Source: Chitinophagia bacterium (lineage in GTDB: Bacteria; Bacteroidota; Bacteroidia; Chitinophagales; Chitinophagaceae). Taken from it: a DNA stretch of 37,964 nucleotides. The stretch lies in the NCBI GenBank assembly GCA_009920495.1, contig RFZW01000008.1:1-37964 (forward strand), read 5' to 3'. The translations under genes and the position numbers were made by a program. Position 1 is the first letter of the stretch. Each line of letters begins with the position of its first letter. Below the pieces are notes generated by a model. That model did not search any database and was not told where the DNA came from. It saw only the letters and a list, made by a program, of their open reading frames with translations. Positions 1 to 37,964 of this stretch are shown one piece after another.

Positions 1-1066
1 TGTTGATACTTTATTAGAAAAAATTATTTTAGAATCTGATTTATTAGACCTGAAAGCAAATCCAAATAAGGAAGCGACAGGAACAATCATTGAAGCATCT
101 TTAGATAAGGGACGTGGTTATGTGGCTACCATATTAGTTCAAAACGGAACCTTGAAACAAGGTGATTTAATTTTATCAGGACAATATTACGGTCGTGTGA
201 AAGCCATGTTTAATGAACGTAACCAACGTATCGAAACTGCACCGCCATCAACACCAGTTGTAATATTAGGTTTAAATGGTGCGCCGCAAGCAGGTGAGAA
301 ATTTAAAGTATTTGAAGACGAGTCTGAAGCAAAAGAATTAGCAACTAAGCGTTCTCAATTATTAAGAGAGCAAGGCTTAAGAACTAGAAAACATATCACA
401 TTGGATGAAATTGGTCGTCGTTTGGCTTTAGGAAATTTCAAGGAATTGAATATTATCATTAAAGGTGACGTGGATGGATCAGTAGAAGCCTTAAGTGATT
501 CCTTACAAAAATTATCCACTTCTGAAATTGCTATTCGTGTGGTATTAAAAGGAGTAGGTCAAATTTCTGAGTCGGATGTTTTATTGTCAGCAGCATCGGA
601 TGCAATTATTATTGGATTTAATGTACGTCCAAGTATGCAAGCCAATAAGTTGGCGGAAGCAGAAGGCGTAGAAATTAAATTATACTCTATTATCTACAAC
701 GCTATTGATGAAATTAAGAGCGCAATGGAAGGTATGTTGGAGCCAAAAATTCAAGAAAAAATTGTTGCCAATGTGGAAGTACGCGAAGTGTATAAATTTG
801 ATAAAGCGACCGTGGCAGGATGTTTTGTATTGGATGGAAAATTAAGTAGAAATAGCAAAATAAGAATAATTCGTGATGGTATTGTTGAATATCCGAAGGG
901 AGAAGGACAAGCTGCTGAATTAGGAAGCTTGAAGCGTTTCAAAGATGATGTGAAAGATGTTGTTTCTAATATGGAATGCGGATTGACCATCAAAAACTTT
1001 ATCGACTTAAAAGTAGGCGATATCGTAGAAGCGTTTGAGGAAGAAGAAGTGAAGCGTACTTTATAA
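1..1066 (+). CDS. infB: Translation initiation factor IF-2, C-terminal part (5' end outside window)
   Basis: IF-2 is the GTPase that places initiator fMet-tRNA on the 30S subunit and promotes subunit joining. The frame is already open at base 2, and the residues there ([15 protein letters not shown]) belong to the domain just after the GTPase domain, so the G domain lies upstream of the window. What remains is the beta-barrel domain II, the linker helix with [17 protein letters not shown], domain III ([14 protein letters not shown], then IIGFNVRPS) and the C-terminal fMet-tRNA-binding domain ending in [17 protein letters not shown]. These are typical of bacterial IF-2, with no break visible. 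A GTG at 122 could be taken as a start, but it is internal. The gene is followed 68 bp later by a surA-like gene on the same strand. Confidence 0.97.
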
Positions 1067-1134
1067 AATAATTAAGATTTGATTTTTGGGAAAACCGACC
1101 ATGAATCAGACCTTTAAACATTAATATTATTTAG

Positions 1135-2526
1135 ATGAAAATAGTCAGTATTGTTTTTTGTTTCTTTTTTTTATCCATGTCGGTTCATGTTAATGCGCAA
1201 GTAAAAAAAGTATTAGCCGATAAAATTGTTGGAACTGTCGGCGATAAGTTTATTTTAAGATCAGATATCGAGAATACAATGCTTGATATGAAAAGGCAAG
1301 CACAGGGCGAGGAAAATATAATTTTACCAAATGCCTGTCAAATAGTTGAGCAACAATTAATTCGCAAAGCGCTGGTATTACAAGCTGAAAAGGATTCACT
1401 TATTGTAACAGAAGAGGAAGTGGAAAATGCAATTGATATACGCATTAGACAATTCTTGCAACAATTTGGGTCCAAAGAAGTGTTAGAGGAAGTAGCTGGC
1501 AGAAGTATTATTCAGTTAAAAGAGGACTTTAGGATTCAAATCAAGGAGCAGAAGTTGTCTGAAAACATGCAAGAAAAAATTGTTGACAAAATTAAAATCA
1601 CCCCATTCGAGGTAAGGGCTTTTTATAATAAAATTCCAGTGGATAGTTTGCCCTTATATGAAAGTGAGGTAAGTATTGCTGAAATTATAGTTCATCCTAA
1701 AGCAAATCGCGATATTGAAGAATATGTTATCAAACAATTATCCGATTACAGACGTCAAATTGAAACCGGGATTAATAAGTTTGACCAATTGGTTAAATTA
1801 TATTCCGAGGATCCAAGTTCTAAAGAAAACCTAGGCCAATTTAATATCAACAGAAACGAAAAAACTTGGGATCCCGCTTTTATGGCAGGTTCATTTCGTT
1901 TAAAAGAAGGTCAAATTTCAGCACCCATTAAATCAAAATTTGGATATCATATCATCCAACTTATTTCACGTTCTGGAGATGACGCTGTTGTTAAGCATAT
2001 TCTTAGAATACCACCTATTACCAAGGATGAGATCAATATTGCCAAACATTTATTGGATAGTGTCAGAAAGGAAATTCTTGCGAATAAAATGAGTTTTGGA
2101 GAAGCAGTTAACAAATACAGTGACGATGACGGAAGTAAATTTAGCGGTGGTGCAGTCACAGGGGGTGATGGGTCTTCTTACGTAAATATTGATCAATTAG
2201 ACAAGGACATGGTGGTCATGCTAAAAACATTAAAACCTGGAGATATTTCAGATCCACAAGTATACCAAGATGATCGTGGAAGACAAACAGTAAGATTGAT
2301 TTATTTTAGAGAAAGAACTTCGCCACATAAAGAAAACCTAAGAGAAGATTATAATCGTGTTTCCCAGCGTGCGTTAGAGCAGAAAAAAGTAAAGCAAATG
2401 GAAAGCTGGTTTAAAGAGCACATACCCAATTATTACATTTATGTAGATGCTGAATACCACGGATGTCCTGAATTAACGGATTGGACAAAAGTGGCGGATG
2501 CAATTATAACAGAAAAAGTGTATTAA
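1135..2526 (+). CDS. surA: SurA-like periplasmic peptidyl-prolyl isomerase/chaperone
   Basis: This is probably a periplasmic chaperone that escorts outer-membrane proteins. The 463-residue product starts with a hydrophobic signal peptide (residues 1-22, ending VNAQ). A SurA N-terminal-like helical region follows, beginning DKIVGTVGDKFILRSDIE. Two parvulin (PpiC) domains come next, at roughly 175-280 and 285-390. The first contains the conserved LGQFN...AGSFRLKEGQIS and SKFGYHIIQLI blocks; the second contains SGGAVTGGDGSS and LKPGDIS. The C-terminal tail has no second membrane segment, which fits a soluble periplasmic protein. The start ATG at 1135 is fixed by the signal peptide. It lies 12 bp before the purF-type gene, so co-transcription is likely. 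Whether it has SurA's exact role is inferred from domain order. Confidence 0.88.
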   Translation: MKIVSIVFCFFFLSMSVHVNAQVKKVLADKIVGTVGDKFILRSDIENTMLDMKRQAQGEENIILPNACQIVEQQLIRKALVLQAEKDSLIVTEEEVENAIDIRIRQFLQQFGSKEVLEEVAGRSIIQLKEDFRIQIKEQKLSENMQEKIVDKIKITPFEVRAFYNKIPVDSLPLYESEVSIAEIIVHPKANRDIEEYVIKQLSDYRRQIETGINKFDQLVKLYSEDPSSKENLGQFNINRNEKTWDPAFMAGSFRLKEGQISAPIKSKFGYHIIQLISRSGDDAVVKHILRIPPITKDEINIAKHLLDSVRKEILANKMSFGEAVNKYSDDDGSKFSGGAVTGGDGSSYVNIDQLDKDMVVMLKTLKPGDISDPQVYQDDRGRQTVRLIYFRERTSPHKENLREDYNRVSQRALEQKKVKQMESWFKEHIPNYYIYVDAEYHGCPELTDWTKVADAIITEKVY

Positions 2527-2538
2527 TATTTATACATC

Positions 2539-4386
2539 ATGAGTGATGAGATCAAACACGAATGTGGTCTAGCTTACATTCGTTTAAGAAAGCCCTTTTC
2601 TTATTATCTTCAACAAAGAGGATCGGTAACCTACGGCTTAAACAAACTGTACTTGTTGATGGAAAAGCAGCACAATCGTGGCCAGGATGGGGCTGGTTTG
2701 GCTACTTTAAAATTAAATATTGAACCGGGTAATCCTTTTTTATATCGTTTGCGTAGCAACGCGCAACAACCCATTGCTGATTTATTTTACAAAATTGGTT
2801 TAGAAATTCAAGAGCTGGAAAAATTTCAGCCTGAAATCACCAAACACCCTGGACTAATGAAAGGGCATTTGCCTTTTATGGGTGAAATACTATTAGGACA
2901 TTTAAGGTATGGCACACAAGGAAAAAATAATATTGAATTTTGTCATCCGTTTATAAAAAGAAATTTAGTCCCTGCTAAAAATTTAGCACTTGCGGGAAAT
3001 TTTAATTTAGTCAATACAGAGGAATTATACCAACACATCAATGTAACGCCTGGCACTTTTGAAAAAGAAAGTGATTTGGCAGCGATGATGGAAGTGGTTC
3101 ATTATTTTTTGGAGAAGGAAGAACATATCAATCCGAATAATCCCAATATTGTCAATGTACTAAAAAATGCGGTTCCTTTATTTGATGGTGGATTTACAGT
3201 TGGAGGGTTATTAGGTAATGGCTATAGCTTTATTATGCGTGATGCGCATGGCATACGACCTGCCTATTATTATATTGATGATGAAGTAATTGTAGCTGCG
3301 AGTGAGCGTGCTGCTATCCGAACTACTTTTAATGTTGCTGAAAATGAAGTATTGGAGTTGATGCCAGGTATGGCATTGATTGTGGATGATCATGGCAAAT
3401 ATGCCATTGAACAAATAGTTACTCCAAAGGAAAGAAGGGCTTGCTCATTTGAGCGCATCTATTTTTCAAGAGGAAGCGATGAAAAAATTTATCGCGAAAG
3501 AATTGCCTTAGGCAATCATTTAAGTGTAAGAGTATTAGATCGTATTGAAAAGGATTTGAAAAACACCATCTTCTCCTATATACCCAATACCGCCGAAGTT
3601 GCTTTTTATGGTTTAGTAAAAGGCATGGAGGAATACTTAAACAAAATTAAGGTGGAGCGTATTTTGAGTTGGGGAAATGAGGTAGATCCAGAAAAACTGG
3701 AAGCGATGGTGAATCGAAAAATAAGACAGGAAAAAATTGCGATTAAGGATGTTAAATTAAGAACTTTCATTACAGATGATGCCAATAGAAACGAAATGGT
3801 ACAACATGTATATGATATTACTTATGGCACCGTTCGCAAAGATGAAGATACCTTGGTGGTCATTGATGATAGCATTGTTCGTGGTACTACTTTAAAAGAA
3901 AGTATCATCAGAATGTTAGCGCGATTATCACCCAAAAAAATTATTGTAGTTTCATCTGCCCCGCAAATTAGGTACCCTGATTGTTATGGCATTGATATGA
4001 GCAAAATGGGTGATTTCATTGCATTTAGAGCGGTTATTGCATTGCTCAATGAAACAGGTAAGTCAAATGTAATCGCCGATGTTTTACAAAAAATAAAGGA
4101 ACTTGAAGCCATAGGGGAATTACATACTGAAAATGTGGTACGTCAATTATACAAACCATTCACTCCGGAAGAAATTTCAGATAAAATAGCGCAGTTAATT
4201 ACGCCAGAAAATTTTAGCATTCCAGTGGAAGTTATTTATCAAACCATTGAGGATTTGCATTTATGTTGCCCTACGAATACCGGTGATTGGTATTTTACAG
4301 GTAACTATCCTACACCAGGAGGTAACAAGGTTTGTAACAAAGCCTTTGTGAATTATATGGAAGGTAAAAATGTAAGAGGGTATTAG
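2539..4386 (+). CDS. purF: Amidophosphoribosyltransferase (PurF-type, divergent)
   Basis: The predicted reaction is PRPP plus glutamine to 5-phosphoribosylamine, the first step of purine synthesis. An N-terminal nucleophile glutamine amidotransferase domain begins at ECGLAYIRL, with Cys9 as the expected nucleophile after an eight-residue propeptide. It includes NRGQDGAGLA, LGHLRYGTQG and GNFNLVN blocks. The C-terminal phosphoribosyltransferase domain carries the PRPP loop VVIDDSIVRGTT at about residues 440-451. The 615-residue length exceeds the roughly 500 residues of classical PurF. Extra segments lie in both domains, and the usual phosphoribosyltransferase region is replaced by GLVKGMEEYL and RTFITDDANRNEMVQ. 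Activity is therefore probable but not certain. The gene ends 7 bp from the convergent ketoacyl synthase gene, with no terminator between them. Confidence 0.85.
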   Translation: MSDEIKHECGLAYIRLRKPFSYYLQQRGSVTYGLNKLYLLMEKQHNRGQDGAGLATLKLNIEPGNPFLYRLRSNAQQPIADLFYKIGLEIQELEKFQPEITKHPGLMKGHLPFMGEILLGHLRYGTQGKNNIEFCHPFIKRNLVPAKNLALAGNFNLVNTEELYQHINVTPGTFEKESDLAAMMEVVHYFLEKEEHINPNNPNIVNVLKNAVPLFDGGFTVGGLLGNGYSFIMRDAHGIRPAYYYIDDEVIVAASERAAIRTTFNVAENEVLELMPGMALIVDDHGKYAIEQIVTPKERRACSFERIYFSRGSDEKIYRERIALGNHLSVRVLDRIEKDLKNTIFSYIPNTAEVAFYGLVKGMEEYLNKIKVERILSWGNEVDPEKLEAMVNRKIRQEKIAIKDVKLRTFITDDANRNEMVQHVYDITYGTVRKDEDTLVVIDDSIVRGTTLKESIIRMLARLSPKKIIVVSSAPQIRYPDCYGIDMSKMGDFIAFRAVIALLNETGKSNVIADVLQKIKELEAIGELHTENVVRQLYKPFTPEEISDKIAQLITPENFSIPVEVIYQTIEDLHLCCPTNTGDWYFTGNYPTPGGNKVCNKAFVNYMEGKNVRGY

Positions 4387-4393
4387 CGACTAA

Positions 4394-5458
4394 TTATACG
4401 CGGTAGCAAATTGCATTGATATTCATGCCTGCTCCCACGGATGCAAAAATGACAATATCCCCTTTATGTAATTGGTGCTCCTTGTATTTACCTCTTTTAA
4501 CTAAGTCGTATAAAGTGGGGATGGTGGCTACTGAACTATTTCCCAAATCATGAATACTCATGGGCATCACATTTTCTGGGACTATTCTAATATCGTATAA
4601 TTTATACAAGGCCTTAATAAAGCCTTCATCCATTTTTTCATTGGCTTGGTGTAAAAAGAATTTTTTTATATCATGTATATCCACGCCCGCTTTCTCAATA
4701 CATTCCTTCATTGCTAAGGGAACATTTTTGATTGCATATTCATATACTTTTCTACCTTTCATTTTAATATACCTTGTTGCTTCATCCCCTTCCGGATGGT
4801 AGGATTTACCCAAGTATAAAAAATAGGTTTCGTCTACACAATGGCTTTGCACACTCGATGCTAAAATACCACTGTTGGTATTTGTATCTTCTTCTACAAT
4901 ACATGCGCCAGCGCCATCGCTAAAAATCATGCTATCTCTGTCATGACTATCTACGACTCTGCTTAAAGTTTCAGCACCAATCACTAAGCAACGCTTTGCC
5001 ATACCTGATTTAATAAATGAATCCGCTTGTATCACACCTTGTATCCATCCTGGGCAACCAAATAAAATATCATAAGCCACACAATTTGGATTTTTAATAC
5101 CTAGATGGTGCTTTACCCTTGAAGCAAGTGCCGGAATGGTATCTGTTTGAATAGTTCCTGGTAACACATCTCCAAAATTATGCGCTACTATAATTTGATC
5201 AATGGTTTCTGGATCAATGCCTGCATCTTGAATTGCTAATTCGGCCGCTTTGCTTGCCATTTCAGAGGTATTCATGTTCTCTTCAGCATACCTTCGCTCG
5301 TATATACCAGTGATATCTTTAAATTTTTCAACTATCTCTGCATTGGGTGTTTTAATTAACACGCCATCCTCTCCATAAAAAGTATTTTCAGCAAATGCTA
5401 AGTTTGTTTTTATAATGCTCGGTATGTAACTGCCTGTTCCGCTGATGATGGTTGCCAT
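4394..5458 (-). CDS. FabH-like 3-oxoacyl-ACP synthase III family protein
   Basis: This is a thiolase-fold condensing enzyme of the KAS III family, expected to join an acyl-CoA or acyl-ACP to malonyl-ACP. The 354-residue protein begins IISGTGSYIPS and has the family triad: Cys135 in FGCPGWIQG, His270 in FFLHQANEKM and Asn307 in HDLGNSSVATIP. A glycine-rich end, ASVGAGMNINAI, closes the fold. These residues support a working enzyme. It resembles the longer FabH-like paralogues rather than housekeeping FabH, so its substrate could be a special acyl chain. The ATG at 5458 is the first plausible start. The gene is last in a same-strand run with kdsD and the mannose-1-phosphate guanylyltransferase gene, 58 bp upstream of it, which suggests a link to envelope lipid or glycan synthesis (inference). 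Confidence 0.88.
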   Translation of the reverse strand: MATIISGTGSYIPSIIKTNLAFAENTFYGEDGVLIKTPNAEIVEKFKDITGIYERRYAEENMNTSEMASKAAELAIQDAGIDPETIDQIIVAHNFGDVLPGTIQTDTIPALASRVKHHLGIKNPNCVAYDILFGCPGWIQGVIQADSFIKSGMAKRCLVIGAETLSRVVDSHDRDSMIFSDGAGACIVEEDTNTNSGILASSVQSHCVDETYFLYLGKSYHPEGDEATRYIKMKGRKVYEYAIKNVPLAMKECIEKAGVDIHDIKKFFLHQANEKMDEGFIKALYKLYDIRIVPENVMPMSIHDLGNSSVATIPTLYDLVKRGKYKEHQLHKGDIVIFASVGAGMNINAICYRV

Positions 5459-5516
5459 GGGGGTACTTTTAATTAAGCAATTTTGTGTTTAGCTAAGGTA
5501 GGTTTAAAATAATGGG

Positions 5517-6602
5517 TTAAATATACTTATCCCCTTTATGTCTTTTTACTTCGGCTACATATTCTTTTATGGATTGTTCTTTTTCTTTACTGCAAATGAG
5601 TAATACATCTTTGGTATCAACAATTATAAAGTCATCCAAACCTTGCACCACCACCAGCTTATCCTTAGGTGCATTAATCATACATTTGGTGGCATCAATC
5701 ACAATCACATTATCCGAAGCTACTGCATTACCAAAATAGTCCTTTTCAATATTGTCATACGCGCTGTTCCAGGTACCTAAATCACTCCAGCCAAAACTAG
5801 ATGGTATCACAAATACATTGTCTGCCTTTTCCATGATCGCTATATCAATGGAAATATTGGTACACTGTGGGTATATTTTTTGTATGGCCTTTGCTTCCTC
5901 AGGTGTATTAAAGTGCTGTTTTTCTTGATCAAACAATTCATACATCTCGGGTTGATTTTTTTCAAAAGCACTAAGTATGGTAGTTACTTTCCAAGCAAAT
6001 ATACCTGCGTTCCATAAAAAGTCACCACTTGCTAAAAAGGATTCGGCAATTTCCAAATCGGGTTTTTCTGTGAATGTTTTTACTTTATAAATTCCTTGGG
6101 CTACTTCTAGCCCTTCATATTGTATATAGCCATATCCAGTATTTGGGTGAGTTGGTTTTATACCCAATGTAGCTAAGGCTTTTATATTGGCTACAAAGTC
6201 AAGCGCCTGCAAACTAATTTTTTCAAAATTTTCTTGTTCTAAAATTAAGTGATCACTAGGTGCCACAATAAAACAAGCTTCTGGATCAATTTGCGCTAAC
6301 TTGAATGAGATATAGGCAATACAGGGTGCTGTATTTTTTTTGCTAGGCTCCGCTAAAATATTTTCAACAGGTAGGTTGGGTAATTGTTTTTTTACAATGT
6401 CAACATATTCCTCTGAAGTCACTATGAAAATATTTTCTTCCGGTATGAATTTTGTGTACCTATCATAGGTCCATTGAATTAATGTTTTCCCTGTATTTAA
6501 TACATCTAAAAATTGCTTTGGAAATGAGGTCCTACTCATTGGCCAAAATCTGCTTCCAATACCCCCAGCCATGATTGCAACATAATGATGTTTATTTTTC
6601 AT
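5517..6602 (-). CDS. manC: Mannose-1-phosphate guanylyltransferase
   Basis: The enzyme makes GDP-mannose from mannose-1-phosphate and GTP, feeding polysaccharide and O-antigen synthesis. The 361-residue protein opens with the nucleotidyltransferase signature: AIMAGGIGSRFWPMSR at residues 9-24, followed by FPKQFLDVL. Further blocks match the family: EPSKKNTAPCIAY, IVAPSDHLI, FTEKPD, FLWNAGIFAW and SSFGWSDLGTW. There is no C-terminal phosphomannose isomerase domain, so this is the short monofunctional form usual in Bacteroidota. It lies 57 bp downstream of kdsD and 58 bp upstream of the FabH-like gene on the same strand, consistent with one transcript from the promoter at 7660-7692. Confidence 0.93.
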   Translation of the reverse strand: MKNKHHYVAIMAGGIGSRFWPMSRTSFPKQFLDVLNTGKTLIQWTYDRYTKFIPEENIFIVTSEEYVDIVKKQLPNLPVENILAEPSKKNTAPCIAYISFKLAQIDPEACFIVAPSDHLILEQENFEKISLQALDFVANIKALATLGIKPTHPNTGYGYIQYEGLEVAQGIYKVKTFTEKPDLEIAESFLASGDFLWNAGIFAWKVTTILSAFEKNQPEMYELFDQEKQHFNTPEEAKAIQKIYPQCTNISIDIAIMEKADNVFVIPSSFGWSDLGTWNSAYDNIEKDYFGNAVASDNVIVIDATKCMINAPKDKLVVVQGLDDFIIVDTKDVLLICSKEKEQSIKEYVAEVKRHKGDKYI

Positions 6603-6659
6603 ACCTACTTTAATTATTTTATTAGTGTGTAATTAAACACACTGAATGGCTAGTTAATT

Positions 6660-7580
6660 TTATAAAATTCCTTCTTTCATTAAGTCATGAATATGAATCA
6701 TGCCTATATATTGATGATTGTCAGCAACGATTAATTGGCTGATGTCCTTTTGTTCCATGATTGCTAAAGCTTCCACTGCTAATGCGCTAGGCGCGATGGT
6801 AGCAGGGTTTATGTGATAGATATCTTCTGCGGTTAAGTTTTGAATATTATCATGTTGCTCTAACATACGTCGTATGTCACCATCAGTAATAATGCCCAGT
6901 ACCTTATTACTTTCATCTGTAATGACAGTCGCGCCCATTCTGTTTTTTGATATATCAATAATGACTTCTTTTATTTTTGTCTCTTTTCTGACAGCAGGTT
7001 TACTATTGCTATCTGCTAAATTTTGGGTGGTTAAGGTAAGTTTCTTTCCTAAGTTGCCCCCTGGATGAAATTGCGCAAATTGTGCAACGCTAAATTGTTT
7101 TAATTCCATCAAGCAAACTGCAATAATATCACCCATCACCATTTGCGCAGTGGTGGAGGAGGTAGGCGCTAGGTTGTTGATGCAAGCCTCTTTTGTAACA
7201 GTCGTATCTACAATTAAATCCGCATTGGTGGCCAAATAACTTTGCTTGTTACCTACCATACCAATAATGGTATTTCCAAATTGTTTTACTAACTGAACTA
7301 AATTTTTTATTTCGGGACTTTCTCCACTTTTGCTAATGATTAACACAATATCATTGGCTTGTATCATTCCTGAATCTCCATGTATTGCTTCGGCAGCGTG
7401 TAAGAATAATGCGGGTGTGCCCGTTGAATTAAAAGTGGCCACCATTTTTTGTGCGATAATGGCACTTTTTCCAATACCACTGATCACCAACCTTCCTTTG
7501 ATGTATTTATTTAATTCAACCAAAGCTTCTGATTCTATAGCTAATGCTTTTTTTGCAATGGTTATAATGTTTTCTTTCAT
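6660..7580 (-). CDS. kdsD: Arabinose-5-phosphate isomerase (KdsD/KpsF/GutQ family)
   Basis: The enzyme interconverts ribulose-5-phosphate and arabinose-5-phosphate, the precursor of KDO for lipopolysaccharide. The 306-residue product has an N-terminal SIS sugar-isomerase domain, with GRLVISGIGKSAIIAQKM, the block LHAAEAIHGDSGMI and ISKSGESPE. Two CBS domains fill about residues 190-306, including GIITDGDIRRML. The family motif AQFHPGGNLGKKL joins the two parts. Length and order match KdsD. It heads the minus-strand run ending in the FabH-like gene. A good Bacteroidota promoter sits upstream at 7660-7692, giving a leader of about 70 nt. That leader holds a small hairpin (CTGCC at 7606-7610 with GGCAG at 7619-7623) of unknown meaning. 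Confidence 0.93.
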   Translation of the reverse strand: MKENIITIAKKALAIESEALVELNKYIKGRLVISGIGKSAIIAQKMVATFNSTGTPALFLHAAEAIHGDSGMIQANDIVLIISKSGESPEIKNLVQLVKQFGNTIIGMVGNKQSYLATNADLIVDTTVTKEACINNLAPTSSTTAQMVMGDIIAVCLMELKQFSVAQFAQFHPGGNLGKKLTLTTQNLADSNSKPAVRKETKIKEVIIDISKNRMGATVITDESNKVLGIITDGDIRRMLEQHDNIQNLTAEDIYHINPATIAPSALAVEALAIMEQKDISQLIVADNHQYIGMIHIHDLMKEGIL

Positions 7581-7659
7581 ATTTGATTTTAGCTACTGGA
7601 ATGCACTGCCTTTATTAGGGCAGGATTTAAGGTTTTATTCCTTATCAGTTCCAGCCGCA

Positions 7660-7692
7660 CAAAGTTAACGTTTCAATTAGTTTACACCTCAA
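7660..7692 (-). promoter_or_regulatory. Bacteroidota-type promoter for kdsD
   Basis: Read on the minus strand there is a TTG (7692-7690), a 22-base spacer and a perfect TAACTTTG (7667-7660), matching the -33/-7 pattern of the Bacteroidota primary sigma factor. The transcript would start near 7653 and reach the kdsD ATG at 7580. Confidence 0.6.
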
Positions 7693-7819
7693 TTTTTAAT
7701 AAAATGCTAAAATGGAACCATTTAAAAAAAATGACTACCATTTGAACTTTTCTTGCTTTATTTTCGTTAACTTAAATGTACTGTACTTTATACAAAAGAT
7801 TGATTTTAAGATAATTATA

Positions 7820-10075
7820 ATGGCGACCACTAAAAAAACGATATCCAAGACCTCTAAAGCAATAAAAAATGACCGATCCATTGATAAAGCAGCCCTTTTA
7901 ACCGCCTTATCCGACAATTTCGGGTTCTCAGATTTTAAAGGCACACAGGAGGCGGCAATCATGTCCTTAATGAGTGGCCGCGACACTTTTGTAATCATGC
8001 CTACAGGCGGTGGCAAAAGTTTATGCTATCAGTTACCTGCATTGGTACTTCCTGGTTGTGCCATTGTGGTTTCTCCATTGATTGCGCTAATGAAAAATCA
8101 AGTGGATTTGGTTCGGGGTTATAGTGAAAATGAAGAGGTTGCCCATTTTTTAAATTCCTCTTTAAACAAAGGCCAAATTAAAACAGTTAAAGAAGATTTG
8201 TTAAGTGGAAAAACAAAGTTATTATATGTCGCACCTGAAACTTTAACCAAACAAGAAAACCTAGATTTTTTTAGTGATTTGAATATTTCCTTTTTCGCCG
8301 TGGATGAAGCGCATTGTATTTCAGAATGGGGCCATGATTTTAGACCAGAATACCGACGCTTAAAGGAAATGATGGAGGAAATAAATGCAACTATTCCCAT
8401 CATTGCACTCACTGCAACGGCGACACCAAAAGTGCAAAGTGATATTGTTAAAAATTTAGCATTGCGTGATCCAGAAGTACTTATCTCTTCCTTTAATCGT
8501 GCTAATTTATATTATGAAGTACAGCCTAAAACAAAAAAGGAAGTCACTGTAAAAAGTATCGTAAAATATATTTCTGGACATAAAGGGAAAAGCGGCATTA
8601 TTTATACCTTAAATCGAAAGACGACAGAGGAGCTGGCTGATTTATTATTAGCAAACAATATTAAAGCAGTGGCTTATCATGCTGGGTTAGATCAAAAGTT
8701 AAGGGCATCAAGACAGGATCAATTCTTAAATGAAGATGTGCAGGTAATTGTTGCTACCATTGCGTTTGGTATGGGCATTGATAAACCAGATATTCGATTT
8801 GTGATACATTACAATATACCCAAATCCATTGAAAATTATTACCAGGAAACGGGTCGTGCAGGTCGAGATGGCTTAGAGGGAAATTGTATTTTATATTATT
8901 CACATAAAGATGTTTCCAAATTAGAACACTTTTTAAAGGACAAGCCTTTAAGCGAGCGAGAAGTGGGTTCACAACTCATTGACGAAACAGTTGCTTTTGC
9001 AGAAAGTGGTGTTTGTAGGCGTCGTAGTTTATTGCATTATTTTGGAGAAGCTTGGCCCGAAGAATATTGTGGTAATTGCGATAATTGTTTACATCCAAAG
9101 GAAAAAATTGCAGCCAAAGAACAGTTGGTTAATTTGTTACAAGTGATACAAGCTTTAGATGAAAGATTCGCTGCTGATTATGTGGTGAAAATTATTTCGG
9201 GAGAATATATCCCGCAAATTGGTTTGTATCGTCATGAAAAATTGCCGGTGTTTGGCATTGGCAAAGATTATGATAATTTATTTTGGAATAGCATGATTCG
9301 TCAAGCAATGCTTGAACAAATGATTGAAAAAGATATCGAAGAATATGGTTTATTAAAAGTGACGGCGAAAGGAAAAAAATATTTAAAAAAGCCAACCGCA
9401 TTCAACATTACCTTGAACAATGTGTTTGATGAAAATGCGGAAGATGATGATAGTGAAAGTGAAGCGACTGTTGGCGCTGCAGCGGATGACCGATTATTTG
9501 AAATGCTCAAAGGTTTACGACAAACCGAAGCTAAAAAAATTGCCTTGCCTCCTTTTGTGATTTTTTTAGAAAACTCATTACAGGATATGGCCACATTATA
9601 TCCGACCACTTTAGAAGAATTGGAAAGATGTCAAGGCGTGAGTAAAGGGAAGGCCATCAAATATGGCAAACCATTTATTCAAATGATCGCCCAATATGTA
9701 ACAGAAAATAATATCGAAAAGCCGGATGACTTTATTATGCGTTCCGTTGCCAATAAATCGAATAATAAAATTTATATCATTCAGAATGTTGACAAAAAAA
9801 TTCCATTAGAAACGATTGCAAAAAATAAAGATTTAAAGTTGGAAGCTTTGTTAGAGGAAATGGAAACGATTGCTGCTAGCGGTACAAAATTAAATTTAGA
9901 TTACGCTATTGATGAATGGTTAGACGAGTATGACCAAGCGGAAATTTTAGAATATTTCAAAAATTGCAATACGTCCTCTTTACAAATTGCACAAGAGGAA
10001 TTAAGTGAAAATGATTATAGTTGGGAACAGTTAAAAATTATGCGCATTAAGTTTTTAAGCGTTGTTGGAAACTAG
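7820..10075 (+). CDS. recQ: ATP-dependent DNA helicase RecQ
   Basis: RecQ is a 3'-5' DNA helicase acting in recombination and fork repair. Starting at ATG 7820, the product is 751 residues. Lys66 lies in the Walker A motif MPTGGGKSLCYQLPAL, Asp162 in the DEAH box AVDEAHCISEWGHDFRP, and ALTATATP and QETGRAGRDG mark later helicase motifs. A zinc site (CRRRSLLHYFGE, then CGNCDNC), a winged helix and an HRDC domain (VSKGKAIKYGKPF) follow. A further acidic helical C-terminal segment of about 100 residues makes it longer than E. coli RecQ (about 610). The frame is open back to 7712, but the earlier residues look like untranslated AT-rich DNA, and MATTKKTISK is a typical start. It ends 8 bp from the convergent DUF3089 gene. 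Confidence 0.95.
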   Translation: MATTKKTISKTSKAIKNDRSIDKAALLTALSDNFGFSDFKGTQEAAIMSLMSGRDTFVIMPTGGGKSLCYQLPALVLPGCAIVVSPLIALMKNQVDLVRGYSENEEVAHFLNSSLNKGQIKTVKEDLLSGKTKLLYVAPETLTKQENLDFFSDLNISFFAVDEAHCISEWGHDFRPEYRRLKEMMEEINATIPIIALTATATPKVQSDIVKNLALRDPEVLISSFNRANLYYEVQPKTKKEVTVKSIVKYISGHKGKSGIIYTLNRKTTEELADLLLANNIKAVAYHAGLDQKLRASRQDQFLNEDVQVIVATIAFGMGIDKPDIRFVIHYNIPKSIENYYQETGRAGRDGLEGNCILYYSHKDVSKLEHFLKDKPLSEREVGSQLIDETVAFAESGVCRRRSLLHYFGEAWPEEYCGNCDNCLHPKEKIAAKEQLVNLLQVIQALDERFAADYVVKIISGEYIPQIGLYRHEKLPVFGIGKDYDNLFWNSMIRQAMLEQMIEKDIEEYGLLKVTAKGKKYLKKPTAFNITLNNVFDENAEDDDSESEATVGAAADDRLFEMLKGLRQTEAKKIALPPFVIFLENSLQDMATLYPTTLEELERCQGVSKGKAIKYGKPFIQMIAQYVTENNIEKPDDFIMRSVANKSNNKIYIIQNVDKKIPLETIAKNKDLKLEALLEEMETIAASGTKLNLDYAIDEWLDEYDQAEILEYFKNCNTSSLQIAQEELSENDYSWEQLKIMRIKFLSVVGN

Positions 10076-10083
10076 GAGGTGGT

Positions 10084-11139
10084 TTATTTATTGCTATAAT
10101 TTTCACCAATACTTAAATAAGTATTTACCCTTTCTGCAACATTATTACGAACGCTTAAATAAAATAAATTATAATCTGCAAAGTGGTAGTTGGTCGTGTT
10201 GTATAAAAAATTTCCGAAAAATTTAGGCTTCTTTGTCCATAAAACACCCCCGTGATTATAAGCCCCAGCCACCTTAGCGGTGATGGTCTTGTAATTATAC
10301 AATACAGATCCCATATTAGCTCCTCTATCAATTTGAGTTATTTTTTCATCCCAACTTAATGGGTTTGTAACAATAGAAACATATTTTTCTTTCATTATCC
10401 ATTCGGGTGTATAACCTTCTTTATAGGTGCGCCATGCGCAGATGCAGCCTAATGAAGTGGGTGTTGCGCAAGGCTTTAATTGCACATAATCGGCGGGATT
10501 AATTGCCATTCCTACCACATAAGCTGCAATTAATTTTTTTGCGAGTGGTTTATCATCAAAATATTCTTTTAATAATCTGATGGCATGGGTTGACCCCTGA
10601 CTATGAGATGCAATAATAATGGGCCTACCATTATTTTCATTCTTCATGTAATAGTCAAATGCTAATTTTATATCTTGATAGGCTAATTCAAAAGCAGCAA
10701 TTGCTTTAACTGTATCCGCGTGACCAATAGGCGAGTAACTTTTAATGTGTGCTTGACGATATCTTGGCGCAAAAACACGACCTGCAATATTAAATACACT
10801 TGCTTGATTTAAGATAGTGGTATAATCAGTTTGAATATTCGTTTTTATATCTTTAAATGAGCCATTCCATCCATAAGGTTTTGTCGTATCCAAATAGGTG
10901 GTGGGATGTAAGAAAAATACATCTACTTTATCATTGGGTTGGTATTGTTTTGCTAAAACAATCGGTAAACTATCAGATGGGTCCTTTTTATTAGGATGTG
11001 CGGCCCAGTAAATTAAGTTACTATAATCTGGTTGGTCATTATAAGCTTCCTTTTCATAGATCGGTGAATACTTAACATAATTATTTTGCGCACAACTGCT
11101 TAATAGGAGCAGTAGGATAAAATAAATGGGGAAACGCAT
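10084..11139 (-). CDS. DUF3089-type alpha/beta-hydrolase lipoprotein
   Basis: This is a putative envelope-anchored hydrolase of unknown substrate. From ATG 11139 the 351-residue protein has a lipoprotein signal (LLLLLSSC, Cys16). The body carries DVFFLHPTTYL near residue 75, FAPRYRQA near 125 and a nucleophile elbow ASHSQGS with Ser180, as in alpha/beta hydrolases of the DUF3089 family. A block near CICAWRTYKEG and a late His (AYNHGGVLW) could complete the active site. The frame is open to 11271, but a promoter at 11172-11201 lies inside that extension, and the lipoprotein signal fixes the start at 11139. The gene is divergent from chrA and convergent with recQ. The substrate cannot be told from sequence. 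Confidence 0.83.
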   Translation of the reverse strand: MRFPIYFILLLLLSSCAQNNYVKYSPIYEKEAYNDQPDYSNLIYWAAHPNKKDPSDSLPIVLAKQYQPNDKVDVFFLHPTTYLDTTKPYGWNGSFKDIKTNIQTDYTTILNQASVFNIAGRVFAPRYRQAHIKSYSPIGHADTVKAIAAFELAYQDIKLAFDYYMKNENNGRPIIIASHSQGSTHAIRLLKEYFDDKPLAKKLIAAYVVGMAINPADYVQLKPCATPTSLGCICAWRTYKEGYTPEWIMKEKYVSIVTNPLSWDEKITQIDRGANMGSVLYNYKTITAKVAGAYNHGGVLWTKKPKFFGNFLYNTTNYHFADYNLFYLSVRNNVAERVNTYLSIGENYSNK

Positions 11140-11171
11140 AATTGGAAGGATTAATAGGTGATTGCTGCTCG

Positions 11172-11201
11172 CAAAGTTAATTATAAAAATGGCAATCACA
11201 A
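11172..11201 (-). promoter_or_regulatory. Bacteroidota-type promoter for the DUF3089 lipoprotein gene
   Basis: On the minus strand there is a TTG (11201-11199), a 19-base spacer and a perfect TAACTTTG (11179-11172). Transcription would begin near 11165, giving a leader of about 26 nt before ATG 11139. This also argues against the longer open frame. Confidence 0.65.
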
Positions 11202-11276
11202 CAACTAGGAAGGGCCGTGGGTATTTTTTATAGGGCGTATCTATAAAAATAATTAATTTTAAGTAAAACAAGGCTT

Positions 11277-12542
11277 TTGTATTTATTACGACATATCCCT
11301 TTTTTACGCGCTGTATTTAACTATAGCATTACTGCATTTGGCGGCCCACAGGTAGCGGTTGCGCTAATGCAAAACCGATTTGTTCAAAAGCGCAAAGATG
11401 TCACTTCGGAGGAATTACTAGAATACAATGCATTTTGTCAATTATTACCAGGTGCTTCCTCCACGCAAACCATTACTTTAATCGCCTATAAAAGAGGGGG
11501 GACCTCCCTGGCCTTTTTAGCATTATTGGTATGGATTTTACCTGCTACTATTTTAATGACCTCCTTAGCTATTATTACAACGCATTTTGAATTAACGAAT
11601 GGTTTAAAAAGTTTGGTATTACTCCAGCCGATGGCCATTGGATTTTTAGCCAGCGCGGGTTTATTGTTATACAAAAAAGCAATAAAAAGCACGATTACCT
11701 TTTTAATTTTTTTAGCCACCACCATCCTCACGTATATCGGTTTTAAAACGCCTTGGACCATACCTATTGTCATTGTTTTAGCAGGCATCATCACCAATTT
11801 TAGTGGTAAAAGAATTCCAAATGACGGACCCCCGCCTAAAAAAGTAAAATGGAGTGGCTTGTTTATTTTCCTTTTTTTATTTATTTGTGCTGGGTTTTTA
11901 TCTGAACAAGCAACACGTCAAAATTGGGAATATCGAAAAGCATTTAATTTATTTGAAAATAATTATCGATTTGGAAGTTTTGTTTTTGGTGGTGGCGATG
12001 TGCTGATACCTATGATGTATGAGCAATATGTTACAAGACCAAAATCGAATGCGGTTAAAAAAAATAAAAGAGATGTTATAAAATTAACAAGTACCGAATT
12101 TTTAACGGGCTCTGGTTTTGTTAGAGCCATTCCTGGTCCCATTTTTTCAATCGCAAGTTATACGGGTGCCGTCGCTTTAAAGGAAATGGGCATCCCAGGG
12201 CAAGTTTTGGGTGCAGTGATCGCCAGCATGGGTGTGTTTTTACCTAGTTTTTTTATCGTGCTTTTTCTTTTCCCATTGTGGCAGAAATTAAAAAAGTATG
12301 CTGTTTTTTATCGCTCATTGGAAGGTATTTATGCAAGCATCGTGGGTATCATGATTGGATCTACTTTTTATTTATCAAAGGATGTGGTTATGCAATTACA
12401 AGTAGGTGATGCCATCCAATGGATTACCTTCCCTATTGTGTTTTTAGTAAGCACCTATTTATTGTATTATCAAAAGTTAGCACCGCAATGGATCGCTTTT
12501 AGTTGTGTTTGTATGGGCACTATAATTTATTTATTATCTTAA
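11277..12542 (+). CDS. chrA: Chromate transporter ChrA family (two-domain form)
   Basis: This is an inner-membrane protein of the chromate ion transporter family, in which characterised members export chromate. The 421-residue product contains two homologous halves. The first has AFGGPQVAVALM near residue 20, with FCQLLPGASSTQT. The second has FGGGDVLIPMMYEQYV near 240, with FLTGSGFVRAIPGPIFSIASYTG. Several hydrophobic segments run through both. The start appears to be TTG at 11277; the next in-frame ATG (MQNRF) would cut into the first conserved motif. No recognisable promoter or chrB-type regulator is present. Since many family members are untested, true chromate specificity is uncertain. 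Confidence 0.88.
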   Translation: MYLLRHIPFLRAVFNYSITAFGGPQVAVALMQNRFVQKRKDVTSEELLEYNAFCQLLPGASSTQTITLIAYKRGGTSLAFLALLVWILPATILMTSLAIITTHFELTNGLKSLVLLQPMAIGFLASAGLLLYKKAIKSTITFLIFLATTILTYIGFKTPWTIPIVIVLAGIITNFSGKRIPNDGPPPKKVKWSGLFIFLFLFICAGFLSEQATRQNWEYRKAFNLFENNYRFGSFVFGGGDVLIPMMYEQYVTRPKSNAVKKNKRDVIKLTSTEFLTGSGFVRAIPGPIFSIASYTGAVALKEMGIPGQVLGAVIASMGVFLPSFFIVLFLFPLWQKLKKYAVFYRSLEGIYASIVGIMIGSTFYLSKDVVMQLQVGDAIQWITFPIVFLVSTYLLYYQKLAPQWIAFSCVCMGTIIYLLS

Positions 12543-12574
12543 AAGGTAAAAACCTGTTAATTATAATCCTGCTT

Positions 12575-12606
12575 TTGCTATTATTATAAATCCTTTCATA
12601 AGTTTG
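12575..12606 (+). promoter_or_regulatory. Bacteroidota-type promoter for the 12615 gene
   Basis: A TTG (12575-12577), a 21-base spacer and a perfect TAAGTTTG (12599-12606) match the consensus. The predicted transcription start (about 12611-12614) falls just before ATG 12615, so the message would be leaderless or nearly so. It also makes the GTG at 12606 an unlikely start. Confidence 0.6.
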
Positions 12607-12614
12607 TGGTCAAT

Positions 12615-13346
12615 ATGCAAAAGAGGACCGCGGCATTTGTTTTTTTTATTTTCATTTTTATTGCCAATTTGAATGCCCAATCGGTATCTATTAGTGGGAA
12701 CGTTTATGATATTTCGGGGAGGCGTCCCATTGAGTCTGTGATCGTTTATAGTTCTGCAAATAGGGCTATCACTGATTCTTTAGGGCATTATCAAATTCTT
12801 GTAAAGGCGAAAGATTCCCTTTGGTTTTCCTTATTTGGAAAACATACGCAAAAGTATACCATTGATACTATTGAGGATTTGCAACATTTTAATATAATGA
12901 TTCATGTCACAGGGTATGATTTACCAGAAGTGCGTGTTCGGAACTCCTATTATAGAATGGATTCAATACAAAACCGAGCAGATTATGCTAAATTTTTTAA
13001 TTACTCTGCTCCTGGATTAAAACTAAGTAATAATCAAAATTTGTTGGGTCCGAATGGGTTAACCATTGGCTTTGACTTAGATGAAATTATTAATTTGTTC
13101 CGGGTGAAGCGAAATCGCAATCTGCAATTTTTACAAAACAGGTTAATATCACAGGAACAGGAAAAATACATCAACTACCGCTTTACCAAAAGATTCGTAC
13201 AAAAATTAACCCATTTGGAAGGGGCCGAACTCGATAAATTCATGGAATATTGTAGGCCAGATTATGCCGTATTAGCCTTACTTAATGACCTAGAATTAGG
13301 GTTATTCATCCAGAAAAGGTTTGCTATTTACAAAAAAGGGGGATAA
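12615..13346 (+). CDS. Secreted protein with carboxypeptidase-regulatory-like domain
   Basis: The function is unknown. From ATG 12615 the product has 243 residues. A signal peptide (MQKRTAAFVFFIFIFIANLNAQ) is followed by a short beta-sandwich of the carboxypeptidase-D regulatory-like type: SISGNVYDISGRRPIESVIV...ITDSLGHYQILV. This domain is common at the start of Bacteroidota outer-membrane and periplasmic proteins. The remainder is a charged, mostly helical-looking tail with FRVKRNRNLQFLQNRLISQEQEKYINYRFTKRFV-type sequence, which resembles small uncharacterised Bacteroidota proteins, not a TonB-dependent receptor, because no plug or barrel follows. It lies between chrA and the RND operon on the same strand, but its own promoter suggests independent expression. 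Confidence 0.75.
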   Translation: MQKRTAAFVFFIFIFIANLNAQSVSISGNVYDISGRRPIESVIVYSSANRAITDSLGHYQILVKAKDSLWFSLFGKHTQKYTIDTIEDLQHFNIMIHVTGYDLPEVRVRNSYYRMDSIQNRADYAKFFNYSAPGLKLSNNQNLLGPNGLTIGFDLDEIINLFRVKRNRNLQFLQNRLISQEQEKYINYRFTKRFVQKLTHLEGAELDKFMEYCRPDYAVLALLNDLELGLFIQKRFAIYKKGG

Positions 13347-13386
13347 ACAACTGCCATTCATCTATTTAGTTCAAATAAAAAGTGTT

Positions 13387-13411
13387 TTTTAGCTATCTTT
13401 AATAGCTAAAA
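13387..13411 (+). promoter_or_regulatory. Perfect inverted repeat at the likely promoter of the RND efflux genes
   Basis: The arms TTTTAGCTAT (13387-13396) and ATAGCTAAAA (13402-13411) are exact reverse complements around a 5-base spacer. Inside is TATCTTTA (13395-13402), a 7-of-8 match to the -7 element TAnnTTTG. The repeat ends 10 bp before the adaptor start codon. Its position suits a dimeric repressor site, but a weak terminator for the upstream gene is an alternative. Confidence 0.5.
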
Positions 13412-13421
13412 TTGTATTGTT

Positions 13422-14471
13422 TTGAGAAAATTACATCTTCTTGCGATATGTGCCACTTTGTTAGCGGTTGCATGTGCTAAAAAGCCGAAGTCGGCAGATA
13501 AATTCAATCCGAATGCGCCTGTCTCTGTTGATATTGCTGTTATAGAGAATCAAAAAATCGATAAGCAGATTGAAGTCAATGGTTCTGTATTGGCCAACGA
13601 TTATATTGATCTTCATCCTGAAACCAATGGGCGTGTTGTTTTTTTACAGATACCCGAAGGTAAAATGGTGCAAGCGGGTACTGTTTTAGCAAAATTAAAT
13701 GATGCTGATTTGCAAGCACAACTTGAAAAAATCAAGGTGCAATTAGAATTAGCCAATATTAATGAGCAGCGCAATAAGCAGTTGTTGAATGTGAAAGGAA
13801 TCAATCAAAGTGATTATGATATCTCTTTACAACAAGTAAAAAGTTTAAGGGCAGACATTGCATTCATTCAATCTCAAATTGATAAAACAATTATCAAAGC
13901 TCCTTTCACAGGTTTGTTAGGGTTAAGACAAATTAGCTTAGGTGCATTCATTAATAATGCGACCACAATAGCATCGCTTCAAAAAGTGGATCAATTAAAA
14001 GTCGACTTTACTTTACCTGAAGTTTATCAAGGGTTTATTAAAGTAGGTAAAAAAGTAAAAATTGAAAGTATTGGCGGCGGGGATGCTAAATTAACTGCTA
14101 CTGTTATCGCCATTGAGCCTCAAATTATTGCGTCTACACGTAATATTAAAGTGCGTGCTGTATTACAAGGAAAATTATTACCAGGCTCCTATGTGAAAGT
14201 AATGCTTGGAGAAAATACACAAAAACCAACCATTTTAGTTCCTGCTAATGTGGTTATTCCGGATTCTCGTAGTAAGCAAATAACAATTGTTGAAGGGGGT
14301 GTCGCAAAATTAATTGATGTTGAAACCGGTTATCGTACTACCTCATCTGTTGAAATTACTAAAGGATTAAAGGTAGGTGACAGTATTATAGTTTCAGGTA
14401 TGTTGTTTGTTCGACAAGGAAGTAATGTTAAAATTAGCAAGACTGTGAAGCTTGCCGATATCACTAAATAG
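13422..14471 (+). CDS. RND efflux periplasmic adaptor (membrane fusion protein)
   Basis: The protein is predicted to bridge an inner-membrane RND pump to an outer-membrane channel. The 349-residue product starts at TTG 13422 with a lipoprotein-like signal (ATLLAVAC, Cys18). The order is typical of AcrA/MdtA proteins: a beta-barrel start with IDKQIEVNGSV, a lipoyl half (ETNGRVVFLQIPEGKMVQAGTVLAKL), a helical hairpin at about 95-145, the second lipoyl half (IIKAPFTGLLGLRQISLGAFI), then DFTLPEVYQGFIKVGKKV and the membrane-proximal domain ending ITKGLKVGDSIIVSGMLFV. It is 35 bp upstream of the permease gene, forming one unit with it. The inverted repeat at 13387-13411 may control both. Substrate range is unknown. 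Confidence 0.92.
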   Translation: MRKLHLLAICATLLAVACAKKPKSADKFNPNAPVSVDIAVIENQKIDKQIEVNGSVLANDYIDLHPETNGRVVFLQIPEGKMVQAGTVLAKLNDADLQAQLEKIKVQLELANINEQRNKQLLNVKGINQSDYDISLQQVKSLRADIAFIQSQIDKTIIKAPFTGLLGLRQISLGAFINNATTIASLQKVDQLKVDFTLPEVYQGFIKVGKKVKIESIGGGDAKLTATVIAIEPQIIASTRNIKVRAVLQGKLLPGSYVKVMLGENTQKPTILVPANVVIPDSRSKQITIVEGGVAKLIDVETGYRTTSSVEITKGLKVGDSIIVSGMLFVRQGSNVKISKTVKLADITK

Positions 14472-14506
14472 TGCATTAAAATAAATTTTATATTAAGTTA
14501 TACTAG

Positions 14507-17500
14507 ATGAATATATCTGAACTTTCCTTAAAACGACCAGTACTTGCTACTGTAATGAATATAGCCATCGTACTTTTCGGTATTGTTGGTTTTACTTTTT
14601 TAGCATTACGGGAATATCCCGCAATTGATCCACCGATCATTAATGTACAAACAAATTATTCTGGCGCGAATTCGCAAGTAATACAAAGTCAAATAACTGA
14701 ACCACTTGAAAAATCAATTAATGGTATTCCTGGAATTAAAACCATTAATTCATCCAGTTCTGTAGGATCATCTAATATTACAGTGGAATTTAATTTAGGG
14801 GTAAATTTAGAAACTGCGGCCAATGATGTTCGTGATAAAGTAAGTCAGGCTTCTCGAAGTTTGCCTGAAGATATTAGTAGTCCGCCGGTGGTTTCTAAAT
14901 CTGATGCAAGTTCGGATTTTATCGTATTAATGACTTTAAAAAGTAAATCAAAAAGTATTTATGAATTAACGGAGTATGCCGAGAATGTTTTACAGCAGCG
15001 TTTTCAAACAATTGATGAAGTGAGTAGTGTGAGTGTTAGAGGTAAGCGTTATTCAATGCGTATATTTCCTAATTCAGACTTGTTGAATGCATTTGGCATT
15101 GCTTTTAATGACATTCAAGTGGCGTTGAACAAAGAAAATGTGGAATTGCCAGCTGGAAAAATAAACGGCACTAAAGCGGAATACATTATTCGAACATTAG
15201 GCCGATTATCCACCGAGGCTGAATTTAAAAATATCATATTAAAGCAGGATGCTTCAGGAATAATTCGATTAGGGGATGTTGCTAAAGTAGAATTAGGTCC
15301 TGAGCAAGAGGATCAAGCTGTTTATTTTAATGGTGCACAATCGATAATGGTAACACTTTCACCACAACCTGGCGCGAACTACATTAAAATTGCCGATGAA
15401 TTTTATAAGCGTTTGGACGAAATTAAAAAATCAAACAAAACGGATATTGAATTTGATGTGCCTATTGATAATACTAAAAATGTACGCAGGGCCTTAGAGG
15501 AGGTGAAGGAAACAATTTTTATTTCATTTGCTTTAGTGGTACTCGTTATATTTTTCTTTTTTAGAAATTGGTTGATAGCAATTAGACCCCTTATTGATAT
15601 ACCTATTTCATTAATTGCGACTTTTTTCATTATGTACCTTGCGGGTTTCTCTATCAACGTACTTACATTGTTAGCCATCGTGTTAGCGACAGGCTTGGTG
15701 GTGGATGATGGAATTGTGGTCACTGAAAATATATTTAGAAAATTAGAGGAAGGACTGAGTTTAAGAGATGCTGCTAGAGAAGGCAGTAAGGAAATTTTCT
15801 TTGCTGTAATTTCAACTTCTATTACGCTTGCGGTGGTATTTATGCCGGTGATATTTTTACAAGGGTTTATTGGCTCCTTATTTAAAGAGTTTGGTGTTGT
15901 AGTGGCTGGTGCCGTTTTGGTATCCGCATTTGTATCATTAACGATTACACCAGTGCTTAATGTGTACTTGAACCGTAAAGATGGCAAGCAAGGTAAATTT
16001 TATGAGCAGACCGAACCTTTTTTTAAAGGCATGGAAAACGGCTATAAAAATTTATTGGATAAATTTTTGAAAGTGCGTTGGATGGCATGGGTGATTGTTT
16101 TAGCCTGTGTTGGGGTCATCGTTTTAATTGGAACTACCATTCAATCTGAATTAGCGCCCATGGAGGACAAGGGAACTGTGCGTGTTACCATGACAGGCCA
16201 GGAAGGAACTAGTTTTGAGGACATGCGTAGTAATTTATTACGAACTATACGATTGATGCAGGACTCTGTTCCTGAACATGCATTTACTTGGGGTAGTGTT
16301 CCGGGATATGGCGGTTCAAGTGGAAGTAGTAGCGCTTCCGGAAGAATTGGATTTGTGCCTTTATCCGAGCGAAAAAGAAGTCAAACAGAAATTGTAAATG
16401 ATTTAAATAAAAAGGTAAAAAAATTCAAAGATGTAAGGGTGTTTGTGGTGGAAGAGCAAACAATTTCAGTAGGTATCTCCTCTAGAGGTTCATTGCCTGT
16501 GCAGTTTATTATTCAGAATTTGGATTTCCAAAAAATACGCAACGTCATTCCTGAATTTTTAGATGCTGCTCGAAAAGATAAAACTTTCCAAAATGTGGAT
16601 GTGAATTTAAAATTCAATAAACCTGAATTTGATTTAAATATTGATCGTATGCGCGCGCGCGATTTAGGGTTAACTACTGCTGATATTTCTCAAGCATTAC
16701 AATCGGCATTCAGTGGCGCTAGGTCCGCTTATTTTATTATGAATGATCGTCAATATGAAGTAATAACGCAAGTGCCAAGAGCGGATCGTAACTCACCAGC
16801 AGACATTAATAAAATTTATTTACGTAATAATCGTGGGGAGAGTATTCCTATCTCAAGTGTCTTAACTGTTACAGAAAATAGTAATCCGCCAAGTTTGTAT
16901 CACTACAACAGATTTAATTCAGCCACTATTTCTGCATCATTAGCCGAAGGTAAAACGATTGGGGATGGTGTTGCTGCGATGGAACGTATTTCAAAAGAAA
17001 AATTAGATGAAAGTTTCCAAACAGCTTTAAGTGGTCCATCAAGAGATTATAAGGAAAGCTCCTCCAATATTGCTTATGCATTAATTTTAGCGTTGATTTT
17101 AATTTATTTAGTTCTTGCTGCGCAGTTTGAAAGTTTCAAGGATCCTTTCATTATCATGATTACCGTTCCATTGGCGATTGCAGGTGCATTAATATTTTTA
17201 TGGCTATTTGGACAAACATTAAATATATTTTCAGAAATTGGAATTATTATGTTGATTGGACTCGTGACCAAGAATGGAATTTTAATTGTGGAGTTTGCCA
17301 ATAAAAAAAGAGCTGCTGGTTTGGAGTTGAAGGAAGCAGTGCTTGTTGCTGCATCACAAAGATTCCGTCCTATCTTAATGACAAGTTTAGCTACGGCATT
17401 AGGCGCACTTCCAATTGCAATTAGCATTGGTGCTGCTGCTACTAGTCGTAAACCGCTTGGTACCGTTATTGTAGGGGGATTGATGTTTTCATTGGTGCTT

Positions 17501-17566
17501 ACCTTGTTTGTGATTCCAGCAGTATACACGTATATTTCAAGCAAGCACAAAAGAAAAATTGATTAA
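14507..17566 (+). CDS. RND efflux permease (AcrB/MexB-like, HAE1 family)
   Basis: This is a proton-driven inner-membrane exporter of hydrophobic or amphiphilic compounds. The 1019-residue protein has the AcrB layout: a first membrane helix (SLKRPVLATVMNIAIVLFG), a large periplasmic loop, helices 2-6, a second periplasmic loop and helices 8-12. The proton-relay pair Asp400-Asp401 is in GLVVDDGIVVTENIFRKLEEG, equivalent to AcrB Asp407/408. PVIFLQGFIGSLFKEFG and GLVTKNGILIVEFANKKRA are family blocks. The complete length and intact Asp pair suggest an active pump. No outer-membrane factor gene follows; the next gene is a membrane acyltransferase/TypA reading frame after 80 bp, so a TolC-like partner must be elsewhere. 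Confidence 0.94.
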   Translation: MNISELSLKRPVLATVMNIAIVLFGIVGFTFLALREYPAIDPPIINVQTNYSGANSQVIQSQITEPLEKSINGIPGIKTINSSSSVGSSNITVEFNLGVNLETAANDVRDKVSQASRSLPEDISSPPVVSKSDASSDFIVLMTLKSKSKSIYELTEYAENVLQQRFQTIDEVSSVSVRGKRYSMRIFPNSDLLNAFGIAFNDIQVALNKENVELPAGKINGTKAEYIIRTLGRLSTEAEFKNIILKQDASGIIRLGDVAKVELGPEQEDQAVYFNGAQSIMVTLSPQPGANYIKIADEFYKRLDEIKKSNKTDIEFDVPIDNTKNVRRALEEVKETIFISFALVVLVIFFFFRNWLIAIRPLIDIPISLIATFFIMYLAGFSINVLTLLAIVLATGLVVDDGIVVTENIFRKLEEGLSLRDAAREGSKEIFFAVISTSITLAVVFMPVIFLQGFIGSLFKEFGVVVAGAVLVSAFVSLTITPVLNVYLNRKDGKQGKFYEQTEPFFKGMENGYKNLLDKFLKVRWMAWVIVLACVGVIVLIGTTIQSELAPMEDKGTVRVTMTGQEGTSFEDMRSNLLRTIRLMQDSVPEHAFTWGSVPGYGGSSGSSSASGRIGFVPLSERKRSQTEIVNDLNKKVKKFKDVRVFVVEEQTISVGISSRGSLPVQFIIQNLDFQKIRNVIPEFLDAARKDKTFQNVDVNLKFNKPEFDLNIDRMRARDLGLTTADISQALQSAFSGARSAYFIMNDRQYEVITQVPRADRNSPADINKIYLRNNRGESIPISSVLTVTENSNPPSLYHYNRFNSATISASLAEGKTIGDGVAAMERISKEKLDESFQTALSGPSRDYKESSSNIAYALILALILIYLVLAAQFESFKDPFIIMITVPLAIAGALIFLWLFGQTLNIFSEIGIIMLIGLVTKNGILIVEFANKKRAAGLELKEAVLVAASQRFRPILMTSLATALGALPIAISIGAAATSRKPLGTVIVGGLMFSLVLTLFVIPAVYTYISSKHKRKID

Positions 17567-17584
17567 TTTACGATGATTAGTGGG

Positions 17585-17618
17585 AATTAAATTTGAATAC
17601 AATTCAAGTTTAATTTTG
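17585..17618 (+). promoter_or_regulatory. Long A+T inverted repeat overlapping a -7-like element
   Basis: The arms at 17585-17598 and 17602-17615 pair over 14 positions (13 Watson-Crick, one G-T) around ACA. The right arm runs into TAATTTTG (17611-17618), a perfect -7 element, with TTG at 17593-17595 only 15 bases upstream (short spacing). It may be the terminator of the RND genes, an operator for the next gene, or both. Confidence 0.4.
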
Positions 17619-17646
17619 TGTATCTTATAATACCAAAAGGAAACTT

Positions 17647-20547
17647 ATGTCAAATCAACGATTTTTAGCCTTGGATGTTTTTAGAGGAATGACCATTTGC
17701 TTAATGATCATTGTAAATACACCAGGGGATGCTTCGCTCACATTTGCTCCTTTCTTACATGCGAGTTGGCATGGGTTTACGCCCACGGATTTAGTTTTTC
17801 CTTCCTTTTTATTTGCTGTTGGAAATTCTTTAAGTTTTATTGAACCTACTTGGGCTAAATTAAATAATAGTACTGTTTTATTAAAAATCGGAAAACGCAC
17901 AGCCTTGTTATTTTTAATAGGCTATTTAATGTATTGGTTCCCTTTCACAGGTAGTATTGCAAATACGCGTATTATGGGAGTTTTGCAACGCATTGCACTT
18001 TGTTATGGCTTTGCTTCATTGATTGCATATTTTATGCATGAGCGTGTGGTGATGATTTTGTCTGGTTTATTATTATTACTGTATTGGTATGTTTCATTTA
18101 AGTTTGGAGATGTAGGGGATCCCTATAGTTTACATGGCAACGCAGGTTTAAAATTAGATACTTGGTTAATGGGCGAAACACATTTATACCATGGTGAGGG
18201 ATTCGGGTTTGACCCTGAGGGTTGGTTAAGCACGATACCTTCCATAGTGAATGTATTGATTGGATATCGTGTAGGTAAGTTTATCCAAGAACAAGGAAAG
18301 ACTTATGAGGGTTTGGCCCTTTTATTTATGTGGGGTGCAGGGTTTATATTTTTAGCCTTTATGTGGAATTACCAATTCCCGATCAATAAAAAACTATGGA
18401 CTAGCTCCTTTGTTATGTTAACGGTGGGGATTGATATGGTCATTATTGCCACCATCATCTATCGTGTTGAATTACAAAGGCAATTACAGTTTTCCAGCTT
18501 TTTTACTGTTTTTGGACAAAACCCATTGGTGATTTATCTTTTTTCAGAGTTACTGGTGGCTACTTTATACCTAGTCCATGGACCTAATGGCATCCCCTTA
18601 TATACCTGGATTTATCAAAATACCTTTGCCAATTTTGCCCCTTATTGGGGTTCCATGGGATTCGCCTTTACAGCGATGTTGATATGCTGGCTATTGGGTT
18701 ATATATTAAATAAATATAAGATATATATCAGGGTGAAACAGTACATGGAAATAAGAAACATCGCTATTATCGCCCACGTTGATCACGGTAAAACTACCTT
18801 GGTGGACAAAATTTTACACGCTACAAAAGTATTCAGAGATAACCAGGAGACTGGGGACTTGATTATGGATAGCAATGAATTAGAACGTGAAAGAGGTATT
18901 ACTATCTTAAGTAAAAATGCTTCAGTAACCTATAAAGACGTTAAGATTAACGTAATTGATACACCAGGTCACAGTGACTTTGGTGGTGAGGTGGAGCGTG
19001 TTTTAAAAATGGCAGATGGTGTTTGTTTGTTAGTGGATGCTTTTGAAGGGCCAATGCCGCAAACGCGTTTCGTATTACAAAAAGCATTACAGTTGAATTT
19101 AAAACCAATTGTAATTATTAATAAAGTGGACAAGGAAAACTGTCGTCCTGACGAAGTGCATGATGCAGTATTCGAATTGTTTTTCAATTTAGATGCAACA
19201 GAAGACCAATTAAATTTCCCTACTTTTTATGGTAGTGGTAAAAATGGTTGGTTCAATGATAGCCTTACCCCTTGTACAGATATCTTCCCTTTAATGGATG
19301 GTATTTTGAAATATGTACCAGGTCCTGATGTTAAGGAAGGCCATACACAAATGCAAATCACTTCATTGGATTATTCTTCTTTCTTAGGTCGTATTGCGAT
19401 TGGTAAGGTAGAAAGAGGTACCATTAAAGAAGGTCAAAATATTGTTTTGGTGCAAGCAGATGGCAGCATCAAAAAAAATAAAGTAAAAGAATTATACGTT
19501 TTTGAAGGAATGGGTAAGCGTAAAGTAGCTGAAGTTGTTTCAGGTGACTTATGTGCTGTAGTTGGTTTAGAAGAATTTAATATTGGTGATACCATTGCGG
19601 ATCCAGAAAATCCAGAAGCTTTACCAATCATTAGTGTTGATGAGCCTACCATGAGTATGACTTTTAGTATTAACAACTCACCTTTCTTTGGTAAGGAAGG
19701 AAAGTTTGTTACCTCTCGACATATTCGTGATCGTTTAATGAAAGAGACTGAAAAGAATTTGGCATTGCGTGTGGAAGAAACGGATAGTGCAGATAGTTTC
19801 TTGGTATTTGGTCGTGGTATTTTACATTTAGGTGTATTGGTGGAAACCATGCGTCGTGAAGGATATGAGTTAACTGTCGGAAATCCGCAAGTATTGGTGA
19901 AAGAAATTGATGGTAAAAAACATGAACCATTTGAGATATTAGTGGTGGATGTACCTGCTGATTTTAGTGGTAAAGTTATTGACTTAGTTACCCAAAAGAA
20001 AGGCGAAATGTTGATCATGGAATCAAAAGGAACTATGCAACATTTAGAGTTTGATATTCCTTCAAGAGGATTGATCGGACTTAGATCACAAATGTTGACG
20101 CAAACTGCAGGTGAAGCTGTAATGGCGCATCGCTTTAATGAATACAAGCCTTGGAAAGGACCTATTCCTGGAAGAAGTAATGGTGTATTGGTTGCGAAGT
20201 TTGGTGGAACAACTACTGCTTACTCAATTGATAAATTACAAGACAGAGGACGTTTCTTTATAGAACCAGGTGAGGAAATTTATGCAGGTCAAGTATTGGC
20301 TGAGCATATTAAGCCAGGTGATTTAAATATCAACGCGGTCGAGATGAAAAAATTAACCAACCACCGTGCAAGTGGATCTGATGATAGCGTAAGAATTACC
20401 CCTAAGGTGCAATTCACTTTAGAGGAGTGTATGGAATACATTCAATTTGATGAGTGTATTGAAGTAACGCCAAAATCAGTTCGTATGCGTAAATCTATCT
20501 TAGACGAAAATAACAGAAGTAAGGCAACAAAAGCAGCTTCGAATTAA
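17647..20547 (+). CDS. Continuous frame: NagX/DUF5009-type membrane acyltransferase joined to TypA
   Basis: One uninterrupted 966-residue frame holds two unrelated proteins. Residues 1-366 (17647-18744) form a polytopic membrane protein of the heparan-alpha-glucosaminide N-acetyltransferase/DUF5009 family. It begins RFLALDVFRGMTICLMIIVNTPG, with the block HASWHGFTPTDLVFPSFLF and about ten hydrophobic segments, ending LLGYILNKYKIYIRV, which looks like the family's normal C-terminus. Members acetylate amino sugars or help recycle cell-wall sugars. Residues 367-966 are complete TypA. No stop lies between them. A single change at 18739 (CAG to TAG), or changes in the neighbouring AAA or TAC codons, would create one. 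It may be a true fusion, a recent stop loss with TypA also made from 18745, or a sequence error. Confidence 0.8.
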   Translation: MSNQRFLALDVFRGMTICLMIIVNTPGDASLTFAPFLHASWHGFTPTDLVFPSFLFAVGNSLSFIEPTWAKLNNSTVLLKIGKRTALLFLIGYLMYWFPFTGSIANTRIMGVLQRIALCYGFASLIAYFMHERVVMILSGLLLLLYWYVSFKFGDVGDPYSLHGNAGLKLDTWLMGETHLYHGEGFGFDPEGWLSTIPSIVNVLIGYRVGKFIQEQGKTYEGLALLFMWGAGFIFLAFMWNYQFPINKKLWTSSFVMLTVGIDMVIIATIIYRVELQRQLQFSSFFTVFGQNPLVIYLFSELLVATLYLVHGPNGIPLYTWIYQNTFANFAPYWGSMGFAFTAMLICWLLGYILNKYKIYIRVKQYMEIRNIAIIAHVDHGKTTLVDKILHATKVFRDNQETGDLIMDSNELERERGITILSKNASVTYKDVKINVIDTPGHSDFGGEVERVLKMADGVCLLVDAFEGPMPQTRFVLQKALQLNLKPIVIINKVDKENCRPDEVHDAVFELFFNLDATEDQLNFPTFYGSGKNGWFNDSLTPCTDIFPLMDGILKYVPGPDVKEGHTQMQITSLDYSSFLGRIAIGKVERGTIKEGQNIVLVQADGSIKKNKVKELYVFEGMGKRKVAEVVSGDLCAVVGLEEFNIGDTIADPENPEALPIISVDEPTMSMTFSINNSPFFGKEGKFVTSRHIRDRLMKETEKNLALRVEETDSADSFLVFGRGILHLGVLVETMRREGYELTVGNPQVLVKEIDGKKHEPFEILVVDVPADFSGKVIDLVTQKKGEMLIMESKGTMQHLEFDIPSRGLIGLRSQMLTQTAGEAVMAHRFNEYKPWKGPIPGRSNGVLVAKFGGTTTAYSIDKLQDRGRFFIEPGEEIYAGQVLAEHIKPGDLNINAVEMKKLTNHRASGSDDSVRITPKVQFTLEECMEYIQFDECIEVTPKSVRMRKSILDENNRSKATKAASN
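18745..20547 (+). CDS. typA: Translational GTPase TypA/BipA (likely internal start in the fused frame)
   Basis: TypA is a ribosome-binding GTPase related to EF-G, needed for 50S maturation and stress or cold growth. From ATG 18745 the product is 600 residues, the normal family length. G1 is AHVDHGKT (10-17), switch I has ERGITI, G3 is DTPGH (72-76) and G4 is NKVD (126-129). The EF-G-like domains follow, then the TypA-specific C-terminal domain with FGGTTTAYSIDKLQDRGRFFIEPG and NHRASGSDDSVRITP. AGGGTGA at 18730-18736, 8 bases before this ATG, could act as a ribosome-binding site and supports independent translation. The fused upstream frame is described separately. Three hairpins follow the stop codon. 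Confidence 0.95.
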   Translation: MEIRNIAIIAHVDHGKTTLVDKILHATKVFRDNQETGDLIMDSNELERERGITILSKNASVTYKDVKINVIDTPGHSDFGGEVERVLKMADGVCLLVDAFEGPMPQTRFVLQKALQLNLKPIVIINKVDKENCRPDEVHDAVFELFFNLDATEDQLNFPTFYGSGKNGWFNDSLTPCTDIFPLMDGILKYVPGPDVKEGHTQMQITSLDYSSFLGRIAIGKVERGTIKEGQNIVLVQADGSIKKNKVKELYVFEGMGKRKVAEVVSGDLCAVVGLEEFNIGDTIADPENPEALPIISVDEPTMSMTFSINNSPFFGKEGKFVTSRHIRDRLMKETEKNLALRVEETDSADSFLVFGRGILHLGVLVETMRREGYELTVGNPQVLVKEIDGKKHEPFEILVVDVPADFSGKVIDLVTQKKGEMLIMESKGTMQHLEFDIPSRGLIGLRSQMLTQTAGEAVMAHRFNEYKPWKGPIPGRSNGVLVAKFGGTTTAYSIDKLQDRGRFFIEPGEEIYAGQVLAEHIKPGDLNINAVEMKKLTNHRASGSDDSVRITPKVQFTLEECMEYIQFDECIEVTPKSVRMRKSILDENNRSKATKAASN

Positions 20548-20593
20548 TCATTATTACCAATTTTTCCTTGAAAAATAAATTGGCAATAATGAT
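20547..20593 (+). terminator. Long hairpin at the typA stop codon
   Basis: ATCATTATT..CCAAT..TTTTC (20547-20566) pairs with GAAAAA..ATTGG..AATAATGAT (20570-20593), with one mismatch and a short bulge. It starts on the last base of the stop codon. There is no U-run immediately after it, so it may protect the 3' end more than terminate. Confidence 0.45.
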
Positions 20594-20610
20594 TCTCCTA
20601 TGATTTTATT

Positions 20611-20644
20611 AAAAAGCCACCCCGACGAATCGGTGTGGCTTTTT
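20611..20644. terminator. Bidirectional terminator between typA and obg
   Basis: The arms AAAAAGCCACCCCGA (20611-20625) and TCGGTGTGGCTTTTT pair with one mismatch around a short CGAA loop. They have an A-run before and a T-run after, which suits both converging genes. Confidence 0.85.
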
Positions 20645-20680
20645 AAATTCGCTATAACCAATTTTTTCATTGAAAAATAA

Positions 20681-20712
20681 AAAAAGAGTCCCGATTTATC
20701 GGGACTCTTTTT
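20681..20712. terminator. Second bidirectional terminator between typA and obg
   Basis: A perfect 14-bp stem (AAAAAGAGTCCCGA at 20681-20694 with TCGGGACTCTTTTT at 20699-20712) closes a TTTA loop and is flanked by A- and T-runs. It lies 37 bp before the obg stop codon and should end obg transcripts as well as read-through from typA. Confidence 0.9.
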
Positions 20713-20749
20713 TTGGGAGTAATATTATGAGTACGGAATTGCTTTTGTT

Positions 20750-21751
20750 TTAGATAGGTTTATTCAATGCCTTCCAAAGTAAATCTTTCAACTCTACTAA
20801 ATTCTTTTGCGTTGCTGATGATATAAATATATGTGGGATATTTTTAGGAAGTTCTTTTACAATTGCATCCGTTAATTCTTGGTCTAATAAATCCGACTTG
20901 CTAATGGCAATGATGAATTCTTTTTGTAAAAGTTCTGGATTGAATTCGGCTAGTTCGTTTTTAAGAATTTCAAATTCTTTTTTATGGTCATTACTATCGG
21001 AAGGAATAATAAAAAGTAAAACAGCGTTTCTTTCGATATGTCTTAAAAAGCGATGACCCAAACCTTTCCCTTCTGCTGCGCCTTCAATAATACCTGGCAA
21101 ATCCGCAATACAAAATGATCGGTTATCACGATACGCCACCATACCTAATTGTGGTGTTAATGTGGTGAAAGCGTAGTTGGCTATTTTAGGTTTTGCTGCA
21201 GTAATGACTGAAAGCAGCGTTGATTTTCCTGCATTTGGAAAGCCAACCAATCCTACATCTGCTAATACTTTTAATTCAATCTGTTTCCAACCTTCAATAC
21301 CATCTTCTCCAGGTTGTGCATGTTCAGGAACTTGATTGGTAGGTGTTGCAAAATTAGAGTTACCTAAACCACCACGGCCCCCTTTGGCTAATATAATTTC
21401 TTGGCCATCTGTTAATATTTCCGCCTCTACTTTGCCTGTTTCTTCATCTCTTGCAATGGTACCCAGTGGTACTTCAATGATAATATCCTTGCCATCCTTA
21501 CCGGTACAATTGTTTTTACTTCCTCCTTCGCCATCCTCGGCAATTACATTTTTAAAATAGCGTAAATGTAATAAGGTCCATAATTGGGCATTCCCTTTTA
21601 AAATAATATGACCTCCACGACCCCCATCACCGCCATCAGGCCCACCTTTAGCAGTTAGTTTATTGCGCATTAAATGTCGCGCTCCTGCACCACCATGTCC
21701 ACTATGACAAAAAATGCGGATGTAATCAATAAAATTATTTCTTTCAGACAC
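20750..21751 (-). CDS. obg: GTPase Obg/CgtA
   Basis: Obg is an essential GTPase involved in 50S ribosome assembly and stress signalling. The 333-residue protein has the glycine-rich Obg fold (residues 1-158, with [12 protein letters not shown] and [17 protein letters not shown]). The G domain follows: G1 GFPNAGKST at 170-178, the TTLTPQ switch at 197-201, G3 DLPG at 217-220, and SKSD as the G4-like motif. The C-terminal OCT domain of some Obg proteins is absent, which is common. Translation starts at GTG 21751. A perfect -7 element at 21768-21775 would give a leader of only about 10 nt. The gene is convergent with typA, separated by three hairpins. Confidence 0.96.
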
Positions 21752-21767
21752 AGGAATGTATTTGACG

Positions 21768-21775
21768 CAAAGTTA
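21768..21775 (-). promoter_or_regulatory. -7 promoter element upstream of obg
   Basis: The minus strand reads TAACTTTG, a perfect Bacteroidota -7 match, 16 bp upstream of the GTG start. No clear -33 TTG is seen at the usual distance, so the call rests on this element and its position. Confidence 0.45.
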
Positions 21776-21827
21776 AGACAATCCTAGTTGAGGTTGCTTT
21801 TTATTAAATGAAACCTTTTGCGCTACT

Positions 21828-22424
21828 TTATTTGATTAGTTTTAAACCATCAATTAAAATGGTCACCATATTTTGTTCCAATTCGTTCGCAGTAATTTTT
21901 TTGGTAGAACGATGCCAGCTTTCAATACCACTTACTGCGTGTAAAAAAATTAATACCACCGTTGGGGCATCAATGGTTTTGATTTCATTATTTCTTATCC
22001 CTTCTTCAATAATAGCTGCAATCCTTTTGCGGTATACTCTTCGTTGATTTTGATAATTGGATAAATAAGGATCAGATAAGTGTTTCCACTCTCGATCACT
22101 TACATACACTTCCTCATAATTATGAATCATTTCAGTGATATGGAAACGTAATAATTTTTCCATTTTTTCAAGCGAGGATATATTTTCAGATTCTATTTCA
22201 TCCATTTTCAACACAAATTTATTAGCTACACTGAATACCAATTCGTGTAATAACTCGCTTTTCGATTTTATATGGTTGTATAAGCTTGCCGCTTCCACAC
22301 CAACAGCCTCAGCTAAATCACGCATGCTTGCAGCCTTATATCCTTTTTCTCTAAATAGGGTGGCAGCTTTACGCACGATAACATCCTTTCTAGATCCGTT
22401 TTTTTCTGTCTTAATTCTAGCCAT
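21828..22424 (-). CDS. TetR/AcrR family transcriptional regulator
   Basis: This is a dimeric DNA-binding regulator, usually a repressor released by a small ligand. The 198-residue protein has an N-terminal helix-turn-helix: IVRKAATLFREKGYKAASMRDLAEAVGVEAASLYNHIKSKSELL (about 16-60). A helical ligand domain follows, with MIHNYEEVYVSDREWKHLSDPY and a late HAVSGIESWHR segment. Similar C-terminal domains occur in regulators of fatty-acid or aromatic degradation, but the ligand cannot be assigned. It is transcribed away from the sugar kinase gene and stands alone between obg and that gene. A -7 element lies at 22454-22461, and a short inverted repeat (TTTGT/ACAAA, 22444-22457) overlaps it and may be an autoregulatory site. 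Confidence 0.9.
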   Translation of the reverse strand: MARIKTEKNGSRKDVIVRKAATLFREKGYKAASMRDLAEAVGVEAASLYNHIKSKSELLHELVFSVANKFVLKMDEIESENISSLEKMEKLLRFHITEMIHNYEEVYVSDREWKHLSDPYLSNYQNQRRVYRKRIAAIIEEGIRNNEIKTIDAPTVVLIFLHAVSGIESWHRSTKKITANELEQNMVTILIDGLKLIK

Positions 22425-22443
22425 TTTCTAAATTTTTGATCAA

Positions 22444-22461
22444 TTTGTTAGTACAAAATTA
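22444..22461 (-). promoter_or_regulatory. -7 element and small inverted repeat upstream of the tetR gene
   Basis: The minus strand carries TAATTTTG at 22461-22454, a perfect -7 match. TTTGT (22444-22448) and ACAAA (22453-22457) form an inverted repeat touching it. No convincing -33 is visible. Autoregulation is a guess from position. Confidence 0.35.
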
Positions 22462-22624
22462 TAGATTTAATTCTTTAAAATAGCCATCATTTTAAAATAA
22501 AATCCCATTTTTGTTAGTTTTTTGATTATCAAGTGATTACGAATTGGCTTGGTCCTTTTGGACTAACGCAATTTACTTAACAGTAAAAATCGTAGTTTCG
22601 CAGCTGAAAATTAAAACAAAACAC

Positions 22625-23545
22625 ATGTCATTAGTTGTAGTAGGATCCATGGCCTTTGATGCCATTGAAACACCCTTTGGGAAAAGTGATAAAATTATTG
22701 GCGGAGCAGCAACTTACATTGCTTGGTGCGCTTCCAATTTTACCACTGTAAAGCAAATTTCAGTAGTGGGTGGCGATTTCCCACAATCTGAATTAGACGC
22801 CTTAGCAAATAGAGGCGTTATTTTGGAAGGGGTGCAGATTAAAAAAGACGAGAAAACATTTTTTTGGAGCGGTAAGTATCATTTAGATATGAATAGCCGT
22901 GATACAATTGAAACGCAATTAAATGTGTTAGAAAATTTCGAACCTGTGGTTCCGGATAGTTATCAGGATTGTGAAATATTGATGTTGGGAAATTTAGTTC
23001 CAGGTGTTCAAAGTAGCGTGATCAAACAAATGAAAAAGCGTCCTAAGTTGATTGTAATGGACACCATGAACTTTTGGATGGAAATTATGATGGATGATTT
23101 ATTACATACGATTAGTTTGGTGGATGTATTGATGGTGAATGATAGTGAAGCCCGTCAATTAAGTGGAGAATATAGTTTGGTTAAGGCGGCTAAAAAAATC
23201 ATGGCCATGGGTCCCAAATACTTAATTATTAAAAAAGGAGAACACGGGGCATTGTTATTCCATGAGAACGAAGTGTTTTTTGCACCAGCTTTACCTTTAG
23301 AAGAAGTATTTGATCCAACCGGTGCTGGTGATACTTTTGCTGGTGGATTTGTAGCACATTTGGCTAAAACAAAAGATTTTTCATTTAACAATATGAAGTC
23401 TGCTATTATCTTAGGTAGTGCTTTAGCGAGCTTCTGTGTGGAAAAATTTGGTACACAAAGATTAACTGAAATTAACGAGTCGGATATCAAAGCGCGCGTA
23501 CAATCGTTCGTTCAGTTGGTTAATTTTGATATTGAATTAGTTTAA
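22625..23545 (+). CDS. PfkB-family carbohydrate kinase
   Basis: This is a ribokinase-fold kinase that phosphorylates a sugar, nucleoside or related alcohol with ATP. From ATG 22625 the protein has 306 residues, with an N-terminal GSMAFDAIETPFGKSDKIIGGAATYIAW substrate region and the C-terminal signature DPTGAGDTFAGGFVAHLA. Asp236 is the likely catalytic base in GAGD. The middle contains VLMVNDSEARQLSG and YLIIKKGEHGALLF, both typical of the family. The frame is open back to 22544, but that extension shows no conserved sequence, and MSLVVVGSMAFD is the normal beginning. The kinase specificity is not readable. Its stop codon is followed immediately by the promoter of the asd leader. Confidence 0.9.
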   Translation: MSLVVVGSMAFDAIETPFGKSDKIIGGAATYIAWCASNFTTVKQISVVGGDFPQSELDALANRGVILEGVQIKKDEKTFFWSGKYHLDMNSRDTIETQLNVLENFEPVVPDSYQDCEILMLGNLVPGVQSSVIKQMKKRPKLIVMDTMNFWMEIMMDDLLHTISLVDVLMVNDSEARQLSGEYSLVKAAKKIMAMGPKYLIIKKGEHGALLFHENEVFFAPALPLEEVFDPTGAGDTFAGGFVAHLAKTKDFSFNNMKSAIILGSALASFCVEKFGTQRLTEINESDIKARVQSFVQLVNFDIELV

Positions 23546-23547
23546 AT

Positions 23548-23578
23548 TTGGTAAAATCAATACATCCAATTAATTTTG
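23548..23578 (+). promoter_or_regulatory. Bacteroidota-type promoter of the asd leader
   Basis: A TTG (23548-23550), a 20-base spacer and a perfect TAATTTTG (23571-23578) begin two bases after the sugar kinase stop codon. The predicted start near 23584 lies just before the leader peptide ATG. Confidence 0.65.
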
Positions 23579-23585
23579 TTGAACA

Positions 23586-23630
23586 ATGATGAAAAATAAA
23601 CATACAAAACAAATTAAGAAACCCCTGTAA
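23586..23630 (+). CDS. Putative lysine-rich leader peptide of the asd attenuator
   Basis: The 14-residue open frame MMKNKHTKQIKKPL ends with TAA and is followed directly by an in-frame TAG. Five of the 14 codons are lysine (AAA or AAG), two of them adjacent near the end; one is threonine. The frame begins within a few bases of the predicted transcription start and stops 2 bases before the first pairing segment (GGAAGG, 23633-23638) of the downstream attenuator. Since aspartate-semialdehyde dehydrogenase lies on the pathway to lysine, threonine and methionine, stalling at lysine codons would make regulatory sense. AT-rich DNA favours AAA codons by chance, so conservation in relatives is the needed test. 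ATG at 23589 is an equally possible start. Confidence 0.5.
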   Translation: MMKNKHTKQIKKPL

Positions 23631-23632
23631 TA

Positions 23633-23710
23633 GGAAGGTGCTGATTGTTAGTATGCGAATAAATATACTCAGAAGCCTTCCAATAAAATGGAAGGCTTTT
23701 TTCTTTTTCT
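23633..23710 (+). promoter_or_regulatory. Transcription attenuator upstream of asd (antiterminator/terminator pair)
   Basis: Three segments can pair in two ways. Segment 1 (GGAAGG, 23633-23638), with CTG (23641-23643) and AGTAT (23650-23654), can pair with ATACT (23665-23669), CAG (23670-23672) and CCTTCC (23676-23681) to form an antiterminator. Alternatively AAGCCTTCCA (23673-23682) pairs perfectly with TGGAAGGCTT (23689-23698) around ATAAAA, followed by a T-rich run (23697-23709): a standard terminator. A ribosome at the leader stop codon would cover segment 1 and favour termination. One stalled upstream on lysine codons would leave it free. The terminator is seen directly; the switch is inferred. 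Confidence 0.65.
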
Positions 23711-23757
23711 AAGACTTTGTAAAATAAAACACTTGAAAAAGAAAAACCTGATAATTT

Positions 23758-23785
23758 CAAAGTACTTAAAAGTGCTTTGAGTTTT
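23758..23785 (+). terminator. Second hairpin with T-run before asd
   Basis: CAAAGTAC (23758-23765) pairs with GTGCTTTG (23772-23779), seven Watson-Crick pairs plus one G-T, around TTAAAA, then AG and five T. It lies 37 bp upstream of asd, between the attenuator and the gene. It may be a second weak terminator or a regulatory site. Confidence 0.4.
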
Positions 23786-23821
23786 TCGACAAGCATAATG
23801 TTAACGTAAAAAATAAAAAAA

Positions 23822-24820
23822 ATGAAAGTTGCAGTTGTAGGAGCCACAGGACTAGTTGGAACAAAAATGTTGCAAGTATTAGCGGAACGAAATTTTCCAG
23901 TAACTGAATTAATTCCTGTTGCATCGGCACGCTCAGCAGGTAAGGAAATAATATTTAAGGGCAAACCTTATAAGGTGGTAACCATGGAGGAAGGGATTGC
24001 TGCAAAACCAGCCGTTGCTTTATTTTCGGCAGGAGGTAGTACCTCATTGGAGTGGGCGCCAAAGTTTGCAGAAGCTGGTATTCGTGTGATTGACAATTCC
24101 TCTGCTTGGAGAATGGATCCAACCAAAAAATTAGTGGTGCCAGAAGTAAACGCATCTGTTTTAACAGCCAACGATTTAATTATTGCGAATCCAAATTGCT
24201 CTACCATTCAAATGGTTGTTGCTTTGCAACCTTTGCATGATAAATATAAAATTAAAAGAGTAGTGGTAAGCACTTATCAAAGTGTAACGGGTACTGGTAA
24301 AAAAGCAGTAGATCAGTTAATGGAAGAAAGAAAAGGAAGTCAAGTGGCTGCTGCAGATATGGCATATAAGTACACCATTGATTTGAATGCTATTCCGCAG
24401 ATTGATGTTTTTTTAGAGAATGGGTATACCAAAGAGGAAATGAAGATGGTGAAAGAAACCTGCAAAATTATGCAGGACGATAATATTAAAGTTACAGCGA
24501 CTACTGTTCGTATTCCAGTGATGGGTGGACACAGTGAAAGTGTAAATGTGGAATTTGAAAATGAATTTGATTTGAATGAATTGATCGCATTACTTGGCAC
24601 CGCACCTGGTGTGGTTGTGCAACAAAATGATGGGGATCAATTTTATCCAATGCCTTTATGGGCACACGAAAAGGATGAAGTTTTTGTAGGACGTTTGCGC
24701 AGAGATGAAACACAAGCGAAAACATTAAATATGTGGATTGTAAGTGACAACTTGCGTAAAGGTGCCGCTACCAATGCCATTCAAATTGCAGAATACCTTG
24801 CCGCAAAAGGAATTATTTAA
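23822..24820 (+). CDS. asd: Aspartate-semialdehyde dehydrogenase
   Basis: The enzyme makes aspartate semialdehyde from aspartyl phosphate with NADPH, at the branch to lysine/diaminopimelate, threonine and methionine. The 332-residue protein begins with the nucleotide loop VAVVGATGLVGTKML (residues 3-17). SARSAGKEI, FSAGGSTS and DNSSAWRMD follow. Catalytic Cys126 is in NPNCSTIQ and His237 in VRIPVMGGHSESV; STYQSVTGTGKKA is the substrate segment. Length and residues match the bacterial enzyme, so activity is expected. The 276-bp upstream gap holds the putative attenuator with a lysine-rich leader peptide, which would tie expression to amino-acid supply. It is convergent with ligA. Confidence 0.96.
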   Translation: MKVAVVGATGLVGTKMLQVLAERNFPVTELIPVASARSAGKEIIFKGKPYKVVTMEEGIAAKPAVALFSAGGSTSLEWAPKFAEAGIRVIDNSSAWRMDPTKKLVVPEVNASVLTANDLIIANPNCSTIQMVVALQPLHDKYKIKRVVVSTYQSVTGTGKKAVDQLMEERKGSQVAAADMAYKYTIDLNAIPQIDVFLENGYTKEEMKMVKETCKIMQDDNIKVTATTVRIPVMGGHSESVNVEFENEFDLNELIALLGTAPGVVVQQNDGDQFYPMPLWAHEKDEVFVGRLRRDETQAKTLNMWIVSDNLRKGAATNAIQIAEYLAAKGII

Positions 24821-24849
24821 AAAGGAAGTTCAATAATATTAAACTAAAT

Positions 24850-24876
24850 CAAAGCCCTCGTTTATGGGGGGCTTTG
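24850..24876. terminator. Hairpin between convergent asd and ligA
   Basis: CAAAGCCCTC (24850-24859) pairs with GGGGGCTTTG (24867-24876), including one G-T pair, around a 7-base loop. Flanking T-runs are weak on both strands, so termination may be partial. Confidence 0.55.
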
Positions 24877-24906
24877 AAAAATCAAATATCAAAGAATATA
24901 TTTACC

Positions 24907-27003
<2,097 letters not shown>

Positions 27004-27091
27004 CTAAAATACAAATAGTTTTAATCTTTTATTTCGTATTTTGGGACTATAATTCCAATTTGTGAATCGGGCCGTTGTTGGGCAATAAAAA

Positions 27092-27658
27092 ATGATGATT
27101 TCTAGTATGAATTTGAACAAAAAAGATGCCATAAAGCTGGTACAAACCTATCCAACAGTTCCATTAACCGTGGATTGTGTCATTTTCGGGTTTGACGATA
27201 ATTCGTTAAAGGTGCTTACCATTAAAAGTGATTTACCGCAATATGATGAAAAGCTATCCTTACTTGGAGACACTATTTTATCAGCAGAGGATTTAGATAA
27301 TGCAGCAAATCGTGTTTTGTTGGAGCGAACAGGTATGCAAGACGTTTATTTGGAACAAGTGCATACATTTAGCAAGCCTGATCGACATCCTGGAGGAAGG
27401 GTAGTGACTGCAGTTTATGCATCCTTACTTAATATCAAACACCATGAATTGAAAATTTTGGAGAATGAATTAAGTTGGCATGTGGTAAAAGATATTCAAG
27501 AGATGGCTTTTGATCATAAGGAAATTTTGGATTTGTGTCATACCTGGTTACAAAAGCGAATTCAAGAACACCCCTTGGCCTTTAATTTATTGCCAGTAAA
27601 ATTTTCATTAAGACAGTTGCAAAATGTATACGAGGCAATTTTAAACACCTTCCTTTGA
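27092..27658 (+). CDS. NUDIX-domain protein, apparently truncated in its C-terminal winged helix
   Basis: The 188-residue product resembles NrtR/AraR-type NUDIX regulators rather than active hydrolases. The NUDIX region is DCVIFGFDDNSLKVLTIKS...LLGDTILSAEDLDNAANRVLLERTGM, where the catalytic REUxEE residues are largely lost, as in ligand-sensing family members. The C-terminal part starts like a winged helix (LPVKFSLRQLQNVYEAIL) but stops at NTFL. Such proteins are, from memory, usually about 230 residues. The +1 frame after the stop reads FDFKAYQLRKKNWFGIDF and ends at 27710, which hints at a frameshift or erosion. ATG 27092 could instead be MNLNKK at 27107. No target genes are evident; yicC follows on the same strand. 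Confidence 0.75.
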   Translation: MMISSMNLNKKDAIKLVQTYPTVPLTVDCVIFGFDDNSLKVLTIKSDLPQYDEKLSLLGDTILSAEDLDNAANRVLLERTGMQDVYLEQVHTFSKPDRHPGGRVVTAVYASLLNIKHHELKILENELSWHVVKDIQEMAFDHKEILDLCHTWLQKRIQEHPLAFNLLPVKFSLRQLQNVYEAILNTFL

Positions 27659-27666
27659 CTTTAAAG

Positions 27667-27709
27667 CATACCAATTGCGTAAGAAAAATTGGTTTGGTAT
27701 AGATTTTTA
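27667..27709 (+). terminator. Possible weak terminator after the NUDIX gene
   Basis: ACCAATT (27670-27676) pairs with AATTGGT (27687-27693); an alternative ATACCAA/TTGGTAT pairing (27668-27674 with 27694-27700) is also possible. Five T follow at 27704-27708. The stem is A+T rich. Confidence 0.35.
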
Positions 27710-27738
27710 AAAAAGGTGTAGGCTTGCCTATAATTTGA

Positions 27739-27746
27739 TACCTTTA
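27739..27746 (+). promoter_or_regulatory. Possible -7 element upstream of yicC
   Basis: TACCTTTA matches seven of eight positions of TAnnTTTG, 25 bp before the yicC ATG. No properly spaced -33 TTG is seen, so this is a weak call. Confidence 0.25.
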
Positions 27747-27771
27747 CGCACTAATTAAACGAGGCTTTATT

Positions 27772-28647
27772 ATGTTATATTCAATGACAGGGTACGGAAG
27801 GGCGGAGGCGATATTAAAGGACAAGACATGCTTAATTGAAGTTAAGTCCTTAAATGGGAAACAATTTGATGTTCGTTTGAATTGCCCCTCTTTATTAAAA
27901 CCTTACGAAGTTGAAATCAGAAATAAATTGAATGAGGCTTTATTTAGGGGTAGTGTAGAGTGTTCAATCACTTTAAAGTCAAATGGCATTAATAAACCAG
28001 TAAGTGTCAATAAAGAATTAGCCAAATCATATTATCAGCCCATCATGGAATTGGCGAATGAATTAGGGGTTGGCACTGAAAATATTTTAAGTACCATTTT
28101 AAAAATGCCAGATGTAGTTTCTTCTTCAAATGAGGTATTGACTGAGGAAGAGTGGAAATTCATATTTGATTTATTACATCAAGCAATTCAACATTTAATT
28201 AAACATAGAGCAGAGGAAGGGAAATCCATTGAAAAGGATTTGCTTGAAAAAATCATTGCTATTGAAGCGCAGCAAGCGGTCGTTGAAATTCATGAACCGA
28301 ACCGTCGCGAAAAAATTAAGGACGGAATGCTTAAGTTGTTAGAGCAGCATGTGGGAGCCGATAAATATGATCAAAACAGATTAGAGCAAGAGTTGATTTA
28401 TTATATTGAAAAAATAGATATTTCAGAAGAACGCGTTCGTTTAAAAAATCATTGTGATTATTTTAAAACAATGCTCAATGATGGGGACCCATGCAAGGGC
28501 AAAAAATTGTCTTTTATATTACAAGAAATAGGAAGGGAAATAAATACCACAGGTTCAAAAGCCAATGATGTGGATATTCAAAAGGCGGTGATCAATATGA
28601 AGGATGAACTTGAAAAAGCAAAAGAGCAAATATTAAATGTGTTGTAA
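27772..28647 (+). CDS. yicC: YicC-family endoribonuclease/stress protein
   Basis: The 291-residue protein matches the YicC family, whose studied members are endoribonucleases acting on small RNA or mRNA. The N-terminal signature MLYSMTGYGRAEAIL...IEVKSLNGKQFDVRLNCPSLLKP is complete. The C-terminal DUF1732-like part has the usual EELIYYIEKIDISEERVRLKNHCDYF-type segment, LSFILQEIGREINTTGSKANDVDIQKAVINMKDELEKAKEQ and a normal end. It heads an apparent operon: gldH starts one base after its stop, followed by a histidine kinase and a response regulator. In many Bacteroidota yicC lies near gmk or nadD; those genes are not here. Confidence 0.93.
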   Translation: MLYSMTGYGRAEAILKDKTCLIEVKSLNGKQFDVRLNCPSLLKPYEVEIRNKLNEALFRGSVECSITLKSNGINKPVSVNKELAKSYYQPIMELANELGVGTENILSTILKMPDVVSSSNEVLTEEEWKFIFDLLHQAIQHLIKHRAEEGKSIEKDLLEKIIAIEAQQAVVEIHEPNRREKIKDGMLKLLEQHVGADKYDQNRLEQELIYYIEKIDISEERVRLKNHCDYFKTMLNDGDPCKGKKLSFILQEIGREINTTGSKANDVDIQKAVINMKDELEKAKEQILNVL

Positions 28648-28648
28648 G

Positions 28649-29119
28649 ATGACATTTGTTAAATCCTATATTTACATTTTACTTGTTTTATTTATAGCAA
28701 GTTGTGAGCCTATTCAGTTATATGAACAAACGACTATTTATCCTACACATGAATGGTCCAGCAAGCAGGTAAATAATTACCAATTTAATATTACTGATAC
28801 AAGCTCCTTATATAAAATTTATTTTGTAATCAGGCATCATAATGCCTATCATTTTAAAAATATTTGGTTGCAGTTAAACACAAAGTCCCCTTCAGATACA
28901 GCAGTAAAGCAGACCCTTAATTTGCAATTAGCCGATGATCAAAAAGGCTGGTTAGGCGTAGGTATGGATGATATTTTTGACCAACGTATTCCAATCAATG
29001 CAACTCCCACTAAATTAAAGTTGGGTATATATCAATTTAGTATGGAACATACCATGAGAGAAGATCCGCTGTTAGGCATACTGGCTACTGGCTTGCGTGT
29101 TGAAAAAGTGCATTTATGA
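28649..29119 (+). CDS. gldH: Gliding-motility lipoprotein GldH
   Basis: GldH is an envelope lipoprotein required for gliding in Flavobacterium and found widely in Bacteroidota, where its exact role is unknown. From ATG 28649 the protein has 156 residues, with a lipoprotein signal (LLVLFIASC, Cys19). Family features are the YQFNITDTSSLYKIYFVIRH strand, the NIWLQLN block, GWLGVGMDDIFDQRIPI and the end EHTMREDPLLGILATGLRVEK. An upstream ATG at 28637 overlaps the yicC end and would add four residues. The start of the next gene overlaps its stop codon (ATGA), so translation of gldH and the histidine kinase is probably coupled. GldH presence does not by itself prove gliding or a type IX secretion system. 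Confidence 0.88.
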   Translation: MTFVKSYIYILLVLFIASCEPIQLYEQTTIYPTHEWSSKQVNNYQFNITDTSSLYKIYFVIRHHNAYHFKNIWLQLNTKSPSDTAVKQTLNLQLADDQKGWLGVGMDDIFDQRIPINATPTKLKLGIYQFSMEHTMREDPLLGILATGLRVEKVHL

Positions 29120-30096
29120 AAATGAGATGGTTTAATATCAGCAAATTAAAGTTTGTCAATTTTATTTATTGGGTTTTTCTTACCTACATGATTGCCGCGT
29201 TTGTTTGGTGGTATGTTTCTCTGGAAAAACAAAATAGTGAAATAGCAACAGTTAAATTCCAATCTATTCGATTAGACGATCCTGCTTTATATCAAAAAGT
29301 AAAAGCGATTGAAGCATTTGAAGCAAGAAAAACAAAACAATATTTGGGAGAGGGCATTACTTTTCTTTTTTTATTTTTACTCGGGGCAATTTATGTTTAC
29401 AGGTCGTTGTTAAAACAATTAAGGTATTCTAATCAACAACAAAATTTTATGATGGCGGTAACGCATGAATTAAAAACGCCTATTGCCATTACGCAGTTGA
29501 ATATTGAAACTTTACTTAAAAGAGAATTGGAGCCGGCCCAGAAAAAAATGCTGATTGAAAATACTTTAAAGGAAACACACCGATTAGATGCCCTTTGTAA
29601 TAATATATTATTAGCCTCGCAGTTAGATATGGGTAAATATGAATCTAATATGCAACTTATTGATTTGTCTGATATTATACAAAAGTTACTCCATTCCTTT
29701 CAAGAGCGATTTGATCAAAGAAAATTAATTACAACAATTACCCCATCTGTTTTTATACAAGCAGAACCATTACTGATACAATTATTGGTTAATAATTTAT
29801 TGGATAATGCACATAAATATTCAACCATTGCGAGTCCAATTTCGGTGTTGCTTACTGCTCATGAAAATCAAATTCAATTAGTAATTAAAGATGAAGGGGT
29901 AGGCATTCCTATGGAAGAACGTGATAAAATATTTGAAAAATTTTACCGCATAGGAGATGAAACAACCCGAACAACAAAGGGGACTGGTTTGGGGTTGTAT
30001 TTATGTAAAAAAATTAGTGAATTTCATCATGCAAGTATTTCCGTAGATGCGAATACACCCAACGGCAGTATTTTCAAAATAAATTTTCCAATATAA
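29116..30096 (+). CDS. Sensor histidine kinase with a small periplasmic domain
   Basis: This is a membrane kinase that autophosphorylates and then phosphorylates the response regulator encoded next. The 326-residue protein has membrane helices at about 13-34 and 79-97. They enclose only about 45 residues of periplasmic sequence, too small for a usual ligand fold. A HisKA domain follows with His117 in AVTHELKTPIAI, and an ATPase domain with the N box (NNLLDNAHKYS), G1 (DEGVGIP), F box (FEKFYRI) and G2 (KGTGLGLYLCKKI). All catalytic motifs are intact. Its ATG overlaps the gldH stop by four bases, and its stop overlaps the response-regulator ATG by one. The signal may come from the membrane or a partner protein such as GldH (inference). 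Confidence 0.94.
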   Translation: MKMRWFNISKLKFVNFIYWVFLTYMIAAFVWWYVSLEKQNSEIATVKFQSIRLDDPALYQKVKAIEAFEARKTKQYLGEGITFLFLFLLGAIYVYRSLLKQLRYSNQQQNFMMAVTHELKTPIAITQLNIETLLKRELEPAQKKMLIENTLKETHRLDALCNNILLASQLDMGKYESNMQLIDLSDIIQKLLHSFQERFDQRKLITTITPSVFIQAEPLLIQLLVNNLLDNAHKYSTIASPISVLLTAHENQIQLVIKDEGVGIPMEERDKIFEKFYRIGDETTRTTKGTGLGLYLCKKISEFHHASISVDANTPNGSIFKINFPI

Positions 30097-30800
30097 TGAG
30101 TACCCTAAAGCATAGCATTTTACTGGTGGAAGATGAGCTGCATTTACATGAGGCGCTAAAGTTAAATTTAACATTGGAAGGATACGTGGTAAGCTCTGCT
30201 TATGATGGCCCTAAGGCGTTACAGCAAATCCAAGGTGCCAGCTTTGATTTGATTATTTTAGATATTATGTTACCAGGTATTGACGGGTATTCAATTATTG
30301 AAACTGTTCGTATTCATAACAATAACACCCCTATTTTAATTTTAAGTGCAAAAAATACAAGTGCAAATAGGGTGCAAGGATTAAAGATTGGCGCGGATGA
30401 CTACATGACCAAACCTTTTAATTTGGAAGAACTTTTATTGCGGGTATCTAAATTGATCCAAAAATCAGGCGTCAATAGCGCAGTCCAAAATAATTTTGAG
30501 CAATATTCTTTTTCGGGTAATACCGTACACTTTACCTTACTTGAAGCCACATTGTATAATGGCGAAAAGATACATTTAACCAAAAAGGAAGCAATGCTTT
30601 TAAAGTTATTGATTGAGAATAAAAATACCATCATTACAAGGGAGCGGATATTACAAAGTGTGTGGGGGTATAATGTATTTCCGAATACCCGTACTATTGA
30701 CAATTTTATTCTAAATTTTAGAAAGTATTTCGAATTAGACAGCAAATCACCTTTGCATTTTATCTCCATCCGGGGGATAGGCTATAAATTTCAAGATTAA
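30096..30800 (+). CDS. OmpR/PhoB-family response regulator
   Basis: The DNA-binding partner of the preceding kinase. The 234-residue protein has a receiver domain with the acidic pair in LLVEDELHL, the phospho-acceptor Asp56 in LIILDIMLPG, a Ser in ILILSAKN and Lys106 in YMTKPF. The C-terminal winged helix begins near ATLYNGEKIHLTKKEAMLLKLL and contains SVWGYNVFPNTRTIDNFILNFRKYF with the family end IRGIGYKFQD. The start ATG overlaps the kinase stop by one base (TAATG), a sign of translational coupling. Likely target genes are not shown by the sequence. A T-run (about 30825) after the stop follows no strong hairpin. Confidence 0.95.
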   Translation: MSTLKHSILLVEDELHLHEALKLNLTLEGYVVSSAYDGPKALQQIQGASFDLIILDIMLPGIDGYSIIETVRIHNNNTPILILSAKNTSANRVQGLKIGADDYMTKPFNLEELLLRVSKLIQKSGVNSAVQNNFEQYSFSGNTVHFTLLEATLYNGEKIHLTKKEAMLLKLLIENKNTIITRERILQSVWGYNVFPNTRTIDNFILNFRKYFELDSKSPLHFISIRGIGYKFQD

Positions 30801-30843
30801 TCTGTTGGGATGCAATCTGTGGCCCTTTTTTTCGTTAATACTT

Positions 30844-30856
30844 GTAGTTAAACTAC
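30844..30856 (+). promoter_or_regulatory. Small perfect palindrome before the ureohydrolase-fold gene
   Basis: GTAGTT (30844-30849) and AACTAC (30851-30856) form a perfect inverted repeat around one A, ending 4 bp before ATG 30861. It might be an operator or a small hairpin hiding the start codon. It is short enough to be chance. Confidence 0.25.
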
Positions 30857-30860
30857 TAGC

Positions 30861-31994
30861 ATGTCATTGTCGTCCATTAAAGATTTTTTAGAACCTATTA
30901 ATATTGCTCATATATCCAATGATGAGGGGTATCGCGATACGCAGCTAGGAAAGCATATTAATGTAAACGAGGGGAACCTACCTGATATAGTAGATGCAGA
31001 TATTGTCATAATTGGGGCTGGTGAATGCAGGGGTGCGGGTCATGCTTTACATGGTCATACTGCCGCAAATGCGATTCGGACCGCCTTGTATGATTTGTAT
31101 TACTGGCATGCACAGGTCAACGTAGTGGATATTGGAAATGTGAAAATTGGACAAAGTATACAAGATAGCTATGCGGCTCTTCGGACGGTGATATCTGAAT
31201 TGCTATTGCAGAATAAAAAAGTCGTAATTATTGGCGGGGCGCATGATTTAACCCTTGCACAATATCATGCCTATACTTCCATACCCACTTTAGTAAATGC
31301 GGTTGTGGTGGATGCTAAAATTGATTTGGACTTAGAGGCGCGCTTACCTAGGGATCATTTTTTAGAAGAATTATTTACTGGTTTGCCTAATCATTTGAAT
31401 CATTATAGTCATATAGGTTTTCAAAGTTATTTCATGCATCCGCATATGTTGGAAACGATTGATAAACTAAGATTTGATTGCTTTAGATTAGGAAAAGTTC
31501 GGGAAGGTATTGAGGAAATGGAACCTGTCATTAGGGACAGTCACATGTTAAGTTTTGATATTAGTGCAATTCAAAATGCACAAGCGCCTGCAAACTTAGT
31601 TACTCCGAACGGTTTTAATGGTGAAGAGTCCTGTACTTTAATGCAGTATGCTGGGATGAGTTGGAAAACAAGTACTATTGGATTGTTTGGTTATCAAGCT
31701 GAACTAGATGTAAATAATATGACAGCCATTCAAATTGCCCAAATGTTTTGGTACATTATGGATGGGGTACAAAAAGGTAAAAAAGAAGCGCCATTAACGG
31801 AATCAGATAGGTTTAAAGAATTTCATATTGCATTCTCGGATATCGAAACCAATTTTTTACAAAGCAAGAGTACGGGCAGATGGTGGATGCAAATGCACAA
31901 TAATGAATGGGCGCCTTGTAGTTACAAAGATTATTTAGTAGCTTCCAATAACGAAATTCCAGAAAGATGGTTAAGGGCCTTAGAAAGGGAGTAG
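30861..31994 (+). CDS. Arginase/formimidoylglutamase-fold protein with altered metal-site residues
   Basis: The 377-residue protein has the ureohydrolase fold. GECRGAGHALHG lies near 54-65, the GGAHD motif with His128 is present, and VVVDAKIDLDL sits where active enzymes have DAHxD (here Asp151, Lys153, Asp155). SFDISAI stands where DxD is expected (Asp233, Ser235), and GEESCTLMQYAGMSW is also seen. Thus two of the six usual manganese ligands are replaced (His to Lys, Asp to Ser). Similar sequences annotated as formimidoylglutamase occur across Bacteroidota, so this is probably a conserved non-classical branch and not decay. The catalytic activity is uncertain. The gene overlaps the next one by 28 bases, suggesting co-expression. 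Confidence 0.78.
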   Translation: MSLSSIKDFLEPINIAHISNDEGYRDTQLGKHINVNEGNLPDIVDADIVIIGAGECRGAGHALHGHTAANAIRTALYDLYYWHAQVNVVDIGNVKIGQSIQDSYAALRTVISELLLQNKKVVIIGGAHDLTLAQYHAYTSIPTLVNAVVVDAKIDLDLEARLPRDHFLEELFTGLPNHLNHYSHIGFQSYFMHPHMLETIDKLRFDCFRLGKVREGIEEMEPVIRDSHMLSFDISAIQNAQAPANLVTPNGFNGEESCTLMQYAGMSWKTSTIGLFGYQAELDVNNMTAIQIAQMFWYIMDGVQKGKKEAPLTESDRFKEFHIAFSDIETNFLQSKSTGRWWMQMHNNEWAPCSYKDYLVASNNEIPERWLRALERE

Positions 31995-33283
31995 TCGCTC
32001 CATTATATTTATTATCAATTGTATTTATTGTTTTATTAAGTGCTTGTAGTATACAAAAAGCGCAAAAAACATTATTGCAAACCACCGCGCTTAAGGGCGC
32101 TCATGTCGGTATTGCAGTATACAATGATACCAAGCAAGCTTGGATTGATCAATACCAAAGTGATCATTACTTTACACCTGCTAGCAACACCAAGATATTA
32201 GCTACCTATGTAGGTTTGAAATATTTGGGTGATTCCTTGCCTGGATTTAGTATGGCTGAAAATGCAGATACGCTTTTTTTAACCCCATTGGGTGATCCTA
32301 GTTTTTTACATCCCGATTTTAGCTACCAGCCGGTGATTGAACTAATTAAAAACACCCACAAGCAAGTAGTGATTCAACCTACAAAAGCCAATGACCAATT
32401 TGGACATCTGGGCAATGGCTGGGCTTGGAATGATTATGGTGAGGACTATCAGCCAGAACGAAGCAGAATGCCTATTTATGGCAATGTGGTACATTTTTAT
32501 CAAGGCAATGGAAAATTATTAATTAAGCCCTTTGTATTTTTTAAGGACATTACTGATATAAACACGGTGTACCAGAAAAATTGGACGCGAAAATTAGTGG
32601 GTAATCAGTTTTATACCAATGGTCAAAAAAATACGGCTGCTTATTTTCAGGTGCCATTTGATTCCTATTTCGAACCCAATTTGCCATTGTATTTGCTTCA
32701 AGATACTTTAAAGGTAAAACTAAATATAGGGGATGATATTTCGAAAATGCAAGAACAGATTGTTAAAACAGTTCCAACAGATTCACTGTTAAAAATTATG
32801 ATGCGTCGTAGTGATAATTTTTTCGCAGAACAAGTTTTATTAATGGGATCTCAGCAGTTGTTGGGTAAGATGGATGATGCAGCTTTTATTGATACCCTGC
32901 TTAAAACCGAATTCTCCCAACTGCCACAAAAAATGCGTTGGGTAGATGGCAGTGGCTTAAGTAGGTATAATTTAAATACACCTGAAAATTATGTTGCCAT
33001 ATTAAAAAAGATGCAAGATGAATTTGGACAAATGCGGGTTACACAAATATTTGAAACTGGTGGAGAAGGAACATTATCTGCGTATTATAAAAACTTTCCA
33101 GGGGAGATACATGCTAAAACCGGCAGCTTAGGCGGTCAAATTGCTTTAAGTGGGTTTATATACACGCATAAAAACCAAAAATTATATTTTTCAATTTTGG
33201 TGTCTAACCATATGAGTCCAACCAGTGCGGGTGTAAGAAAAGCAGTAGAGGCTTACTTGATATCGGTAGCGAAAAAAAATTAA
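31967..33283 (+). CDS. dacB: D-alanyl-D-alanine carboxypeptidase/endopeptidase (PBP4/DacB, S13 family)
   Basis: A penicillin-binding protein that trims or opens peptidoglycan cross-links outside the inner membrane. The 438-residue protein has a lipoprotein-like signal (LLSAC, Cys27), so it may be lipid-anchored, unlike soluble DacB. The three catalytic motifs are present: SxxK as SNTK (Ser73, Lys76), SxN as SDN (282-284) and KTG (384-386, in IHAKTGSLGGQ). VDGSGLSRYN is another family block. Length is near the S13 norm (about 450-480). ATG 31967 is the only start that includes the signal and overlaps the previous gene by 28 bases. The stop codon is 6 bp from the converging broken mutL. Confidence 0.92.
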   Translation: MVKGLRKGVVAPLYLLSIVFIVLLSACSIQKAQKTLLQTTALKGAHVGIAVYNDTKQAWIDQYQSDHYFTPASNTKILATYVGLKYLGDSLPGFSMAENADTLFLTPLGDPSFLHPDFSYQPVIELIKNTHKQVVIQPTKANDQFGHLGNGWAWNDYGEDYQPERSRMPIYGNVVHFYQGNGKLLIKPFVFFKDITDINTVYQKNWTRKLVGNQFYTNGQKNTAAYFQVPFDSYFEPNLPLYLLQDTLKVKLNIGDDISKMQEQIVKTVPTDSLLKIMMRRSDNFFAEQVLLMGSQQLLGKMDDAAFIDTLLKTEFSQLPQKMRWVDGSGLSRYNLNTPENYVAILKKMQDEFGQMRVTQIFETGGEGTLSAYYKNFPGEIHAKTGSLGGQIALSGFIYTHKNQKLYFSILVSNHMSPTSAGVRKAVEAYLISVAKKN

Positions 33284-33289
33284 AGCTAC

Positions 33290-34835
33290 TTATCTAGAAA
33301 ACAATCCATCCAAGTAGGATTCCTTAAATTCAATGTAGGTAGGTGCACCAGATGCGGTTACGTTGGGTATATCACACTCACTTAGTGATTGGATAATGGT
33401 ATGCATCTCCTTTTGTGATAAACTTTGTCCAGCTTTGATGGCCATTTGTCTAGACATGCAACGAATTAATTTTTCTCTTTTACTATATTTTACTTCACCA
33501 GTAAAATGTTTAAACTGTTCTAATAATAATTCAATGGCATTTTTTTCGTTGCCTGATAAAACATCAGCAGGTATGCCTTGAATAATAAAACTATTGCTTC
33601 CAAAAGATTCTATTTCATATCCAATAATGGATAAGTCTTCCAGCATTTCATCTAATAATATGGCATCACTTGGGCTCAATTCCAACACCACTGGGAATAA
33701 ACTTTTTTGAGTTGCATGGGGATGTGAACTTGCTTTTTGGTATTTTTCATATAAAACACGTTCATGTGCCAATTGCTGATGTAATATGATGCAGCCACTT
33801 TGCGTAGGGGCGATAATATAGGTATTGTGTAATTGTAACAATAGTGCATCTTCCAGTACGCTTAAACTTTCGGTTTCTTTGTACAAGCCCATGGAGGAAG
33901 GTTTAACAATATATGACTCAGTTGAAGGAGCGGTATCTGAAATTTCACTGGTCTCATTTGACGTACTCGGAATATTTGTAAAAAAACTTTTCCACAATGC
34001 ATGTTTGACTGCGGCTTGAACAAAAGCGTATATTATTTTATCGTCCTCGAATTTAATTTCTTGTTTGGTAGGGTGTACATTAATGTCAATTTGTGAAGGG
34101 TCCACATCAATGTATAATATATAGCTGGGGTAACTGTCCTTGGGAAGTAATCCTTCAAATGCATTGGCTACTGCATGATGTAAATAGGCGCTTTTAATAA
34201 AACGACGATTCACAAAAAAGTATTGGTCGCTTCTTGTTTTACGCGCAGTTTCGGGTTTGCCAACAAATCCAGATACGGTTAAGTAATCCGTTTGTTCCCC
34301 TACAGTTACTAGTTTTGTTTGATAATTATTTCCCAGTACTTGAATGGCTCTTTGTTTAAAGCTGCCGCCCTCCCAATGATACACATCCTGTCCGTTACTT
34401 GTTAAACTAAAAAATATTTCAGGAAAGGAAAGCGCGACTCTTGTAAACTCTTCAATGATATGTTTTAATTCTGCTCCATTGCTCTTTAAAAAATTGCGAC
34501 GTGCAGGCACATTGAAAAATAAATATGGAGGCGAGGGCTTCCCCGCGAAATCCCATGGTTCTTATTTGAAATAAATCCTCAATCGTACTTATTTTACTGG
34601 TGGCATGTCGGGCAAATGCATTTTGGGCATCCGCAACGCTCATGCCTTTTCCATTATCAATGACTTGAATTAAGGCCTTCCCTGCATCATTGACAATTAA
34701 TTTTATCTGAGTAGCACCAGCATCTACCGCATTCTCCATTAATTCCTTTACGGCACTAGCTGGCCTTTGAATCACCTCGCCTGCAGCAATTTGATTGGCA
34801 ATGTGGTCCGGAAGTAAATGAATGGTATCAGACAA
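33290..34835 (-). pseudogene. mutL: mutL, disrupted by an internal deletion and frameshift
   Basis: MutL links mismatch recognition to strand removal. The gene starts at TTG 34835 and reads normally through the ATPase motifs ([34 protein letters not shown], then [11 protein letters not shown]), then changes into nonsense and stops at 34452. A second frame, offset by one base, picks up at [14 protein letters not shown] (around 34510) and continues through the rest of MutL to 33290, ending ASGAPTYIEFKESYLDG. Intact homologues have, as I recall, about 46 residues between ASI and LFFNVPARR; here they are missing. A loss of about 137 bases fits the frame change. Both halves are otherwise well conserved, so the break appears recent. 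Without it the protein would be about 620 residues. The GTG at 34510 is not a likely separate start. Confidence 0.88.
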
Positions 34836-34865
34836 GTTTTAATGTTTTAAAGTGTGTAAAAGTAG

Positions 34866-34873
34866 TAAATTTG
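34866..34873 (+). promoter_or_regulatory. -7 promoter element of the M3 peptidase gene
   Basis: TAAATTTG is a perfect TAnnTTTG match, with the ATG 20 bases further on. A TTG at the usual -33 distance is not present. Confidence 0.4.
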
Positions 34874-34892
34874 CCACTTAAAATTTCATCTA

Positions 34893-36617
34893 ATGCACAG
34901 AACTGCGGACATTCAAAAGCGACCCCATCAATTTTTACCTGCGAATTTTGAACTTACCCAATGGGAAAGCCTGGAGCCCTATTTTAAGGCCTTATTGGAT
35001 AGGGAAATTACCAATAAATTGACCTTAGAATCATGGATGCAGGACTTAAGTGAACTTGAAGCTTTTGTAAGTGAAGATGCCTGTTGGAGACAGATTAAAA
35101 TGACTTGTGATACCACAGATAAAAGTTTGGAAGCGGCCTTTACTTTTTTCTGTATGGAAATTCAACCTAAAATTCAACCTTATGCGGATGCTTTAAATAA
35201 AAAATTAATCCAATGCCCATTTACAAGCGAGTTGGATGAAAAGGCCTATTTTACTTATTTAAGATCCGTTAAAAAAAGCATTGAATTATTTAGAGAAGAA
35301 AATATAACATTACAAGCGGAGTTAAGCGTTTTACAACAACAATATGGCACCATTGCGGGAAGAATGACCATTACGGTGGATGATAAAGAATATACTTTAC
35401 AACAAGCAGCCCAATTTTTAGAAAGTGAGGATCGTGTAAAAAGAGAAGAAGTGTATTTAAAAATTCAAGAGCGTCGTTTACAAGACCAACAAGAAATGCA
35501 TGATTTGTTTACTTCACTCATTCAAAAAAGACATCAGGTTGCCTTGAATGCAGGATTTGAAAATTATCGTGATTACAAATTTGCAGAATTAGGCAGGTTT
35601 GATTACACCAAGGAAGATTGTTTTAAATTTCATGATGCCATCAAAACACATGTGCTTCCAATCATTGATAAAATTTACGAACGCAAAAAAAATAAATTAG
35701 GATTAGCAACTTTAAAGCCTTGGGATACGGAAGCGGAACCTATTGGCACAAAGCCTTTGCGACCATTTACAGATGGGAAAGACTTATTTGATAAATCAGT
35801 TAGCTGTTTCGAACAAATCAATCCATTTTTTGCAGACTGTTTGAAAAAAATGGATTCCTTAAAACATTTTGATTTAGAAAGTAGACAAGGAAAAGCACCT
35901 GGAGGATATAATTGTCCATTGGCAGAATCGGGTGCGCCTTTTATTTTTATGAATGCGGCTGGTCAAATGAGTGATGTTACCACCATGGTACATGAAGTGG
36001 GACATGCGATACATTCATTTTTAGCACACCCCTTGCCCTTATCTGCATTTAAAGAATATCCCATGGAAATTGCAGAAGTAGCAAGTATGTCTATGGAATT
36101 ATTTACGATGAATCATTGGCAGGCATTTTTTGATAATGTGCATGATTTAAATCGCGCACAAGAGCACCAATTGGAACGTACCATTACTATTTTTCCTTGG
36201 ATTGCCATCATTGATAAATTTCAACATTGGGTGTATGAAAATCCGAATCATTCTATTGAGGAGCGTACAAAAGCATGGACAACCATTGCAAAAGAATTTT
36301 CTACCAATAGTATTGACTATAGTGGATTAGATAGGTACCGTGAAATTGCTTGGCAAAGACAATTGCATTTATTTGAAGTACCCTTCTATTACATTGAATA
36401 TGGTATCGCACAATTAGGGGCCATTGGGATGTGGATGCAGTATCAAAAAAATCCCACACTTGCGTTGGAAAATTATATGAACGCTTTAAGTTTAGGAGGT
36501 ACAAAAACACTACCTGAACTTTATCAGACTGCGGGCATCTCCTTTGATTTTTCATCCAACTATGTAAAAACTTTAATGGATTTTACAAGGGATGAATTGG
36601 AGAAACTATACCAATAG
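34893..36617 (+). CDS. M3-family oligoendopeptidase (PepF-like)
   Basis: A zinc metallopeptidase that probably degrades oligopeptides in the cytoplasm, since no signal peptide is seen. The 574-residue protein carries the zinc site TMVHEVGHAIHSF, with His367, Glu368 and His371. The third ligand is expected in the downstream EIAEVASMSMELF block (around 390-400). GGYNCPLAESGAPFIFMN precedes the active site, and YYIEYGIAQLGAIGMW near the C-terminus is typical of M3 oligoendopeptidases. The N-terminal helical half covers about residues 1-330. The length fits this branch (550-600). The start ATG follows a -7 promoter element and is divergent from mutL. Confidence 0.92.
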   Translation: MHRTADIQKRPHQFLPANFELTQWESLEPYFKALLDREITNKLTLESWMQDLSELEAFVSEDACWRQIKMTCDTTDKSLEAAFTFFCMEIQPKIQPYADALNKKLIQCPFTSELDEKAYFTYLRSVKKSIELFREENITLQAELSVLQQQYGTIAGRMTITVDDKEYTLQQAAQFLESEDRVKREEVYLKIQERRLQDQQEMHDLFTSLIQKRHQVALNAGFENYRDYKFAELGRFDYTKEDCFKFHDAIKTHVLPIIDKIYERKKNKLGLATLKPWDTEAEPIGTKPLRPFTDGKDLFDKSVSCFEQINPFFADCLKKMDSLKHFDLESRQGKAPGGYNCPLAESGAPFIFMNAAGQMSDVTTMVHEVGHAIHSFLAHPLPLSAFKEYPMEIAEVASMSMELFTMNHWQAFFDNVHDLNRAQEHQLERTITIFPWIAIIDKFQHWVYENPNHSIEERTKAWTTIAKEFSTNSIDYSGLDRYREIAWQRQLHLFEVPFYYIEYGIAQLGAIGMWMQYQKNPTLALENYMNALSLGGTKTLPELYQTAGISFDFSSNYVKTLMDFTRDELEKLYQ

Positions 36618-36666
36618 TTGCTTAGCTAAATGCAGTTAAGTCAAATAGGTTAAGTTAAAAGACAAG

Positions 36667-36682
36667 GCAAATTTTAATTTGC
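36667..36682. terminator. Small palindrome across the ricT stop codon
   Basis: GCAAATT (36667-36673) and AATTTGC (36676-36682) are perfect arms around TT. It lies between the convergent peptidase and ricT genes and covers the ricT stop. It lacks a T-run on either strand, so it is a weak terminator candidate at best. Confidence 0.25.
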
Positions 36683-37964
36683 GGAAGGCGGAGTGCTTGG
36701 TCCGTTGCTTGGTCCATTATTCGGTCCGTTGTTCGGACGATTCATTGGCGGACGATTATTATTTGGTCTTGGTCCGTTGCCTGGTCCGTTATTGGGTCCA
36801 TTGTTTGGACGATTCATCGGTGGACGATTATTATTCATCGGTCTTCCACCTGCTGAATTCCCTGCTTGCCCTCCTGGACGATTAGGTCCTGGACGATCAT
36901 TAAATGGTCTGTCGTTATTCGGTCTGTCGTTATTCGGACGACGATCGTTGTTATTGAATCTTTGTTGATCGCGTCGACGACGATCATTTTTCTCTAAACT
37001 CTTTAAACTAATTTGACCAACTACATCTACGAAGTCAGGTTCTACCTCTTTAGGTTTACCACTGGTTACCTCCACCGCTTGCAATTCTTCAACAGCAACA
37101 CCTTGTTGGTTTAATTTTTTTATTTCCTTCACGCGTTCAATCGTTAAAGGGTAATGCTTTGTGTTATTAGGCAAAGTATACCACATTAAGTTTTTGAAAA
37201 TATCTTTTTTAATTAAAAACGCTTGCCCCATGACTGTTTGCAAATTATCCGCATAATCAGGGAATGCTTGTAATGCATCTAGATAAGTATCTAATTCAAA
37301 ATTCAAACAACATTTAAGTCGACCACATTGGCCACTCAACTTCGTTTGATTAATAGATAAGTTTTGATAACGCGCGGCAGTGGTGTTGACGCTTTTAAAG
37401 TCATGTAACCAAGTACTACAACAAAGTTCACGACCACAACTTCCAATGCCTCCTACTTTTGCAGCTTCTTGTCGGATGCCTATTTGACGCATCTCCACTT
37501 TTACTTTAAACTCAGTAGCGAATATTCTAATTAGTTCTCTAAAATCAATACGGTCATCAGCGGTATAAAAGAAAGTTCCTTTTTTGCCATCTGCCTGAAT
37601 TTCTACCTCACTCAATTTCATTTGCAATCTAAAGTACCTTGCATGCGCACGACTTTTTGCAAGTATATCTGCCTCCCTACTTTTACTAATTTTAAAAGCT
37701 TCAATATCTCGTTCGTTACTTGGTCTAAGAATTTTTTTGATTTCAACGCTGGATTCCTCGATGCCTCTTTTTTTAAGTTGCAACCTAACCAGTTCGCCTG
37801 TCAAACTAACTTCACCTAAGTCAAAGCCATTTACGCCTTCGACAGTGACATAATCGCCCTTTTCAAAAATTTGGTTGCTTAAATTTCTAAAGAATTCTTT
37901 ACGACTACCTTGGTTAAAACTAACTTCAACCACCTTACATTGACTATTAATATCGTCAATAGGT
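36674..37964 (-). CDS. ricT: PSP1-domain protein RicT (5' end outside window)
   Basis: Homologous to Bacillus RicT/YaaT, a component of the iron-sulphur Y-complex that affects mRNA processing; its Bacteroidota role is unproven. The frame is open to the right edge (PIDDINSQCKVVEVSF before the GTG at 37933), so the true start lies outside the window. The conserved core contains DYVTVEGVNGFDLGEVSLTGELVRLQLKK and the cysteine motifs CGRELCC and CGRLKCC, which in related proteins bind iron-sulphur clusters. After residue about 320 there is a basic, disordered tail (DRRRRDQQRFNNNDRRPNN...), rich in Asn, Pro, Arg and Gly, that contains a tandem repeat. In many Bacteroidota gldH is close to ricT; here they are 7.5 kb apart. 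Confidence 0.92.
   Translation of the reverse strand, partial: PIDDINSQCKVVEVSFNQGSRKEFFRNLSNQIFEKGDYVTVEGVNGFDLGEVSLTGELVRLQLKKRGIEESSVEIKKILRPSNERDIEAFKISKSREADILAKSRAHARYFRLQMKLSEVEIQADGKKGTFFYTADDRIDFRELIRIFATEFKVKVEMRQIGIRQEAAKVGGIGSCGRELCCSTWLHDFKSVNTTAARYQNLSINQTKLSGQCGRLKCCLNFELDTYLDALQAFPDYADNLQTVMGQAFLIKKDIFKNLMWYTLPNNTKHYPLTIERVKEIKKLNQQGVAVEELQAVEVTSGKPKEVEPDFVDVVGQISLKSLEKNDRRRRDQQRFNNNDRRPNNDRPNNDRPFNDRPGPNRPGGQAGNSAGGRPMNNNRPPMNRPNNGPNNGPGNGPRPNNNRPPMNRPNNGPNNGPSNGPSTPPSAN
36699..36845 (-). repeat. Two-copy 72-base tandem repeat in the ricT 3' end
   Basis: Copies start at 36699 and 36771 and differ at a few positions, with a 3-base length difference at the second end. Each encodes about 24 residues based on NNNRPPMNRPNNGPNNGP. 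A shorter 15-base repeat (NDRPN units) lies nearby at about 36900-36940. The copies are in frame, so slippage would change tail length without breaking the gene. Confidence 0.85.

Follow-up and report, generated by a model that had tools for sequence, protein, structure and literature searches.

A putative lysine-reading transcription attenuator before asd in Chitinophagaceae, with the same architecture before dapA and hisG

The region directly upstream of asd in a Chitinophagaceae contig very probably carries a ribosome-mediated transcription attenuator that controls asd according to the level of charged tRNA-Lys. The element occupies 23547-23708, between a carbohydrate-kinase-like gene (22544-23545), its direct upstream neighbor, and asd (23822..24820, +), the gene for aspartate-semialdehyde dehydrogenase and the predicted target of regulation (TIGR01296, 425.2 bits; cut-off 324.2). 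The preliminary description had proposed an attenuator here from the letters of the locus alone. Its conservation in relatives, and the occurrence of the same architecture before dapA, where the codons are for Lys, and before hisG, where they are for His, support that proposal.

The window, that is, the whole stretch of DNA analyzed (37,964 nucleotides), comes from a Bacteroidota genome (G000) of 2.29 Mb that is 78% complete. Two other loci in the window have unusual reading frames (gene names by eye). A single 966-residue frame at 17647-20547 (+) joins a part resembling a membrane acyltransferase to one resembling a TypA/BipA GTPase, which indicates either a fusion or a lost stop, and a MutL-like gene is split over two overlapping frames at 33290-34510 and 34452-34835 (-), by a frameshift of either the genome or the assembly.

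The leader ORF (MMKNKHTKQIKKPL, 23586..23630, +) runs from ATG to TAA with 14 codons, five of them Lys, and a second in-frame stop, TAG (23631-23633, +), stands in tandem with the TAA. This frame, its Lys codons, and its tandem stops had been described before, and the coordinates were correct when re-checked. The putative control codons are Lys-Lys (AAG AAA) at 23616..23621 (+). Upstream of the ORF is a Bacteroidota-type promoter pattern (23547..23578, +) made up of TTTG (23547-23550), a 20-nt spacer, and TAATTTTG (23571-23578), which ends 7 nt before the leader ATG. We take TTTG-N20-TAnnTTYG to be the promoter type of this phylum and computed its conservation. TTTG (at least 3 of 4 matches) together with TAnnTTYG was present as a sequence pattern in 78 of 94 asd elements, 15 of 15 dapA elements, and 11 of 14 hisG elements, and the distance from promoter to leader ATG was 4-10 nt in most elements. 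The second box alone was found in 82 of the 94 asd elements compared to 188 of 6150 shuffled upstream sequences. A sigma-70 promoter scan found nothing at the leader. The "consensus promoter" reported earlier thus holds as a conserved Bacteroidota-type pattern, which is likely the promoter of the leader, and not as a sigma-70 promoter. Transcription would start just upstream of the leader ATG.

Downstream of the promoter the RNA could fold in competing ways. Segment 1 (CATACAAAACAA, 23601..23612, +) lies within the leader ORF and can pair with 23645-23655 to form a protector. Segment 2 (23633..23655, +) consists of GGAAGG (23633-23638) and TTGTTAGTATG (23645-23655). Segment 3 (ATATACTCAG...GCCTTCC, 23663..23681, +), with CCTTCC within 23675-23681, can form either the antiterminator with segment 2 or the terminator with segment 4. 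Segment 4 (GGAAGGCTTTT) and the T-run span 23690..23708 (+), with GGAAGG at 23690-23695 and T residues at 23697-23702 and 23704-23708. The preliminary description had recognized three segments and two pairings; all three of its GGAAGG, CCTTCC, and GGAAGG motifs are present, but it overlooked the pairing of 23601-23612 with 23645-23655. Because segment 1 is inside the leader ORF, the count of segments rises from three to four. The first GGAAGG does begin two bases past the leader TAA, as had been stated.

A terminator scan recovered the hairpin at 23671-23700 (12 pairs, then T6CT5), in agreement with the terminator and T-run first described. The fold of 23671-23708 had a free energy of -16.9 kcal/mol, and none of 200 shuffles was as good. 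The alternative stem at 23633-23681 folded at -16.2 kcal/mol and included CTGA/TCAG, so that the additional CTG/CAG pairing noticed earlier is part of it; shuffles as good numbered 0 of 200 for 23631-23681 and 1 of 200 for the longer 23584-23681. When the region was base-shuffled 20,000 times, 40 of the shuffled sequences contained a terminator with an additional copy of its 3' arm upstream. Antiterminator and terminator are predicted to be mutually exclusive.

Two more hairpins, at 23697-23744 and 23756-23781, lie between the attenuator and asd, and the second is terminator-like. Similar hairpins with altered arms were seen in L002 and L007 and were absent in L003. A genome search with the 23756-23781 hairpin gave weak partial matches as its sole other copies. 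The presence of this second terminator-like hairpin, which transcription into asd would have to pass, counts against the attenuator reading.

We searched for asd in 60 relatives (57 matched, 30 loci kept) and kept 80 loci from a contig collection, for 110 loci. The element preceded asd in 49 of the 110. These were the 47 distinct elements of alignment A1, L033 (excluded from A1 since its element equals that of L019), and L018, which was recovered by covariance model. The model found no match in the remaining 61 loci, two of which had too little sequence (L063 and L077, with less than 90 nt upstream, were not judgeable). Seven relatives without the element (L004, L015, L016, L017, L021, L031, and L036) had asd directly after the kinase-like gene, as if leader and terminator had been lost and asd had merged into the kinase operon. 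A covariance model, R1, trained on the asd leaders of A1 only, matched 189 of 294 Chitinophagaceae genomes (E <= 0.01), in 75 of 101 genera, with the downstream gene checked at fetched loci only. In a sample of 298 genomes of the order, 58 genomes gave a match at E <= 0.001, every one of them from Chitinophagaceae. Each of the 30 best R1 loci had asd, 29 over at least 325 of 332 residues and L120 over 72. Sediminibacterium roseum, Niastella yeongjuensis, and Limnovirga soli, all Chitinophagaceae, are among the species in which asd has the element. A search of relatives for a conserved leader frame and alternative pairing had been suggested as a check on the original proposal; the frame and Lys-Lys are conserved in the family, as are the promoter and three pairings that covary.

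The leader ORF was present in 94 of 94 asd elements examined, with 10-26 codons and a start codon of ATG in 93 and GTG in one. Some genomes were met in two collections, and counts are therefore also given for the 84 distinct peptides or 88 distinct leader sequences; the leader table omits L141 and L159 (repeats of L131 and L135) and L112 (the window). Lysine made up 28.1% of residues in the 84 distinct peptides, compared to 15.6% in shuffled leaders, as A-rich sequence by itself often encodes Lys. Lys-Lys occurred in 80 of the 84 distinct peptides and in 90 of the 94 elements (26.1, sd 4.3, in shuffles). The true frame had no stops, and the other two frames had 8.8% and 12.1% Lys with 9.7% and 5.9% stops. 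At both codons of the leaders anchored on Lys-Lys, AAG and AAA interchanged (73/17 and 71/19). Of 106 asd and dapA elements measured (3 of 109 were left unmeasured), 104 had GGAAGG starting 7-15 nt past Lys-Lys. The covariance model holds the ATG columns, and its matches consequently lean towards having a start codon; this lean does not account for codons that are specific to the gene downstream.

RNAalifold on a MAFFT alignment predicted no structure, possibly from mutual cancelling of the competing pairings and from indels, so the pairings were written by hand and counted on A1. For 1:2, the covariation score was 0.186 compared to 0.115 in shuffles (0 of 500 as high), and there were 39 doubly changed cells compared to 17.8 (sd 5.5); two of the five measures for this pairing fell within shuffles (double-change pairs, 68 of 500; pair types, 90 of 500). 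The scores were 0.151 versus 0.119 for 2:3 (3 of 500 shuffles) and 0.329 versus 0.238 for 3:4 (0 of 500). Within 2:3, the GGAAGG/CCTTCC helix was paired in 93.2% of cells and the inner helix in 56.2%. Swapping partners between sequences weakened 1:2 from -10.46 to -9.0 kcal/mol and 2:3 from -18.55 to -16.86 kcal/mol, and for neither pairing were any of 2000 permutations as good. In L023 and L040 the motifs read GGGGC/GCCCC/GGGGC instead of GGAAGG/CCTTCC/GGAAGG; all three segments have therefore changed jointly.

These pairings suggest a switch that the leader ribosome would set. When lysine is plentiful, the ribosome would pass Lys-Lys and reach the stop, covering segment 2, so that 3:4 could pair and transcription would stop near 23703-23708. 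When charged tRNA-Lys is scarce, a ribosome stalled at Lys-Lys would cover segment 1 and expose segment 2, and 2:3 could then form ahead of the synthesis of segment 4, allowing read-through into asd. With no ribosome on the leader, 1:2 would act as a protector.

We modeled these states by forcing the ribosome footprint to be unpaired in a transcript ending before segment 4, with footprints assumed to extend 9 or 11 nt past the A codon (one of 123 elements was unscored). Averaged over 93 asd elements, the probability of 2:3 was 0.96 or 0.92 (9 or 11 nt) when the second Lys codon occupied the A site; two codons further on, it was 0.47 or 0.15, and with the ribosome at the stop it was 0.00. The loss of 2:3 thus came one to two codons beyond Lys-Lys, likewise for dapA elements and about one codon later for hisG. 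Without a ribosome, before segment 4, the equilibrium probability of 2:3 was 0.99 in the window, with means of 0.51 for asd, 0.16 for dapA, and 0.19 for hisG. In the window itself 1:2 was weak (-7.1 kcal/mol), and the fold of 23584-23681 showed 2:3 rather than 1:2; a protector role for 1:2 in this copy is doubtful under the model. Once segment 4 was present, the terminator dominated all states, including that with a stalled ribosome (0.83-0.98), and the switch must therefore be kinetic.

The covariance model also led to genes other than asd. Regions fetched for 20 model matches comprised 14 asd and 6 dapA loci, and 40 second-tier regions comprised 6 asd, 9 dapA, and 14 hisG loci and 11 judged by eye to be chance terminators (L180, L186, L187, L190, L192, L194, L195, and L197-L200). 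Family models established the identity of one DapA and one HisG; the rest were named from translated sequence. The dapA leaders (15 loci, 13 distinct peptides) contained 24.8% Lys, e.g., MQLIKKHTKRVKKHSKREG, with Lys-Lys in 11 of the 13. The hisG leaders (14 loci, 13 distinct peptides) contained 32.8% His, e.g., MKNIRHIHHHHSLLQK, with HHH in 12 of the 13. A model trained without his leaders found hisG leaders and thus found one architecture with other codons, and the putative hisG leaders are an internal positive control for it. The predicted control codons fit the product of the regulated pathway, Lys for asd and dapA and His for hisG. In the genus of the window, a His-run leader of matching architecture was seen in all six readable hisG loci of seven (L201-L206); in the genome that contains the window, the hisG locus is truncated at a contig end. 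By eye, no leader was seen before dapA in this genus (L208-L213, 6 of 6), where dapA closely follows another gene, and none was evident before lysC-type aspartokinases (L222-L226 and L228-L231). Thr/Ile-rich leader frames, e.g., MEKQQKISPSFKISASAFIAVFTFTTTTTTR, preceded thrA, the gene for the bifunctional aspartokinase/homoserine dehydrogenase, in L216, L217, L219, and L220. Of the thrA loci from the window's genus, L216 was the exception, and L218 and L221 had no leader by eye.

It is possible, if somewhat improbable, that the attenuator is real but that asd leaders report on the aspartate family, with stalling at Thr or Met codons counting as much as stalling at Lys. In 13 genomes with both leaders, which come from just four genera, Thr was higher in the asd leader than in the dapA leader in 9 and lower in 0, and Met was higher in 10 and lower in 0. 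This excess would fit a role of asd in supplying Lys, Thr, and Met, and of dapA in supplying Lys. Moreover, Thr was the commonest residue before Lys-Lys (48 of 90 elements, with four Thr codons in use), and stalls at upstream codons likewise yielded 2:3 in the masking model. However, Ile showed the opposite trend (higher in asd in 1 genome, lower in 8), some of the Thr and His codons are linked to segment 1, and Lys, for which asd leaders had more in 3 genomes, fewer in 4, and ties in 6, is the residue common to asd and dapA leaders. Falling a little short of an even chance, in our estimate, is a wider picture in which the aspartate pathway of Chitinophagaceae is run by codon-tuned attenuators (Thr/Ile for thrA, Lys with Thr and perhaps Met for asd, Lys for dapA), and asd, dapA, and hisG share one promoter-leader-hairpin architecture whose specificity is set by codons.

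Other explanations fare worse than attenuation by a lysine-read leader. It is very unlikely that the terminated short RNA or the basic peptide acts in trans as well; there is precedent in a trp leader (PMC7298713; PMC10117765, the portions available), but the C-terminal part of the leader peptide is highly variable. There is only a slight chance that the hairpin is the plain intrinsic terminator of the kinase-like gene and that the leader frame and first GGAAGG arose by chance. The hairpin and T-run do make a good terminator, 126 nt after that gene. However, of the 94 asd loci with a leader, only 47 gave a match to that kinase (some flanks were short), and the element is therefore independent of that neighbor; the conserved frame, promoter, and alternative pairings, and the recurrence before dapA and hisG, also speak against chance. 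We give next to no credence to a metabolite-binding riboswitch or T-box in place of a ribosome-read leader: RNA-based lysine control elsewhere is often by riboswitch (PMC1262725, in the part available), but an Rfam scan of the window gave no family at threshold, lysine riboswitch and T-box included, neither of the two appeared in 23530-23830 down to E 10, where all matches were far below thresholds, and what is conserved is an ORF, with codons that track the regulated gene (Lys or His).

Regulation by lysine at the RNA level is usually attributed to the lysine riboswitch; a leader peptide read for lysine before asd and dapA, if real, would add to the amino acids sensed by attenuation. It would also provide a tractable attenuator family in a Bacteroidota family for which none was found in the literature among the matches listed, and with Lys and His versions in the same genomes, codon replacement would offer a direct test of how attenuator specificity evolves. 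The preliminary description knew of no such element in this group. Our literature search is in line with this: among the matches listed, with supplements and most subscription journals outside its scope, it brought up no lysine leader peptide in Bacteroidota. In the portions available, PMC4833913 treats leader genes in general, PMC7366714 mentions short ORFs of Bacteroides that resemble leader peptides, and the word Bacteroidetes is absent from PMC2965389.

Among the closest systems by description are the unnamed candidate leader peptides of Flavobacterium psychrophilum, which precede amino-acid operons and include a conserved 5' element at hisG (PMC9723704). They share the phylum, the proposed mechanism, and the hisG target with the present elements; in contrast, they belong to another family and, in the portion of the paper available, include no lysine, asd, or dapA case, with "lysine" absent from the main text. 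SEP5 of Sinorhizobium meliloti, a short ORF (six Thr codons and three Lys codons) within the 5' UTR of an "aspartate dehydrogenase" gene, is also a proposed Thr/Lys leader peptide, but in the available portion it is conserved in Sinorhizobium only, belongs to another phylum, and is given no competing hairpins (PMC10117765). The lysine riboswitch (L box) likewise controls lysine-pathway genes through RNA, as proposed here; however, it binds lysine directly, and the window has no match to it. Classic attenuators have trp, his, thr, ilv, leu, and phe specificities. Some of these specificities are covered in the available part of PMC1262725, where lysine appears under riboswitches. Unlike them, the asd element has lysine codons, asd and dapA as targets, a Bacteroidota-type promoter, and no Rfam leader family at threshold (in 23530-23830, Thr_leader reached 15.5 bits and Phe_leader 24.1 bits on the plus and 29 bits on the minus strand; threshold 55). 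Like them, it has a predicted leader peptide with control codons, competing hairpins, an intrinsic terminator, and a biosynthetic gene for the same amino acid. The mechanism itself is classical; the lysine specificity, the lineage, and the use before both asd and dapA appear to be new, as does the greater Thr and Met content of asd leaders relative to dapA leaders of the same genomes (13 genomes, four genera).
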